Source of the DNA: a bacterium
GTDB taxonomy: Bacteria > Arandabacterota > Arandabacteria > Arandabacterales > Arandabacteraceae
Direction: 5' to 3'
Assembly: GCA_029933125.1 (NCBI GenBank)
Contig: JAOZOU010000007.1
Span: 79,007 to 143,006, forward strand
Length of the DNA: 64,000 nucleotides
The first letter of the stretch is position 1. Each line of letters opens with the position of its first letter. The notes under the pieces are model-generated. The model was not told the origin of the DNA. It ran no database searches and was given only the letters and a program-made list of their open reading frames with translations. This document shows, in pieces, positions 1-64,000 of the stretch. Both the position numbers and the translations under genes were made by a program.

Positions 1-426
1 ATATGAATAGAGAGTCAATATGAATTCCGAATAGATGACGGTTACCTCTGTAGAATGATATCCTTCCGTGTCCCCACCCTTGGCCAAAGCTCTTCCCTGC
101 GGATACCCTGTTTCTCCCTCAATTTGGAATCTCCAGGCCTAAAGGTACTCCCCCGAGCCCTGGTTGGTTGCCGTGGGGGTAGTGTTATGGTAGAATTGGG
201 CTAGAGGACGAATGGGTTGGGTGGTCAAGATAATACAAGATTTGAGGATCTCCCAGGCCCTTCGCAAACTGAGGATGCGCTCCTGGGCACTTGAAAGTGG
301 TAAGCACGGACGATGAAAACCACAAGGAAAATCAGAATGAACGCCAGGATGCTTTCAATATGTAGCCTTTTGATGCTCTACGGCTTATCCAAGAAGCTCA
401 TGGCTTTAGCACGAGGAGAAGGATTC
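1..426. other. Leading non-coding stretch
   Basis: No convincing gene, RNA or repeat is seen before the first coding region. An open frame extends upstream of the chosen start of the GH57 gene as far as an ATG at 313, but that part has no good ribosome-binding site and its translation does not look like a signal peptide. The stretch probably holds the leader of the GH57 gene. Confidence 0.4.
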
Positions 427-3312
427 TTGGCAATAAGGGATAAGAAGGAGATGAGTGCGGTCAGGTTCAAATCAAGATGCCGACCCATAATTGCTTCACC
501 CCCGCTCATATTGGTTTCGGGTTTTCTCTTATCTCTCGTTGCCCTGGCATCTCCCAGCTTGGCAGCACCAGTCCATACAACATATCTCTGGCACATGCAT
601 CAGCCAATCTACTGGCCTGACCGAAGTACATGGTACCCATCAAGATATGAAACTGCCTACGAAACCATAACTCTCGGGCATTCCCAAAGTGACGTTTACA
701 GCATCTTCGATAAAGACGATCGTGTCCATGACTATCAAGACTATCCTCACGACGCTATAGCCTCGGTGCTCGATATACCTGATGCTGGGGCACAGATAAG
801 CTTCGCTGCAGCCTTGATCGAGAATGTCAAGAATCTCGCTGACAATGGCTGGAACGGAGGACGCTATGCTCCTGATTGGTATAGCGATTATCGTGCGGCC
901 CGCTCGTGGACGACATCCGGTGGCCACTCACGCATGCCGCAGCTCCTCGTTGCCGCACACCATCCCATCGCACCTCTTATGGATCCCAAAGCCCTTGAGC
1001 GTGAGATCGAAGTTGCTAAAGTTGCCTACCAGGTTGCTTGGGGTGATACCAATTTCTCGAAAGGCTACTTCCCGGCCGAGACCTGTTTCTCGGAGCGCAT
1101 GATCCCTGTGCTCGTTCGTCAGGGCATTGAATGGGTTATCGTTGCAGACATTCACCTCTCAAGAGCCTGCGCTGATTATCCCTACCTTGCACAGGAAGAT
1201 AACTGCGACCCACCCAATCGGGCCGATCAACTTAATCCAGCCCAAGGCTACTATGAGGCGATTTCCATAAGCCGTGGTGTAACGGTGAAGACACCTCCAC
1301 CATTCGGCTTTCGTCCTCACTATGCTCGCTATGTTGACCCTGAGACGGGAACAGCATATTCCATGATCGTTGTCCCAGCAGCCAATGCCATGAGCTGGAA
1401 TGAAGGCTATGCCATGTATGGCACGAGCGAGATTGATGCTATCGCCCCCTACAATGACCCTACTCACCCAATGCTTATTGTCTTTGCACACGATGGCGAC
1501 AATGCCTGGTCTGGGGGTTACTCCTATTACAATGAGAATGTTACCAACTTTTGCCATGAGGCTGTTTCAAAGGGATATGAACCCACTACAATTGCTGAGT
1601 ATCTCGCCGATCACCCTGTGAGCACGGACGATGTTGTTCACGTTGAAGATGGCGGCTGGGTGAACGCTGACAGTGACTTTGGCTCACCTCAATTCATCAA
1701 TTGGAATTGGCCCCTGGTTGATGCAAATGGCAATTTTGACATCCCCGGTGGCTGGGCTCTGGATGAGCGCAATTGGGCTGTGCTTACAGCTGCACAGAAT
1801 CGGGTCGAGACAGCTGAAGCCATCATGGGGACACAACCCGATCCCGCAAGGATTTTCGATCCAACGACAGGTGCAAACAATGTTGAGAAAGCGTGGCATC
1901 ATCTGCTTTCAGGCTATGAGAGTGGCTACATGTACTATGGGGCCTCGCTCGATATGGAGGTGAAGCCAACTCTGGCTGCAAATGCAGCAGTTCTCTATGC
2001 AGATGCCGTGATTGAGGGTGGGACAGATCTTGTTGCGCCTACCATATGGCTTCCGCAGCGGCTTCCGTGGAATCCTGGTGGATATGGTGGGGGCTCACTG
2101 TGGGGTTATCCTGGTGGCGATGGTGAGCCCATGCCGAGCGATTTCTGGATATGGACATTTGTCTATGATGTCTCAGGGATTGCTCGTGTGGACCTGAATT
2201 ACAGGATAGATGCAGATGGGGTAAATTCCATGGCAAGCGATGACAATGAGACCTACGCCGGTGGACCTGAGGTTGGACCATGGCAGACATTGGCAATGAC
2301 ACGCAGGGATTTCCCCGAAGGAAACTACTTCAATGACCCCGAGATCGATTTCTTTGTTCTACCCCAATACATTGCGGATGAATACTACGTTCACGTTACG
2401 GGACTCTCAGAGGTTCTCATTGATTACTATGTAGAAGCTGAGGATTCGCTCGGCAACGTCAAACGCAGCCCCATTCAGCATGTCTGGATAGGAACATCGA
2501 GCGGAAGCCAGGGACATGTAATCGATGGCGCTCTTGACTCATCTGCCATCCATCTTGCGTCTGGTGATGGCTTTGATCTCTATGCGGACTGGGACGGAAC
2601 ATATCTTTATGTTGCAACCCAGGGTGTTGGACAGACGTCAAGCTGGGATCACTTCATCCTTATAGGTAGTGATCTTTCAAGTCCAGTCTCGGCACCTTGG
2701 GCAAAAAGTGGCAATGTTGCTGACAGGATACTCTATCTGGCAAACGAGAATGACAATAACTGGTGTGGATGGTTTGATGAATTTGAGAGTGTCTTGACTT
2801 CAGATGTCGAATGTGCGTCGGGTGAGTATCTTGAAGGAACAATAAAGCTGAGTGCCTATCTCGGAGAGCCTTTGCCTGATGAAATCTATCTCGCTATTGG
2901 AGCTTATGAAACACCTGATGGGGAGTCGCTTATGGCGCAGGCGCCACCCGGTGATGGTGATGGCGACATTGAAAGCAATGAATATACAGGTTTTGCACTG
3001 ACGGCAAGTGGCATTGAAACAGATGATGTCCAGATGGGGCAATTTGAGATCTCAATTGAACCCAATCCAATGATCAAGCATGCAGGCATTAAGGTGGACG
3101 TGCTCACAGAATCTTTTGCTACTGTCGCAATCTACGATGCAAGAGGCTCATTGGTAAGGAGGGTTTACAGAGGCGAGATAAACCGCGGTGGCAGGATTAT
3201 TACCTGGGATGGCAAGGACGCAAGTGGCGCACTTGTTCCAGCGGGCATCTACTTCGTTCGGGTTGCCGGTAAGGACGTTACTAAGACCCAAAAGATCGTA
3301 GTCCTTCGCTGA
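427..3312 (+). CDS. Secreted glycoside hydrolase family 57-like protein with FlgD-like C-terminal domain
   Basis: Probable exported alpha-glucan-active enzyme (amylase or branching-type GH57 fold). An N-terminal signal sequence (hydrophobic run ending near LVALASPSLA) is followed by the GH57 hallmark HMHQP about 56 residues in. A PAE motif near residue 217 sits where the family nucleophile Glu lies, and HDGDNAW near 355-361 matches the conserved Asp motif. A middle beta-rich region follows (starch-binding/DOMON-like, not identified), and the last ~80 residues form a FlgD/T9SS-like Ig domain (VAIYDARG, WDGKDASG, PAGIYFVRV). I chose the TTG at 427 because AGGAG lies 8 nt upstream. ATG 451 (purine-rich sequence directly abutting it) and ATG 313 (no clear SD) are alternatives. 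Substrate is not determinable. The C-terminal domain suggests export to the cell surface or medium. Confidence 0.8.
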   Translation: MAIRDKKEMSAVRFKSRCRPIIASPPLILVSGFLLSLVALASPSLAAPVHTTYLWHMHQPIYWPDRSTWYPSRYETAYETITLGHSQSDVYSIFDKDDRVHDYQDYPHDAIASVLDIPDAGAQISFAAALIENVKNLADNGWNGGRYAPDWYSDYRAARSWTTSGGHSRMPQLLVAAHHPIAPLMDPKALEREIEVAKVAYQVAWGDTNFSKGYFPAETCFSERMIPVLVRQGIEWVIVADIHLSRACADYPYLAQEDNCDPPNRADQLNPAQGYYEAISISRGVTVKTPPPFGFRPHYARYVDPETGTAYSMIVVPAANAMSWNEGYAMYGTSEIDAIAPYNDPTHPMLIVFAHDGDNAWSGGYSYYNENVTNFCHEAVSKGYEPTTIAEYLADHPVSTDDVVHVEDGGWVNADSDFGSPQFINWNWPLVDANGNFDIPGGWALDERNWAVLTAAQNRVETAEAIMGTQPDPARIFDPTTGANNVEKAWHHLLSGYESGYMYYGASLDMEVKPTLAANAAVLYADAVIEGGTDLVAPTIWLPQRLPWNPGGYGGGSLWGYPGGDGEPMPSDFWIWTFVYDVSGIARVDLNYRIDADGVNSMASDDNETYAGGPEVGPWQTLAMTRRDFPEGNYFNDPEIDFFVLPQYIADEYYVHVTGLSEVLIDYYVEAEDSLGNVKRSPIQHVWIGTSSGSQGHVIDGALDSSAIHLASGDGFDLYADWDGTYLYVATQGVGQTSSWDHFILIGSDLSSPVSAPWAKSGNVADRILYLANENDNNWCGWFDEFESVLTSDVECASGEYLEGTIKLSAYLGEPLPDEIYLAIGAYETPDGESLMAQAPPGDGDGDIESNEYTGFALTASGIETDDVQMGQFEISIEPNPMIKHAGIKVDVLTESFATVAIYDARGSLVRRVYRGEINRGGRIITWDGKDASGALVPAGIYFVRVAGKDVTKTQKIVVLR

Positions 3313-3395
3313 TATTCACCGTTGCTAAATTCCAGCAAGCGCAGATAGGCACCATAAACCAAAGGTGATTAAGTACTAGCGGAAAGGAGGGGCAG

Positions 3396-4856
3396 CTAGC
3401 TAGCGGTTTGCCTCATAGTTGCCTGAATCGAACCCCAGTAGCAGCCGTTGTCAGCCTGAAGGTAATCGCTTGTATAGGCATAAGCCCTTGCACGACAACC
3501 GCCACAGAAATCGCGATATTCGCAGAGTCCGCAGTAGGGATCAAGCAGATCCCGGTCCCTCAGCTCCCACAGAAGTTGTGACTTACACCATATATCACGG
3601 AAGGCATCCTTTCGGAGATTACCGACAGGAATTGGCATAAAAACACATGGAGTAACTATTCCATTGGGCTGAAAAGCAGAATAGCATCTGCCAGCACCAC
3701 ATCCACCAATATAACGTGCAAAGCTCTTGGCTCCAGGCCCAATGCCATAGCCAGCATGTCCAGCAGCAAAGACGCCGTCCTCACTCGAGTTGGCAGCGCA
3801 GTATCTACCAAGCTGAGGGGCAGTTGACATGATCACAAGGTTATCTTGCGAAAGATGTCCCCACAGAGTTGCAAGCATGTCCTCTCTTTGCTCAGGAGTA
3901 ATGTCGAGAGCCTTATCATCCCTTCCCCTGCCTGTTGGTATGAAGTTGAAAGCATTGAACCTCGTGCAACCAACATCTGAAGTGAATCTGATGAGATCCT
4001 CAAGCTCATCGAAATTGAGCTTGGTGATGGTTGAGGCTATTCCAATTTCCACACCTTCTATGCCCACAGAAGCTTTTATGCCATCGACAATCCGATGCCA
4101 GCATTGTCTTCCTCTAAAGGCATCATGCTTATCGGGATCCACACTATCAAGACTTACCTCGATGTACTCGACTCCGGCATCGCGAAGGCGCTTTGTCATA
4201 TCGTGGCCAAGAAGAGTTCCATTGGTAGCGATTGTTATAAACATTCCATGCTCACGTGCACGAGTGATGACTTGCCAGATGTCGGGGCAAACAAGGGGCT
4301 CGCCGCCTGAAAGTGCAAGGATGGCAACGTCCATTTCACCAAGCTCGTCAACTATGCGAAGCTTCTCATCAAGTGTGAGCTCATCATCTCTCTTGCGTCC
4401 AGCGTTCTGGTAGCAATGGCGGCATTTGAGATTACAGGCTTGAGTTATGTTCCAGACAACCATAAGAGGAGCGCAGAAAACCTGAGGGCGGCGCAATCCA
4501 ACCTTTCCAATACTGTATGTGGTGTTGATGATGGCTCTCAAGGTTGGTGGATCACCAAAGACTTTCTCCCTAAGAAGCTCCTTATCAGCTCTGGCTTGGC
4601 GTCTTATGATCTCAACGAAGGCATGGGGAATGAGATAGCGCAGACGATTGCCTATACCATTTTTTTGAGAGCCGTAGTTTAGCAAAGCCTCTTCAAGAAA
4701 TGTTCTACCTCCTTTTTCAACAGATGTCATCCATCTAAAGATCGCTCTCACGAGGCGATTGGAAAGCACCTTCTCGAGCTTGTAAGGATCAGGGAAATAG
4801 GCGCATGGGATACGATTATCTTGAAGATTGCCGGAGTGCTCAGGATCAGAAGCCAT
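3396..4856 (-). CDS. Radical SAM/SPASM domain protein
   Basis: A 486-residue iron-sulfur enzyme. The radical SAM cluster motif CNLKCRHC (Cys 141, 145, 148) lies in a typical NITQAC context, followed by the LSGGEP glycine-rich SAM-binding motif. The C-terminal part has a SPASM-type set of cysteines (CGAGRC, TPCVF, CGLCEYRDFCGGCRA) expected to hold auxiliary 4Fe-4S clusters. Such proteins include PqqE, NirJ/AhbD-type haem enzymes and peptide-maturing enzymes. No precursor peptide gene is visible next to it, so the substrate is unknown. A ~130-residue N-terminal extension precedes the radical SAM domain. It is transcribed divergently from the outer-membrane receptor gene across a ~200-bp spacer that carries a palindrome. 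Confidence 0.85.
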   Translation of the reverse strand: MASDPEHSGNLQDNRIPCAYFPDPYKLEKVLSNRLVRAIFRWMTSVEKGGRTFLEEALLNYGSQKNGIGNRLRYLIPHAFVEIIRRQARADKELLREKVFGDPPTLRAIINTTYSIGKVGLRRPQVFCAPLMVVWNITQACNLKCRHCYQNAGRKRDDELTLDEKLRIVDELGEMDVAILALSGGEPLVCPDIWQVITRAREHGMFITIATNGTLLGHDMTKRLRDAGVEYIEVSLDSVDPDKHDAFRGRQCWHRIVDGIKASVGIEGVEIGIASTITKLNFDELEDLIRFTSDVGCTRFNAFNFIPTGRGRDDKALDITPEQREDMLATLWGHLSQDNLVIMSTAPQLGRYCAANSSEDGVFAAGHAGYGIGPGAKSFARYIGGCGAGRCYSAFQPNGIVTPCVFMPIPVGNLRKDAFRDIWCKSQLLWELRDRDLLDPYCGLCEYRDFCGGCRARAYAYTSDYLQADNGCYWGSIQATMRQTAS

Positions 4857-4924
4857 GATTCTAACCCTCCGGTAGGATTAACATTAGCAAAATAAGCTAC
4901 ATGGGTTGATTGTGTCAAGCCAAA

Positions 4925-4950
4925 CATCGCAAGTATTGGTTCTTGCGATG
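4925..4950. promoter_or_regulatory. Perfect 9-bp inverted repeat in a divergent intergenic region
   Basis: CATCGCAAG and CTTGCGATG form a perfect 9-bp inverted repeat separated by 8 nt, in the spacer between the divergent radical SAM and outer-membrane receptor genes. It could be an operator bound by a dimeric regulator or an RNA hairpin in the receptor leader. There is no T-run after it, so a terminator is unlikely. Function is inferred only from position. Confidence 0.4.
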
Positions 4951-5061
4951 GTATTATGATGGCAATCTCGAGAGCATTTGGGTTATACTAACGGGAACGA
5001 ATACACGCGGGGAGTGTATAACAAAGCAGGTGCGCCCTTTTATTGCTTAGAAGGAGGACAC

Positions 5062-7491
5062 ATGAAAACCGCGTTCATCGTTGCTTTCGCTCTTCTTGGA
5101 TTGGCTGCATCGCTTGGAGCTCAACCCCCAATGGGTGGAATGAATGTGCAGGTGAGTATATCTGGTACGGTCGTGGATTCAGTCTCGAGTGAACCTCTTA
5201 AGTTTGCCAATGTAATGCTTTATGATTTCAGAGATAGCCTGATAACGGGAACAATAACTAATGACATGGGGCGCTTCACACTTAAGAATTTGCGACCGGG
5301 AATCTACAAAGTGAGTGTTAAGTTCATGGGATTCCATAAGAAGACCATTGAAAGAGTAAGGGTTGGTCCGAGGCAGCCAGAAGTTGATCTCGGTGTTATA
5401 GCATTGAGACCCGCTGTTCTCAGCGTTGGTGAGGTGGAGGTAACAGCTGAGCGACCTGAGATAACCTATAAGATTGACCGTAAGGTCATAAATGTAAGCA
5501 AGCAATACACGCGGACATCAGGCACCGCTGTTGATATCCTTGAGAATGTGCCGTCAGTTACAGTTGATGTTGATGGCAATGTAAGTCTTCGGGGAAGTGG
5601 CAGCTTCACTGTGCTCATCGATGGCCGACCAACGCCACTTCAGGCAAACGAAGCTCTTCAGCAAATCCCCGCAACTACAATTGAGAGCATTGAGATAATA
5701 ACCAATCCTTCGGCGAAATACGACCCCGATGGCATCGCGGGGATCATCAACATAATTCTCAAGAAGGGTAAGCTCAGAGGTATGAGTGGAATTTTCAATT
5801 TGAATGGAGGGCTGGACTATAAGTATGGCGGTGATTTCCTATTAAGCAAAAAGGGTGATGGTATCACCTACACTTTTGGGGCTGACTTCAACAATCGTGA
5901 ATTCCCTGGGAACATGGAATCTGAGAGTCAAACCGGCTGCCCTGGCTGTGCTGACCTCATCAAGTCAAAGGGAGCAATGCGCTGGCAGTGGCGGCCCTAT
6001 GGGATTCATGGGGAGGTCGATTGGAGGGCTGATGAATCCAACAGCATCACTGCTGGACTGCGGTGGGGCGGGCGTCGAATGGAAAGAAGTTCCAATGTTA
6101 CCTTCCATGAATATGACATAATGGGAAATCCTCCTTATGAATACTTCAGCCGCGGAGGCTGGAAGCGCTCAGGGGACTTCTACATGGGTAGTTTCACTTA
6201 CAATCATAAGTTTGCACGCAAAGGTCACGAGCTCACGGCTGAGGCAACTATGAGTCGGAGCGAAGGTGACGAGGTATCGAAGACCGAGACATTTGAACTC
6301 GATGGTACACAGAAGTCAGGGCAGCGTGAGACAGAAACCGGCCCATGGCGGCGGATTCGAGCAAAGGCTGACTATGTGCTTCCACTTGATGAGAAATCTA
6401 AAATCGAAGCTGGTTACCAGGCGCGCCTCGATGCCTCTAAGACCCAAACCAAGACTTATGAGTACGATACCTCAAGCGGTGAGTATGAGTATAGGCAAGA
6501 TTTTAGCCACAAGACTGAGTACGATCGTGACATCCAATCCATCTATGCAATGTTCTCATCGAATCCTGGCAAGTTTGGTTATCAGATTGGCTTGCGAGGT
6601 GAGTACACTTATCGCTCAATGCACCTTATCGACACCGATGAAAACTTTAAGATCGATAGAATAGATCTCTTTCCCACGCTCCATGTTTCATACCAGCATT
6701 CAGCTGGAACGCAATTTATGGCAAGCTATAGCCGGAGAATAAGGCGTCCACGCAACTGGCATCTTGAGCCATTTCTAACGTGGTTTGATGCAAACAATGT
6801 GCGCAAAGGTAACCCAGATCTCAAACCAGAGTACACTGACTCCTACGAAGCGGGTTTTCAGCAGAACTCCGGGCGCAGGATGCTTTCACTGGAGGCTTAT
6901 TATAAGGTAACCCATAACAAGACCGAGCGTATACAATCGGTATATGAGGATCAGATTCGCCTTCATACAATTGAAAATGTGGGGAAGGATTATGCACTCG
7001 GTGTTGAACTCATGCTAAATATCGGACTGATGGGATTCTGGAATGTGAATGTTATGGGGACTGCATATGACTACCGCATAAAGGGAAAGGTTTTGGGTGA
7101 AGATTTCTCTGACGAGAGTTTCTCCTGGAATGCACGACTCAACAACACCTTCAGGCTTGGAAAGGCGACACGTGTTCAATTCAATGCGATGTACAATAGC
7201 TCCAGGCCTTCAGCACAGGGCACGCGCAAGAGCTTCTTCCTCACAGATGCAGCGATCAAACAAGATCTTATGGGCGGGAGTCTTTCGATTTCACTTCAGG
7301 CAAGGGATCTCTTCTCAACCGGCAAGTTCGATCATACTACAGAAGGGGAAGGTTTCTACGACCACAGAACTTTCACTCGCAAGTCACCGAGTCTTACATT
7401 TACACTCTCTTATAACGTCAACAACTATAAGAAGAAACGTGAGGAGGGGCGTGAGGAAGTTCCCGAGATGATCCAGGAGGGCGAATTCTAG
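5062..7491 (+). CDS. Outer-membrane TonB-dependent receptor-like beta-barrel protein
   Basis: The ATG at 5062 is preceded by AAGGAGG, and the product (809 residues) starts with a clear signal peptide (MKTAFIVAFALLGLAASLGA). Next comes a carboxypeptidase-regulatory-like beta-sandwich (ISGTVVDSVSSEPLKFANVM to FHKKTIERV), then a plug-like domain (TSGTAVDILENVPSVTVD, GSGSFTVLIDGRP, TIESIEIITNPSAKYDPDG). The rest is a long beta-barrel region of the OMP_b-brl_3 type that includes SYSRRIRRPRNWHLEPF. The family sits in the outer membrane, and members are thought to import or bind large substrates. An open frame continues upstream to 4978 but lacks a ribosome-binding site. Substrate unknown. Divergent from the radical SAM gene, with a palindrome between them. 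Confidence 0.85.
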   Translation: MKTAFIVAFALLGLAASLGAQPPMGGMNVQVSISGTVVDSVSSEPLKFANVMLYDFRDSLITGTITNDMGRFTLKNLRPGIYKVSVKFMGFHKKTIERVRVGPRQPEVDLGVIALRPAVLSVGEVEVTAERPEITYKIDRKVINVSKQYTRTSGTAVDILENVPSVTVDVDGNVSLRGSGSFTVLIDGRPTPLQANEALQQIPATTIESIEIITNPSAKYDPDGIAGIINIILKKGKLRGMSGIFNLNGGLDYKYGGDFLLSKKGDGITYTFGADFNNREFPGNMESESQTGCPGCADLIKSKGAMRWQWRPYGIHGEVDWRADESNSITAGLRWGGRRMERSSNVTFHEYDIMGNPPYEYFSRGGWKRSGDFYMGSFTYNHKFARKGHELTAEATMSRSEGDEVSKTETFELDGTQKSGQRETETGPWRRIRAKADYVLPLDEKSKIEAGYQARLDASKTQTKTYEYDTSSGEYEYRQDFSHKTEYDRDIQSIYAMFSSNPGKFGYQIGLRGEYTYRSMHLIDTDENFKIDRIDLFPTLHVSYQHSAGTQFMASYSRRIRRPRNWHLEPFLTWFDANNVRKGNPDLKPEYTDSYEAGFQQNSGRRMLSLEAYYKVTHNKTERIQSVYEDQIRLHTIENVGKDYALGVELMLNIGLMGFWNVNVMGTAYDYRIKGKVLGEDFSDESFSWNARLNNTFRLGKATRVQFNAMYNSSRPSAQGTRKSFFLTDAAIKQDLMGGSLSISLQARDLFSTGKFDHTTEGEGFYDHRTFTRKSPSLTFTLSYNVNNYKKKREEGREEVPEMIQEGEF

Positions 7492-7642
7492 GGCTTGCCA
7501 CTCCCTGCCCTGCTGGGAAGTGTCCAGGGGCGGAGCCGCTCTTGGCGGTTTTGTCTTTCTCACGGGTTTACACAAGGCGTCTTTGCTGATAGCATGGATT
7601 CAAGCGCATGAGATGGACTTACGGTTGCACAGGTCGTGAGCA

Positions 7643-8137
7643 ATGGATGAGAAAAGATCCAAAGATGAGCAGGCCAGAGATGTCAGTTTTCTTGAAGCTT
7701 TTGAGGAACCACGGCGCTCGCGGGCTGCCACCCTTGCAATCTGGATTGTGATTGTTGCTGTGGCTTCTCTGATTATTCTCAGACAGGGCAAGTCCCGTCA
7801 CCATCCCACAATGAGTCCAGAACAAGAGCAGCGTTTCGCTGCGCGATTCGATTCACTTTGCAAAGTCTCGCTCTATCCTGTTGTCTGGCGAAGCGGGACC
7901 TTCGTCCATTCCCGGTTTGAGGGTAATTTTGAGAAGTGGACTTTGACAATTAGCTCGCGCGATTGGCAATTGCGTGATGAGGCAGCTCGCAAGGATCTTG
8001 TCGCGCTGATATGGAATGCCTATCGTGCAACCCGTGAGCAGGCTGGTGGCGATCCTGATAACGCCATGCTCGTAATCGATGATGAAAATGGTAACGTACT
8101 TGCTGAAGCCACCCCCACGAGCATCACCGTCCACTAA
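7643..8137 (+). CDS. Hypothetical single-pass membrane protein
   Basis: A 164-residue protein I do not recognise. It has a charged N-terminal cytoplasmic segment of ~35 residues, one transmembrane helix (ATLAIWIVIVAVASLIIL), and a soluble C-terminal domain of ~100 residues (ARFDSLCKVSLYPVVW onward, ending with DDENGNVLAEATPTS). The C-terminal domain is probably periplasmic by the positive-inside rule. The ribosome-binding site before ATG 7643 is weak. It lies 150 bp downstream of the receptor gene in the same direction and may be co-transcribed with it. Confidence 0.6.
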   Translation: MDEKRSKDEQARDVSFLEAFEEPRRSRAATLAIWIVIVAVASLIILRQGKSRHHPTMSPEQEQRFAARFDSLCKVSLYPVVWRSGTFVHSRFEGNFEKWTLTISSRDWQLRDEAARKDLVALIWNAYRATREQAGGDPDNAMLVIDDENGNVLAEATPTSITVH

Positions 8138-8339
8138 TCAAAGTGACAGCCAAAGATGTGGGCTTCTTCCCGCTGTGAGCCGGGCGCCTTCCTTGTGAGC
8201 AAGCATTCAAGGTCCGAGCATGCATAATGGTAGCTTCGAAACCCGGCTCGAGTCAAAACGTAGCTTTCCGTGTCATATCCCAAAGACGCACCTGTTCTTT
8301 TGGATCCGCTCCCGAATGCGTTCCATGGGGTTCACTCGG

Positions 8340-9267
8340 TTAAGGCAACTTTGGATAGCCTAAGCTTTCAAGAAGATCACCAGCTATGCACCAAGCTTCG
8401 GTGAGCCTTTCCTCGGGCTGTCGCGCTGCGGCTATGCCGACTGTGCTAGCATTTGCATCTTTAAGGCGCTTGAGGAACTTTCGACTCTCACCGACACCGA
8501 GAAAGTCAGCAATTGTGTGCGATCCCGATTGGCTCAGTTAGGACTGTCTCGTATCTTAGCTCCAAATATCTTCCTTTCCCAAGGTGTTGTCCGCACCCCC
8601 TTGCACGCAATACCATGGTCTTCCACATCCAAACGCATCTCGCATAGCGCGAGGAAGCGATAAAAGCATCCTCCTCGTGTGGCAAAACCCACCAGGGGAT
8701 AAGGTAATCTCCGTGGCGCCGCCAAATGCCAATTTCGGCGTTCTTATTGGCTGCAATTGCTTCATCGGTAAGGACTGTATCTGACAGAGCGTCAGGTATG
8801 TACGGTCAAGGGAATCCGCTGCATCCCTTCCATCACGAATTATGTGGATGAACTTCGAATTTGGAAAGTGCTTAGCGAGGGGTTCTATCGCAAAACAAAG
8901 GAAGGGCTCCTTATGGCAAAAAAGTGCTCCTTCGACCCCGCAAAACTTCAACAATCCTTTCACGCCGAAAGTATCTTCTTCGCCAGAAGGCTTGCCAGAA
9001 AATGTCACGGATCACAAGCAACAAATAGGAAAGATGCTGATTGGCTACTGCCTTGCTTCCCAAAATGTGGACTAATCTAGGTGGAAGGAGGATGCCAAGA
9101 AACTCCTCAACTTGCTCAATTCTGGCGATGGCCTTTGAAAGCAGAGTCGTCCCCGATCTTGGGTAACCCAGAATAAACACAGGCCCGTGTTCATCAAGAA
9201 GATAAGGCGAATCTTCAAGCGGTAAACCAAGATTTGTCATCATTGTCTTATCGTTGAGCTCAGGCAC
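8340..9267 (-). pseudogene. Sulfotransferase relic with three frameshifts
   Basis: Read on the minus strand, a PAPS-dependent sulfotransferase is recognisable over its full ~310-codon length but spread over two reading frames. The N-terminal part has the 5'-phosphosulfate loop GYPRSGTTLL. After a frameshift between about 8990 and 8915 the 3'-phosphate motif appears (FPNSKFIHIIRDGRDAADSL). After another near 8775 the frame reads WRRHGDYLIPWW and the typical YLELRYETVLTEP. After a third near 8520 it reads ADFLGVGESRKFLKRL to GDLLESLGYPKLP and a TAA at 8340-8342. Three separate shifts argue for a decayed gene rather than a single sequencing error. It lies beside glycosyltransferase genes, consistent with a former role in modifying surface glycans. 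Confidence 0.75.
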
Positions 9268-9329
9268 AAGAGTATAATTCCGTACCAGTTTCGTGTCCTG
9301 CTATGACTTGCGTTTCAGGAGTGTTTGAC

Positions 9330-10463
9330 CTAGATCCTGCCTTTGCAGCGATACCTTATGTAGGCGGCGAGCTTCTTTCCGAGGCTCTTCCAATCGTACT
9401 TGTTGACGGTTGAATCCCATTCGTCTTGCCATGCCTGGTATCTTGTATCGGCTATTGTCGTTGTCCAAGCTTTTATATCGGGTTCGACGAGATGGACATA
9501 CGGCAGATTGAGCTCCCTGAGTCCTTTGAGTGGGGTTGCAACCAATTGTTTTCTTGCTGCTCCATACTCAATGGCCTTTATGGGGAAACAGACGTCTGTG
9601 TGAGGATCGATCTTGTAAGGCATAACACCGACATCTATTGCCTTAAAGTACTCCGGGATGTTGGCGACAGGCACGGGTCCTGTAAAGATTACATCGGCAA
9701 TGCCTTCTGTGGATGTTTTGGCTTTTGCTTTGGGAATGTCAGTACCCGGTCCGACAATGAGGAGGGTTGCCTCAGGTATAACCTCTCTTAATTCCTTGAA
9801 GACCTCTAGCAGGAAGATCAACCCAGACCAATCGGCGTGGTTGCCAATATAGCCGATCACAAAGCGCCCGTCCAGTCCGAGTTCCTGACGAAGCCTTGTG
9901 CCATCAGCACCTCTTAAGTGTGCAATGTCTGCTCCGTTTCCAATCACTTCGGCTTCCATGTCATATCTCGCCAGCTCGTCGCTTAGGGCCCGGGTTACCG
10001 TTGTTATTCCAGCTGCACGTTCTGCCTGCTTTGCCCAGCGCCTGAGCTCGCGATGGGGAGGCAGATCAACTATATCAATTATGTGTGATACACAAACGTT
10101 GCGAGAGTTGACGAGGCTTAACTCGTTGAAGACAATCTGTATTCCAAACTTTCGGATTATGCGGTTGACGATTGCTGTGTTTAGGGATCGAAGGACCTCG
10201 GTACCGGGTCTTCGAATGTAAAGCAGTGGGGTATGGATCAGCTTGATGTCAGATCTCTGCTCCAGGCGTTGGCGGGTGAAAAGAGAGCCCAACTTGGATA
10301 AGGCCCTGTAAACAATTGGTGTCTGCTGGAAGCTCTCGGGACGCCAGGCAAGCAGGTAGACGTCGAAGTCTTGAGCGAGTGCTTTGGCGAGGGCTTCACC
10401 GCGTGTGACAAGAATGGGTGTTGGTGCTGTGTGGGGAATAACAAGCAGTCTGGATTTCGGCAT
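9330..10463 (-). CDS. GT4-type glycosyltransferase
   Basis: A ~377-residue retaining glycosyltransferase with a GT-B fold. The C-terminal half has the family landmarks: FVIGYIGNHADWSGL opening the second Rossmann domain, ATLLIVGPG, FTGPVPVANIPEYFKAIDVGVMPY and FPIKAIEYGAARKQLVATP, where the Glu of PIKAIEYGAA occupies the conserved EX7E region. The N-terminal half (RLLVIPHTAPTPILVTRGEALAKALA) is an acceptor-binding domain. I chose ATG 10463, preceded by GGAG; a longer frame opens at 10502. Together with the sulfotransferase relic and the GT-C-like gene it suggests a surface polysaccharide or glycolipid pathway. Sugar specificity cannot be read from the sequence. Confidence 0.85.
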   Translation of the reverse strand: MPKSRLLVIPHTAPTPILVTRGEALAKALAQDFDVYLLAWRPESFQQTPIVYRALSKLGSLFTRQRLEQRSDIKLIHTPLLYIRRPGTEVLRSLNTAIVNRIIRKFGIQIVFNELSLVNSRNVCVSHIIDIVDLPPHRELRRWAKQAERAAGITTVTRALSDELARYDMEAEVIGNGADIAHLRGADGTRLRQELGLDGRFVIGYIGNHADWSGLIFLLEVFKELREVIPEATLLIVGPGTDIPKAKAKTSTEGIADVIFTGPVPVANIPEYFKAIDVGVMPYKIDPHTDVCFPIKAIEYGAARKQLVATPLKGLRELNLPYVHLVEPDIKAWTTTIADTRYQAWQDEWDSTVNKYDWKSLGKKLAAYIRYRCKGRI

Positions 10464-10852
10464 CTCTCCAGTTCCTTCTGTCGTCACCATCTGGACTTGC
10501 ACTGAGCCCGGCCGTGTATCGTAGCATAAGGTAGCCTGATTTTCAATCCAAGTCCCCGCTTTGCAAGATGAGCCGTGGGGTCGGAGCTAAAAATCTGCAC
10601 TTTGTGATTTCTGGCATGATTGTTGCTAGTGCCCATCTGGTGCCATAGTCCGATATCCGGTTATGTAGCGACGGCACATAGACAGACCGCTAGATAGACG
10701 CATTTCCATCACAAAGCGAAGGTGCATCGCCGAACGCAGGCGAACCGCAAAGTGTGGAGAAAGGTGGCATTGCTACGTACAATATCCTCATGCAAAACGT
10801 GGAACAGGTCTAAAGCAAGCTAAACATGCCCATTTGGGGTTCTCTCCGTCTG
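10464..10852. other. Intergenic region, no gene seen
   Basis: This 389-bp gap between the glycosyltransferase start and the end of the radical SAM gene contains one single-arm copy of the GGGGTCGGAGCTAAAA element and nothing else I can support. Confidence 0.4.
10577..10629 (+). repeat. GGGGTCGGAGCTAAAA interspersed element, single-arm copy 1
   Basis: The core GGGGTCGGAGCTAAAAAT (10577-10594) is followed by a ~35-bp tail (TCTGCA, then TTTCTGGCA, then GTTGCTA) that is also found after the core copy at 41666. These two single-arm copies therefore share about 50 bp, unlike the double-arm hairpin copies elsewhere in the window. Confidence 0.75.
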
Positions 10853-12262
10853 CTAAGCAGGCACACGCGTTACGAGGTTCTCAACGAAGAGCTCAATTAT
10901 TGTTGGTCGGAAATTGGTGGGAAGTTTAAGCCCTTTGAGGCGTGTCTCAAGTGATGAGAGCTTGTCCTCGACCAATGCCCTTAGATAATCACGATTTCGC
11001 GGATACCAGAACAGCTTGAAGAAACCTCTGTTGGCAAGACCATATCGCGTATACCATCTGTAAAGGGATTTCCAGGCACTCACCCACATATTCTGAAGAT
11101 TTAACGGATTAACCTTCTTTGGTTTGAAGACAACATGTGTACCGTCATAAAGTGACCAGTCATGCGTCATTATTCTGTGCTGGCTTTCAAGTTCGTTGAA
11201 AAGCGGTGTTCCGGGGATAGGATAAAGAATCGAAAACGTCGCTGTATCCATATGTGTCTGTTTGATGAAGTTCACAGTTCTTTCTACTGTTGAATTGTCG
11301 TCATTGTCCATCCCGAGAATGAACATACCATTTATCTTTATGCCAACATCGTTTGCAACCTTCATCGCCTCTTTTATGTCGTTGACAGTCTGAGCCTTGC
11401 TGTAATCTCTAAGATTCTCATCATTTATCGATTCAACTCCAACATGGAGTTTCTTAAAGCCAAGTTGCTTCATCACGGTCAAAAGCTCAGGATTCTTGTT
11501 GATAATGTTTACACGAGTTTCGGCGCTCACGTAACGAAAACGGACGCCGCATCTTATGAGATTCTCCATGAAAGGCATTGTATTCTCAACATTGAGGCCG
11601 AAGAGATCGTCGTTGAAGAAGAGCACTTCCTGTCCAGACTTCCTTCTTGCGATGAGTTCTGCAGTCATGCTTTCGGGAGATCTTGTACGATATTTTCTTT
11701 CGAAGACAGTGGGAACCTGGCAGAAGGGGCAATTGTATGGACATCCCCTCGATGCAGAAACGGGGAAATAGGTTATCTTGTGATGATCAGCAACGATGCT
11801 GAAGTCAGGATAAGGGAGGTTGTCAATATCGACTACTTCACCATGGATTATCTTCTCTTTAAATCCGCCTTCGAAAACCTTGACAATGATCCCTTCTGCT
11901 TCCTTCGTGACAACATGATCACAGAATTGAGCGGCTTCTTCAGGCATGGCTGTTGCATGCATACCGCCAATCACTATCTTAGCATTTGGTTTTGCCTGCC
12001 TGATCTGCTGCGCGTAGATATAACCAGTTAAGGCCGATGGCGTAAGGATTGAGATTCCAAAAGCATCTGCTTCGAGAATTTCTCGCTTGAGGTTGCCTTT
12101 CCAATCGACCGCTCGCGTGACATTCTCATCATAGATTCTCACATCATGTCCCGCCTTACGCAGAATTGTGCCGAGATAGATGACGCCAATGTTGGGTATT
12201 CGGATGCCTCCAAGTTTGTACATATTGAGCTGGGGACCTGGAACGATAAATGCGATTTTCAT
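10853..12262 (-). CDS. B12-binding domain radical SAM protein
   Basis: A 469-residue protein with an N-terminal cobalamin-binding Rossmann domain (PNIGVIYLGTILRKAGHDV, ADAFGISILTPSA, KIVIGGMHATAMPEE) and a radical SAM domain carrying CPYNCPFC in an SASRGC context. The later HVGVESINDENLRDYSKAQT and FSILYPIPGTPLFNELE are typical of the class-B methylase/hopanoid-type families (HpnJ/BchE/MiaB-like). Members methylate or rearrange lipids, pigments or antibiotics; the substrate here is unknown. I chose ATG 12262 because TAGGAAG lies just upstream and MKIAFIVPG is the usual start; a frame extends five codons further. It lies upstream of the glycosyltransferase on the same strand. Confidence 0.85.
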   Translation of the reverse strand: MKIAFIVPGPQLNMYKLGGIRIPNIGVIYLGTILRKAGHDVRIYDENVTRAVDWKGNLKREILEADAFGISILTPSALTGYIYAQQIRQAKPNAKIVIGGMHATAMPEEAAQFCDHVVTKEAEGIIVKVFEGGFKEKIIHGEVVDIDNLPYPDFSIVADHHKITYFPVSASRGCPYNCPFCQVPTVFERKYRTRSPESMTAELIARRKSGQEVLFFNDDLFGLNVENTMPFMENLIRCGVRFRYVSAETRVNIINKNPELLTVMKQLGFKKLHVGVESINDENLRDYSKAQTVNDIKEAMKVANDVGIKINGMFILGMDNDDNSTVERTVNFIKQTHMDTATFSILYPIPGTPLFNELESQHRIMTHDWSLYDGTHVVFKPKKVNPLNLQNMWVSAWKSLYRWYTRYGLANRGFFKLFWYPRNRDYLRALVEDKLSSLETRLKGLKLPTNFRPTIIELFVENLVTRVPA

Positions 12263-12372
12263 TTTACTTCCTAACAATGTTGGTGGGTAACAAGGTGCTC
12301 ATTCCGCATCTGGGGATAGCTCCTCACCTTCCCTCATAGGTAAAGCTAAGCTCATCCGAATACAAAAGTAAA

Positions 12373-12458
12373 GGGGTCGGAGCTAAAAATCTTCAAAATG
12401 CAGGTTTTTTAGCTCCGACCCCATTTTGGGCGATTTGAAGATTTCTAGCTCCGACCCC
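12373..12458. repeat. GGGGTCGGAGCTAAAA element, composite copy 2
   Basis: A forward arm (GGGGTCGGAGCTAAAAAT, 12373-12390) faces an inverted arm (TTTTTTAGCTCCGACCCC, 12405-12422), followed after an 18-bp spacer by a second inverted arm (12441-12458). The whole ~86-bp unit is almost identical to the one at 14278. It overlaps the 3' end of the GT-C-like gene, which reads through two arms and stops in the loop at 12393. Confidence 0.85.
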
Positions 12459-13427
12459 GGGTGGATGGAGCAATTCGGTTGGGAAGATGGCAAACCAGGC
12501 GAGAGGTATTACAATCGGAGCAAAGGGCAGGAAGAGGCGCACCTCCGTGACGATGGCAACAAAATAATGAAGTACAATGTAGGGCGGAAGCAGCCGGAGT
12601 GCGCGCCTTAGCATTGTCGGACCGCGCTTGGCTCCGACGAAGGCAATTACCCATAGGGCACCATAGAGTACAACAAGATGGAGCGTCGGAAACCATGTCC
12701 TAAGGTTACGCCTGAGGGTGAAGACCTCGCAATAGTAAGGCCTCGCACCATAAGCCATGCGAATGCTTCCGTAAACGATTATCCAACATCCAACGAGCAG
12801 CAACGAGCGGACGATCAAGCGTCCAAGTGGCTCAGTCTTCCATCTTGCAAGAAAGTAAATCGCTGGAATCATGAGCGTAGTTTCACGATTAACTGTTCCG
12901 ATGAGTATAAGGGGGATAAGCAGGCGATCACGTTCGAGTGCGATTGCCCGGAGAGCGAGAATGAATATGAGAAGATTGAAGGTATCGCTCTCCTGAATAA
13001 CCTTGAAATATGTGAAAGGTAGGATTGCAGCGAGTGCGAGTGCTCCTGCGGCGGCTGCTCCAGGTCTGAACCAGGTGCGGAGGTATCGATCAAAGAAGAA
13101 AAGCGAAAGGGCAGTGAATGCTGCGCGCACAATGAAGTAAGGAAGCGGAATGTAGGACGTTCTGAGAAGAAGCCTGATCAATTCGGCTATCCAGGGCGTA
13201 AGTGGCCGGTATTGATTTGGAGCCGGTGCTGTCGCATTGATCATCTCTGCGTGCCAGGTTGGGAAACTTCTCAAGTCAGCAATGCGTGTCCAGACGAAGG
13301 CACTGGCAATTCCGAGGCCGACATAGAGCATAATGAGTGCGAATGTTTCACCTCGAAGCCCTGTTGTCTGCGCCGGAATGCTGCCGGATAGGAAGGCCTG
13401 TTCTTGGCTATCCCTAGACACTGCCAC
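12393..13427 (-). CDS. GT-C-like polytopic membrane protein
   Basis: A 344-residue protein with about eight to nine predicted transmembrane segments (for example FALIMLYVGLGIASAFVW, LALAAILPFTYFKVI, PYIVLHYFVAIVTEV). An NRET motif after a helix (LILIGTVNRETTLMIPAIY) and an early loop with acidic and QYRPLTPW residues resemble lipid-linked sugar GT-C transferases, so I infer a mannosyltransferase-like enzyme acting on the periplasmic side. This is family-level inference only. The C-terminus is odd: the last ~20 residues (GVGARN... GVGAKKPAF) are translated from two arms of the interspersed palindromic element, which supplies the stop codon. The native end of the gene was therefore probably lost or extended. 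Confidence 0.6.
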   Translation of the reverse strand: MAVSRDSQEQAFLSGSIPAQTTGLRGETFALIMLYVGLGIASAFVWTRIADLRSFPTWHAEMINATAPAPNQYRPLTPWIAELIRLLLRTSYIPLPYFIVRAAFTALSLFFFDRYLRTWFRPGAAAAGALALAAILPFTYFKVIQESDTFNLLIFILALRAIALERDRLLIPLILIGTVNRETTLMIPAIYFLARWKTEPLGRLIVRSLLLVGCWIIVYGSIRMAYGARPYYCEVFTLRRNLRTWFPTLHLVVLYGALWVIAFVGAKRGPTMLRRALRLLPPYIVLHYFVAIVTEVRLFLPFAPIVIPLAWFAIFPTELLHPPGVGARNLQIAQNGVGAKKPAF

Positions 13428-14277
13428 TCTCCCGGCTTGTAGCCTCCTGTGATCTCTCGTGACGCTACCCTATATGTTTGTGACCAATGTTATAGGATGC
13501 GCCATATTTTTCTCAAGCAGTAAGATTTCGATTGTCGTGCCTATGGATGGGTAGCTTCTTTGATTGTTTGTGCGGTCAGGTAATGGTGGGTCAGGCCATG
13601 GTAGTAGAGATCTCAGTCATCATTCCCACAGGAGGTAGTGAAGAAGATTGGATGAAGTCTTCGTTATGAGCCTAGATGAGATGCAACTGAGTCAGCTTTT
13701 CATCGGTCTCGAGAAGCTATCGCGGGTGATGAGGATTTTTGATCCATCACATGTGACTCAATTGAACCCATTCCAGTAAGGAGGCTGGGAGGGGATGTGA
13801 TCATAGTTGGCGAACAGAGAAGAGCTTTTGCGGCCTCGCTGTGCTCGATTTTACTTCTGCAAGGCGTGTTGCAGGTGGATTCATGAATGATGCGAGCGCA
13901 GGAGGATATTGCTTGCTCAAGTGGACTATCGCGCTGTCTTGAAACCCGGTTAGGATATTATGTGGCGAACAGAGACGAATCCGCGCTTCTCTGTACGAAT
14001 CACACCATTTGCTCGCCTCATGTACCTTGCTTTCGAGGATCTGATTGGGAGTTTCTCGAGGAATACTTCTTAGCGTCGATGATTACCGCTCCAGCGCCCA
14101 ATGCGGGACAGTTTCTCCGGAGAGACTCTAAGGGTTACAGTGATGTGTTCGCTACACTTTGGATGCGTAGCGGCTATATTTTAGCCGCGGCTCAATGGCG
14201 GGGCATAAGGCACTTCTACTAGGTGCTTGGGGTTGCGGGGTTTTCGGGAATCATCCGGGTGATGTTGCGGATGCACC
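13428..14277. other. Intergenic region without a supported gene
   Basis: About 850 bp between the GT-C-like gene and the composite repeat at 14278. An open frame at 13887-14222 and a 43-codon frame at 13648-13779 have no homology I recognise and no good initiation context. The region may be a decayed gene remnant. No RNA gene is visible. Confidence 0.35.
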
Positions 14278-14362
14278 GGGGTCGGAGCTAAAAATCTTCA
14301 AAATGCAGTTTTTTAGCTCCGACCCCATTTTGGGCGATTTGAAGATTTTTAGCTCCGACCCC
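14278..14362. repeat. GGGGTCGGAGCTAAAA element, composite copy 3
   Basis: Same arrangement as copy 2: a forward arm, an inverted arm after a ~14-bp loop, an 18-bp spacer with the same sequence and a second inverted arm. The two ~85-bp units differ at only a few positions, which points to recent duplication or transposition of the composite as a unit. This copy lies in intergenic DNA upstream of a small secreted-protein gene. Confidence 0.85.
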
Positions 14363-14492
14363 GAGATTTAGCTTGCCAAGGGGATGCGATGGGGCTACGC
14401 TTCGCACGGGCGGGCATAGTGCCGGCTGGTACCACTCCAATTGTTCACCACAACCCCGCCGCAAAGTAGTCCTCTTTGGAAGGAGGCAAGCT

Positions 14493-15101
14493 ATGAGATG
14501 GACGCTCCACGCAGTACTGATTCCGGTGGCATTGTTCCTACTGGCAGGATCGGCTCTTGGGATCGATCAAACCTACTACGATGCCACAAACAGCATCATC
14601 GATCGAGCCAATCCTGTTGGCACAAAGTGGCATGAGCTTTACCCCAACTACTGCATTGCGCCTTTTACCATCACCGATTGGAAGGACAACGGCGACGGCA
14701 TCTTGAGCCCGTGTGATACCATCGTCATGCAAGGACCTGATCTCACCGAATCGTGTGAGCACGTGGTTGAAGTTACCTATACGCTTGAGCTCACACCCTT
14801 ACAGGATCCCATCGTTGATACCTGGTGGGACTTCACCGAGCATAGCGAAGGCCTAGATCCTCTCGAGAATCCAGTCTGCTCATTCTGGGTTGAGATTCAT
14901 CCAGACTTCGGAATCACGTGGCACATCGATTACTGGGAGGATAACGGCTCAGGTAGGCTTGACTCATGCGATGTAGTTGTTGATGACACTGGGCTTTCAT
15001 TTCACGTTGAAGGCGTCCATACCGACATCGTGACCGAACCCACCAGTGGTTGTCCGATTCAGCCTTCCACCTGGAGCACGATAAAGGACTTATTCAGATA
15101 A
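14493..15101 (+). CDS. Small secreted protein with two DNGxGxLxxCD repeats
   Basis: The ATG at 14493 follows GGAAGGAGG. The 202-residue product has a signal peptide (MRWTLHAVLIPVALFLLAGSALG). The mature part contains two related units, each with an aromatic-rich lead-in (ITDWKDNGDGILSPCDTI and IDYWEDNGSGRLDSCDVV). The DNGDG... pattern resembles a calcium-binding dockerin or EF-hand-like loop with an added cysteine. I do not recognise a family. Its 3' end overlaps that of the convergent 1084-residue secreted-protein gene by 12 bp. An open frame extends upstream to 14373 but lacks a signal sequence and ribosome-binding site. Confidence 0.7.
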   Translation: MRWTLHAVLIPVALFLLAGSALGIDQTYYDATNSIIDRANPVGTKWHELYPNYCIAPFTITDWKDNGDGILSPCDTIVMQGPDLTESCEHVVEVTYTLELTPLQDPIVDTWWDFTEHSEGLDPLENPVCSFWVEIHPDFGITWHIDYWEDNGSGRLDSCDVVVDDTGLSFHVEGVHTDIVTEPTSGCPIQPSTWSTIKDLFR

Positions 15102-18100
15102 GAGTACGAGTATTTTCCTCGTTCGGGTGAAGTCACCAGCCCTTAGGCTATAGAAATATACGCCTGGTGCGACGCGCTGTCCGTCGTCACCGGTTCCATT
15201 CCATGTGACGGTGTAAACGCCAGGCTGCTTTCTGCCCCTATCGAGCGTCGCCACTTTTCTTCCTTGGACATCATAGACATTGAGGTTGACATCACTCGCG
15301 CGTGCTATCTTATAGGTAATGTGAGTCACCGCGACAACAGGATTGGGGTAGTTTTGAGAAAGGCCCCACGCATAAGTTTCTTCCCTCATACCGGCAGTAC
15401 CACCTCCACCACTGCCATTTGAAGGTAATCCGAAAAGATCCTCGAGAACGAACATTATGAGATCTACTCTACCCGAGTAGGTGCCGGCATCAAAGTCAGG
15501 AGCAGGCGGCAGGGTAGAACCCGTGCAATAGGATTCTTCATGGACAATACTTGCGCAAAGGTCAAAGTTTAGAAAGACGCACTGTCCAGCATTATGGGAT
15601 TCTGTATAGATAGCCATCTGCGAGCCTTCAAACCCAGCGCGAGGATTGAGGATATTGAGCAAAGGCTGCGCCACGTAGCCTGCCGGTGGGAGAGAATCCA
15701 CAGTCACGTAGCTCATATCCTTAAGATATGGGCATTCGCGGTAGATGATCATAGAATCAACTGCCGCACTTACAGCAACGGGCGTCCCGAAGACCGAGAT
15801 GGCGTCAACTGCTTCGAGGTAGAAATAGGGCTTACTGAAAGCACCTTCAGCTTCATCCAGATAGTTGCACCCGAGTATTCCATGGAGGAATTCACCACTG
15901 AGGGAGTCCTCACCCACCACAGCCATGTCATATGCGATGCGATCCCCGCAGATGATGGCTTTACCGCCTGCTGCAAGATACTCACGGAGAGCACGTTGGG
16001 ACTCAGCACGGAAGAGATAATTGGAAAAGTAGGGACCCGTAAACCATACGACAGCGTCGTAGTAGTCAAAGGCAGTTGGATTTATTCTGATATTGCTCCC
16101 CGCCCCACCTATGTCGAACTTATCGTAGCAGTAACCAGCGTCTTTTAGCACCTGCTCGTAGATATTTTCAAGATACCGTGAGCGATAGCCCTGAGCAAGA
16201 CACTCAGCATAGTCATAGTTCTTCCTTCCATAGCCATCAACAAGCAGGATCTTGGGGCCTTCATAGGATTCTGGATAGATGGGGAAGATAGCGAATTCCA
16301 AGTAGTCATCCACCCTGCCCGTGTGATCAGGATCTGTTGGATCAGCCCGACGAGGGAAGTAAGCCTCATTACCAGCACCATCAGTTGCCTTGACGTAATA
16401 CCATACGGTGCCTCCCCTGATCCATCTATCAAGCCCGAAGTCAGTTGGGCAAAATGTTCCATAATAATCTCCACCCATCTCAGGGTGGTATGGATCCGAC
16501 GGATATTGCATCTGCATGTCAACTGACACCCACGATGCTCCCTCATCTACGCTTCCATATAGCCTCACACTCGCAACTCCATCTCGATCAATCACATAGA
16601 TATAGAGCTGGTCTAATATAGGAAGCGTCACGTCATCGTATGGTGGTCCCGAGTAACGAGCGACGGTATCCGGATCGTTGGCGTCAAAGAAGGAATTGTA
16701 GGCGCAAAGGCTATCATGGAAGGTATCGTGGAACATATCGATTGAGCGCATTGAGAAGACAGTTGCGTTCTTATCAAAAAAGCCAATGGAGACATTATCA
16801 ATTTGATAATCAGTCCCCTTATGCTTGCCTCGGCAGGCATCGCCTGGTCTCGAGACATCAGCGATGTCCCAGGCAAATTGCATCGAGTCAGGTGGTGTGT
16901 CGTAAAAGGAGGAAACACCCTCATTGAGATCAAACATCCAGAAGTAGCATCCACCGTCGCATATCCAGAAGGGATACTCGTACCACGGACACCATCTCCC
17001 ATAAGAACTGTCATAGAAGCGAACGCGATATGCCGTGTAGTCGCAGGTATAGTCAAGGGAGCAACGGAAATCGTCCCATTGGACAACGCACCCGCTGTTT
17101 TGCATTGGGATAGATGGAGTCATGAGCCTGTAGAACCAACCATTCCGCCAAGCCGCTCCACCAGGATATCCTCCCTCAGGTCTTGCTCTGAAGGCAATTG
17201 AGGAGTCAAGCATGCAGGTGACACGATCTCCCCCGTCTCCACCCTCGTATGGTGGATCGGCATCATGAACCATGTGCCACTGATCAATCACACCAGGTGG
17301 ATCAACAAGGTGCCAGTAGCTGGTATCAAGTGTACCGGATTCGAAATCTTCCGTGTATCTTTGACTGTCGCCCCAGACCCAGACGTTGTCGATGAAGGCA
17401 GCTCCATCGGTATCCCCCCGTCCGTCAGCGTCGCTCCAGGCTGCGTCGGAGACAAAGCGCCAGCGGAAGCGTGGGGCGGACGTTATCTGGAGGGTGTCAG
17501 GTGTGATCACACGGTAGAATGCAGGGAGATCTGGATCGAACCGCTTCTGCCAGTCGCAATTTGTAAGGTTGTCGATGTCGGTGTTACCCCAGTAGTCGGG
17601 ATTTCCTCCACTGCCAAGCCCACATTCTGGACCAGGATTGTTGCTTGTTGCATTGAACGCTGCAAGAGTTACCCAGGATGAGCCATTCCAGACGTCAACA
17701 TAGAAGTAGTCATACTTGCATTCGACATCGTAGCGTGGATCGAAAAGAAGCGTGCAGCCATTGGCCACAGTGAAGGATTCAGGCAGGCGAAGCTCGACAT
17801 GGCAATTCCAGTTGTTGCCATAGCCTGGGGTATGACCAGTCCACGTTCCACATTCCACAGGATAGCCATCAATCCACAGTGAGTCCGATCCACACCAGAG
17901 GGCATAGTTACCGCAATATGGTCGCTGGTCAGTCCGATAAGTATCGACATGCCAGAAGTTGATACCTGTCTCGGAAGGTTGGGCGCGCACATCGATGTGG
18001 CGGAAGCACTTTGTATCCCAAGGAGGAAGTGTCCCGCAGGAGTCACCATTCTCAAAGCACCATGTCTCAAGAGGACCCGGTCCACCTGTTACCTCTCCCC

Positions 18101-18344
18101 CATGCCCCATGTAGGGGTCGCCCGGGCACGCAGTCGAGTCAGCATGAATCCTTAGCCAGGTCGTGTCTCCCGCAACCGAATAGACAAGTGGAGCAAAGGG
18201 CAACGTCTGGGTGGGGAAGGGTGCACCGAGAGGTATGGTGGGTGGGCGCAGGTCAGATACACACTCAGTTGTTGCAAAGGCAGACGATGTGAGAGTAAGT
18301 GCTAAGCCAAAGACGACGAGGTGATGGAGGACAGTCAGTCTCAT
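15090..18344 (-). CDS. Large secreted multidomain protein with FlgD-like C-terminal domain
   Basis: A 1084-residue exported protein. AAGGAGG precedes the ATG, and the signal peptide is MRLTVLHHLVVFGLALTLTSSAFA. The N-terminal ~500 residues are rich in aromatic residues, cysteine and W...D motifs, with two MAM/jelly-roll-like stretches (WRFVSDAAWSDADGRGDTDG, DNVWVWGD). From about residue 700 there is a ThuA/glutamine-amidotransferase-like Rossmann segment (KILLVDGYGRKNYDYAE, FDYYDAVVWFTGPYFSN, LREYLAAGGKAIICGDR). The last ~85 residues are a FlgD/T9SS-like sorting domain (NLNVYDVQGRKVATL, APGVYFYSLRAGDF). Enzymatic activity is not demonstrated by any catalytic motif I can see. Convergent with the small secreted protein gene. 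Confidence 0.75.
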   Translation of the reverse strand: MRLTVLHHLVVFGLALTLTSSAFATTECVSDLRPPTIPLGAPFPTQTLPFAPLVYSVAGDTTWLRIHADSTACPGDPYMGHGGEVTGGPGPLETWCFENGDSCGTLPPWDTKCFRHIDVRAQPSETGINFWHVDTYRTDQRPYCGNYALWCGSDSLWIDGYPVECGTWTGHTPGYGNNWNCHVELRLPESFTVANGCTLLFDPRYDVECKYDYFYVDVWNGSSWVTLAAFNATSNNPGPECGLGSGGNPDYWGNTDIDNLTNCDWQKRFDPDLPAFYRVITPDTLQITSAPRFRWRFVSDAAWSDADGRGDTDGAAFIDNVWVWGDSQRYTEDFESGTLDTSYWHLVDPPGVIDQWHMVHDADPPYEGGDGGDRVTCMLDSSIAFRARPEGGYPGGAAWRNGWFYRLMTPSIPMQNSGCVVQWDDFRCSLDYTCDYTAYRVRFYDSSYGRWCPWYEYPFWICDGGCYFWMFDLNEGVSSFYDTPPDSMQFAWDIADVSRPGDACRGKHKGTDYQIDNVSIGFFDKNATVFSMRSIDMFHDTFHDSLCAYNSFFDANDPDTVARYSGPPYDDVTLPILDQLYIYVIDRDGVASVRLYGSVDEGASWVSVDMQMQYPSDPYHPEMGGDYYGTFCPTDFGLDRWIRGGTVWYYVKATDGAGNEAYFPRRADPTDPDHTGRVDDYLEFAIFPIYPESYEGPKILLVDGYGRKNYDYAECLAQGYRSRYLENIYEQVLKDAGYCYDKFDIGGAGSNIRINPTAFDYYDAVVWFTGPYFSNYLFRAESQRALREYLAAGGKAIICGDRIAYDMAVVGEDSLSGEFLHGILGCNYLDEAEGAFSKPYFYLEAVDAISVFGTPVAVSAAVDSMIIYRECPYLKDMSYVTVDSLPPAGYVAQPLLNILNPRAGFEGSQMAIYTESHNAGQCVFLNFDLCASIVHEESYCTGSTLPPAPDFDAGTYSGRVDLIMFVLEDLFGLPSNGSGGGGTAGMREETYAWGLSQNYPNPVVAVTHITYKIARASDVNLNVYDVQGRKVATLDRGRKQPGVYTVTWNGTGDDGQRVAPGVYFYSLRAGDFTRTRKILVLLSE

Positions 18345-18450
18345 CTCTGCCTCCTTTCGGTGAGAAAGGTGGGTTCAGATATTGCCGCTCGTCTTGTGTA
18401 TTATACCACAACCCGGTCGAGGTGTGAACCTGCGAAATCGGGGGTCATCG

Positions 18451-18498
18451 GGGGTGGGAGCCAAAAACGCGCGTTTTGCAGCTTCTTGGCTCCGAGTC
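18451..18498. repeat. Degenerate relative of the GGGGTCGGAGCTAAAA palindrome
   Basis: GGGGTGGGAGCCAAAAA faces CTTCTTGGCTCCGAGTCC, giving an inverted repeat of the same layout as the main element but with GGAGCC instead of GGAGCT and several other changes. In the equivalent frame it also encodes GVGAK, as other copies do. It is probably an older copy or a sister subfamily. Confidence 0.5.
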
Positions 18499-18512
18499 CA
18501 CTGGCTACGGAG

Positions 18513-18657
18513 GATAAAGGAGTTGCTGATCCAAACAGCGACGGAGACGCCGGCAGGACCGGTAGTCAATCCCACCGCTTTCACAGAAGGTGTCAGGGAA
18601 GACAGATAGAGGGCAGTTCAATTGATTTCAACTCCGGATTTCGGTTAGGCTGGTATC
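18513..18657 (+). repeat. Left ~145-bp direct repeat of the island
   Basis: This stretch (GATAAAGGAGTTGCTGATCC... to ...TCGGTTAGGCTGGTAT) matches 31098-31242 in the same orientation, with roughly 80-85% identity by eye and only minor length differences; the best block reads TAGTCAATCCCACCGCTTTC. Together the two copies bracket the restriction/defence-like gene cluster. They may be attachment-site or integration-derived repeats or duplicated remnants of a gene. No integrase is in the window. Confidence 0.75.
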
Positions 18658-19069
18658 GAGTCAAAACTGCGCGCTTATTCAGGGCATCGCCGGGAGTCGA
18701 AGACCCTATCCAGATGGAGTCGAACCATAAACTTACAGATAGAAGTGTCTCGTAGTTGAGCAAGGGACGTGCGATCTTGCAGTGCTTAACTTTGCTTCCG
18801 CGCGTCGTGTTGCCGGTGGATTTCCGAGTTGCGCGAGAGCGCAAGGGGAGGGCTTGGCAACGGCTGATGGCTCATGGCATCAACGCATGGCTGGCCTTTT
18901 CGCAAGGTGCAACAAGGAATCGGCAACGGGCATAGTGTTGAATTTACCCCTACGGCTGGTATGATGTGTACTGGTAAGGAGATCGTAGGAAACTGCGGGG
19001 CCAAACAGTCACAAGTGAACACCGGCGCAGGATAGAACCTCGGACATGTGCAACCAAGGTAGGCAAGCG

Positions 19070-19771
19070 ATGACGACAATCTGCTTGGATCCGAAAATAC
19101 CCCTGGGAAGGATCAAGCCCACCGATGTTAAGGCTGCCGTCGACGCATTCAACTCGAGATACGGAGAGATGGAACAGGTGCTGTGGCGGCTTTCAAGAGC
19201 TGCAGTTGACGCTCTTCTTGCCGGGAAGGATTCCCAGGCAATCGAGAAATTGGTCTGGACAGTCAGGAGTTGGTGGGGAGTGCAGGGAGTTCGGAAAGAG
19301 ACCAAAGTCAAGGCTGCAGCCACGCTTCTCGAGTTTGACTGGACCGAAAGCATGTTTGAAGCAAGCCTTGATCTTGAGTTCGATAGCAAGAATTTCGCTG
19401 TTCGGCGAGTTGCCGAGTTTGTGGAAGGTATGAGGAGACGAGGGGTAGCTCGTCGCGAATGGTCGCTCGCTTCCAAGGTTCTTCACTGGCTCATGCCATG
19501 GCGAGTCCCGGCGTATGATGGTTTCGTTAGAGGTACGCTTGGAGTCCCCTCGGGTATTGATAATGGGCTTGCGTATTCGTTTGTCGTAACGCTTGAATAC
19601 GGTCTAGCTCATGAGATTCTGCAACAGGGCGAGGAATGGTTTGGCGATATTGAGCCCCGATCACCTTTTCGGGCTTTGGATAAGTATCTCTGGTGGCATG
19701 GCGGTGGCAGTGCTGACCGTGCCGTGGTGGTGAAGAATCCCTGGCGCGTCCTCGACCCGCTCAACACCTGA
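19070..19771 (+). CDS. Uncharacterised island protein (SWWGVQGVRKETK family)
   Basis: A 233-residue soluble protein of unknown function. The N-terminal half is marked by AFNSRYGEMEQVLWRLSR and SWWGVQGVRKETK. The C-terminal half has KVLHWLMPWRVPAYDGFVRG, a pattern I associate with restriction-neighbourhood hypothetical proteins (helix-rich, 'lhwl.P..fP.yD'). I chose ATG 19070 (AGG-containing leader); a frame starts eight codons earlier. It lies 41 bp upstream of the HNH endonuclease gene in the same direction, so the two are probably co-transcribed. A second, truncated gene of the same family is at 37097, sharing only the first ~90 residues. Confidence 0.65.
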   Translation: MTTICLDPKIPLGRIKPTDVKAAVDAFNSRYGEMEQVLWRLSRAAVDALLAGKDSQAIEKLVWTVRSWWGVQGVRKETKVKAAATLLEFDWTESMFEASLDLEFDSKNFAVRRVAEFVEGMRRRGVARREWSLASKVLHWLMPWRVPAYDGFVRGTLGVPSGIDNGLAYSFVVTLEYGLAHEILQQGEEWFGDIEPRSPFRALDKYLWWHGGGSADRAVVVKNPWRVLDPLNT

Positions 19772-19812
19772 TAGCAGTTAGGCATAGCAGACACGGGGGA
19801 AAGGGGGCACGA

Positions 19813-20748
19813 ATGAACCGAGAAAAGAGGCTATTGAGAGACATTGCCCGCGAGGTAAGCCGGGGGCTTCGGAGCCGGAGGATTGGACAGCCGTTGAAAC
19901 TGAGGAAGAAGCCATCAATCACGGAAACAGACACGGACGGCTTTTGTGCAACTCTTGGTCTCATCCAGGGCAAGTCATGCGATCTGGAGATATGGCTCGA
20001 CCGCTATCCCGGGCTCGATAGGTCAATTTTCTACTACGGATTCGACTCCGAGAAAGAGGGTCCTATCCGCTCGCTTGCTCGGGCTGCCTCGAGGGAGCTG
20101 GGTCCTCACGGGAAGCTATGTGATAGGGACTATAAGCTGCATGAAGGGAGGTACCGGCTTCGTGCACCTATGAGAAGGGATCGGTTTGGACGCCCTTTCC
20201 TTGAGTGCTATCCTAACAAGAAGGCGTTTTTCTATGGTATATACGACGACGCAGAGGTGCCACCTGAAGGCAAAGACAGAGATCGGCTAGTAGAGCGCAT
20301 CGTGGGATTCTTCGAGAGCGTGCTAACATCTCTGCCTGAATTCAGTGCGCCTGAACTCAACCATGATGTCTATCCTAAGATAGAGAATCGGAAAGTTGTG
20401 GCTTCTCATCTACGGAGGGAGAGAAGTGGGTATCTCGCCACCCGTCGGAAGCAGGCGGATGGGTACACGTGTCAGATCTGTGGCTTTCATTTTGAGGATG
20501 TCTATGGTGAGCTTGGGCGCGACTTTGCTGAAGCGCACCATATTGTTCCACTTGCAAAGTACGACGAGGTGCGGCGCACAACTGTTGATGATCTTATTAC
20601 GGTCTGCTCCAACTGCCATCGGATGCTGTATCGAATGAATGGAACGCGAAAGGACCCACTCATATTGAAGCAGAGGGTTCGCAAGTTTGTCAGAGCAGCT
20701 CGTCGCAAGGGGCATACCTCATCTAGGAAGAGGAAACCGAGAAGGTAG
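19813..20748 (+). CDS. HNH endonuclease
   Basis: A 311-residue protein. The C-terminal third is an HNH nuclease domain of the zinc-bound His-Me type: Cys220-x2-Cys223, then EAHHIVPL (His242/His243, where the catalytic general base lies), then CSNCHRMLY (Cys265, Cys268, His269). The N-terminal ~190 residues are a separate basic domain that could recognise DNA or a modification, as in McrA-like restriction enzymes, but I cannot name its family. The start is supported by GGGGGAAAGGGGG just upstream. Context (methyltransferase and helicase genes downstream, DUF gene upstream) suggests a nuclease role in the island system. Confidence 0.85.
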   Translation: MNREKRLLRDIAREVSRGLRSRRIGQPLKLRKKPSITETDTDGFCATLGLIQGKSCDLEIWLDRYPGLDRSIFYYGFDSEKEGPIRSLARAASRELGPHGKLCDRDYKLHEGRYRLRAPMRRDRFGRPFLECYPNKKAFFYGIYDDAEVPPEGKDRDRLVERIVGFFESVLTSLPEFSAPELNHDVYPKIENRKVVASHLRRERSGYLATRRKQADGYTCQICGFHFEDVYGELGRDFAEAHHIVPLAKYDEVRRTTVDDLITVCSNCHRMLYRMNGTRKDPLILKQRVRKFVRAARRKGHTSSRKRKPRR

Positions 20749-20882
20749 AGCCCCACGACGTCTGGAGTATCTTCCCTTGAGCAGTCGTTCAAGGACATTT
20801 GCGTTGCGGACGGCTCAACCACCAGACCAAAGCCCCAGGTGGCTTGCATCCTCAGGTGATCCCCCGAGCGATTCATTCTTTC

Positions 20883-20911
20883 TTGAGAATAGGTGAGTAT
20901 CCATGTAAAAT
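20883..20911 (+). promoter_or_regulatory. Candidate sigma-70 promoter of the methyltransferase operon
   Basis: TTGAGA (20883-20888) and TAAAAT (20906-20911) are separated by exactly 17 bp, a near-consensus -35/-10 pair. The predicted start is ~115 nt upstream of the GTG of the methyltransferase gene, within the 285-bp gap after the HNH gene. It would give the four-gene operon its own promoter. Confidence 0.45.
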
Positions 20912-21033
20912 GGTGATCGCGGGACGGTGTATGGCCAGAATTGGTTCAGGGCTGGGCTGAGTCGTTTAGGTTCGACGCAATGCAAGCAAGGGCGAGAATA
21001 CTTTCAGCGCGATGAAGCAAGGGAGATCTATAC

Positions 21034-24000
21034 GTGCAGGATGCCGATCTCCAAGGGATCAAGCAGTTACTTAGTGAGTACGACTCGGTTGAGAAGGGTT
21101 GTAGTTTCTTTCGACAGCTGGGTTATGAGGTTTTGGATCCGCCTGTTTCCTTCTCGCTTGAGGATCTCCCTCAAGGTGCGACTGAGTCGATCCGTGATGT
21201 CTATGAGCTTGTGAATGTCGGTCGGCCATCACCCTTCCGCGTCTTCCATGTCCAGCTGGAGGATGGAGCGATCCGCCGAACACCCATCCGGAGATTCCTC
21301 GAGGCGTTCTATCGGCATCACCCTCAGGGCGAGAATCTCTTCGTGTTCTCTTCGAAGGACCGTTTTGATGAGCTGGCATTCGTGTCCCCGGTGCGCATCC
21401 CTGATCCCCGAGATAGTGCGAAGGTTCGCCTTTGGCTTCGCTACCTCCAAGTGCAAAGGACTGATCCCTACCGGACTGATCAGGAGGTTCTAAGTCGGAT
21501 CCGGGCAGACGGGATACGCGACGCAACTAAGATTTGGGAGCTTCACAGAGAAGCCTTCAGTGTCCAGCGCGTCACGAAGGACTTCTTCAAGGACTATAGC
21601 AAGATCTTTGGACTTGTAGCCAAACATCTTACCGAGATGCATCCCAAGAAGGGCTCCGAGTGGGCTCGCAGCTACGCTCACCAGCTTCTCAACCGCATCA
21701 TGTTCATCTATTTCATTGCACGGAAGGGATGGCTGTTGGGACCGGACGGTGGGCCAGACCGGAACTTTATGCGCAACTTCTGGGAGGCGTATCGAGAGGC
21801 GAAGCTAGCATCAAGGCGAAAGCGCGACACCTTCCACCGCGACTGGCTCTCAGTACTCTTCTTTGAAGCTTTTAACAACAGGTGGCAAAACCGCGCTGAG
21901 TATCGCAAACGCTTTCCTGATTGGCTCATCAAGTCGCTTTCCCAAGCACCTTACCTCAATGGTGGTCTCTACACGGAGAACCGAGAAATCGATGGCTCCC
22001 TTCAGAAATATCTTTCAGATGAGGTGTTTGAATATCTCTTCGAGAAGTGGACCGACAACACTCCCCTCGGACTCTTTGAGCGTTACAACTTCACGGTCGT
22101 TGAAAGCGGACGCTTCGACGAAGAGGTTGCAGTTGACCCCGAGATGCTCGGAATGGTTTATGAACGTTTGGTTAACATTGCCTTCGAGGTCGGCCAGGAA
22201 GCTGAAGAAACGGACCGCAGGGGTGAGGCTGGTATCTTCTACACCCCGCGCACAGAGATTGATCTCATGTGCCGGCTTTCTCTGGTGGACTGGCTCAGCA
22301 ATCAACTCGGTGAGAAACACAAGGATCTTCTGTATCACTGGATTCTTGCTTTCTCAAGTGATGAGAAGGAAGAGGCTGACGAGAGGGTGACAAGGCAAGG
22401 GATGTGGCGCAGACTTAATGACCTTCTCCGCCGTGTCCGGGTGTCTGATCCCGACGTGGGTTCGGGTTCCTTCCTCATTGGCATGATGCTCGTCCTCGAT
22501 GACCTGCAGGCACGGTGCAACAATGCTCTTGGTGAAGGTGAGACTCCCTACGAGCGGCGCAAGCGTATCTTGCGAGATCAACTATATGGTGTTGATGTCA
22601 TGGAATGGGCTGTCCGGGTTGCCGAGCTCAGGCTGTGGTTGCAACTTGTTGTGGAAACGGAGCTCCGCCCTGCGGAACGTCGCTTCAAACCACTTCTGCC
22701 CAACCTGAACTTCAAGCTCCGCTATGGCGACAGCCTCCTCCAAACAGTGGGTGATGTTGATATGAGCCCGTTCCGTCGAGCCAAGCTACCCATCTCGCGT
22801 CCCCTCAAAGGGCGTCTCACGAAGCTGCAGGGAAAGAAGCGCCACTTTTTCCAGGGTGAAACCAAGGGGCTCAGCGAGGAAATGCTCCTTAAGGAAGAGC
22901 TTGACCTTTTCCGTGCCATTCTTGATGAAAGAATCCATACGCTGAAGAAAGAGCTGAAGCGGGTGCGCCAGAGGCTTGAGGATATGAAATCACAGGGAGA
23001 CATTTCGGAGGAGATATCAGGGTCAGGACGAACAGCGAGGGTGGCTCGCCAGGTAGAGGAGCAGATCGAGAGTTATGAGGAAGAGCTTCAGCGCTTCGAA
23101 GAGACCAGACGGGCTCTCAGGTCAGATCGGCCCCCACCTTTTGTCTGGGACATCGCATTCGTTGAGATTTTTGAGAGTGAGAATCCTGGCTTTGACATTG
23201 TCATTGGGAACCCCCCTTATGTCCGCCAAGAAAAGATAAGCGACTATCTTGGGCGATTCGACCGGCGGGAATACCTGGAGAGACTTAACGACAGCCTCAG
23301 AGAAATCTACCCCGATTTCATGGGCAGGAGACGCAGGATCAGTGGAAGAGCAGACTACTACATCTATTTCTACCTACATGGTCTCTCGCTTTTGGCAGAC
23401 AAAGGCACATTTTGTTTCATAACATCAAACTCATGGCTTGACGTTGATTTTGGCAAGGATCTCCAGGAGTTTCTGCTTTGCCATTGCCACTCAAAAATGG
23501 TGATCGATAACCGGGCCCGCCGGAGCTTTGCCCAGGCAGATGTCAACACTGTGATAGTACTCTTGGGTCAGCCCGATCGGAAACGGCGACTTGGGCGAAA
23601 GGAAATGCAATCCCGCCATGTGCGCTTTGTAGCTTTCAAGGTCCCATTTGAGGAAGCCCTGAGTCCTGTTGTGTACCTGGAGATCGAAGACAAGAAGGCT
23701 TACCGTCACATGGCGAACTTCCGTGTACTCAAGCGTCCTGAGTTCCGCTCGGTGCTCTGGGATCAGTGGTCTCTCTACCGGGAGGGGCTGGCTGAGCCAG
23801 AAGCTTGGACCGAAGAGGAAGAGGGAAAGTACGAAGGCGACAAGTGGGGTGGCAAGTATCTCCGAGCTCCCGACATCTACTTTACCATTCTTGAGAAAGG
23901 CAAGGGTAAACTCGTGCGCCTTGGCGATATCGCCGAGGTGCGTAGAGGATTCACAACAGGTGCTAACGAATTCTTCTATCTCCAACCTGTTGATATGACA

Positions 24001-24924
24001 GTCAAGCAGGTTTCCGAAGTGGCAGCCAAGAAGCCTAGGACCCCTGTTCGCGTCAAGAACGGTGCAGGCTGGGAGGGGGAGATTGAAGCGGCATGGCTCC
24101 GCCCTGTAATCAAGAGCCCACGCGAAATCAAGACCCTGCAGGTACGGCTGGAGGATCTCAGCAACTTGATTTTCATACCACCGGATGGCGTTCGCAGAGT
24201 GATGGACACTTCCTCTCGCAGTGGAGTGCTTCAGTGCCTCAAGAAGCAGTGGCCTAAAGCTGTCGCCTACATCCGCTGGGGCGAACGGCAAGGCTACCAA
24301 AACCGCCCCACTTGCGCAAGTAGACCATGGTGGTGGGATGTAGGGGATCCGCGTATTCCGACGGCGATATGGTTCAAGGCATTCAACGATAGGTTCTTCG
24401 TACCTCATAATGACGTTGCACCATGTAGTGACAGGTTGTACGCCATTCACTGTGCCCAGGGCCCTGATGCTATGGCTGTCTCGGCAGCTATCAACTACAC
24501 GGCGCAGACCATTATCGCTGACGCATGCGGCAGAGTCAACCTTGGCGAAGGCGCGCTGGATAACATGACCTACGAGGCTGCGCGGAACTTGGTGCTAAAC
24601 CCACCGGTCATCGATCCTGGCCAGAGGAGGAAGCTGGCGCAATCCTTTAGGGCTCTGGCCTGCTGTCCAGTGCGCAGCATCTTCCAGGAACTTGGGTTTG
24701 ATCTTTGCCCGCTTAGTCGCTGCCAAGACCCAGAGCATCCATATGAACATGTCAAGCCCGAGGAGCTCACTCTCGACCAAGTGAAAGCTGCTTCGCCAGA
24801 CCGATTCGATCTCGACTCAGTGGTCTTCGACGTGCTCGGGCTCAGTGATGACGAGCGACTTGAGGTCTACAAAGCGGTCGCCCAGCTCGTCAAAGACCGC
24901 CTCGTCAAAGCCAGGAGTGTATGA
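21034..24924 (+). CDS. Eco57I/PglX-type DNA adenine methyltransferase (possible type IIG-like)
   Basis: A 1296-residue protein starting at GTG with AGGGAG ~8 nt upstream. An N-terminal domain of ~150 residues (FRVFHVQLEDGAIRRTPIRRF, FVFSSKDRFDELAFVSP) could be a nuclease or recognition module. SAM-binding motif I is DPDVGSGSFLIG near residue 471 (variant of DPxxGSG), and the catalytic motif IV is NPPY near 725, which indicates N6-adenine methylation. Between them is a charged coiled coil (~612-696). The C-terminal ~500 residues form a target-recognition-like region (VRLGDIAEVRRGFTTGANEFF). Size and layout resemble BREX PglX and type IIG enzymes, but no PglZ is present. It is translationally coupled to tcmP by a 4-bp ATGA overlap. 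An N-terminal relic of a related gene lies at 35806. Confidence 0.85.
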   Translation: MQDADLQGIKQLLSEYDSVEKGCSFFRQLGYEVLDPPVSFSLEDLPQGATESIRDVYELVNVGRPSPFRVFHVQLEDGAIRRTPIRRFLEAFYRHHPQGENLFVFSSKDRFDELAFVSPVRIPDPRDSAKVRLWLRYLQVQRTDPYRTDQEVLSRIRADGIRDATKIWELHREAFSVQRVTKDFFKDYSKIFGLVAKHLTEMHPKKGSEWARSYAHQLLNRIMFIYFIARKGWLLGPDGGPDRNFMRNFWEAYREAKLASRRKRDTFHRDWLSVLFFEAFNNRWQNRAEYRKRFPDWLIKSLSQAPYLNGGLYTENREIDGSLQKYLSDEVFEYLFEKWTDNTPLGLFERYNFTVVESGRFDEEVAVDPEMLGMVYERLVNIAFEVGQEAEETDRRGEAGIFYTPRTEIDLMCRLSLVDWLSNQLGEKHKDLLYHWILAFSSDEKEEADERVTRQGMWRRLNDLLRRVRVSDPDVGSGSFLIGMMLVLDDLQARCNNALGEGETPYERRKRILRDQLYGVDVMEWAVRVAELRLWLQLVVETELRPAERRFKPLLPNLNFKLRYGDSLLQTVGDVDMSPFRRAKLPISRPLKGRLTKLQGKKRHFFQGETKGLSEEMLLKEELDLFRAILDERIHTLKKELKRVRQRLEDMKSQGDISEEISGSGRTARVARQVEEQIESYEEELQRFEETRRALRSDRPPPFVWDIAFVEIFESENPGFDIVIGNPPYVRQEKISDYLGRFDRREYLERLNDSLREIYPDFMGRRRRISGRADYYIYFYLHGLSLLADKGTFCFITSNSWLDVDFGKDLQEFLLCHCHSKMVIDNRARRSFAQADVNTVIVLLGQPDRKRRLGRKEMQSRHVRFVAFKVPFEEALSPVVYLEIEDKKAYRHMANFRVLKRPEFRSVLWDQWSLYREGLAEPEAWTEEEEGKYEGDKWGGKYLRAPDIYFTILEKGKGKLVRLGDIAEVRRGFTTGANEFFYLQPVDMTVKQVSEVAAKKPRTPVRVKNGAGWEGEIEAAWLRPVIKSPREIKTLQVRLEDLSNLIFIPPDGVRRVMDTSSRSGVLQCLKKQWPKAVAYIRWGERQGYQNRPTCASRPWWWDVGDPRIPTAIWFKAFNDRFFVPHNDVAPCSDRLYAIHCAQGPDAMAVSAAINYTAQTIIADACGRVNLGEGALDNMTYEAARNLVLNPPVIDPGQRRKLAQSFRALACCPVRSIFQELGFDLCPLSRCQDPEHPYEHVKPEELTLDQVKAASPDRFDLDSVVFDVLGLSDDERLEVYKAVAQLVKDRLVKARSV

Positions 24925-26003
24925 AAGTGTCCAAGTATCAGCTAAAGGAGGTCTCGAAGGCAAAGCTGATCATCTTGGGAAAGTATTTCCCAGCATGGGC
25001 ACGCATTCTTGGATCGCGGAATCCTCTGCTCGGGTATGTAGATTGCTTCGCTGGCGCTGGGAGATACACGGGTGGGGAGGAAGGCTCACCGCTCATTATC
25101 CTTCGCAAGGCTGTGGAGGTCTGCCGCTCCGAGACTCTTCGGTTGGTAGCCTTCTTTGTCGAGAAAGACGCTAGCTCTGCCGAGAGGCTGCAGTCCGAGA
25201 TACAGTCCACTTTTCCAAAGCTTCACAATGTATCTTGGAGAGTCTTTAATGAAGATGCTCATGACTTCATTCCAAAGCTTCTCGAGGCCATGCCTGAAGC
25301 GCTGCCGTCCTTTTTCTTCATCGACCCATACGGTCATCCTCTTAGTATACCGGTTATGAATCAAATCCTTTCGCGGAGGAGGTCAGAGATCCTCCTCAAT
25401 CTCATGTGGTACGTTGTTAACATGCACCTTAACAATCCGCAGATGAAGACGGCCATGGACTCGATGTTCGGGCACGGCAATTGGTGCCTGCAACCCTTTA
25501 TGCAAGCCAAGGGCCACATACGTGAAAGTGAATTCGTCGACTATTTTTTATCTCACCTAGAGGCGGAGTATCTACTTAGGTTCAGGATCCGCTTCAGTCC
25601 TGAGGACCGGGTGCGACGTGGAGAACGCCGAACCAAGTACTATCTTATCCATCTATCAAACCACGTCAAAGCCGCACTCCTCATGAAGGAGGTAATGTGG
25701 CATCTGGGTGATGAGATGGGCACCTTTGATTTCTCTGCTACGCATCAGGCATACCTGTTCCCCAGGACGCCGCAGCTAAATGACCTAATCAAATACCTTC
25801 GTCAACACTATGTCGGCAAGGAAATTCGGATCTCATTCGATGGGTTGCGTGAAGAAACCTGGGATCTTCCGTTCCTTGAGAAGCACTACCGGAAAGCGAT
25901 AAGAACGTTGGAGATAAATCGAGAATTGTCAGTCCAACGTGTCGAGTCGAAGAGAACAGGTATCAAGGGTAAGGATATTATCATTTTCGGTAGAAGACGG
26001 TAA
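24921..26003 (+). CDS. tcmP: Three-Cys-motif partner protein TcmP
   Basis: A 360-residue protein that matches the TcmP family in its N-terminal signature ([10 protein letters not shown]..., then [21 protein letters not shown] at about residues 39-59) and in [12 protein letters not shown] near 130. The GxG-containing first motif and DPYG motif look like a Rossmann methyltransferase-type fold. TcmP genes are typically next to a gene for a three-Cys protein (DUF5131, phage Gp37/Gp68), and that is so here: the next gene starts 1 nt after this stop. The biochemical role of the family is not established. The ATG overlaps the methyltransferase stop, indicating one operon. Confidence 0.85.
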
Positions 26004-26004
26004 G

Positions 26005-26745
26005 ATGAGCCACTATTCGAAGATCGAGTGGACCGAGAGAACTTGGAATCCGGTTACTGGTTGCACCAAGGTCAGCCCCGGTTGCAAGCACTGCTACGCT
26101 GAGCGCTTTGCTCGGCGACTACAGAAAATGGGGAACCCAAGATACCGAAACGGTTTTACATTAACACTCCACGAGGACCTGTTGGAATTGCCCTTGCAGT
26201 GGAAAAAGCCATCGATGATCTTCGTAAATTCGATGTCTGATCTTTTCCACGAACAGGTGCCGTTTAGATTTATCCTTAGAGCTTTTGAAACGATGAGGAG
26301 GGCGGACTGGCATGTTTATCAAATCCTTACTAAGCGATCTTCAAGGCTCGCTGAATTAGCGGACAAGCTGGATTGGCCCCGAAACATATGGGTGGGCGTT
26401 AGCGTGGAGACTGCGAAGTTCTACGAGCGGATCAAGCACCTGCAGGCGGTCCCGGCCGAGGTGCGGTTCGTCTCATGCGAGCCTCTGCTGGGTCCCCTTG
26501 ATAATATGCCGCTCGAAGGTATTCATTGGGTGATCGTGGGCGGAGAATCTGGCCCTAGGGCAAGGCCGATGCGTCTACGGTGGATCCTGTCGATAATGGA
26601 GCAGTGTCGTAGATCGAACGTTCCGTTCTTCTTCAAGCAGTGGGGTGGAGTACACAAGTGGAGGAACGGTCGTGAATTGATGGGAAAGGAGTTCAACGAG
26701 ATGCCACGCTTCGAGATAGCAGGTGTCTGGAGAGGGAGTAAATGA
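26005..26745 (+). CDS. DUF5131 / phage Gp37-Gp68 family three-Cys protein
   Basis: A 246-residue protein with the family start [15 protein letters not shown] and the three-cysteine motif [14 protein letters not shown] (Cys20, Cys27, Cys30). Further hallmarks are [21 protein letters not shown]-like [30 protein letters not shown] and VIVGGESGP. The arrangement resembles a compact radical SAM-like fold, and the cysteines could bind an iron-sulfur cluster, but no reaction is known. The start is fixed by the one-base gap after tcmP and by the conserved N-terminus; an in-frame ATG at 25939 would overlap tcmP by 65 bp. It overlaps the helicase gene by 4 bp (ATGA). Confidence 0.85.
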
Positions 26746-29700
26746 ACCCTATCTCCGACCTCATTGACAATCGTAGGCACACACTTGCAGAGGTCCTGCG
26801 TAGCATCTTATCACAAAGCAAGGATCCTCGCTTGGATGTCGTGACTGCCTTCTTTAACCTCAAAGGGCTTGAGGCTCTCGAGCCGGAGATCGATGCCCTG
26901 GCTCAATTGCGGCTCCTCCTGGGCAAGGAGCAAGAGCAGGGTTTCGTCGTCGGACAGCGTCTCCTTTCTGAGCTCGAGGATGCTACCTCCCGAGGGGAAA
27001 CTACTGGCGCGGAGATTGGACGATGGTATGGATTCCTTGCCGGGGACACTGTTGAGGTTCGATGTTACGAGAAGGCTTTCGTTCATGGGAAAGCGTATCT
27101 CTTAGATGGGGTACCTACCTTAGGTTCTTTGGGCATCGTGGGTTCCTCCAACTTCACGGGGGGTGGACTCACTACCAATCTCGAGCTCAACGCTGTTCTC
27201 AAGCAGGCCTCAGCGATCAAAGATCTGAAGGCCTGGTTTGAGGATCTTTGGAGTGAGGCGGAGGATTACAAGGCAGACCTCCTGGCACTGCTGGGGCGGT
27301 TCACGCGTACTTATACGCCTTACGAGATCTACATCAAGGTCATCTATGAGGCACTGCGGGATAAGCTGGACGAGGAACTTGCAGAGCGTGATGATCATCC
27401 ATCACCGATTGCCCTGACCGACTTTCAACATGATGGATACTTAGCAGCTCGTGAGATCTTGGAGAACTACGGTGGCGTGATCATCGCTGATTCAGTCGGT
27501 CTTGGCAAGACCTATCTTGCTCTTAGGCTCTTAGAGGACTATGCCTACCATGAGCGGCAGACCGCGCTGGTAGTGTGTCCTGCCGCCATCGCTGACACGG
27601 TCTGGCGTCCTCTACTCCAGCGGTTCGCAATCCCTCACGAGACCATCTCAATGGAGCGGGTGAGCCAAAGTGATTTCCCGGTTGATGAGTATGCGGCCAA
27701 GTTCCGGATCATCGTTGTGGATGAGAGTCACAATTTCCGCAACCCAGACACCAACCGCTGGCAAAACCTTTTCAGGATTATTGCTGAGGGCGATCCGGAC
27801 AAGAAGGTCATCCTCCTCACCGCTACACCTGTCAACAACACTGTATTTGACCTCTATCACCAGTTGCGTCTTATCACCCGAGATGAACGCCGCTTGTTTC
27901 TCGCTGCGGGCATTCCTGATCTTTTCACCTACTTCCGACGCGCTGAGGAGAACAAGGAAGCCCTGTATGAGGTTCTGGAGGCGGCAGCTGTTCGGCGGAG
28001 CCGACCTTTTATCCGCACCAACTACCCCGAAGCGGAGATCGACGGACAGAAAGTTAGGTTCCCTGAGAGAAAACTGCATACGATAGACTACAGTCTTAGC
28101 GAGACCTATGGACCTGATCTCTATCGCAAGGTTGCCAAAGCCATTGAGGAGCTCTTTCTCGCCCCCTATCAGATCGATACCTACAGGCGCGAACTGATTA
28201 AGGCGAGGAAGGTTCGCTTGGGGCAGCGGAATCCGTTTGAAGATCCAAACGAAAGCGAAGATACCATGGTCCAGAGGCTACAGGAGACCTTTGGTTGGTC
28301 CAAGAAGGAGGCACACGAGTTCCTGATGACTATTGGTCGCCAGACAGCACTCGCACATATTATGCGGGTGCTCTACCTTAAGCGGCTGGAATCCTCGATC
28401 GAAGCGTTAAGGATTTCGCTCGGTAGGCTCAAGGGTTTTATGGAGAAATTTCTCGAGGCACTTGAGAAGGGTAGGCTCCTTGAAGCTGGTGAGTACCGCC
28501 GGTGGTTGCAGTTGGAGGACTCCTGGGACGAGGATGGGGAGGCATTTGACTTTGATGCTTTCATAGATGCTCTTCCCACCTTGCCCAGTGGCAAGTACGA
28601 TGTCGAGAGCATCCGGAAGGCTGTTAAGGCTGACTTAACCGCGCTCGAGAACTCCCTTTCGGAACTGTCAAAGGAGCGGACTGATGATAAGCTCGAATCG
28701 TTAAAGGCACTCCTTTCGTCGCCGGAGCTCCTTGGAAGAAAGGTCGTGGTTTTCTCGTACTTCAAGGATACCGCTCGCTACATCTACAACGAGATCAAGC
28801 AAGACGAGCAGTTTTTGTCGGACCTGGGGCATAAGCGCATTAGCATCGTCGATAGTAATGTCAAGCCCTACGAGCGGCGTGGTCGCATTGTACGGTTTGC
28901 GCCGCAGGCTAACGGCGAACCAGACATGGCAAAGGATCAGCAAATTGATCTCCTCATAAGCACAGATGTGTTGTCAGAGGGGCAGAATCTGCAGGACGCT
29001 GATACAATTGTAAACTATGATCTTCATTGGAACCCAGTTCGCATGGTGCAGAGGGTCGGCCGGCTTGACCGAATTGGCTCACCCCACGAGGTGATTCATG
29101 TATACAACTTTTTCCCTGAGGAGGAGCTGGAAGACATTCTCCGCCTGCTTAAAAGACTTCACGATAAGCTGAATGCAATCAACCGGACAGTGGGTCTCGA
29201 TGCCTCAATACTCGGCGAGACACCGAACCCGATGGACTTCAACATACTTCGGCGGCTTGAGCGAGAGGACAGAAGTACACTGGAGGAATTGGAGGAAGAG
29301 AGCGAACTCACGGTGGGCGAGTTCCTCAAGCAGGATTTGCTACGGTTCCTTAAGGAGGCTGGTGAGGAAAGGCTTAAGGAAATTCCGCTAGGAGTTGGAA
29401 CAGCGAAGCAGACTAGGGAAGGATCTAAGGGCTTCTTTGCAGCGTTTCGTAATCCGCTCACGAGCCAGCATCACTGGTTGTTCTTCGATGAGGGGAGGGG
29501 ACGGATTGTGGAGAGGCGACTCGAAGCCATAAAGGTCATCCGTAGTGAGGCGTCCGAGGGTCCGGCCGCTCTGCCTGAGGATTTTGATCCCAGACCCATG
29601 ATCCAGAAGCTTCGACGCCATCTATGGAATCGTATCCGCTCGGCGGCTATAGCCCCGCAGAAGTTTCCGTCACCGCAACGGCAGGTCATAAACTGGCTTC

Positions 29701-29960
29701 ATAGCCTACCCCCCTCGGCTGATCGCAACACTCTGCTGGGATATTTTGAAGCTAGGTCAATAGCTGGTCCTGACCTGAAGGAGTTAAGGCGCCTGTGGCG
29801 ATCTCGTTCCCAGCGTCCTAGCGAGGAATGGCAGGATATGCTTATGGAGTTTGCTGAGAGCCACCCCCATCCACCCTCCCCGGGCGAGGTCGAGCGAGCC
29901 CTTGCGCCCCAATCCGAGGAAGACCTCGAATGCATCGCCTGGATGCTCATCGTCCGGTGA
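26742..29960 (+). CDS. PLD-domain SNF2-type helicase/ATPase
   Basis: A 1072-residue protein. The N-terminal ~200 residues carry a phospholipase D-like (HKD-type) half-site: HGK (His115, Lys117) followed by GSSN (134-137), the pattern of PLD nucleases. The helicase core follows, with Walker A GLGKT near 250, DESH box (VDESHNFRN) near 325, motif [11 protein letters not shown] near 359, and C-terminal motifs [12 protein letters not shown] and [10 protein letters not shown] near 770. This is the SNF2/HepA-like architecture of helicases in DISARM, Hma and similar defence loci. DNA translocation is expected, with the PLD module as a possible nuclease. It is the last gene of the coupled operon. A fused region at the C-terminus (~850-1072) is not recognised. 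Confidence 0.85.
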
Positions 29961-30031
29961 CTGGGATGGGAGCCCAGATCTCTTGTGTGTCGTGTTCTTG
30001 GGTTTCAGGCATTTCTAAGGAGGGACTTGAG

Positions 30032-30439
30032 ATGAGATGCGAGAAGTGTCAGAAAGAGTATCCATCAAGATACTACTTCGATGAGCCAGGAATCTGCATC
30101 TATTGCCAAAAGAAGTTGCGCGAAGGCCATGAGGTCGAGTCGCAGACTCCAAGCAGTATGTCTCGGACGGAAACGGCGACTCCTAAAGAGGGTACCAGTC
30201 CTGGTCAGGCAGTAACTGATGCATTACGGATATTCGCATGGCTTAATCTGTTCGCGGGCATCATCCTAGGTATGCTCGTTTGGGCTCAGTTTGCGAGTTC
30301 AGGCTACGAACCCAACGCCCTAGCGATAGTGGCAGGTCTGGTGTTAATGCTGGAAGGTATTTGTAGTTACATTTTCTTTGCTACAGTTGTCTCGATTTCA
30401 GACAAGGTGTCAGCGATACGGCGGAAAATTGAATCTTAG
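30032..30439 (+). CDS. Small zinc-ribbon membrane protein
   Basis: A 135-residue protein. AAGGAGGG precedes the ATG at 30032, whereas the longer frame from 29930 overlaps the helicase and has no such site. The N-terminus has two CxxC knuckles (CEKCQKEYP and CIYCQKKL) forming a zinc ribbon, then a ~40-residue linker and two transmembrane helices (IFAWLNLFAGIILGMLVW and LAIVAGLVLMLEGICSYIFF). Such proteins occur widely as uncharacterised membrane proteins. It follows the helicase by 71 bp in the same direction, inside the bracketing repeats, so it may be an accessory component of the island or a passenger. Confidence 0.7.
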   Translation: MRCEKCQKEYPSRYYFDEPGICIYCQKKLREGHEVESQTPSSMSRTETATPKEGTSPGQAVTDALRIFAWLNLFAGIILGMLVWAQFASSGYEPNALAIVAGLVLMLEGICSYIFFATVVSISDKVSAIRRKIES

Positions 30440-31390
30440 CATCAAGGGTGAATGATTCAATTGGTTGTTCGACAATTCTGGCCACCTGCATAAGCTTATT
30501 GATCACAGTTCCAAGGGTGTGGGTTCCAGGTACCAATGTCCGAGCCGAAGCGAGTCGTCTACATGACCCTAGCTCCGGTCCGACAGCTGCATGACTCACA
30601 AGTGCCCAACTGGCTACCGGTAAGACAGTACAAGCAACGTGACAGGATCCATCTGATTCCCCGGTCGGATGGCGATTGTGCTCACCATCTAACAAGGTTC
30701 TAGGATTGTCTGGACAGCGTATCTAGTTTCGAAAATGTGGACTGGAGCTAGAGGGCCAAAACCGACAAAAACGGGGCAAGAATGGAAAGAGGGTCTACGG
30801 AAGGCGAAGCGGTCGGGGATCGTTGTCGTAACCCGTGATACCATTTTCATGAAGTTGGGACCCACAATCGCCTGGGGAGCGAGGATTCCGATTTTTGCCC
30901 ATAGTTACTAAGCGGGAAGCTACTGCAGTCAGGAAGATGTCTTGAGAGTGTTTGCTTACAAACAGAAGCATAGCAGGTGACCGAGGAGTTAATATCTACA
31001 GCTAGGGCAGAGCGGGTGGTAGGAGCTGGGCAGGTCCATACATCGCAGGGTTGGCTGCAGTGGCCTTTCAGGTTAACCCCAGCGTAAGCCCCGGGAGAAT
31101 AAAGGAGTTGCTGATCCAAACCGCGACGGATACGCCGGCATGACCGGTAGTCAATCCCACCGCTTTCATAGAAGGCGTCAGGGAAGACAGATCAGATGCA
31201 TTTCGATTGATTTCGTCCCCGCGTCTCGGTTAGGCTGGTATTGATTGGTGGCTGATGCGCCGATTTCAGGTTGGTAAGGCGAGGTGAAGCATGAGGGATG
31301 CGTTTGCGGTGTCTCGTTTTTTGGGCAGTATCCATGGGCCTCTGGGTGATTGATCAGGCGAAGAGGCGAAAGCGATAGGGAGAAGCCAAG
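30440..31390. other. Right boundary region of the accessory island
   Basis: About 950 bp without a supported gene. It contains the right copy of the ~145-bp direct repeat at 31098-31242. The open frames here lack initiation sites and recognisable domains. Confidence 0.45.
31098..31242 (+). repeat. Right ~145-bp direct repeat of the island
   Basis: Direct-orientation partner of 18513-18657. The best-conserved block reads GGAGTTGCTGATCCAAAC, then TAGTCAATCCCACCGCTTTC, GTCAGGGAAGACAGAT and CTCGGTTAGGCTGGTAT. Substitutions are scattered, so the two copies are not a recent duplication. Confidence 0.75.
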
Positions 31391-31765
31391 ATGAGCGATA
31401 CGCCAATCAACACATCAAAGAGCACAGCCAAGAGTCTCTGGCAGGAGTACCGCATCTATCGTGATCGTGTGGAGTTCGATACTCTATTCGGTTGCATGAC
31501 GGTACCCTTTGAGCACATCGAGTCGGTTGAGGTTTCGGAGTCTGAGCTCAAAGGGCTCCTCAAGGGAGACTTGCATCTTAAGGGCTTCAGACCAGCTCTC
31601 AAGATTGATTGGGCCAACTTCCTCGAACATGTTGTACTTGACAAAGACCAGGGGCATATCCGACGGATACTCTTCACACCCCATGATCCTCATGAGTTCA
31701 AGAGAGCTCTCGATGAGGCACTTGCCAGATACCGATGCAAACAGGAGGGGAAGCCAGTTTCTTGA
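31391..31765 (+). CDS. Hypothetical PH-like domain protein
   Basis: A 124-residue soluble protein of a single small domain. The pattern YRIYRDRVEFDTLFGCMTVPFEHIESVEV followed by basic and aromatic strands and a C-terminal helix (HEFKRALDEALARY) resembles bacterial PH-like domains. The function is unknown. ATG 31391 is preceded by GGGAGAAG. It is monocistronic just outside the right repeat. Confidence 0.6.
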   Translation: MSDTPINTSKSTAKSLWQEYRIYRDRVEFDTLFGCMTVPFEHIESVEVSESELKGLLKGDLHLKGFRPALKIDWANFLEHVVLDKDQGHIRRILFTPHDPHEFKRALDEALARYRCKQEGKPVS

Positions 31766-32065
31766 TACTTAACAGGTGTCCTCGGAGTGACTCGTAACGG
31801 CCAGGTTATCTCGCTGACTGTCTCTCCGCCTGTTTCCCAGAACATCGTGGCTTGACGTTGACCCACCTGTACATCTGCAGTATCATCGATTTCGGCACAA
31901 GCGGAGTTTGTTAGAGATGGCACCGGAAAAACTGCGCCCTCCTTCTTCGAGCCGATGTCAGCATGGATTGATCATCCTTGCATGTTTGACTTTGCCGCTC
32001 ACTCTGGCTGCACCGGCTGAGCCCGTCGGTCGTCTGCAAGTTTTTGGCTCCGACTCGTCTCATTC
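31766..32065. other. Intergenic region with a degenerate palindrome arm
   Basis: 300 bp with no supported gene. TTTTTGGCTCCGACTCG at 32041-32057 (partly inside the next gene's nearby end) resembles one arm of the degenerate element at 18451. Nothing else is seen. Confidence 0.35.
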
Positions 32066-33766
32066 TCATCGAGCACCAGAAGGCAAGGACCAGGTGGCTT
32101 TGTTCTTCTCATATCTGCCACTTGCCAGCTTCTCATCACCGCGATAGACTACATAGTCCATGTCCCATTCGCCTGGGCCACCAACTTTCCAACCAGCGCC
32201 AATCAGATCTTCTGCTCTGTTCGTTACACACAGAGCAAAGGGCAGGCTCCTGTTGAATGGATTCGGCATGCAAGAGATCAAAAGGATTTCGTCACCCTCA
32301 TATCTTTCCGTGCCAAGTTCTATCACATCATCACCGAATCTAACGGGTAGGGGTATCTTGAGGCTTCTTAGAAACAAGTTATTCGTGGTGTTGCCGTAAA
32401 CAAATCCAACCCTGTCCTGCCAGTCGATCCCCAAAGCTTCCTTGTCGGAGACAGTAATGAATTTCACTGGTGTGGCTGAAGAGAAGAAAGTAGCAAAGGC
32501 TTCGATGTCTTCCCTGATCTTCCCCATCAACTCATCTTCCATTGCAGTGGGATATATGAGATAGATCCGATCCGTCCGGGGGAATATGGAATTCAGAGGT
32601 CCCGCAAAGGTCGTCACGCTTTCAGGTAGGTCTTGGACTGAAACTTCGCTTAGCCTCATCGCAATGATAGGCACAAATTGATCGAATATTGGATATCTCC
32701 CCCGGTGAGTCTGGTAGGCAGTCAACAGACTATCGATATAGCCGATGTACCAGAATCCCTTTGCCTCCTGGTTGCGCGTTGCTCTGTCTGTGTTGAATTT
32801 TTCGTTGAGACTGGCGCGGATATGAATCTCACAGGCACGGACTATGTGCTCGTAGACAGCAATTCTCCAGCTCGGATAGGCCTGTCTTCGCATCATCCCC
32901 TTGATGGGTTCGAACAGATGAGCCGATTTGTCAAACCTGTCGAAGTATTGGTCTACCAGGGGATTGACAAAAGAATGGCTCCATTCATGGAGTATTATGC
33001 TTTCGAGGTAACCAAGACAGGCGAAGGTAGTGCGCTCACCCCTGAGTCCACAAGGTCCAAGCACGGCGTAAAGATCAAGTCCATCTTGAGTTGCTATCCC
33101 TGGGCCGTAGCCTCCCGCGAACAAAGGAGCAAGAATAACCCTGTAGCTCGCTGCTGGCTTACCGAAGAAATGCTCAATGGCTTGCACGTAGTTCTTGTCT
33201 GCAAGCAACGACTCCACTGTTGCCACATGACTACTGTAGAGGGTGCTGTGGGCCCGGTAGAACTTCATGAAATCTGTCTTACGGGCAAAATCCCTTAAGG
33301 CATCAGCTAGTTCTCTAAGAGGCTCTCTGCCACGGGCTCTCGTGATCAAATAGTCTGAATATGGGGTTTCCTGCACGAGCTCTGGAGGATCGCCATGGTG
33401 TAGGATAAACCGAACCGGGGCATCGTGAGTGAATCCGGCTCTGATGAGGGATTCCACACATGCTATTGCCCTGTGGTGCTTGAACTCAGCGAAGTAGTCA
33501 TCGATGTCACTCTTGTAGGAAGTCTTGCTCTTTATGTGTCCCCCGCTGGCCCAGGATGTGAAGTGCTGGACTATAGCCAGGAGCTCAATCCTCGGATCAA
33601 CGGTGACACGAACCCTCTTCGCCGACGGTCCTCCTTCTTGATCCAGGGCACTTCCGGCGACGATTGGCTTTTCTCTGGCAGGAGAAGCGTCAGGTGCAAC
33701 CCCCAGTAGTACCACTATTACTGCTAAACTTACAATCACAATCGACCTCACAGTGCAGCATTGCAT
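32066..33766 (-). CDS. Secreted DUF4932-type putative metallopeptidase
   Basis: A 566-residue protein with an N-terminal hydrophobic signal (IVIVSLAVIVVLLGVAPDASPA). The body matches the DUF4932 pattern: VDPRIELLAIVQHFTSW, then YKSDIDDYFAEFKHHRAI, and later ILHEWSHSFVNPL, whose HExxH (HEWSH) would bind zinc with the flanking acidic residues. A second region (IREDIEAFATFF, VGFVYGNTTNNLFL) follows and is family-typical. Likely a periplasmic or secreted metalloprotease; no substrate is known. GGGGGAAG precedes the ATG. It lies 108 bp downstream of the sigma/anti-sigma pair on the same strand and could be part of that transcript. Confidence 0.75.
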   Translation of the reverse strand: MQCCTVRSIVIVSLAVIVVLLGVAPDASPAREKPIVAGSALDQEGGPSAKRVRVTVDPRIELLAIVQHFTSWASGGHIKSKTSYKSDIDDYFAEFKHHRAIACVESLIRAGFTHDAPVRFILHHGDPPELVQETPYSDYLITRARGREPLRELADALRDFARKTDFMKFYRAHSTLYSSHVATVESLLADKNYVQAIEHFFGKPAASYRVILAPLFAGGYGPGIATQDGLDLYAVLGPCGLRGERTTFACLGYLESIILHEWSHSFVNPLVDQYFDRFDKSAHLFEPIKGMMRRQAYPSWRIAVYEHIVRACEIHIRASLNEKFNTDRATRNQEAKGFWYIGYIDSLLTAYQTHRGRYPIFDQFVPIIAMRLSEVSVQDLPESVTTFAGPLNSIFPRTDRIYLIYPTAMEDELMGKIREDIEAFATFFSSATPVKFITVSDKEALGIDWQDRVGFVYGNTTNNLFLRSLKIPLPVRFGDDVIELGTERYEGDEILLISCMPNPFNRSLPFALCVTNRAEDLIGAGWKVGGPGEWDMDYVVYRGDEKLASGRYEKNKATWSLPSGAR

Positions 33767-33873
33767 TTCTTCCCCCTTTCCTTCGGAGTAGCTTCGGCAG
33801 GAAGGCTTAACCTGGGTCTACCTGGCTCAACCTGGCTCAACTACCGCTCTATCCCAGGGTCTCGCTGTGAACC

Positions 33874-34356
33874 TTATTGAATAGGGTTCCTGGACTCTCG
33901 CCGGAAATGTGCAACCATCCAGGCCAAAGCAGCTACCATAAAGAGAAGCGAATATGCGACCACCCTCGGGGACATTACATGGGAAACTGCTGAGTCAACC
34001 CATCGATCGAGATCAAACCCGTTGACGAGATCGCAGAGCTTTTGAGACCAGTCTGCCAGGATAGGCACTGTAATTAGCAGGAGGCCCAGCGTTGCTACCG
34101 ACACAGCGAGCCAAATCCATCTGCGAATGAACTCCTTCCTGGTCTGGCGTTTGTTCATGAAACTGACAGAATCCATGACCTCTGCTGTAACATCCACCGG
34201 AGCAATCTCGAGGTGGAGATCCCGGAGAGCCTCTTCGAGCTTGAGATCTCGAGCGAATCTCTTAGAGCACTCGGGGCAACTCTCGAGATGACGCCTGATA
34301 GCCTTTAGGTCTGGGGTATCATCATTTAGAACCCTTAATACGTCGGTGCACTTCAT
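33874..34356 (-). CDS. Anti-sigma factor (zinc-finger, transmembrane)
   Basis: A 160-residue protein with an N-terminal zf-HC2-type anti-sigma domain, His23-x3-Cys27-x2-Cys30 (HLESCPEC), preceded by an early Cys3. It has two transmembrane helices (IWLAVSVATLGLLLITVPIL and VVAYSLLFMVAALAWMVAHF). It should hold the adjacent ECF sigma factor at the membrane until a signal releases it. Its ATG overlaps the sigma gene stop by 4 bp, the usual coupling for such pairs. Confidence 0.8.
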   Translation of the reverse strand: MKCTDVLRVLNDDTPDLKAIRRHLESCPECSKRFARDLKLEEALRDLHLEIAPVDVTAEVMDSVSFMNKRQTRKEFIRRWIWLAVSVATLGLLLITVPILADWSQKLCDLVNGFDLDRWVDSAVSHVMSPRVVAYSLLFMVAALAWMVAHFRRESRNPIQ

Positions 34357-34940
34357 GAGCTTTCTCCAAGCATTTTCTTGAGTTTGTTCTTAGCACGGAA
34401 CAGTCTCACCTTTACGGTCGTTACAGGGATGTCGAGGATCTGGGCAATCTCGTCATAGGTGAGATCTTGATAGTACCTCAGGATGATAACCTCACGGTAT
34501 CGGTCGTCAAGGGTGGAAATCATTTCTCTAAGAGCTACACGAAGGGGGAGATCCGGCTGCGCCTTATGCGGCGCCTCGGAACGAGACCGACGTTCAATGT
34601 CGGCTCTCCGGATGATGTTCAGACAGTGGTTTCTACAAATGCGGTATAGCCACTGGCGAAGAGCGGAATCATTCCTGAGATAAGCAACGGCCTCATATGC
34701 TGTCACGAAGACATCTTGCGTAGCATCTTTTGCGGCTTCGTCATTCTGGAGATATCCCCACGCCTGCCTGTAGACAAAGCCCTGGTAACGCTTCACGATT
34801 TCACCAAAGGCATCATCGTCGCCACCCTTGGCGCGGGCGATGAGTTGCGAATCCGACAAGACCAGTCTCAATTGAATATGCTTAGCGGCTATTTTCACAC
34901 CTGCCACGACAAGATTGACTAACTGAAAGACTTCCACCAT
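34353..34940 (-). CDS. ECF sigma-70 family RNA polymerase sigma factor
   Basis: A 195-residue extracytoplasmic-function sigma factor. Region 2 includes DDDAFGEIVKRYQGFVYRQAWGYL and DAAKDATQDVFVTAYEAV. Region 4 includes LDDRYREVIILRYYQDLTYDEIAQIL and TTVKVRLFRAKNKLKKML. The N-terminus carries ~28 extra residues before the usual SDSQLIARAKGGD start. The ATG at 34940 is nevertheless supported by AAGGTGG upstream and by the promoter motif found ~30 bp further upstream. Translation is coupled to the anti-sigma gene. The divergent promoter arrangement indicates autoregulation. Confidence 0.85.
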   Translation of the reverse strand: MVEVFQLVNLVVAGVKIAAKHIQLRLVLSDSQLIARAKGGDDDAFGEIVKRYQGFVYRQAWGYLQNDEAAKDATQDVFVTAYEAVAYLRNDSALRQWLYRICRNHCLNIIRRADIERRSRSEAPHKAQPDLPLRVALREMISTLDDRYREVIILRYYQDLTYDEIAQILDIPVTTVKVRLFRAKNKLKKMLGESS

Positions 34941-34971
34941 CTGCCACCTTCGAATATCCTTTCATCTTAGG

Positions 34972-34999
34972 TGACACTTAACGTAGCGGTTTTGTTACA
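34972..34999 (-). promoter_or_regulatory. ECF-type promoter of the sigma/anti-sigma operon
   Basis: On the minus strand TGTAACAAAAC (34999 downward) is followed, 18 nt after TGTAAC, by GTCA (34975-34972). The same pair, with the same spacing, occurs on the plus strand at 35041. An AAC-containing -35 with a GTC -10 is characteristic of ECF sigma factors. The predicted start is ~25 nt before the sigma ATG. Confidence 0.6.
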
Positions 35000-35040
35000 G
35001 AATACAATTTTGACATGCTGTCTTCATCTTTCGGTTCTGG

Positions 35041-35068
35041 TGTAACAAAACGAGTGCCTAATGGGTCA
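35041..35068 (+). promoter_or_regulatory. ECF-type promoter of the DUF6249-like gene
   Basis: TGTAACAAAAC (35041-35051) is followed, 18 nt after TGTAAC, by GTCA (35065-35068). It is a mirror image of the motif at 34972-34999, so TTTTGTTACA and TGTAACAAAA form an inverted pair. The gene's ATG is ~43 nt downstream of the -10. I infer that the same sigma factor drives both directions. Confidence 0.6.
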
Positions 35069-35110
35069 TATAGGTGTGAACAATGCAAGAACAGGTGAAA
35101 GGAGAGGACA

Positions 35111-35464
35111 ATGCCTTTCTTTGGTCTCAGACTTACGCCGCTTCTCTTTATGGTAGTGGTGTTCTCTTTTGCTGCTGTCGTCGTCATAGCGATTATCGCA
35201 GCGGGTGTGGTGAAGCACAGGAGGGAACTCGAGGCATATAAGAGTGCCATTGAAAAGGGATTGCCGCTTCGTGATCTGAAACTTGTCCGATCACCTATTG
35301 CCACTCTTAAATCTGGACTGGTATGGCTGGCGATCGGCATAGGCTTGTTCATAGTCATCCTGGCAGAAGGTGGCACCAAGAGTCTTTCGATAAGCGCAAT
35401 ACCCACGCTCATAGGAGTTGCACTCATCTTATCGTATCTGGTCGAGAGGAAAGCAGTCAAGTAG
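35111..35464 (+). CDS. DUF6249-like small membrane protein
   Basis: A 117-residue protein with an N-terminal transmembrane helix (LLFMVVVFSFAAVVVIAIIAA), a short soluble segment (HRRELEAYKSAIEKGLPLR) and two further helices near the C-terminus (LVWLAIGIGLFIVILAE, AIPTLIGVALILSYLVE). This layout is that of the DUF6249 family, often found beside ECF sigma operons. GAAAGGAGAGG precedes the ATG. It is divergent from, and likely controlled by, the neighbouring sigma factor. Confidence 0.65.
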   Translation: MPFFGLRLTPLLFMVVVFSFAAVVVIAIIAAGVVKHRRELEAYKSAIEKGLPLRDLKLVRSPIATLKSGLVWLAIGIGLFIVILAEGGTKSLSISAIPTLIGVALILSYLVERKAVK

Positions 35465-35805
35465 AAGGAACTATGTGGCAATGGCGCTTTCGGTAGTGCT
35501 TGTTATCGGGCAGAGCACCAAGGATTGGTCATAGATCATCCCTGTAAGCCTTCCCAGCCTGTCAGACCTTTCCAACTCCCGCACCCCTACTGAAGTCTTT
35601 GGGTGATTGCCTGTTGTGCTCAGCCGAGCGTTGGTGTGCAATGGACGGTAAGGCGACCACAAACCTGGAGTCGGTGTGGGGGATCTTGCGGGCAACTGGC
35701 CAGCCCCAAAGGATGCGAGAACGAGAAGCTCCTTCACGGTGGCACAAACCAAGGAGGGGCTCTGGGTGCGGAAAGGTGGCATTGGAGAAATCCGGGAATG
35801 GTTAG
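35465..35805. other. Intergenic region upstream of the methyltransferase relic
   Basis: About 340 bp with no supported gene. Overlapping open frames here do not match the island sequence upstream of the intact methyltransferase, and no start signal is convincing. Confidence 0.3.
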
Positions 35806-36034
35806 GGCGGTATACTTCCACTGAGAAGGGTTGTAGTTCGTTTGGATGGCTGGCTTATGAGGTTTTGGGCCTGCCTGTTCGCCTTTCATTGAGGATCTTC
35901 CTCAGGGTGTGACTGGGACGATCCGTGATGTCCATCAGCTTGTGAATGTCGATCAACCATCGCCTTTCCGGGTCTTTCATGTCCAGCTGGAAGATGGAGT
36001 GATCCGGCGAACACCCATTCGGAAATTCCTTATG
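35806..36034 (+). pseudogene. Relic of the N-terminus of an Eco57I-type methyltransferase
   Basis: This segment aligns without large gaps to 21075-21303, inside the intact methyltransferase gene. Shared pieces include GAGAAGGGTTGTAGTT, GCTTATGAGGTTTTGG against GGTTATGAGGTTTTGG, GATCCGTGATGTC and CATGTCCAGCTGGA. Translated in pieces it reads EKGCSSFGWLAYEVLGL, then after a frameshift EDLPQGVTGTIRDVHQLVN and PSPFRVFHVQLEDGVIRRTP. It is broken by at least one frameshift, lacks a start codon and ends abruptly before the CPBP gene. It is a remnant of a second copy of the methyltransferase. Confidence 0.75.
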
Positions 36035-36105
36035 TGCCTCGAGTCGGAAGCTTGCAACTCAGTCCGGGTACGATATATTGTTGTTCCCACAGGAGCGGTG
36101 ATCAT

Positions 36106-36906
36106 ATGGCGCCAGAAATGGAGACGGATGCAGGATATAGAAGGTGCAATGAATCGACTCACTCGATGGAGCTCTTTGTTGCTGCAGCAATTCTTGCTCT
36201 GGTCGGCTCCCCCCTAACGACGGTGCTTTCGGGCAGTCCCAACTACTCTGCCCTTGTGCTCCTGCCCATAGCTCTTGTCTTCTGGAAGTTGGGTGGTGTG
36301 GATCGTAGGGAAATTGGGTTGATCCTTGGGAAGGCACGCTACTACTGGGCTGCCCTCGCCTATCCTGTCTTTGTGATGACAGTCCTTGTTGGCATAGCTA
36401 TGGCGTACTACGGAAAGCCCGTTGATCTTGACCCGGCTCACACCGCCTTTGTGATCATCATCAATTCTTTGATCGGCTCAGTTGGGGTTCTCTTGACTGA
36501 GGAAGGTTTCTTCCGAGGACTACTCTGGGGGCTTTCCTCAAAGACCGGCAAGACCCAACAGTACAGTCTCCTTATCACTGCACTTGTTTTCACTGCCTGG
36601 CATGTGTCGGTCGTGCGTCTTGAGTTCGGCCCGGGCTTTCCCTGTTATGGAATTCCCATCTACCTCGGGAATGTGTTTCTTCTTGGTCTCAACTGGGGGC
36701 TCCTGAGGCTCAGGTCAGGCTCGGTACTTGTTCCATCGATTTCACATGCCGTCTGGAATGCGCTTGCATACAAGTTCTTTGGTTTCGGCACTGAGACAGG
36801 GGTACTCGCCATATCCACCCCGCAGGTCTTCGGCCCCGAGCGCGGTGTGCTTGGCCTCGTTCTCAACGCCCTCTTCCTCCTCTGCATGCTTCGGTGTCGG
36901 AGCTGA
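36106..36906 (+). CDS. CPBP family intramembrane metalloprotease
   Basis: A 266-residue membrane protein with the three motifs of the CPBP (Abi/Rce1-like) family: EEGFFRGLLWG (EExxxR), VFTAWHVSVV (FxxxH) and SISHAVWN (HxxxN). The Glu and His residues form the catalytic metal site. About seven transmembrane helices are visible. I chose ATG 36106, with AGGAG 10 nt upstream; the frame is open back to 36034, which runs into the methyltransferase relic. In other bacteria such proteins cleave prenylated or membrane peptides or give phage/bacteriocin immunity. The role here is unknown. Confidence 0.8.
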   Translation: MAPEMETDAGYRRCNESTHSMELFVAAAILALVGSPLTTVLSGSPNYSALVLLPIALVFWKLGGVDRREIGLILGKARYYWAALAYPVFVMTVLVGIAMAYYGKPVDLDPAHTAFVIIINSLIGSVGVLLTEEGFFRGLLWGLSSKTGKTQQYSLLITALVFTAWHVSVVRLEFGPGFPCYGIPIYLGNVFLLGLNWGLLRLRSGSVLVPSISHAVWNALAYKFFGFGTETGVLAISTPQVFGPERGVLGLVLNALFLLCMLRCRS

Positions 36907-37096
36907 GTTGTGGCAAGCTGCACAATTCGGCTCCGGTACCACTTTTTCTATGGAATATTTAGGGGATTGAAGTGGGGGTGGAATTGCTGGTAAGATGCAA
37001 CAAGGTAGAATTGTGGCAAAAGCTCAGGGCTGGATTGCCCTGAAGCTACTGAGGGAAATCTCCTCAAGCGAGTTCTTGTCAATCTGAGAGGCTGCT

Positions 37097-37495
37097 ATGC
37101 CGTCCGGGAAAGCACTCCATAATGTCAGACCTTCTGAGATAAGAGCCGCTGTTGAGGCTTTCAACGAAAGATACGGCGATATGGAGAAGGTGCTGTGGCA
37201 TCTTTCGCGGGAAGCGGCTTGTGCCTTGCTCGCGAGGAGGAGATCACTGGCGATTGAGGTACTTGTCTGGACAATCAGAAGTTGGTGGGGAGTGCAGGGA
37301 GTAAGGAAAGAAACGAAAGCAATAGCGGCGGATACGCTTCTGCAACTTGACCGGAAGCCAGACTATTTCGGAAGAACTGTCGCTTTGGATGCTGAAAGCG
37401 ATATATACCATCTGTTCTTGAACACCCACGTTCCGACAGTGTATTATTGCAGCCGGAATTTCATAGGCGACATGTCAAAAGATCGGGCTGCCTGA
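37097..37495 (+). CDS. Truncated paralogue of the island gene at 19070
   Basis: A 132-residue frame. Residues 8-95 align with the N-terminal half of the island protein (AAVEAFNERYGDMEKVLWHLSR, IRSWWGVQGVRKETK; about half of the residues identical by eye). After that the sequence diverges and the C-terminal domain with the HWLMPWRVPAYD motif is missing. It is probably a gene fragment fused to unrelated downstream sequence, not a functional full-length member. It ends 23 bp before the RDD gene start. Confidence 0.55.
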   Translation: MPSGKALHNVRPSEIRAAVEAFNERYGDMEKVLWHLSREAACALLARRRSLAIEVLVWTIRSWWGVQGVRKETKAIAADTLLQLDRKPDYFGRTVALDAESDIYHLFLNTHVPTVYYCSRNFIGDMSKDRAA

Positions 37496-37518
37496 GTTCT
37501 TGCACTATTCGAGGGAAT

Positions 37519-38376
37519 ATGATGGAGATCGCGGTTTATCGCCGTAACGACTATGCCTCATTTGGGAGGCGGTTCCTGGCGGTTGCCCTGGATGGTCTTG
37601 TCATTGCGGTTTTGGATGTTCTGACGCTGGTCATCGCTGGCATCTTAAGGGCTCCAGTGGAGCCGCTTCAGGTTATCGTCCCGCTTTTCTACATTTTTGT
37701 TTACAAGGCAGATGGTGGCGACACTATTGGCTACCGCCTGGCAGGGATCCGGATTGTTGCCGTAGATGGATCTGAGCCAAGATTCTGGCAAATGGTTGTG
37801 AGAGAAATATGTGCCATCCTTTCAGCAGTATTGTTTTTCGCCGGGATGATAGCAATGCTTTTCGACCATTATCATCAGACTTGGCATGACAGAGTCGCCG
37901 GAACATATGTCATCAAGAGGGGTGCGCAACCATTTTACACGTTCCGGACGGAAAGGGAAAGAATGGTAAACATTCCTGGTTTCATCAGACTAAGTGCTGT
38001 TTCCATTGCAATAATTGCTGTGCTTGTTGGTAGCATCTTCTATTTTATGCGGCGCCATCCGGCTTGTGCAGCCTCTGTCGCATTTATCAGACAAAATCCT
38101 CAAGTGGCTGAAATGGTTGGTGGTGAGATTGAGAAGACCAGATGTGTCAGCATAAAGACCCACACCAGGGGCGAGGCAGGTGAAGCAAGAGTCATAATCC
38201 AGATTATTGGCAACAAGGGAGAGATCATGGTTCGCACGGAGCTGACCAAGTCCGGGCGATCCTGGAAAGTGATAAGGGCAAGTATTATTGGAGGTGATGA
38301 GGTCGAAGAGCTCGAGGTGGGGGAAGGAATGGCATGTGGTGACCGACCTGCTTTAGTAGCCTCAGCTGCCCTTTGA
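37519..38376 (+). CDS. RDD family membrane protein
   Basis: A 285-residue protein. The RDD domain starts at once (YASFGRRFLAVALDGLVIAVLD, with the R..D signature), then GGDTIGYRLAGIRIV and YHQTWHDRVAGTYVI. It has three helices in the RDD part. A further transmembrane helix (AVSIAIIAVLVGSIFYFM) precedes a soluble C-terminal domain of ~95 residues with no name I can give. The function of RDD proteins is unclear; transport has been proposed. The chosen ATG follows GAGGGA; the frame opens earlier inside the neighbouring fragment. Confidence 0.75.
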   Translation: MMEIAVYRRNDYASFGRRFLAVALDGLVIAVLDVLTLVIAGILRAPVEPLQVIVPLFYIFVYKADGGDTIGYRLAGIRIVAVDGSEPRFWQMVVREICAILSAVLFFAGMIAMLFDHYHQTWHDRVAGTYVIKRGAQPFYTFRTERERMVNIPGFIRLSAVSIAIIAVLVGSIFYFMRRHPACAASVAFIRQNPQVAEMVGGEIEKTRCVSIKTHTRGEAGEARVIIQIIGNKGEIMVRTELTKSGRSWKVIRASIIGGDEVEELEVGEGMACGDRPALVASAAL

Positions 38377-38916
38377 ACTACCTTCCAACTGACATACCCG
38401 AGACATCCAATTCTAACCACTCCACGTGGATCACCCATGGAAATGGCTGTCAAGTACTTAGCATTTCCGTTGATCCGAGACTTTAAGATCATATCGCCTT
38501 GTTCATACTCAAACTCCTTCTCAACGCATCCTTCCTTGCATCCTCATTCGAGGGTCTTGCCATGAGTCCCGATGGATCTCTCACAGTCAGTCACCCATCC
38601 GTACTCTGCGGCACACTATACAATGGGACTCCAGCCTCTCAATCACCATGAGGACCTCTTGTGGGTCATGACCCCCTGGAGATGGCTGGAATCTGCCTGC
38701 TCTATGTCTCTGAAGGGCTCGTTACGCTTCAGCATGAAGTAGATCACCTTCAAGCTCCCTCTTGCCACAGCCGGAGTGATGGACTATACTGAGCACGAGA
38801 AGCTTGCCTGCGATACCCTTGGGATGCGAGTCAGGACAGGAGAGTGATGGGGCAGCAGAGGGATAGAGCCTAAGTGAAGGTGTGAGGCATAGGATCCAAA
38901 GGTCAAATCGGCAATC
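38377..38916. other. Intergenic region, no gene seen
   Basis: About 540 bp between the RDD and GNAT genes. No start with a ribosome-binding site, no repeat element and no RNA structure was recognised. Confidence 0.35.
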
Positions 38917-39357
38917 ATGACGAGATTCGCAATTCGTCAGGCAACTGGCAGCGACCTTGATAGCATCTTTACGTTTGACCATCTTGCCAGAGAAGACGCC
39001 CGCCATCGAGCCTTTGTCGAGCGTTCCGTGCGCGCAGGACATTGCTTTGTTGTCGAAACCCGAGATCAGGTTATCGGCTACGGTGTTTTCGAACATTCTT
39101 TCTATCAGCACGGCTTTGTTTCCATGCTTTACATTGCACCCGATTTAAGGAGACAGGGTGCTGGGTCGATGTTGATGAGACACTTCGAATCGATTTGCCA
39201 GACGGACAGGCTCTTCACATCCACCAACCTATCGAATCTGCCCACGCAATCACTGCTTGCGAAGTTGGGGTACACGTTGAGCGGTGTCATTCATCATCTT
39301 GACAGGAACGATCCCGAACTGGTTTACGTCAAATTCCTGAGACAGGATGGAAGCTAA
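38917..39357 (+). CDS. GNAT family N-acetyltransferase
   Basis: A 146-residue acetyl-CoA-dependent acyltransferase. It has IRQATGSDLDSIF at the N-terminus, VSMLYIAPDLRRQGAGSMLM with the RRQGAG pyrophosphate-binding loop near residue 80, and a C-terminal LLAKLGYTLSGVI strand-helix typical of GNAT. Substrate cannot be assigned. It lies 41 bp before the cupin gene in the same direction. Confidence 0.8.
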   Translation: MTRFAIRQATGSDLDSIFTFDHLAREDARHRAFVERSVRAGHCFVVETRDQVIGYGVFEHSFYQHGFVSMLYIAPDLRRQGAGSMLMRHFESICQTDRLFTSTNLSNLPTQSLLAKLGYTLSGVIHHLDRNDPELVYVKFLRQDGS

Positions 39358-39398
39358 GCAGTCTGGTTTGCGGTGGTGACTTGAGGGGAGATTCCGAT

Positions 39399-39777
39399 AT
39401 GGCTCGAGACAAAATTGCGTACCTTATCAACCCGACTGAGGCTCCGTGCCTGGTGCAGATGCCCGTGCTTGAAACGGCCATCCTTACAGGGCTTCGTGGC
39501 GAGAGGATGATGATGGTTCTCAATACCACACTACCGGGGCACACGGTACCGCTACATTCGCATCCACATGAACAGATCGGAATGGTCTATGCTGGCAAAG
39601 CCATGCTCCGCATTGGTGATGAGGAGCGGGTTGTTGAGAAGGGCGACTTTATTGCATCCCTACAAATGTTCCACACAGCGATACCTGCGTTGGGGATGAG
39701 CCTTTTGTGATGCTCGATATTCTTCTATCCAGTGCGTGAAGATTTCATTGAGAAACCCAACCAGGCATCGGCCTAGG
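39399..39777 (+). pseudogene. Cupin-domain gene with two compensating frameshifts
   Basis: The first frame encodes 103 residues with cupin motif 1 (PLHSHPHEQIGMVYAG) and motif 2 (VEKGDFIASLQMFHTAIP), then stops early at 39710. Dropping one frame after GCGTTGGGG gives GDEPFVMLDI, and a second shift within ATTCTTCTATCC gives FYPVREDFIEKPNQASA and a TAG at 39775-39777. The expected product is a single-domain cupin of ~126 residues, common as an uncharacterised small-molecule-binding protein. One shift is in a G-run, so a sequencing error is possible. The start ATG 39399 follows GGGGAGA. Confidence 0.65.
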
Positions 39778-39897
39778 GATAGGAATTGTGCGTCAGTGAT
39801 CCGAACCGTGGCAACTGGCGATTGAAACAGCGACAGTCACCGATACATCCTCTGTGCAAGCTTGATGATTCGACTCGCCTCTTGTAGAATGCAGGCG

Positions 39898-41679
39898 ATG
39901 CCCAACTCTGAGATCATTCTTGTCCTCTGTGTTGTCGCCGGTGCGGTCTATCTTTTCGTTACTGAGAAGCTTCGCATTGATGTAACAGCGATTGTTATTC
40001 TTGTTGCGCTGCTTGCTTTGAGGCTCATTCCAGCTAGGGCTGCGCTCTATGGATTTGCCAATCCAGCCACTGCCACCGTTGCCTCGATGTTTGTCCTGAG
40101 TGCAGGGCTCAGTCGAACAGGGCTTGTTGACTGGCTTGTGAGGCGTCTCGATCGGCTCGCAGGTAATGGCGAATTACAACTCATGCTTGTGCTCTGCCTT
40201 GCAATTGCCTTTCTCTCAGCCTTTGTGGTGAACACCGCTACGGTCGCCATCTTTATTCCTGTTGCAACAGTGCTTGCTCGGCGACGAAAGATTGCCGAGT
40301 CACGCATCCTCATGCCGCTTTCGTTTGCAAGCCAGTTCGGAGGTGTCTGCACGCTCGTGGGCACATCCACGAACATTCTTGTCAACTCGATTGCCGTCTC
40401 AAGCGGACTTCCTGCTTTTGGACTTTTCGAGTTTGCTCGGCTTGGGCTCATTATGGCAGGAGTGGGTATCGTCTATCTCATTGTGGTGGGGCGGTGGCTC
40501 CTTCCCAAGCGTCATGCGACTGTGCAGCAGGTGGATAAGTACAGGCTCTCGGAGTACTTGGTTGAACTGAAAGTGCCGCAGGATTCATCTCTCATTGGAA
40601 AGTCATGGCGTGAGGTTGTAAAGCAGGGGGATGAAGAGGTACAGCTTCTTAAACTCATTCGGGGGGAGCAGACAAAGTGGCGCCCAAGGGAGATACCAAT
40701 TGCAGCCGATGATGTACTTCTTGTGCGGGGTGATGCAGCAAGGCTTATGAAAGTGAGGGACGAGTTTGGACTTGAGACTCGCGCAGATGAGAAAGTCGAA
40801 GATAAGAAGTTGAGCTCGGATGATGTGAAGCTTGTTGAAGCGCTTGTGCCTCCGCAATCCTATCTTGTGGGGAGAACAATCGAGGGTGCCGATCTTTCTA
40901 GGCGTTTTGGTTGCGTCGTGCTTGCACTTCAACGCAGAGGACGAGTGCTTGGGGAAAGGCTTGGCAAGATAAGACTCGATGCCAACGATACACTTCTTTT
41001 GCAATGTGACGTTAATAATGTGCAGAGGCTTATGCGTTCACCCAATCTCATTGTGACGAGTGAGCTTACGGAGCTTTTCCTCCGCAAGGATAGAGCTCTC
41101 ATTGCTCTTGGTATTCTTGCAAGTGTGCTCACATTTGCTGCTCTCGGTGTGCTTCCTATTCTTCTGGCAACACTCTTTGGAGCGGTTGCGATGGTTGTAA
41201 CAGGATGCCTGAGGATTGATGAGGCGTATCAGGCAATCGATTGGAAGATAATCTTCCTGCTTGGTGGAATTTTGCCCCTCGGTTTGGCATTGCAGGAGAC
41301 AGGGGCTGCATCGTGGCTTTCGGGTTTGGTCTTGGGAAGTTTCGCTTCGCATGGGCCTGTAGTTGTGCTCGCAGTGCTTTACATCACGACTGCTGCTCTA
41401 ACGGAGGGTATGTCAAACAATGCAGCTGCTGTGCTTCTCGCTCCAATAGCCCTGTCAATGGCGACTCGCATGAATGTCGATCCGCGCCCGTTCCTCATTG
41501 CCATAACTTTTGCGGCATCAACGAGCTTTGCCACGCCAGTCGGTTATCAAACCAATACAATGGTTTATGCGGCAGGCGGCTATCGCTTTAGCGACTTTTC
41601 CAAAGTTGGCATCCCGCTCAACCTCATCTTCTGGGCACTCGCCGTCCTCCTCATCCCCCACTTCTGGGGTCGGAGCTAA
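39898..41679 (+). CDS. SLC13-family permease with two RCK-C domains
   Basis: A 593-residue membrane transporter of the DASS/SLC13 (CitT/ArsB-like) type. It has ~11 helices, FVVNTATVAIFIPVA and the family motif GGVCTLVGTSTNILVNS in the first half, and TEGMSNNAAAVLLAPIA and FATPVGYQTNTMVY in the second. Between the halves are two TrkA-C (RCK-C) regulatory domains (LKVPQDSSLIGKSWREV, LVPPQSYLVGRTIEGA). It probably moves an anion (sulfate or dicarboxylate) with sodium. The gene ends inside a copy of the palindromic element: the last residues WGRS and the TAA come from it. The N-terminal ATG is chosen by hydrophobic onset; the frame opens 12 codons earlier. Confidence 0.8.
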   Translation: MPNSEIILVLCVVAGAVYLFVTEKLRIDVTAIVILVALLALRLIPARAALYGFANPATATVASMFVLSAGLSRTGLVDWLVRRLDRLAGNGELQLMLVLCLAIAFLSAFVVNTATVAIFIPVATVLARRRKIAESRILMPLSFASQFGGVCTLVGTSTNILVNSIAVSSGLPAFGLFEFARLGLIMAGVGIVYLIVVGRWLLPKRHATVQQVDKYRLSEYLVELKVPQDSSLIGKSWREVVKQGDEEVQLLKLIRGEQTKWRPREIPIAADDVLLVRGDAARLMKVRDEFGLETRADEKVEDKKLSSDDVKLVEALVPPQSYLVGRTIEGADLSRRFGCVVLALQRRGRVLGERLGKIRLDANDTLLLQCDVNNVQRLMRSPNLIVTSELTELFLRKDRALIALGILASVLTFAALGVLPILLATLFGAVAMVVTGCLRIDEAYQAIDWKIIFLLGGILPLGLALQETGAASWLSGLVLGSFASHGPVVVLAVLYITTAALTEGMSNNAAAVLLAPIALSMATRMNVDPRPFLIAITFAASTSFATPVGYQTNTMVYAAGGYRFSDFSKVGIPLNLIFWALAVLLIPHFWGRS

Positions 41680-41718
41680 AAATCTGCATTTCGGCATCTC
41701 TGGCACGGAAGTTGCTAT
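41666..41718 (+). repeat. GGGGTCGGAGCTAAAA element, single-arm copy 4
   Basis: The core GGGGTCGGAGCTAAAAAT (41666-41683) and tail (TCTGCA, TCTGGCA, GTTGCTA) match copy 1. The TAA inside the core (41677-41679) is the stop codon of the transporter gene. Confidence 0.75.
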
Positions 41719-42324
41719 GCGAGTCTGGTCTCTGATCTGATGACAAGATCTGGGGCATTTGACAGTTGGAGCATCCCGACGAGTTAAAACCTTCGGCTGC
41801 GAAGGAGTTATGGGTAAAGATTTTATAGCCTATGGAATTCAGCCAAAGGTTTCAGGGCTACGGGAGCGCTACTGGATAGAAAATCCGGCTCACACTATCT
41901 TCAAGCCGGTTCTGGGTCTTTCTCAGAGAGCGCGTCACTTGGAGAACTATGACGATGTATCACTTACCTGTGGCGCTTGTCACGACGTCAGCCTAAATGG
42001 CTACCCCTTACCTTCATGATCTTGAAGGCTGCTTTGCGATGCGGTGCTTGCCTGACCAGATGAGCAGAGGCTTTCGTCACGAAACTCATCACCGCCTGTA
42101 TTTTGGGTAGAACTCCACTTGACGTGCGGGGTGCCACAGCTTAGATTTGCCGTAACCCAGAACCCGATTGATGGAGATGGCTTGGACTATACCGAGTAAC
42201 TCCAGCACGAGTCCTGAACCCCAGACTTGTTGCTTCATCTTCTGAGCTTGTGCACGCAGGAGCGTCTGAGGATGTGCTTAAGGATGGACGAAAGACGGTT
42301 ATTTTCACATGACGAAGGTTGCAG
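41719..42324. other. Intergenic region, no gene seen
   Basis: About 600 bp between the transporter and the tandem repeat in front of elongation factor G. An 86-codon frame at 41759-42019 lacks homology and a ribosome-binding site. Confidence 0.35.
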
Positions 42325-42453
42325 ATTTTTAGCTCCGACCCCGGAAGGGGGGGATTTGGAGATTTTTAGCTCCGACCCCGGAAAGGAGGGATTTGGAGAT
42401 TTTTAGCTCCGACCCCGGAAAGGAGGGATTTGGAGATTTTTAGCTCCGACCCC
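42325..42453. repeat. Four tandem 37-bp copies of the palindromic element arm
   Basis: ATTTTTAGCTCCGACCCC (inverted arm) occurs at 42325, 42362, 42399 and 42436, spaced exactly 37 bp. The intervening GGAAAGGAGGGATTTGGAG is conserved in the last two gaps (GGAAGGGGGGGATTTGGAG in the first). Each gap holds an AGGAGG-like ribosome-binding sequence. The last copy is inside the predicted reading frame of the elongation factor G gene. Confidence 0.85.
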
Positions 42454-44523
42454 AGGAAGGTTAGGAACGTTGGGTTGATGGCTCATATTGATGCGGGCAA
42501 GACCACGGTGACTGAGCGCATTCTTTTCTTCACCGGCAAAAGCCATCGTATCGGTGAGGTGCACGATGGCAAAGCCACAATGGATTGGATGGTGCAGGAG
42601 CAGGAGCGCGGCATAACCATAACGTCGGCTGCCACAACGACCTATTGGAAGGGCTACCGCATCAATATCATTGATACCCCTGGTCACGTTGATTTTACAG
42701 CTGAGGTCGAACGCTCGCTGCGCGTGCTTGATGGAACCGTCGCCCTTTTCTGTGCAGTTGGTGGGGTTCAGCCGCAATCGGAGACAGTCTGGCGTCAGGC
42801 GGAGAAGTACCGGGTTCCCAGAATTGCTTTTGTCAACAAGATGGATCGGGCAGGGGCGGATTTCGAAGCGGTAGTTGAGGAGATCCGACGAGAACTCGGC
42901 GGCAATGCTGTGCCAATTACAATCCCCATCGGAGCCGAATCCAACTTCAAAGGCATAATTGATATCGTTGAGATGAAAGCCATCTACTACGATGATACCG
43001 AAAGTGGCGCCGTAATGAGGATTGAGGAAATCCCTAAAGACGTGCTTGAGAAGGCCCGCGAAGCCGAACGGATCCTCATTGAGCGTATCAGCGAGCAGGA
43101 TGATCTGCTTATGGAGAAATTCATCGACGGCATCCAACCCGAACGAGACGAAGTTGTGAAGGCTATGCGCCAGGCAACAATTGATGGGCGCATCATTCCA
43201 GTGCTATGTGGATCGGCCTTACGCAACAAGGGTATAAGGCGCTTGCTCGATGCTATAGTCGATTTCCTGCCTTCTCCGCTTGATCTTCCCCCTGTCATAG
43301 GTACAAATGATGAGACAGGTGTAGAGATCCTGAGACAGCCGAGTGATGATGCACCTTTAGCAGCACTTGCCTTCAAGGTCCAGACCGATAAGCACACAGG
43401 TAAGCTCACCTATGTGAGGGTTTACTCGGGGATACTCAAGGCAGGTGAGGTGGTATACAACTCAACAAGACAGAAACTTCAGCGTGTTGGACGCATCTTT
43501 GAGATGCATGCTAACAAGCGCTACGCAATTGACGAGCTTCATGCAGGCGACGTTGGTGCGGTAATCGGACTCAGTGATACCCAGACTGGCGATACGATTT
43601 GCAAGCAGGATGAACCAATCATCCTCGAGTCAATCGAATTTCCTGCTCCCGTTATAGATGTTGCCATAGCACCTGAGACAAGGGCCGACAGTGATCGCCT
43701 GGGTCGGGCGCTCAACAAACTTGCTGAAGAAGATCCCACCTTCATTGCGAAGACAGATCCTGAAACAGGTGAGGTTATAATCTCAGGTATGGGGGAGCTT
43801 CATCTTGATATAATCACCGATCGCCTGCGCAGAGAATTCGGTGTTGGTGTATCAGTTGGCAAACCCCAGGTTGCCTACCGTGAGACGATCATTGGATCGG
43901 TTGATCATAGCTACAAGCATGTGAAACAAACCGGTGGTCATGGACAGTATGCTCACGTCTGCATCCATGTGGAGCCGAGCCCGCCAAGATCAGGTTTCCA
44001 GTTTGAGAACAAGGTAACAGGTGGAAGAATTCCACGTGAGTACATCCCTGCAATTGAGCGAGGCATAGTCGATGCAATGGCTGAGGGACCCTACGCCGGT
44101 TATCCGATGGTTGATGTTAGGGTTGTCCTCGTTGATGGATCAGCTCATGAGGTTGACTCATCTGAGCAGGCTTTTCGCATCTGTGCTGCTCATGCCTTCA
44201 AGGAAGCATGCAAGAAAGCCGGGCTTGAACTCCTTGAACCCATCATGCGAGTTGAGGTCACAGTACATGAGGAACACGTCGGCGCGGTTACTTCGAATCT
44301 ATGCTCTAAGCGCGGAAGGATTCTAAATGTTGAGGCAAAGGGCAAGACAAGTGTACTCACAGCCCATGTACCACTGGCTGAGATGTTTGGTTACGCAAGT
44401 GAATTGAGGAATCTTACCAGCGGTCGTGGTGAGTTCACAATGCATTTTGAGCACTATGAGGCTGTTCCCTATTCGATAGCTGAGGCGATCGTTGAGGCTC
44501 GCAGAAAATCCAGAGCGAATTAG
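42430..44523 (+). CDS. fusA: Translation elongation factor G
   Basis: A full-length ~697-residue EF-G that catalyses GTP-driven ribosomal translocation. The G1 loop is AHIDAGKT (residues 18-25), followed by [17 protein letters not shown] and domain IV/V motifs ([20 protein letters not shown]-like [23 protein letters not shown]). The start is odd: the only reading frame leads back into the tandem repeat, giving TTG 42430 with AGGAGG 3 nt upstream. The repeat encodes residues EIFSSDP before native [12 protein letters not shown] 42478 would delete the first beta strand next to the P-loop, so it is unlikely. The gene stands alone (no rpsG, rpsL or tuf nearby), so it may be a second EF-G paralogue. 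Confidence 0.85.
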
Positions 44524-44560
44524 CGAGCCTCAGCAAAATGTCCTTCCAGGCGCTGATGCT

Positions 44561-45382
44561 TTATGCTTTTGCCTTCGTCTCTTCGTAGATGTGGACATCA
44601 CGCTGGGGATACGGGATCGAAAGCCCAGCCCGCTCGAGTTCCACCTTGGCTTTCTCAAGGGTGTCGAAGTAGACGGACCAGTAGTCAGACGGCTTGGTCC
44701 ATGGACGGCAGACGAGGTTCACGCTGCTGTCACCAAGCTCCGAGACCGCAACCAGCGGCGGTGGATCCTTGAGCACTCTTGGATCGGACCTGACGATATT
44801 CTCGAGCACCTCCTTAGCCTTCTTGATGTCATCGTCGTAAGAGATGCCGAAAACCATTTCAAGCCTGCGCTTGTCAATGGCGGAGAAGTTGACGATCTTG
44901 TCGTTGGTTATCTGGGAGTTGGGAACGATTATGCGACGATTGTCAGGATGATTCAGAATCGTTGTGAAAATGCCAATCTGCTCGACTGTTCCCGCTACTC
45001 CCGCAACCTCGACAAAGTCACCAACCCTAAAGGGCTTGAAAATGATGAGCATAACTCCAGCGGCGAAATTGGAAAGCGACCCCTGCAGAGCCAGACCAAT
45101 TGCAAGACCAGCAGCACCCAACAACGCAACAAGCGAAGTCGTTCTGATGCCAATTTTGTCGATTGCGGCAATAATGACGAAAGCCAGAAGCAGGAAGTAA
45201 GCAAGCCTCGCAAGGAACTTTGAGAGGGTTGGATCGATATTGCTCCTGTCCATCAGCCGCTTGAGCAATTTTGCTACAAGCCCTGCAACCCAGCGTCCGA
45301 TCACAAAGATCAAGACCGCCGCGACAATCTTAAATCCATATGTCATCAAAAAATCGGGCACCTTATGAAGGAAATCCTCCAT
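44561..45382 (-). CDS. Small-conductance mechanosensitive channel (MscS family)
   Basis: A 273-residue channel. Three N-terminal transmembrane segments lead into the pore helix with LVALLGAAGLAIGLALQGSLSNFAAGVMLI, here described in pieces: GAAGLAIGLALQ and GSLSNFAAG match the TM3 glycine/alanine pattern. The beta domain FRVGDFVEVAGVAGTVEQIGIFTT and NSQITNDKIVNFS follows, then the alpha-beta C-terminal domain. It should release solutes on hypo-osmotic shock. GGAAAGGAGGGAGC precedes the ATG at 45382; the frame is open 21 codons further upstream without a comparable site. Convergent with elongation factor G, 37 bp apart. Confidence 0.85.
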   Translation of the reverse strand: MEDFLHKVPDFLMTYGFKIVAAVLIFVIGRWVAGLVAKLLKRLMDRSNIDPTLSKFLARLAYFLLLAFVIIAAIDKIGIRTTSLVALLGAAGLAIGLALQGSLSNFAAGVMLIIFKPFRVGDFVEVAGVAGTVEQIGIFTTILNHPDNRRIIVPNSQITNDKIVNFSAIDKRRLEMVFGISYDDDIKKAKEVLENIVRSDPRVLKDPPPLVAVSELGDSSVNLVCRPWTKPSDYWSVYFDTLEKAKVELERAGLSIPYPQRDVHIYEETKAKA

Positions 45383-45852
45383 TGCTCCCTCCTTTCCCTT
45401 TGGGTGAAAACAGGTCCCAGCACTCTTGCCGGACACCGCTTGCACCTTATCATGCTTGCGATGCCCATCTCAAGCTAGCTTCGTCGAGTTGACTCCTTTG
45501 GTTGTGGCTGAGAGAGGGTTTCGGCAACACTTATGTGTCCCCCAGACACACTTCAGCTATTACTCTTTAGCCCGCATCTCCTTCACCGTCGACTCCGCTC
45601 ATGCTGCGATGCTAACTTATTTCGGAACAGGAGGTTAGGACTCCCTCTCCAAAGAACCTTCTCTCGAGAGGCGGGCACTATCCTTGGCACGGTGGCATAG
45701 AAATTGCCTTGTCTGGGACTGGGGAGTCTTTTTGCCATGCCACAGCGTGGTTTAATCGAAGTCTTTACAACTCCCACCAGTAGGGGTTACGATACAAGAT
45801 TGTTGGGTTCAAACCTTTAAACAAGTTGTCGCCAGCGAAAGGAGGTAGTGTC
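45383..45852. other. Intergenic region before sppA-like gene
   Basis: About 470 bp between divergent genes (MscS on minus, SppA-like on plus). No gene, repeat or clear promoter was recognised. Confidence 0.35.
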
Positions 45853-48327
45853 ATGCGTCGCATGGTTGCTCTCATTTTTATCGTTCTCGTTTTCGGCACC
45901 TTGGTCGAAGCAGCTGAGATTCCGTCCTATCATAGTTACCTGGACTTTCTCTTGGCCTCACCCGGAAGCATGGGCTACGGGCTCTACGGCTATGCAAATC
46001 CAGCAATGGCCAGGCAAACCGATTTTGGTGACATACTCTTTGCGTGGTCAGATGCTACTGCGGCCAATCCTTACGCGAACGATCTTTCGGGCGGAACAGA
46101 CCTTGATCGGTGGGGAATCTTCTCGGGGATGTTCAACGGCTTCCTGGGTTTTGGTGCTATCCATGAGAGTAACGCGTGTGTCGGCGATGTAACCGACTAC
46201 CGCATAAGCTTCTCTTTTGGAGATCGTAGTAAGAGCTTTGGCATTGGCTATGGCTGGTCAACTGGTGATACCGATGTTTACCAAAGGGCCAATCTCTGGA
46301 CACTTGGTTCAGTCTTGCGACCAGTGCCCTATCTTTCCATGGGTCTCTGGGGAAGCTTCGCAACGGATGGTAGCAATGCTGGGGAGGGTTGTGCAGACAT
46401 AGGAATTCGCCCGTTTGGAAATGAGAAGGTGACCCTTTTTGCTGACTATGCTCTTCAGAAAGATCAGCGCATCAAGGATGGTGCCTGGAGTACAGGTGCA
46501 GTGTTTGAGCCTCTGCCTGGACTTAGGATAACAGGGCGGTACTTCGACACGCATCGTTTCACAGTTGGGTTAAGCATTGGACTCGGTCGGCTGACGGCGT
46601 CGTCCCAGGCACATTATGACGATAACAAGCATCATGCCTATACAACGTATGCAGTCCGCCTCGGTGGCATTGATCGCAGTTTCATAAAGAAAGCTTTCAC
46701 GCGACGCAAGAATTATCTCGAGCTCAATCTCAAGGGTCAGGTCAAGTATCAGCGCTATCGCCTCTTTGACAAGTCAAACACCCTTCTTGATCTGCTTGAT
46801 GCAATTGATGCAGCAGAGGAAGATCCATCTATTACGGGGATTGCCATAAATACAGGCGGCATGAACATCAATTGGGAGCTCGCCTGGGAGATAAGGCAGA
46901 AGCTTGAGGAGTTCAAGCGTTCGGGTAAGCGTGTTGTCATATTCCTTGAAGACGCAACCTTGCCAACCTATCACTTCGCTTCTGTCGCAGATCGTATCGT
47001 ACTGGATCCAACCGGTGAAATCGCTCTGCTCGGTATGAGGTTTGGGAAATTCTATCTCAAGGGGACGCTTGAGAAGCTGGGACTCGGTTTTGACGAGTGG
47101 CGCTTCTTCAAGTACAAGTCAGCCTATGAGACGTTTTCGCGTGAGAAGATGTCAGAGGGTGACGAGGAGCAGCTTAAAGCGATTATTGATGACTTCTACG
47201 ATCTTGCAAGAAGCGAGATCTGCGAATCGCGAGGATTTTCTCCCGATGAGTTCGACCGCCTTGTAAATGAAGGCTACTTCTTTACTCCAGATGAAGCTCT
47301 TGAATCTGGCCTTGTCGATACCCTTGGTAGATGGGATGAGGTAAAGAAAACAATTGAAGAGCTTGAGGGTGGCTCCAAAAAGATGATCAAACCCTCGAGG
47401 CTTGCACGCTATTCTCAGCTTCATGATGACTACTGGGGTGAGCCGCCGCGTATCGCGGTTATCTATGCGCTCGGCGCCTGCGCGATGGAAAGCGGTATCA
47501 AGGCAAGGAGTCTGTCGAAGCTCATCGATCGCATCGCTGATGCCAAAAGCATAAAGGCTGTTGTCTTCAGAGTGGATTCACCTGGCGGCAGTGCGATGGC
47601 ATCCGACATCGTTGCTGAGGCTCTAAAGAAATGTTCGGAGAAAAAGCCCGTTATTGTCTCCCAGGGTTGGGTCGCAGGAAGCGGTGGCTACTGGATATCG
47701 ATGTATGGCGATACTATCGTAGCAGCTCCCAATACGATAACAGGTTCGATTGGTGTGATAGGTGGATGGATCTATAACAAGGGACTTAAGGAGCGCCTCG
47801 GCATGAGCACTGACCTTGTCAAAGTTGGTGAGCATGCAGACTTAGGCTTTGGCATCCCACTTCCTCTCCTTGGCACAATCCCCGATCGCAATCTTACTTC
47901 TGACGAGAGAGCCAATGTGGAGCATGACATCAAAAGCTTCTACAAGAAATTCGTTGAGAAGGTTGCAGAGGGAAGGCACAAGAGCCCGGATGAGATTGCC
48001 AAAATTGCTCAGGGCAGGGTCTGGTCTGGAATTGATGGGCTTTCCATAGGCCTTGTTGATGAGATTGGTGGAATCGAAAGAGCAATTGAGATTGCCAAGG
48101 CTAAGGCTGGTATAGCTCCCGAGATAAAGGTTAATCTCATCCAGTTTCCTCAACCTCCGCTTCTCAATATGAATATCTTCATGCCGAAGCTCTTTGGCAT
48201 GAAACTTAAGAGCGATCCAGCTCTTGAATATCTTCACTTCCGCATCGAGCATAATGGCGAAGCATTACCCATGATCCCGCTCGATGTGATGGATGCTATT
48301 GACGACTATGAAGGTCCACAGATGTAA
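45853..48327 (+). CDS. sppA: SppA-type signal peptide peptidase fused to an N-terminal beta-barrel-like domain
   Basis: An 824-residue protein. AAAGGAGG precedes the ATG, and the signal peptide is MRRMVALIFIVLVFGTLVEA. Residues ~25-270 are rich in alternating aromatic/glycine strands (FGIGYGWSTGDTDVY, LRITGRYFDTHRFTVGLSIG) and resemble an outer-membrane barrel of the PorV/UPF0164 kind. The rest is a double-domain S49 peptidase: the Lys of FKYKSAYETFSREKM in the first half, and DSPGGSAMASDIVAEAL with GWVAGSGGYWISMYGD (Ser of AGSGG) in the second, as in the E. coli 67-kDa SppA dyad. It would degrade cleaved signal peptides or other peptides in the periplasm. The barrel fusion is unusual relative to E. 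coli SppA. Confidence 0.85.
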   Translation: MRRMVALIFIVLVFGTLVEAAEIPSYHSYLDFLLASPGSMGYGLYGYANPAMARQTDFGDILFAWSDATAANPYANDLSGGTDLDRWGIFSGMFNGFLGFGAIHESNACVGDVTDYRISFSFGDRSKSFGIGYGWSTGDTDVYQRANLWTLGSVLRPVPYLSMGLWGSFATDGSNAGEGCADIGIRPFGNEKVTLFADYALQKDQRIKDGAWSTGAVFEPLPGLRITGRYFDTHRFTVGLSIGLGRLTASSQAHYDDNKHHAYTTYAVRLGGIDRSFIKKAFTRRKNYLELNLKGQVKYQRYRLFDKSNTLLDLLDAIDAAEEDPSITGIAINTGGMNINWELAWEIRQKLEEFKRSGKRVVIFLEDATLPTYHFASVADRIVLDPTGEIALLGMRFGKFYLKGTLEKLGLGFDEWRFFKYKSAYETFSREKMSEGDEEQLKAIIDDFYDLARSEICESRGFSPDEFDRLVNEGYFFTPDEALESGLVDTLGRWDEVKKTIEELEGGSKKMIKPSRLARYSQLHDDYWGEPPRIAVIYALGACAMESGIKARSLSKLIDRIADAKSIKAVVFRVDSPGGSAMASDIVAEALKKCSEKKPVIVSQGWVAGSGGYWISMYGDTIVAAPNTITGSIGVIGGWIYNKGLKERLGMSTDLVKVGEHADLGFGIPLPLLGTIPDRNLTSDERANVEHDIKSFYKKFVEKVAEGRHKSPDEIAKIAQGRVWSGIDGLSIGLVDEIGGIERAIEIAKAKAGIAPEIKVNLIQFPQPPLLNMNIFMPKLFGMKLKSDPALEYLHFRIEHNGEALPMIPLDVMDAIDDYEGPQM

Positions 48328-48570
48328 GGAGGATTCAACAATAGAGCTTTGAAGTGACCACTCGATTCGAGATAACCACCTTTGGCAGGGATTAGGGGAT
48401 GAGGTTAGAAAGAGTTGGGAAAAGATAGGAATCGCAAACGCGAAGGGATTGCCAATCCACATAGAGAAGCCTAGAGAATCCGAAGAAACCAAAGAAAGCC
48501 CAAGGAAGACCATTAAGAGAAAGCGCAGTTCGAAGATGAAGGTGACTCAAACGATCTCTGGGGTAGAGCA

Positions 48571-49596
48571 ATGAAGGCTATGGTTTTAACCAGGCTGAGT
48601 GATCTTACGAAGAATCATGAGCCTCTTGAGCTTCTTGACATGCCTGTGCCCGAGCCGGGTGAAGGAGAGATTCTCATAAAGGTGGCAACATGTGGTGTAT
48701 GTCACACTGAACTTGATGAGATCGAGGGACGCACCCCTCCCAAGTTGCCAGTGATTCTCGGACATCAGGTTGTGGGAAGGGTTGACAGGCTCGGAAGCAA
48801 TGTAAATCGCTTCAGGGTTGGTGATAGGATTGGAGTTGCCTGGATTTACTCTGCATGCGGCAGGTGCAAGTTCTGTCGCTCGGATCGTGAAAACCTCTGT
48901 GCAGATTTTAAGGCAACAGGTCGTGATGCTGATGGCGGCTATGCTGAGTACATGGTGGTTGACGAAAACTTTGCCTATCCTATACCAGAGAGCTTCGACG
49001 ATGCTGAGGCGGCTCCATTACTCTGCGCAGGTGCTATTGGACTTAGATCCCTCAGGCTGACCAACCTCAAAGATGGTGATCTCCTCGGACTCACTGGCTT
49101 TGGGGCATCCGGACACCTTGTGCTCAAGATGGCAAAGCATATGTTTCCATCTACACGCATCTATGTGTTTGCACGCAGCGAGCACGAAAGAGAGTTTGCT
49201 CTTGAGCTCGGTGCAACTTGGGCTGGCGATACGACCGATACGGCTCCAGAAAAGCTTGGTGCCATTATAGATACCACACCTGTCTGGAAGCCTGTTATTG
49301 AGGCCTTGAGGAATCTTGCTCCAGGTGGAAGGCTCGTCATAAACGCTATTCGCAAGGAAGACGTCGACAAAGACTACCTGCTGAGACTCGACTACCCTGA
49401 GCACCTCTGGCTTGAGAAGGAGATAAAGAGCGTTGCGAATGTTACTCGTAAAGATGTAAGTGACTTCCTCAGACTGGCGTCAGAGATGAAACTCAAACCC
49501 GAAATTGAAGAGTTTGATCTCCTCGACGCTAATCGTGCTCTTCTCGAGCTTAAGCATCGTAAAATACATGGTGCCAAGGTGTTACGAATAAGCTAG
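48571..49596 (+). CDS. Zinc-dependent alcohol dehydrogenase
   Basis: A 341-residue medium-chain dehydrogenase. The catalytic zinc ligands are in TCGVCHTELDEIEG and GHQVVGRVDRLG, and the structural zinc site is CGRCKFCRSDRENLC (four Cys). The NAD(P)-binding region is LTGFGASGHLVLKMA, a GxGxxG-like GFGASG. The early part KVATCGVCHTELDE is typical of the AdhA/YahK/CAD-like group. It would oxidise primary or secondary alcohols or reduce aldehydes. The ATG has only a weak purine stretch upstream. Monocistronic by position. Confidence 0.85.
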   Translation: MKAMVLTRLSDLTKNHEPLELLDMPVPEPGEGEILIKVATCGVCHTELDEIEGRTPPKLPVILGHQVVGRVDRLGSNVNRFRVGDRIGVAWIYSACGRCKFCRSDRENLCADFKATGRDADGGYAEYMVVDENFAYPIPESFDDAEAAPLLCAGAIGLRSLRLTNLKDGDLLGLTGFGASGHLVLKMAKHMFPSTRIYVFARSEHEREFALELGATWAGDTTDTAPEKLGAIIDTTPVWKPVIEALRNLAPGGRLVINAIRKEDVDKDYLLRLDYPEHLWLEKEIKSVANVTRKDVSDFLRLASEMKLKPEIEEFDLLDANRALLELKHRKIHGAKVLRIS

Positions 49597-49789
49597 CAAA
49601 CCTCCCTTCAGTGCTGGTGCCTCGCTCGCGAGAGCTTCCATTTGCGCCCTCCTTTTGTAGCTGATTTCCCTAAAGTGAACAAGACAGGTTTCGATAAAAC
49701 ACTAGGGTGTGTTTGTCGTATTGGGATCTGGGGATGTCGGCTTTTGTGGTTTGTTTGTTGAGGTAGCTTAGCAGGTATGGTGGAGTTAT

Positions 49790-51547
49790 GTGGGAATGTT
49801 AGGAACCAAAAGGTTGGCTAACCTGATATATCCCAAGCGGCTACCGATAAGGGGTAAGCTCATATGGATAGTTGTCATCACAAATGGGGGTGCCCTCCTT
49901 CTTCTCGTTACAGCCCTCACCATTTATGAACTCACCATCTTCAGACAGGACATTTCGTCAGATCTTTCAAATACGGGGGAGCTTCTTGCGAGTAGCTTGC
50001 GAGATGCTCTTCGATCACGTGATGCGACGGCTGCCCGGCAGCTCCTTCAGGCAGCTGAATGCGACAATCGCATAGCTCGGTGCACAATCTACGATGCCGA
50101 TGGAAAGCCTCTGGCAGCATTTGACCATTTTGGCTCAACACATGGAGGATTCAGTCAACTCCCTCTCGTATCGCATTTTGTCTCTCATGCTCTAATTAAG
50201 CGGATCCCCGTCATCTCACGTGGTAGAAAAATTGGAGAGATTTATCTTGAAGGTGATGTATCGGGACTTGAGACAAGGATAAGGTCTTATCTTTATATGG
50301 CCGCAGGTGTGGCACTTATCTCTCACCTTCTCGTTATCCTGGCTTCATCGCGCTTGCAAGGTCTCATCTCCGAGCCAATAGCCACTCTCGCGAGCGTTGC
50401 CAGAAGAATTACAACTCAAAAGGATTATTCACTGAGGGCAACTGAGGTAACGGATGATGAGGTAGGCGAGCTAGTAACAGCCTTCAATCAAATGCTTGCC
50501 GAGATCCAGACCCGCGATAAGGCCCTGCGCGAAAGCGAGGAGCGCTATCGTACTCTTGTTGAGCACCAGCAAGAAGGCCTTGGCGTCGTAGATCCAAATG
50601 AATACTTTGTGTTTGCCAACTCAGCTGCTCACGAGATCTTCGGTGTAGCCAATGGTGAGCTCGTTGGCAGGTGCCTTAGTGAATTTGTTGATGAGGCAGG
50701 CTTTGAACTCGTGAGGAAGCAGACACGTCTCAGGCCAAGCGTAAGAAGAACAACCTATGACCTCGAGATAATCCGACCTGATGGTGAGCGCAGGGTTATT
50801 CTCGTTACAGCGAGCCCAAGGTTTGATAAGCAGGGACGCTTCATCGGCACATTTGGAGTCTTCCGCGACATAACCGACCGCAAGTGTGCTGAAGAGCGCT
50901 TGAGGGAAGGTCTTAGGGAGAAGGAAGTACTCCTAAGGGAAATCCACCATCGGGTAAAGAATAATCTTCAGGTGATCTCTAGCCTCCTTTATCTCCAGTC
51001 AAGAAGCATAGCTGATGGCAAGGCACTTGAGATTTTCAGGGAGGGCCAGAATCGAATCAAATCCATGGCACTCATTCATGAAGCACTCTATGGATCGCAG
51101 GACCTTGCTTTCATTGATCTTTCACAATACATCCGAAGTCTTATTGGTTTCCTCAGGGCATCCTACAACGCTGGTGACGAGATAGGCTTCCAAATCGACG
51201 TTGCAGATGTCAGCTTGAGCATTGATTCAGCCATCCCGTGTGGGCTCATCATCAACGAACTTGTCACGAATTCTCTCAAACATGCTTTCCCGGATGGTAA
51301 GGGCAACTTCTGGATAAAGGTGAGCCCAATCGATGAAACCAGATTCGAGATGGTTGTCAAAGACGACGGTGTTGGATTACCTCCCAATCTTGACATTGAG
51401 ACAACACCTACACTTGGGCTTCGTCTGGTTAAGAGTTTGGTGAGGCAGATGAACGGGAGTCTGGAGGTTAAGAGCATTGGTGGTACGCACTTTCGTATAC
51501 GCTTTAGTGACACAGCTGCGAGGAGGTCGGTACCATGCAATCTCTGA
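49790..51547 (+). CDS. Membrane sensor histidine kinase (HAMP-PAS-HisKA_2)
   Basis: A 585-residue sensor. It has a transmembrane helix near residue 25-45, a periplasmic loop, a second helix (LYMAAGVALISHLLVILASS), a HAMP domain (EPIATLASVARRIT ... VGELVTAFNQML), and a PAS domain (YRTLVEHQQEGLGVVDPNEYFVF ... FRDITDRK). The HisKA_2 dimerisation domain has EIHHRVKNNLQVISSLL with the phosphorylatable His. The HATPase has INELVTNSLKHAF, DDGVGLP and GLRLVKSLV. The start is GTG 49790 (GGTGGAG upstream) or ATG 49796. It overlaps the next gene by 13 bp, so the two form an operon and probably a phosphorelay. Confidence 0.85.
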   Translation: MGMLGTKRLANLIYPKRLPIRGKLIWIVVITNGGALLLLVTALTIYELTIFRQDISSDLSNTGELLASSLRDALRSRDATAARQLLQAAECDNRIARCTIYDADGKPLAAFDHFGSTHGGFSQLPLVSHFVSHALIKRIPVISRGRKIGEIYLEGDVSGLETRIRSYLYMAAGVALISHLLVILASSRLQGLISEPIATLASVARRITTQKDYSLRATEVTDDEVGELVTAFNQMLAEIQTRDKALRESEERYRTLVEHQQEGLGVVDPNEYFVFANSAAHEIFGVANGELVGRCLSEFVDEAGFELVRKQTRLRPSVRRTTYDLEIIRPDGERRVILVTASPRFDKQGRFIGTFGVFRDITDRKCAEERLREGLREKEVLLREIHHRVKNNLQVISSLLYLQSRSIADGKALEIFREGQNRIKSMALIHEALYGSQDLAFIDLSQYIRSLIGFLRASYNAGDEIGFQIDVADVSLSIDSAIPCGLIINELVTNSLKHAFPDGKGNFWIKVSPIDETRFEMVVKDDGVGLPPNLDIETTPTLGLRLVKSLVRQMNGSLEVKSIGGTHFRIRFSDTAARRSVPCNL

Positions 51548-53871
51548 GGGTGATGGTGGTTGAGGATGAAAACATTGTTGCACTTGAGATCGAAGATAGG
51601 CTCAAGAGGCTTGGCTATAGTGTTTGCGGAATGGTGCCATCTGGTGAGAAAGCAGTTGAGATGGCTCTCGAGGTGAAGCCTGATCTCATCCTGATGGATA
51701 TCCATCTTGCTGGAAACATTGACGGCATCGCGGCAGCAAGATTGATATGTGAGCGGCAGGATATACCGATCGTTTTCCTTACGGCTTATGCCGACGAGAC
51801 GACAGTTGAAAGAGCCAAAGAGGTTAGTCCCTATGGCTACATCGTGAAGCCCTTTGATGAGCAGGATCTTCGCACCACAATCGAATTGGCAATTTCCAAA
51901 CATGACTTAACAAGGAAGCTCAAGGCAGGCGAACAGTGGCTAACCGCAGTTCTTTGTAGCATCGGAGATGGCGTTATAGCTGTAGACGCTGCAAGGCGCA
52001 TTAGTTTCATCAATCCTGTAGCCCAGAGGCTCACCGGATGGAGTGAGACCGAAGCCCTCGGCAAGGACATCGATTCGGTCTATGATGTTATGCCTCTGTC
52101 TTGTGAGCAAAGTGGGGGTGAGCGAAAGGGGGCTCTGGATAACCTTGGCTGGGAAAAGTGTCTTATCCTCAAGGCACGGAATGGGGAGATATTTCCCATC
52201 GAGCAGATATTTTCACCGATCATAGGTGAAAGAGGCCGGGATGTTGGTGCAGTTTTCGTCTTTCGTGATATTAGCGAGAGGCTTGAAGCCGAGCAAACGA
52301 TCAAGCAGGAGCGCGATCGGGCTCAGCAATACCTCGACGTGGCTCCCATTCTCATGATTGCCCTCAATGATAGGGGAGAGATTACACTCGTGAATCGTAG
52401 GGGCTGCGAGTTGCTTGGCTGCAATGAGGGTGAGCTTATTGGCAAGAACTGGTTTGAGAATTTTATCCCTGAAGAAGATAGGGCTGGGCTTGAAGAGATC
52501 TTTAACAGGCTTCTGGCTGGTGTGATGGATTCGGTCAAGCAGCATGAATGTAGAATAGTCACTGCTACCGGTGAACGCATTATTATCTGTCATGCAACGC
52601 TCATAAAGGCACATGATGGTAAACCAACTGGTATCCTGCTTGCTGCAGAGGATCTCACGGAGCAGCGCAAAACGGAGAAGGAAAGGGAACATCTTCAGGC
52701 TCAACTTTACCAGGCGCAGAAAATGGAAGCGATAGGAACGCTTGCAGCCGGGGTTGCCCATGATTTCAATAATCTTCTTACAGCCATCAGGGGGAACGCC
52801 GAACTTCTGCTTTTCAACCTCGAGGAAGGCAATCCCATACGCAACGATATTGAGCAGATAAAGAAAGCTGCCGAGCGAGCTGCAAGTCTTACTCGTCAGC
52901 TCCTGGTCTTCAGTCGCAAGCAACCGATGAAGTTTGGCGAGGTTGATCTCAATCGCATAGTCTCGGGAATGAGGGATATGCTCGAAAGGCTTATCGGTGA
53001 AAACATCACGATGGAGATTAACCTCGAAGAGGATCTCCCGACAATTCAGGCTGATGGCGCCGCTCTGGAACAGATTATCCTCAATCTATCGGTCAATGCT
53101 CGGGATGCAATGCCACATGGAGGTATCTTGACAATTAGAACCGAGAAATCTACCCGCGCAGCATCACCTCAGTCCTCTGACTCACCAGAGGCAACCTATG
53201 TTAGGCTCATTGTTGAGGATACGGGTATTGGAATGGATCGAAATGTTCTCGAGCACGCTTTGGAACCTTTCTTTAGCACCAAAGAGACTGACAAGGGTAC
53301 AGGGCTGGGTCTTTCGGTAGTCTATGGCATTGTCAAGCAGCATGGGGGCGAAATTGGCATCGAAAGCAGTCCAGGCGAAGGGACAAAAGTTACAGTCACC
53401 TTGCCGGCATCAGCGAGTGCCCGAGCCGAAGCATTCGAAGAGACCTCAGAGGTAAGTGAAATCAAGGGACGAGGAGAGAAGGTGCTTGTGGTTGAGGATG
53501 ATGAAGACGTCAGGACTTTCCTTACGAGGCTTCTCGGTGAGCAAGGCTATGAAATCAAGCAAGCGGGCTCGATAGCTGAAGCCTTAAAGGCTGTAGATGG
53601 TAGTGATGAGATTGATCTTGTTCTGAGCGATGTTGTCCTACCAGATGGAAGTGGCCTCGATCTTGTTGACGAGCTCATCAAGCGCTCACCCGATACAGCG
53701 ATTGTCTTAAGCAGTGGGTACATAGATGAGAAATCAAGGTGTGGGGAAGCTTACGCGAAGAAGATTCCTTTCATCCAGAAGCCATACTCACTACCCGAGC
53801 TTCTCTCCGTCATACGCAGTACAATTGACTCCAAGCAAAAGGCTCGCGAGACGATCGAGGCAGTTTCATAG
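51535..53871 (+). CDS. Hybrid response regulator/histidine kinase (REC-PAS-PAS-HisKA-HATPase-REC)
   Basis: A 778-residue multidomain protein. The N-terminal receiver has LILMDIHLAGNIDG with the phospho-Asp and a KPFDEQDL end. Two PAS domains follow (VIAVDAARRISFINPVAQRL, then ILMIALNDRGEITLVN). The HisKA is GTLAAGVAHDFNNLLTAI, with the His in the NtrB-like style. The HATPase has NLSVNARDAMPHGG, DTGIGMD and GTGLGLSVVYGIVKQ. A C-terminal receiver has DLVLSDVVLPDGSG and ends KPYSLPELLSVI. The kinase of the preceding gene could phosphorylate the N-terminal receiver. No DNA-binding domain is present, so the output is unknown. Confidence 0.85.
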   Translation: MQSLRVMVVEDENIVALEIEDRLKRLGYSVCGMVPSGEKAVEMALEVKPDLILMDIHLAGNIDGIAAARLICERQDIPIVFLTAYADETTVERAKEVSPYGYIVKPFDEQDLRTTIELAISKHDLTRKLKAGEQWLTAVLCSIGDGVIAVDAARRISFINPVAQRLTGWSETEALGKDIDSVYDVMPLSCEQSGGERKGALDNLGWEKCLILKARNGEIFPIEQIFSPIIGERGRDVGAVFVFRDISERLEAEQTIKQERDRAQQYLDVAPILMIALNDRGEITLVNRRGCELLGCNEGELIGKNWFENFIPEEDRAGLEEIFNRLLAGVMDSVKQHECRIVTATGERIIICHATLIKAHDGKPTGILLAAEDLTEQRKTEKEREHLQAQLYQAQKMEAIGTLAAGVAHDFNNLLTAIRGNAELLLFNLEEGNPIRNDIEQIKKAAERAASLTRQLLVFSRKQPMKFGEVDLNRIVSGMRDMLERLIGENITMEINLEEDLPTIQADGAALEQIILNLSVNARDAMPHGGILTIRTEKSTRAASPQSSDSPEATYVRLIVEDTGIGMDRNVLEHALEPFFSTKETDKGTGLGLSVVYGIVKQHGGEIGIESSPGEGTKVTVTLPASASARAEAFEETSEVSEIKGRGEKVLVVEDDEDVRTFLTRLLGEQGYEIKQAGSIAEALKAVDGSDEIDLVLSDVVLPDGSGLDLVDELIKRSPDTAIVLSSGYIDEKSRCGEAYAKKIPFIQKPYSLPELLSVIRSTIDSKQKARETIEAVS

Positions 53872-53982
53872 AGACTGATAGAAGGATCGGAGCACGAAAT
53901 TCTTTCAAGGTGGGCGGCTTGGGAGCCGTAGGAATGGTAAACAGGTCCTTGTCATAGACAAACTCCAAGGGGGCAAGCCGTT

Positions 53983-54540
53983 ATGTTGCTTTTCTTGATC
54001 ATCGTTGCAGTAGCAGTACTCATCATTGCTGGAATGTACAACGCACTGGTGAGGAAGAAAAACATGGTTGCCAATGTCTTTGCAACAGTGGATGCCATAC
54101 TTAAGAAACGCTACAATCTGATTCCAAATCTCGTTGCCGCTGTCGAGGAGTACATGAAGCACGAGCGGCATCTTTTGACCGAAGTCACTCGCCTCAGGGC
54201 GAAGGCTCTTTCCGGTGATGCCTCGGATGAAGACAAGATAGATATCGATCGCCATATCTCCAAAGCCATAAAGGGCATTCTTGTTGCTGTTGAGAATTAT
54301 CCACAGCTTAAGGCCAATGAAAATTTCATGCATCTTCAAATGACGCTCAACGAGCTTGAAGAGCAGATCGCAGCAGCAAGGCGTGCCTACAATGCAGCCG
54401 TCACTGATTACAATAACGCCGTTGAGATGTTTCCAACGAATATCGTTGCCAGCCTTTTCAATTATCGGCGCAAGCGCCTCTTTGAAATAAGCCCACAAGA
54501 ACGCAAAGTTGCCGATGTCCATGCCCTGTTTCAACGGTAG
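53983..54540 (+). CDS. lemA: LemA family protein
   Basis: A 185-residue protein with an N-terminal helix (LLFLIIVAVAVLIIAGMYNAL) and the LemA four-helix region: VRKKNMVANVFATVDAILKKRYNLIPNLV with the RxxLIPNLV motif, YPQLKANENFMHLQ, and EEQIAAARRAYNAAVTDYN followed by FPTNIVASLF. Such proteins are membrane-anchored with the body outside the cytoplasm; the role is unknown. It is followed by a DUF3137 gene, a common pairing. Confidence 0.85.
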   Translation: MLLFLIIVAVAVLIIAGMYNALVRKKNMVANVFATVDAILKKRYNLIPNLVAAVEEYMKHERHLLTEVTRLRAKALSGDASDEDKIDIDRHISKAIKGILVAVENYPQLKANENFMHLQMTLNELEEQIAAARRAYNAAVTDYNNAVEMFPTNIVASLFNYRRKRLFEISPQERKVADVHALFQR

Positions 54541-54587
54541 ATCTGAGTTTGAGATAGGGTGGAGTTAAAAGGCAGTTAGTACCTGGG

Positions 54588-55670
54588 GTGGAGTCGAAGG
54601 CAAGACAGGAGATGGCAGTGACGCTTCGCAGTGACGCTGAGTTCGCTCATTTCTTTGCAACTGTGCTTCACAGGGAGCTAAGGGAGCTTGAGAAAACTCG
54701 GCTAAGACTCATGAAGAAGGTAAGGGTGCTGATCGGTGTCTGCCTTGGTGTCATTGGACTTGCTGCAATGGTGGGGAAAGCGTACGACATATTGGCTGGT
54801 TCACTCATTGTCTCAGGAGTTGCAGTCGGTGGGATTGGTTGCTTCTTCTACAAGTTCCTTATAAGTGAGTATGTTCATCAATTCAAGATCCGCGTAATAG
54901 ATAAAATCGTAAAATTCATCGATCCAGGACTTACATATTGGCCTAATGGACACATATCCGCCGTTCGATTCAACTCGTCGCGGATTTTCGAGAGATATCC
55001 TGACCGCATGCGTGGCGATGATCTCGTCGAAGGAAAGATTGGTGAAACGAAGGTTGCTTTCTCAGAGGTACATGCGGAACATAAAACCGAAACAGTGGAT
55101 CGGTACGGCAATCGCAGGAGGCGCTATTCAACCATTTTTAAGGGACTCTTCTTTATTGCTGGTTTCAATAAGCGCTTCTACGGGAAGGTGGTTGTACTTC
55201 CTGATACAGCTGAGCACTTGCTTGGCGACTTGGGCTCACTTCTTCAGTCAGTCAACACTTCGAGGGGCCAATTTGTCAAGATGGACGATCCCGAGTTTGA
55301 GAAGTACTTTGTTGTCTATGCAGATGATCAGATAGAGGCCCGCTACGTGCTCTCGCCGAGTCTCATGAAGAGGATAGTGGAGTTCCGCAAGAAAACCGGC
55401 AAGCGAGTCTATCTTTCATTTGTGGGTTCTGAGGTTTTTGTGGCGATTCCCTACAGGCGGAGTCTCTTCGAGCCACCGGTCTTTAGCAAGGTGACCAGTT
55501 TCAAGAATGCTCAGCACTACTATGAGGATCTCAAGCTGGCGATTGGGATCGTGGATGATCTCAACTTGAATACACGCATCTGGACAAGACTGCCGAGCGA
55601 GGTCATACCCCATGAGCATGGTAAAGGGTATCACCGCGCATATGGTCTCTACCCGGGACCAAGCATGTAG
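54588..55670 (+). CDS. DUF3137 domain protein
   Basis: A 360-residue protein with two transmembrane helices near residues 50-90 (VRVLIGVCLGVIGLAAMVG, LIVSGVAVGGIGCFFYKFL). A soluble domain follows with the DUF3137 pattern: RFNSSRIFERYPDRMRGDDLVEGKIGETKV, then IFKGLFFIAGFNKRFYGKVVV, and DPEFEKYFVVYADDQIEARYVLSPSLM. Function unknown; it pairs with LemA. The frame starts at GTG 54588, and ATG 54612 is an alternative start (AAGG ~11 nt upstream). Confidence 0.75.
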   Translation: MESKARQEMAVTLRSDAEFAHFFATVLHRELRELEKTRLRLMKKVRVLIGVCLGVIGLAAMVGKAYDILAGSLIVSGVAVGGIGCFFYKFLISEYVHQFKIRVIDKIVKFIDPGLTYWPNGHISAVRFNSSRIFERYPDRMRGDDLVEGKIGETKVAFSEVHAEHKTETVDRYGNRRRRYSTIFKGLFFIAGFNKRFYGKVVVLPDTAEHLLGDLGSLLQSVNTSRGQFVKMDDPEFEKYFVVYADDQIEARYVLSPSLMKRIVEFRKKTGKRVYLSFVGSEVFVAIPYRRSLFEPPVFSKVTSFKNAQHYYEDLKLAIGIVDDLNLNTRIWTRLPSEVIPHEHGKGYHRAYGLYPGPSM

Positions 55671-56008
55671 CAAATCGGTTCCAGACTCGGGCATCATGGT
55701 TGGGCTCAAGGCTTGCGTGGTTCCTTTGCGAGCCCAAAGCGGCACGGACAGGCTTGATCCTCACTGTCAAAGGTGGTGCAGCCCTGCAATGAGCTGATGG
55801 GATGCCCATTATGCCATCCGCCAGAGGGCGAAATCTTGACAACATGCTCCAACCCTGGTAGTTGTGAACCCGAACCAGAGCAGAGTCACATGTTCGGGTA
55901 CAGGTGGCATATTGGATGCATTCTGGAAGGCTGGCCTAGAATAAGCCAGTCTCTTGAACGACTCACGTTCTGGATGCCAGGTTTCTGTAATCGGTCTTGG
56001 GTTCGACC
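55671..56008. other. Intergenic region, no gene seen
   Basis: About 340 bp with no supported gene, repeat or RNA structure. Confidence 0.3.
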
Positions 56009-57361
56009 ATGCTAAGGGCACGGCATAAGCAAGGGAAGGGGTTCCTGTTTGCGCTTGTTGTGTTGACAGTCCCTGCTATTGTGGCGGCTACCATTGTCAC
56101 AGATGTGACAGTGGCGCAAGCATTGGAGACACACGAGCAACAGGACAGTGAAGCCTGTGTGCGTTGGTGCCCCACATTCCTTTCGCTGGCATATGATCCG
56201 CACCTCTCGATGCGAAGTGGTGCCGAGAATGTCCTCACTGTTCACCATGGGATCGCTTGGATGGAGGACAGAGCGATGGGCACCAGGTGGTTCGACGAAA
56301 CATCTTTTCCTGGCAAAAGTGGTGGCATCATATGTCGCGTGGGCAAGTACTGTCTCATTGACTTGCCAGTTGACTACTTCTCGGTTGTCTTCGCCCATGA
56401 ATTTTATGGGCATGGCGCACGATGTCGCGAGTTCAACTGCCAGGAGGTCTCGTATTCGTTCGGTGTGCCGCCTCCTTATGGGGATGGTGGTGGCTTAACT
56501 AGATGGACTTATTCTCTTGACCCAGTGAGTACCGATGAAGAGATGGCTACGTACCTGGCTGGGCTTGGTGTTCAGGCTGTTATGCAGCGTGCACTTGCCA
56601 TGCGCTGGATGGCGAAGCGTCACATTAACTACAGAGAAGCCTCTCTCTATCTTGCACTGTACCTGGGCAATTTCTTCTACATCGAGTGGACGGAGGATGT
56701 TCTTTCAGCCAATAAGCACAGTCACGACATAGCTGGCTATCTCAGGCTGATTAACGGCAAGGCGGGCTTTTATAGCGATAACAACCTATTGATGGATGTC
56801 CGGGAACTTAAGACTCGCAACCTGGTCAACCTGGCGAATCCCTTCCTTGCCTATTGCCTGCTTACAGGATTCAAGACCTATGTCTGGGATGGGAATCCAT
56901 CGATGGGATTCCCTATGCTTCATCTCGGGGAAATCTGCTACCTGCCCAGCCTTCGGATGGGGCTTGCACCATTTGGTCCCGAATACCACCTGGAGAATTT
57001 CTTCAGAGCGAAAGATAAAGTGATTCTGATTGACTTACACGTTGGGGACCAGACTTTCCATGGGTTCTGGGGCGGGATCGATCTTGTTGTCAGCAATATC
57101 CGTGTCCATGATCGCCTATCGCTCGATGTCAATATGGATCTATGGAAACAACCAGGTGTAGAGATTGCTCACGAGTTAACCGGTTTGGAGGGCAAAGGGG
57201 TGGGTGGGGCCTTCTCGGTCAGGGCGTATTATGACCTGGGAGAGTCACGTCACAAGGTTTGGGGCTTTATCGAATTGGGTTACAAGTCAGTAGGCTTCAT
57301 CGAGGGCTATCCTCTGGACTCATCCCCAGTTGTCATGGTCGGGTTCAGTATCAAAAAGTGA
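56009..57361 (+). CDS. Secreted HExxH-containing protein of unknown family
   Basis: A 450-residue protein with an N-terminal signal sequence (GFLFALVVLTVPAIVAATIV). It contains VFAHEFYGHGARCREF, in which HEFYGHG fits an HExxH zinc metalloprotease site (HExxHG as in some metzincins or M48-like groups). The C-terminal half has repeated beta-strand patterns (DLHVGDQTFHGFWGGIDLV, SVRAYYDLGESRHKVWGFIELGY, SSPVVMVGFSIKK), suggesting a beta-barrel or outer-membrane location. I do not recognise the family. ATG 56009 is chosen; TTG 55997 is four codons upstream and equally lacks an SD. Confidence 0.55.
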   Translation: MLRARHKQGKGFLFALVVLTVPAIVAATIVTDVTVAQALETHEQQDSEACVRWCPTFLSLAYDPHLSMRSGAENVLTVHHGIAWMEDRAMGTRWFDETSFPGKSGGIICRVGKYCLIDLPVDYFSVVFAHEFYGHGARCREFNCQEVSYSFGVPPPYGDGGGLTRWTYSLDPVSTDEEMATYLAGLGVQAVMQRALAMRWMAKRHINYREASLYLALYLGNFFYIEWTEDVLSANKHSHDIAGYLRLINGKAGFYSDNNLLMDVRELKTRNLVNLANPFLAYCLLTGFKTYVWDGNPSMGFPMLHLGEICYLPSLRMGLAPFGPEYHLENFFRAKDKVILIDLHVGDQTFHGFWGGIDLVVSNIRVHDRLSLDVNMDLWKQPGVEIAHELTGLEGKGVGGAFSVRAYYDLGESRHKVWGFIELGYKSVGFIEGYPLDSSPVVMVGFSIKK

Positions 57362-57512
57362 AGCACCTCGCCTAGGGTTACCTGCCTGAGTCCAGCGCTT
57401 ACACCCGGCTCGAGTGAAGCATCTGGATCAGCCAGACCGCGAGCGAAAGCAAGCAGCGTGGCTTCGACCAGGCGTTTCGTGAATCTATCTCGTATAAGGG
57501 ATGCGATTAGGC

Positions 57513-57541
57513 TTGAAAAGCGCGACAAGCTGGTGTAAAAT
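57513..57541 (+). promoter_or_regulatory. Candidate sigma-70 promoter of the M6 protease gene
   Basis: TTGAAA (57513-57518) and TAAAAT (57536-57541) are separated by exactly 17 bp, giving a near-consensus housekeeping promoter. Transcription would start ~65 nt before ATG 57613. Confidence 0.5.
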
Positions 57542-57612
57542 GGGGGTTGATCAAGAGGACATCGCCCTTTGTCTGGGCTTCCCGCAGGTGTAGCTTGCCC
57601 TGGAGGTGCGCC

Positions 57613-60600
57613 ATGAGGCTCCCAACCATCATTCTTGCCGCCATATGTATTCTGGTCTTCTCCCAGGTTGCGCTTGCAGTGTTTCCGGCTCGCCCGTTGA
57701 CCAATGCTGAAGGTAATCCCATCCCGAATGCAAGGTTCATCGAGGAGCCGCGCATGATTGATGGCAAACGGTACATGCCGCAACCCACCGAGACCATTGT
57801 TGTCATCCTTGTTGAATTTCCGGCTGATACGGTTGACAGCGCAAACACGGCTATTGCCGATACTGCAGCAGCTGTAACGTTCCAATCTGGACATGATTCC
57901 GCCTATTTCTATGACCATATTTTTGATGAGCAACAGGGCTCCAACAGCATGGATCAGTACTGGGATGAGTGTTCGCTCGGTCAGATGGACGTTACCGGTG
58001 ACGTCTACGGTCCTTTCACCCTGCCCCACTGTATTAAGTACTACGGCTGGGACACCCAGGGTTGTCCGAGCGGAACCGTGATTGATGATGGGTGGAGTGA
58101 TGATGGGGGTAGAACGGACTGCCAGCTCTGTAGCCCCGGTGGAGCGGGAACTGGTTCGTGTCGTTTGATAGCTGATGCGGTTGAGGTGGCTGACAGCGTG
58201 ATCGATTTCACACAATATGACACCGATGGCGACGGTAGCGTTGATCATGTAATTGTCGTTCATGCTGGCAAGGGTGAGGAGATGGGCTCGGGGGCTGCCT
58301 CGTGGAACGTCTGGTCATGGTTCTATGGCAATCTGGCATATGCTACCAAGGACACACTTGAGGGAGCAACTCAGGGTGTTATTGTCTCAAGTGGAATGAT
58401 CGTCCCGGAGTTCTATGCAGAGCCTGACAGTTTCCCGCTCGGTGTTTTCTGTCATGAGTTTTCTCACAGCATTGGCAATCCCGACCTTTACGATATCAAT
58501 CCAGGCGCAGCCAATGTGCCTGACGATGACGATTATCCTGTCGCCGATTGGGGTCTCATGGCGCATGGTAGCTGGTGTGGTCCCACGGGAATGGGCGAGC
58601 GCCCGAGTCATCTGCTTGGGTTCAACAAGATTGGCACCGGTTGGATAACACCGACCGTGCTTAAGCCTCAGAAGGACACCACTTCCTATAGCGTTATTGA
58701 GCTCGAAGGTCCTGGGGCGACCATGTTCAGAATTGATGTTGGCAAGAGTGAGTACTTTCTTCTTGAGAATCGAAATTCGCATTCCCAGAATGCCAGCTTC
58801 GACAAACTGGACTCCGACTGGAGCGACTGGACAGGGCACGGGGGACCTGACTCACTCGACTGTGGTCTGATCATAACCCACGTAATCGGGGTTCACGATA
58901 TCACCCTCAGGAACAACGGTCGGTGTTCGTATGATTATGTGACTGGTGATGGATGTACGTGTTCACCTATCCCTTATGAGGTCTGGGTAGAGGATCCTGG
59001 TTACAACGATAGCCTCACCGCTGATTACGACGAATGGTGGTATCCCTGGGAGATAAAGGCTGGTGCAGCCTATGCGGCTGATGATCCCCACACGGTCTTC
59101 GACACCCTCTGGCACAACAATGCCAATTGCACCCGAACTGCAAGTAGCATTGACGTTTTCGGCAAAGTAACGGGTATCTATGTCAAAGCCACGAGCAACT
59201 GCGGGAGAACCATGAACGTTGATGTCTTCATCCCGGGGTGGGTCCAACCCAAGCTGGTTGCCAAGCTTGCTGGCTGGTGCAGGGATTGGGAATTTTTCCA
59301 TCACGATTTCTTTTCCCAGGGCTGGACTCACTATGGTGCTCTACCCAACATTAGTGCTGGCTATAACGATCGCATGCATGCTGTGTGGGCTGTACCTGGC
59401 GCAACGACAATGCGATCTTCTCCTGTTGTAGTAAGTGCTCGAGTCGCCCTTGCTCCTGGTGATACAGCAAAGACTGTTGCCTTCGTTGCTGCCTCAAGTG
59501 GCTCAGTCTATTGCTATGATGCTATAGATGGAAGGCGCATCTGGGCGACAGGACTTGGCTCAGAGCTCCGTTCAACACCCATCGCATGCGATACAATTTA
59601 TGCATTGGATGGAGCCTACCAGATCCTCAATCGAATCTATACCAACGGATCTGATGCTCATCTCTACGCCCTGGATCTTGAGACAGGAGTGGTTGAGGAT
59701 TCATGGTGGGAACCGAGAATGCAGCCGCTCGAAGCTGAACCCCGAATTGCGATGATACCCGAGCCAGGTATGCCTGGGTCTTATCGTTCGCTCATCTATG
59801 TGGGCTCAATGGGCGGAACTATGTATGCGATTGATGCTCAAGCGATGGCTCAAGAGTGGGATGTTCCTGTGGGTGTGCCCATAAACTGTCCAGCTGTTGT
59901 TGGGAGTATTGAGCTACCTAGTCTCAAGAGTGGCAGAGCTACTGCATTGCTCGGGCAGGCGATGCGAATGAATGTTGTCTTCTTCGGTGATGCCTCTGGC
60001 GGTGTGCATTGTGTTGATGCTCTTACTGGTGCGCCTGTGTGGGATGTCAATCTGGGGATGGAAGTGCTGGCTTCACCAGTTGTGTGTGATAGTGTGACTC
60101 AGGCTGGAGTGAGCGGCTATTCAGATCAGATTCTCGTTGTCGCAACCATGGATGGGACAGTCTATGCCCTTGATGCTGCGACTGGCATGCAGCTCTGGTC
60201 GTATGCCACAGGCGAGGCGATTGCGTCAAGTCCATCAGTTGCAGTTGATCATGTCCACAACTGGGGTATGATCTGGTTCCAGACAACTTCGGGTACAGTC
60301 TACTGCCTCCATCTTGGGGATCCGCCGGGTGGTAGCAGGGTTATATGGAGCTACACGCATCCCGACGGTGGCTCGGGATCTTCGCCAGGTGTGGTGCTCC
60401 CCTATGGGAGCCTACCAATTGGCTTTGATGAGGTGGGGGACCCGATCTATCCACCGGCTTGTGCAACAGGTGATCCCGAGGATGATGGCGTTGTCTACAT
60501 TGCGATGCCGAGTGGTGGGGGTGCGGGTGGTGGTATCTATGCTCTTGATGCCGCTGATGGGACAGTGCTCTGGAACTATACTTTCCCGGGTCCGACCGAT

Positions 60601-60978
60601 GCGTCACCAGCTCCAACCATGGGGAAGTTGTACATGACGGCTGATGCTCTGTATGCGTTCAGTCCAGATACGCTCGCTGGTATCTGGGCTGGTGATATTC
60701 CGGCGATGCCTGTGCTTGAGGTTGCTCCCAATCCCGTTGGCTCGAGAATGGCAATATCATACTCGGTGCCAACAAGATGTCGCGTCGAGCTCAATATCTA
60801 TGATGTGAGAGGGAGGCTTGTAAAGAAGATCTTCTCAGGAAAGCGAGCGCCAGGAACCTACAGTACAACCTGGGATGGAAGGAATCTTGAAGGCAGGAGC
60901 GTTGCCGAAGGCATCTACTTTATGAGACTTACAGCGGGACGCAACCGCATCTCAAAGAAAGTTGTGAAACTTCAATAG
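57613..60978 (+). CDS. Secreted M6-family metalloprotease with PQQ-like propeller and FlgD-like domain
   Basis: A 1121-residue exported protein. The start is ATG 57613 with GGAGGTG upstream; signal peptide MRLPTIILAAICILVFSQVALA. The N-terminal half is an immune-inhibitor-A-like (M6) protease with VILVEFPADTVD, DSAYFYDHIFDEQ and zinc site FCHEFSHSIGNPDLYD (HExxH). The second half carries PQQ-type repeats (YCYDAIDGRRIWATGLGSELRSTP, YALDAATGMQLWSYATGEAIASSPS), a beta-propeller likely for binding. The last ~80 residues are a FlgD/T9SS-like domain (VELNIYDVRGRLVKKIF, AEGIYFMRLTAG). Predicted extracellular or surface protease. Confidence 0.8.
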   Translation: MRLPTIILAAICILVFSQVALAVFPARPLTNAEGNPIPNARFIEEPRMIDGKRYMPQPTETIVVILVEFPADTVDSANTAIADTAAAVTFQSGHDSAYFYDHIFDEQQGSNSMDQYWDECSLGQMDVTGDVYGPFTLPHCIKYYGWDTQGCPSGTVIDDGWSDDGGRTDCQLCSPGGAGTGSCRLIADAVEVADSVIDFTQYDTDGDGSVDHVIVVHAGKGEEMGSGAASWNVWSWFYGNLAYATKDTLEGATQGVIVSSGMIVPEFYAEPDSFPLGVFCHEFSHSIGNPDLYDINPGAANVPDDDDYPVADWGLMAHGSWCGPTGMGERPSHLLGFNKIGTGWITPTVLKPQKDTTSYSVIELEGPGATMFRIDVGKSEYFLLENRNSHSQNASFDKLDSDWSDWTGHGGPDSLDCGLIITHVIGVHDITLRNNGRCSYDYVTGDGCTCSPIPYEVWVEDPGYNDSLTADYDEWWYPWEIKAGAAYAADDPHTVFDTLWHNNANCTRTASSIDVFGKVTGIYVKATSNCGRTMNVDVFIPGWVQPKLVAKLAGWCRDWEFFHHDFFSQGWTHYGALPNISAGYNDRMHAVWAVPGATTMRSSPVVVSARVALAPGDTAKTVAFVAASSGSVYCYDAIDGRRIWATGLGSELRSTPIACDTIYALDGAYQILNRIYTNGSDAHLYALDLETGVVEDSWWEPRMQPLEAEPRIAMIPEPGMPGSYRSLIYVGSMGGTMYAIDAQAMAQEWDVPVGVPINCPAVVGSIELPSLKSGRATALLGQAMRMNVVFFGDASGGVHCVDALTGAPVWDVNLGMEVLASPVVCDSVTQAGVSGYSDQILVVATMDGTVYALDAATGMQLWSYATGEAIASSPSVAVDHVHNWGMIWFQTTSGTVYCLHLGDPPGGSRVIWSYTHPDGGSGSSPGVVLPYGSLPIGFDEVGDPIYPPACATGDPEDDGVVYIAMPSGGGAGGGIYALDAADGTVLWNYTFPGPTDASPAPTMGKLYMTADALYAFSPDTLAGIWAGDIPAMPVLEVAPNPVGSRMAISYSVPTRCRVELNIYDVRGRLVKKIFSGKRAPGTYSTTWDGRNLEGRSVAEGIYFMRLTAGRNRISKKVVKLQ

Positions 60979-61316
60979 ACAGGGTATCGGCTCAGTAGGG
61001 CTCAGCATAACGACAGAGTCTATCAGGTGGGTTTTGCCTTTTTGCCAGGATGTGGGGGATGCAAGTAGGCTAAGGTCACCTGTTAAGTTGTCTGCCGTTT
61101 CGCCTCAAAGGGTAGAATTTGCTTACCCGCCACTCTTTCATCCATTGGGCTGGATAAATCCTGCCAATCTGTCCGAGGCAGCGGAGGTGAGTCTTAGTGT
61201 ATACGGAATGACATGTTGAGTTGCTTTCTGCCTGGATGCGCCCCTTGGGTCTTGGTAGGCGCTCTCCAGGTAAGATCGCAAAACTCCATCTGTGTTCACG
61301 AAAGGAGGTTGAGGAG
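60979..61316. other. Intergenic region, no gene seen
   Basis: About 340 bp; apart from the strong AAAGGAGG at its end for the next gene, nothing is recognised. Confidence 0.3.
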
Positions 61317-61730
61317 ATGAAAGAGCCAAGGCTAACATGGTTTCTCGCCTTGATCGTGGTTGTGAACGTGATTCTTGTACGTTCAGCAATTGCATCCTGG
61401 ATAGAGAATGGCACACCTATCTGCACGCAGATCGGTCAGCAGGCTCCAACAGCTATGGCGCCTGATGGTGAGGGTGGAGCAATCATCGTATGGAATGACC
61501 TCAGGGCTGGAAATTGGGACGTCTACGCTCAGCGGATTGATGCCTATGGAAATAGTCTCTGGACGATCGACGGTGTCGCAGTTTGCACCGATTCTGCTGA
61601 TCAGGGTGGTGCTGTTGTCGTCTCCGATGGTCAAGGTGGCGCCATAATTGCATGGGCAGACAAGCGAGGTGGTACCTACTCAGACATCTATGCTAGCGTG
61701 TGGATGCTGAGGGCATACCTGTTTGGGTAA
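61317..61730 (+). CDS. N-terminal fragment of a secreted repeat protein (frameshifted)
   Basis: ATG 61317 follows AAAGGAGGTTGAGGAG. The frame encodes a signal peptide (FLALIVVVNVILVRSAIAS) and the first one and a half units of a ~53-residue repeat (VYAQRIDAYGNSLWTIDGVAVCTD...VSDGQGGAIIAWADKR). It stops at 61730 after DIYAS, where the repeat expects DIYAQR. Inserting one C into GCTAGCGTGTGG restores the frame into the gene at 61700. The two pieces are therefore one gene split by a 1-bp deletion, which is either a sequencing error or a genuine mutation. Confidence 0.7.
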   Translation: MKEPRLTWFLALIVVVNVILVRSAIASWIENGTPICTQIGQQAPTAMAPDGEGGAIIVWNDLRAGNWDVYAQRIDAYGNSLWTIDGVAVCTDSADQGGAVVVSDGQGGAIIAWADKRGGTYSDIYASVWMLRAYLFG

Positions 61731-63760
61731 CTAACGGTGTTGCCATCTGTACGGATCCCCGGAATCAGGCGAGTCCCTGGATAGTTTCTGATGGTCAAGG
61801 TGGCGCCATAATTCTCTGGGAGGATGTACGCACTGGAGACAGGGATATCTATGCTCAACGCGTTGATGCCTCCGGGAACGTACTTTGGACTGCCAATGGT
61901 GTTCCTGTCTGCACAGCCGCTGATATTCAAATGAATATCGAGGCGGTATCAGATGGGATGGGTGGTGCGATTGTAACCTGGGAGGATAGCCGTAGCGGCA
62001 CAAACTTTGACATTTATGCGCAGCGAATCGACTCCACTGGTGGACTTGTCTGGTTTGGTGATGAAGCTGTCTGCACCGATTCCAGCGATCAACGTGACCC
62101 CACGCTTACCGCTGATGGCAAAGGAGGTGCTGTGATTGCTTGGATTGACTGGAGAAACGGAAATGGCGATATCTACGCCCAGCGGATAGCTTCAGATGGT
62201 AGTCGCAAGTGGACTCCTGATGGTATCCCGATTTGTACAGCTCCTAACGATCAGTCGGGTATAGGGATTACGCTCGACGCAACGGGTGCAGTTGTGATTG
62301 TGTGGTCTGACCGGAGAAATGATTTTGATTATGACATTTATGCTCAACGAGTGAGCCTGGGCGGTGATATTCTCTGGCCTAGCGATGGTATTCAAGTATC
62401 CCAGGCCCCTGGCAATGAGTACGCGATGGTTGTCTCGGATGGCTGTGGAGGGACCATAATCACGAGGAGCGACCTCACAACTGACGACACAGACATCTAT
62501 GCGCAAAGAGTCGATTCTTCAGGAGCCCTTCTATGGGGACCAAGCGGAGTGGCTGTGACTCGAGCAGGCGGGGATCAGCTTTGGATCTGCGTTGTATCCG
62601 ATGAATTGGGTGGAATCATTGCTGCATGGGCTGACTTGCGCACCGGTTACTATGGGGATGTTTATGCCCAGCGAATTGAGCGCAATGGTTACTGGGGTTA
62701 CCCAGCCCCGACCATCCATGGGGTTCGTGATGTGCCAGGGGATCAGGGTGGGTTCGTGGACCTCGCCTGGGATGCAAGTCGCCTCGATCCGTGGCCTAAC
62801 CAGCTCATTTCCTACTACACTGTATGGAGGGCAATTGATCCAGGCTCAGCGTCTACGCTCCTTCGGCAGGGGTATCGCCTTGTTGAAACTCCTTCTTGTG
62901 TGAGCATGACAACGGAGCCTGGCGTAATCCGCCTCCAGCATCTACTTGGTTTAACGTACTACTGCGAGCTCGTCTCAACTGTGGATGCCTATTATCTTGA
63001 GTCCTACAGTTCGGCAGTGCCGACGCTTTTTGATTCAACATCCGTCTGCTCTGAACATCATTACTTCCAGGTTATTGCCCATGGCAGCAGTCCAGAAGCC
63101 TATTGGATTTCCCAGCCCGACAGCGGACGCAGTGTTGACAACCTTTCGCCTTCCACACCTCAAGGGCTCAAGGGTGAATACGATGCAGGAACGTCACAAC
63201 TTATTCTCACGTGGAAGCCCAACACTGAGGACGATCTTTCCCACTATGCCGTCTACAAGGGCACAAGTGCTGATTTTATGCCTGATGAGAGCAACCGCCT
63301 GGGTCAGCCGGCTGATACCCTGTTTGTCGATAGTGCCTTTGATCCTGGTGTCAGCAACTACTACAAGGTCAGTGCATGGGATATCCATGAAAATGAAAGT
63401 GGATATGCTGTCTTAAGCCCCGAGGACATAACAGGAGTTGTTCCACCTGTTGTAAAAGCGACGCGACTCGAGCAGAATGCTCCTAATCCCTTCAGTCACG
63501 AGACCGTGATCAGGTTTTCACTCGCAAAGCCATGCCTTGTGGATCTTACAGTGTATGATGTCTCGGGTCGCCCCGTGCGAACACTATGCCGGAGGTGGAT
63601 GGAGGCTGGCAGGCACGAGCTCAAGTGGGATGGCACCGATGATGAGGGCAGAAGCCTTGCTCCAGGCATCTACCTCTACAGACTTAAGACTCCAAACTAC
63701 ACCGCCACCCGCAAAATCCTCCCCCTCTCCGGGGTCGGAGCTAAAAAGCTGCATTTGTGA
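61700..63760 (+). CDS. Main part of the secreted eight-repeat propeller-like protein
   Basis: A 686-residue frame that continues the gene at 61317. Counting both parts there are eight ~53-residue units of the form DxYAQRxD..G..LW...GV.VCT....Q....VSDG.GG.II.W.D.R, probably blades of a beta-propeller. Two fibronectin-III-like modules follow (DLAWDASRLDPWPNQLISYYTVW, GEYDAGTSQLILTWKP). A FlgD/T9SS-like domain closes it (VDLTVYDVSGRPVRTL, LAPGIYLYRL). The last nine residues (GVGAKKLHL) and the stop codon come from the palindromic element. The product is expected to be extracellular and adhesive or structural. No enzyme motif is seen. Confidence 0.75.
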   Translation: MDAEGIPVWVTNGVAICTDPRNQASPWIVSDGQGGAIILWEDVRTGDRDIYAQRVDASGNVLWTANGVPVCTAADIQMNIEAVSDGMGGAIVTWEDSRSGTNFDIYAQRIDSTGGLVWFGDEAVCTDSSDQRDPTLTADGKGGAVIAWIDWRNGNGDIYAQRIASDGSRKWTPDGIPICTAPNDQSGIGITLDATGAVVIVWSDRRNDFDYDIYAQRVSLGGDILWPSDGIQVSQAPGNEYAMVVSDGCGGTIITRSDLTTDDTDIYAQRVDSSGALLWGPSGVAVTRAGGDQLWICVVSDELGGIIAAWADLRTGYYGDVYAQRIERNGYWGYPAPTIHGVRDVPGDQGGFVDLAWDASRLDPWPNQLISYYTVWRAIDPGSASTLLRQGYRLVETPSCVSMTTEPGVIRLQHLLGLTYYCELVSTVDAYYLESYSSAVPTLFDSTSVCSEHHYFQVIAHGSSPEAYWISQPDSGRSVDNLSPSTPQGLKGEYDAGTSQLILTWKPNTEDDLSHYAVYKGTSADFMPDESNRLGQPADTLFVDSAFDPGVSNYYKVSAWDIHENESGYAVLSPEDITGVVPPVVKATRLEQNAPNPFSHETVIRFSLAKPCLVDLTVYDVSGRPVRTLCRRWMEAGRHELKWDGTDDEGRSLAPGIYLYRLKTPNYTATRKILPLSGVGAKKLHL

Positions 63761-63779
63761 GCTTTTTAGCTCCGACCCC
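63731..63779. repeat. GGGGTCGGAGCTAAAA element, hairpin copy 6
   Basis: Arms GGGGTCGGAGCTAAAAAGCT (63731-63750) and AGCTTTTTAGCTCCGACCCC (63760-63779) are a perfect 20-bp inverted repeat with a 9-bp loop. The preceding gene reads through the left arm and stops at TGA in the loop. There is no T-tract after the stem, so a role as an intrinsic terminator is uncertain. A partial repeat of the loop (AAAAAGCTGC) follows at once. Confidence 0.85.
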
Positions 63780-64000
63780 AAAAAGCTGCGCTTTGACAAG
63801 AGGGGGAAGATGGGGTAAGCTTTAAATTGGAGGGTTGGGGGAACAGGCTATCGGCTGAGGAGGTTTGAAGCTCATAGTTACACACGAAAGCCCAACGACA
63901 CATTGTCCGACTCACGAGAGGGGTCGGACTTTTGCTTAGGCGATACCATGCGCGGTCACCGAGTAACAAGCATACACAGGTGCTTCGAAGGATGCCGATG
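63780..64000. other. Trailing non-coding stretch
   Basis: The last ~220 bp hold no supported gene. They are purine-rich just after the hairpin. Confidence 0.3.

Follow-up and report, generated by a model that had tools for sequence, protein, structure and literature searches.

Type I hsd loci reportedly carry variable extra ORFs, RloB among them, within type I restriction-modification (R-M) operons, for instance in Campylobacter jejuni (cited in PMC10440598). In PrrI, the restriction complex keeps the anticodon nuclease PrrC inactive, and PrrC acts once restriction has been blocked; other HEPN toxins are also linked to R-M operons (PMC3710099). Loci built on a BREX core or on a DUF499-centered (Hma) core embed nuclease, OLD-TOPRIM, HEPN, PIN, and Schlafen effectors, and the BR type-2 form consists of an HKD-SNF2 helicase and an N6-methyltransferase (MTase) (PMC12839542). 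Toxins and effectors embedded in restriction operons are already known, as PrrC in PrrI and the BREX backup effectors illustrate.

The locus described here lies in a stretch of 64,000 nucleotides, the whole of which was analyzed and is called the window. Its features are as follows.

18509-18659, + strand: left copy of a direct repeat, 151 bp (blastn within the window)
19046-19771, + strand: orphan gene of no recognized family, 241 aa; outside the core
19813-20748, + strand: HNH nuclease gene, 311 aa (PF01844, 2.9e-10), with the catalytic motif and Cys pairs present
21034-24924, + strand: MTase, core gene 1, 1296 aa, GTG start (Eco57I, PF07669, 1.9e-29)
24921-26003, + strand: TcmP, slot cargo gene 1, 360 aa (TIGR04474, 7.7e-47; PDC-M30A)
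26005-26745, + strand: DUF5131, slot cargo gene 2, ATG start (PF07505, 4.2e-99; PDC-M30B/M41B)
26742-29960, + strand: PLD(HKD)-SNF2 helicase-nuclease, core gene 2, 1072 aa (PLDc_2, SNF2, and Helicase_C)
31094-31244, + strand: right copy of the direct repeat, 151 bp (blastn within the window)

The MTase and TcmP genes overlap by 4 bp, TcmP and DUF5131 are separated by 1 bp, and DUF5131 and the helicase overlap by 4 bp. An in-frame GTG is also present at 25939 in the DUF5131 ORF. The orphan and HNH genes lie upstream of the MTase gene across a gap of 285 bp. No ORFs of at least 400 aa beyond those described are found from approximately 18.35 to 32 kb. An earlier, sequence-only reading of this DNA had given the same genes, order, and positions, which the ORFs and family matches bear out; the junctions it claimed are exact, and the catalytic motifs it named (DPDVGSG and NPPY in the MTase and the three Cys residues in DUF5131) are intact. 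It had also claimed that PglZ, BrxC/DUF499, and DrmB are missing, and this holds for the operon proteins, among which the family profile search found no match to PglZ, DUF499/BrxC, or DUF1998/DrmB.

The MTase has motif I (DPDVGSG) at position 472 and motif IV (NPPY) at position 726 and matches REase_MTase_IIG/DrmMI in PADLOC; it is predicted to be an N6-adenine DNA methyltransferase of the Eco57I/PglX/type IIG-like kind. A model of its N-terminal 334 residues (pLDDT 86.1, alpha-beta) has no PDB match at E<=1e-3, and this region contains no conserved (D/E)xK and no active nuclease motif that we could see. In the helicase, HxK (115/117), N137, E148, GLGKT (253), DESH (327), and a further motif at 770 are found. 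His115, Lys117, Asn137, and Glu148, which make up the PLD/HKD nuclease signature, are invariant in 11 relatives and are all present in the window. The protein is likely to be the restriction engine. Known HKD restriction enzymes such as BfiI complete the HKD half-site by dimerization. The sequence-only reading had proposed that the MTase marks self DNA and that the PLD-SNF2 helicase attacks unmodified DNA, and the protein families and their context support this division of roles.

The two genes are found together well beyond the window. In plasmids, tblastn places an MTase and a helicase of these kinds at the same locus in Thermus, Thermococcus, Halorussus, Deinococcus, Nostoc, Microcystis, Planktothrix, and Calothrix, and the genes between the two vary by host. 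A search of genome contigs with a helicase alignment (A1) gave at least 80 further loci, and an MTase profile (A2) added others from genomes of Cyanobacteria, Chloroflexota, and Thermoplasmatota; the MTase as a single-sequence query matched no genome contig. The search gave no pair in the eight genomes that represent the phylum of the window. The conserved unit, judged from sequence, is the MTase and the helicase.

This composition raises the question of whether the operon is a DISARM, BREX, or DUF499-centered, BREX-related Hma system reduced by the local loss of its ATPase or of accessory genes. The helicase partly matches DrmD, HmaA, and BrxHI, the MTase partly matches DrmMI and PglX, and BR type-2 follows the same logic of an HKD-SNF2 helicase with an N6-MTase (PMC12839542). 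The operon resembles DISARM in having an N6-MTase and an SNF2-like helicase, with no more than partial matches to the DISARM profiles, whereas separate DrmA, DrmB (DUF1998), and DrmC (PLD) proteins are missing from it and the SNF2 helicase itself carries the PLD domain. It shares its helicase and N6-MTase with Hma type 2 but gives no Pfam match to the DUF499 ATPase or DUF3780, and it differs from BREX in that neither PglZ nor BrxC is among its proteins. However, the NCBIfam DrmD score is 144 bits against a cutoff of 610, the PglX score is also far below its cutoff, and the best PADLOC match of the helicase is to a separate model, C3a139 'HKD+Snf2' (2.7e-85). Furthermore, the two-gene form without DISARM, BREX, or Hma partners recurs across bacteria and archaea, which argues against a local loss. 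We consider such a reduced system improbable.

The closest relative of the core among the matches listed is found in Chloroflexota (L109), where the MTase and the helicase are 63% and 71% identical, respectively, to those in the window from end to end. In this locus, the slot is empty, with only 13 bp between the MTase and the helicase, and homologues of the HNH and orphan genes are missing from its vicinity. The absence of TcmP-DUF5131, HNH, and the orphan gene from this relative indicates that these genes do not belong to the core. None of the four has a homologue in the other core loci listed (phmmer), and TcmP-DUF5131 is found in 0 of the 44 other MTase-first loci examined, so that the window is the sole slot holding this pair among the loci listed. 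The orphan protein matches no Pfam, PADLOC, or PHROGs family and has a weak NCBIfam match far below the cutoff; in the searches made, its gene is confined to the genus of the window, where another genome carries a partial copy (87%).

These observations bear on the claim of the sequence-only reading that TcmP/DUF5131 is integral to the operon and that the HNH protein possibly belongs to the system. An integral machine of four to six genes, comprising the MTase, TcmP, DUF5131, the helicase, and perhaps HNH, would fit the tight spacing of the genes (4, 1, and 4 bp) and their shared direction. Against it stand the closest relative and the other core loci examined, which lack all four additional genes, and the independence of the TcmP pair elsewhere, making such a machine highly improbable. 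The claim for TcmP/DUF5131 is largely contradicted: most close relatives of the operon lack the pair, an outcome that the sequence-only reading had itself named as refuting, and elsewhere the pair stands by itself. HNH, like the orphan gene, is not conserved with the core. TcmP-DUF5131 appears to be exchangeable cargo rather than an integral component.

We surveyed 89 core loci among the matches listed, deduplicated on the helicase at 95% identity, and counted as slot cargo any same-strand gene of at least 90 aa between the two core genes. Such cargo is found in 28 of 45 MTase-first loci, or in 29 of 45 when L011, where the nearest MTase-like match is itself a slot ORF, is included, and in 7 of 44 helicase-first loci. 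Fisher tests of this contrast give p values of 1e-5 (28/45) and 4e-6 (29/45), which are nominal and too small because the loci share ancestry; the core gene order switches only approximately nine times on the tree. The contrast does not stem from selection, since the loci were fetched by similarity to the helicase or the MTase and not to the cargo. In the MTase-first loci, the immediate flanks are occupied less often than the slot, upstream in 8 of 45 (p 1e-5) and downstream in 10 of 45 (p 1e-4), again among related loci. The median gaps are 5.5 bp between MTase and cargo and 8 bp between cargo and helicase, suggesting that cargo and core are co-transcribed. The rule of the locus would be two fixed genes with one exchangeable, sharply bounded slot between them.

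The cargo families, assigned by Pfam and PADLOC, are diverse. Two-gene modules include AbiEii with an AbiEi-like partner (L091) or with a small upstream partner matching no model (L008), DarT with a macro protein of the DarG type (L047), SLATT_4 with a CD-NTase (PADLOC 'Cyclase'; L016), an Xre-MbcA-ParS-like protein with RES (L106), and an MNT-like protein with HEPN, Mrr_N, and DUF3644 (L116). An Xre-M78 peptidase with DUF4411 (PIN), matching the RosmerTA antitoxin model RmrA, occupies the L034 slot, with homologues in L035 and L195, and AAA_21 with DUF4276, matching HEC-01A, occupies that of L026. An OLD-TOPRIM-like protein (L038), a GmrSD_N protein (L009), and a PLD-like nuclease (L037, with a weaker PLD-like match in L028) are also found, as are HNH (L118), PDDEXK_2 (L046), and REase-like (L117) nucleases. 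The rarer cargo of the helicase-first relatives includes Fic, Schlafen AlbA_2, and an HI1420-type antidote. In approximately 10 filled slots, the proteins belong to no family or are not obviously toxic. No recognized family is found in L014/L017, L015, L030, L104, L105, and L112, and the family-less genes include ones of 184+421, 440, and 197 aa in cyanobacteria and of 336+328 aa in Chloroflexota. The L065 slot, with a trypsin-like protein, and the L120 slot, with an IS200-like (Y1) transposase domain, fit a simple toxin reading poorly.

The likeness of this arrangement to PrrC/PrrI lies in a toxin gene set among R-M genes (PMC3710099); however, the host there is a type Ic hsd locus with an ABC-HEPN RNase as cargo, whereas here it is an MTase/HKD-SNF2 pair with many unrelated cargoes. 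Type I hsd loci also hold variable genes within a restriction operon, but their genes are hsdRMS. Unlike BREX and Hma, the core in the window has one fixed slot between its two genes, and the slot cargo includes DarTG, AbiE, and CD-NTase/SLATT, while DarT, AbiE, and CBASS are absent from the main text of PMC12839542. No description of a two-gene carrier with a slot was found in the open-access literature text searched. To our knowledge, the two-gene carrier, its sharply bounded slot, the range of its cargo, and TcmP-DUF5131 as cargo are new.

The slot contents also change between close relatives. In the Nostoc-type loci L017, L104, and L105, blastn gives no match between the slots, although the helicases are 88-92% identical and identity is mostly 74-95% in the flanks of the slot, taken as the final 100 bp of the MTase gene and the initial 200 bp of the helicase gene. 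L104 and L011 carry homologous cargo (E 1.7e-143), though their helicases are just 69% identical, which suggests that cargo moves between cores. The MTase-first loci require 26 changes of cargo label on the helicase tree.

Such exchange could also arise by passive hitch-hiking, in which the slot is a safe and well-expressed insertion point, provided by co-transcription and recombining homologous flanks, and the cargo is functionally untied from the core. This explanation would account for the extreme diversity of the cargo, including the trypsin-like protein and the Y1 transposase without an obvious fall-back role, for the many empty slots among the loci surveyed, and for the same modules being common as free-standing loci. 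Plain insertion, however, would favor the outer flanks too, whereas the slot is filled far more often than the positions directly upstream and downstream; the overlapping or near-zero gaps at the cargo and the dominance of toxin, abortive-infection, and nuclease modules also argue against it. We regard hitch-hiking as rather unlikely.

Outside the window, TcmP and DUF5131 form a near-obligate free-standing pair. DUF5131 adjoins TcmP in 21 of 30 TcmP loci in Chloroflexota and lies near TcmP in 22 of 23 such loci on viral contigs, with a gene order that varies among loci, and no recurring link of the pair to the MTase/helicase core is seen in the wider neighborhoods examined. The adjacent genes in the window match the PADLOC candidate defense pair PDC-M30 (PDC-M30A, 1.4e-24; PDC-M30B, 2.9e-112). 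The two proteins fit the models of this pair (PDC-M30/PDC-M41; three-Cys-motif partner), with the same adjacency as elsewhere; outside the window such pairs are mostly free-standing or on (pro)viral contigs, whereas the pair in the window lies inside a restriction operon.

TcmP contains the motifs DCFAGAG (DxFxGxG) at position 41 and DPYG at position 135. Its AlphaFold2 model (pLDDT 85.6, pTM 0.86), which has a wHTH-like C terminus, is closest to RlmJ in the PDB (Foldseek 8e-8), with a VIA Z score of 18.8 and an rmsd of 3.2 over 215 residues; Trm1 is next with a Z score of 15.5. RlmJ is the N6-methyltransferase of A2030 in 23S rRNA. The modeled fold of TcmP is RlmJ-like, although a shared fold is no proof of substrate. 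In DUF5131, Cys20, Cys27, and Cys30 (C-x6-C-x2-C) are invariant in 12 homologues and GGESG is found at position 179. The Cx6Cx2C spacing is unlike the CxxxCxxC of classical radical SAM proteins, and a weak match to the radical SAM family TIGR04471 is found; DUF5131 is predicted to be a radical SAM protein. Profile sequence searches with TcmP and DUF5131 against the PDB gave no match, and the open-access text searched holds nothing usable on the function of either. The chemistry of the pair is probably RNA modification, because of the RlmJ-like fold of TcmP and the radical-SAM-type Cys motif of DUF5131, and a SAM-dependent pair modifying RNA or nucleotides is the most economical reading. The pair may harm the cell, shield the RNA of the host against phage or against RNases that phage triggers, or play another role. 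This common pair gains a concrete context and a candidate chemistry (RlmJ-like RNA methylation with radical SAM).

The reading that we prefer, with a probability of roughly 0.68, is a two-gene, R-M-like core with a cassette slot, whose cargo is a self-contained second layer of defense. The MTase would methylate an adenine motif on self DNA, with a target-recognition region in its C-terminal half, and the helicase would travel on unmethylated DNA and cut it with an HKD site built by two subunits. The cargo, co-transcribed with the core, would be freed or active once the core is blocked or overwhelmed, like PrrC with PrrI. We infer this functional coupling of core and cargo by analogy with PrrC/PrrI and the embedded BREX backup effectors. 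A broader proposal, which we hold as possible but tentative, is that the core is a general carrier that silences varied slot effectors and releases them upon inhibition by phage; the family-less slot genes and TcmP-DUF5131 would then be new effector families. The slot rule predicts that the family-less slot genes are defense or toxin modules and offers a position-based route to new ones. Any coupling of core and cargo would make it possible to test directly, in a single system, how restriction can guard unrelated effectors.

The block in the window is bracketed by the 151-bp direct repeats, which are imperfect (88% identical to each other). The genome of the window contains just these two copies and no third, and the right copy also occurs in the right flank of a genome of the same genus. 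In the same-genus genome G002, the assembly is interrupted at the expected position of the block, with a contig end to either side. Two fragments lie downstream of the block in the window, a degenerate piece of an MTase gene (35822-36030) and part of the orphan gene (37097-37495); both are apparently traces of an earlier related copy.

The slot between the two core genes, the Eco57I/PglX-like N6-adenine methyltransferase and the PLD(HKD)-SNF2 helicase, is filled in all four Thermoplasmatota core loci (L034, L035, L195, and L199) by a RosmerTA-like pair of equal size from locus to locus, an Xre-M78 protease and a DUF4411 PIN protein, with homology checked in three of the four. This pair looks to be the sole lineage-stable cargo among the loci examined. 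The single slot of L116 (L116:3871-7832) holds six genes, including Mrr_N, DUF3644, phosphoribosyltransferase, MNT-like, and HEPN genes, and is apparently composed of stacked modules. The cargo set is narrower in the helicase-first relatives than in the methyltransferase-first loci; Schlafen AlbA_2 or Fic genes lie between the core genes in L070, L079, L180, and L071.

Many IMG/VR viral contigs bear TcmP-DUF5131, the pair occupying the slot in the window, and the two genes are close together in 22 of the 23 viral loci (L215-L237).

The slot genes of five cyanobacterial and Chloroflexota loci, for which no Pfam or PADLOC family accounts, are candidate new toxin or defence modules, judging from their position:

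L014:5810-7607, slot gene(s)
L017:12478-14278, slot gene(s)
L104:10255-11939, slot gene(s)
L105:6277-6867, slot gene(s)
L030:7993-9952, slot gene(s)

The surroundings of the defence block in the window should also be noted.

18509-18659 and 31094-31244, imperfect direct repeat (151 bp, 88%)
35822-36030, degenerate methyltransferase N-terminus fragment (84% DNA identity)
37097-37495, degenerate fragment of the 241-aa gene (71% DNA identity)

The two fragments are leftovers of a second related copy. Profile searches with the intact 241-aa gene (19046-19771, + strand) gave no convincing family match, and across the searches run its family is seen only in the genus of the window, as one intact gene and one fragment in the window and a partial gene in G002, a same-genus genome. 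The repeat copies, the only two in the genome, lie on both sides of the entire defence block, and one copy is also found in the right flank in the same-genus genome.
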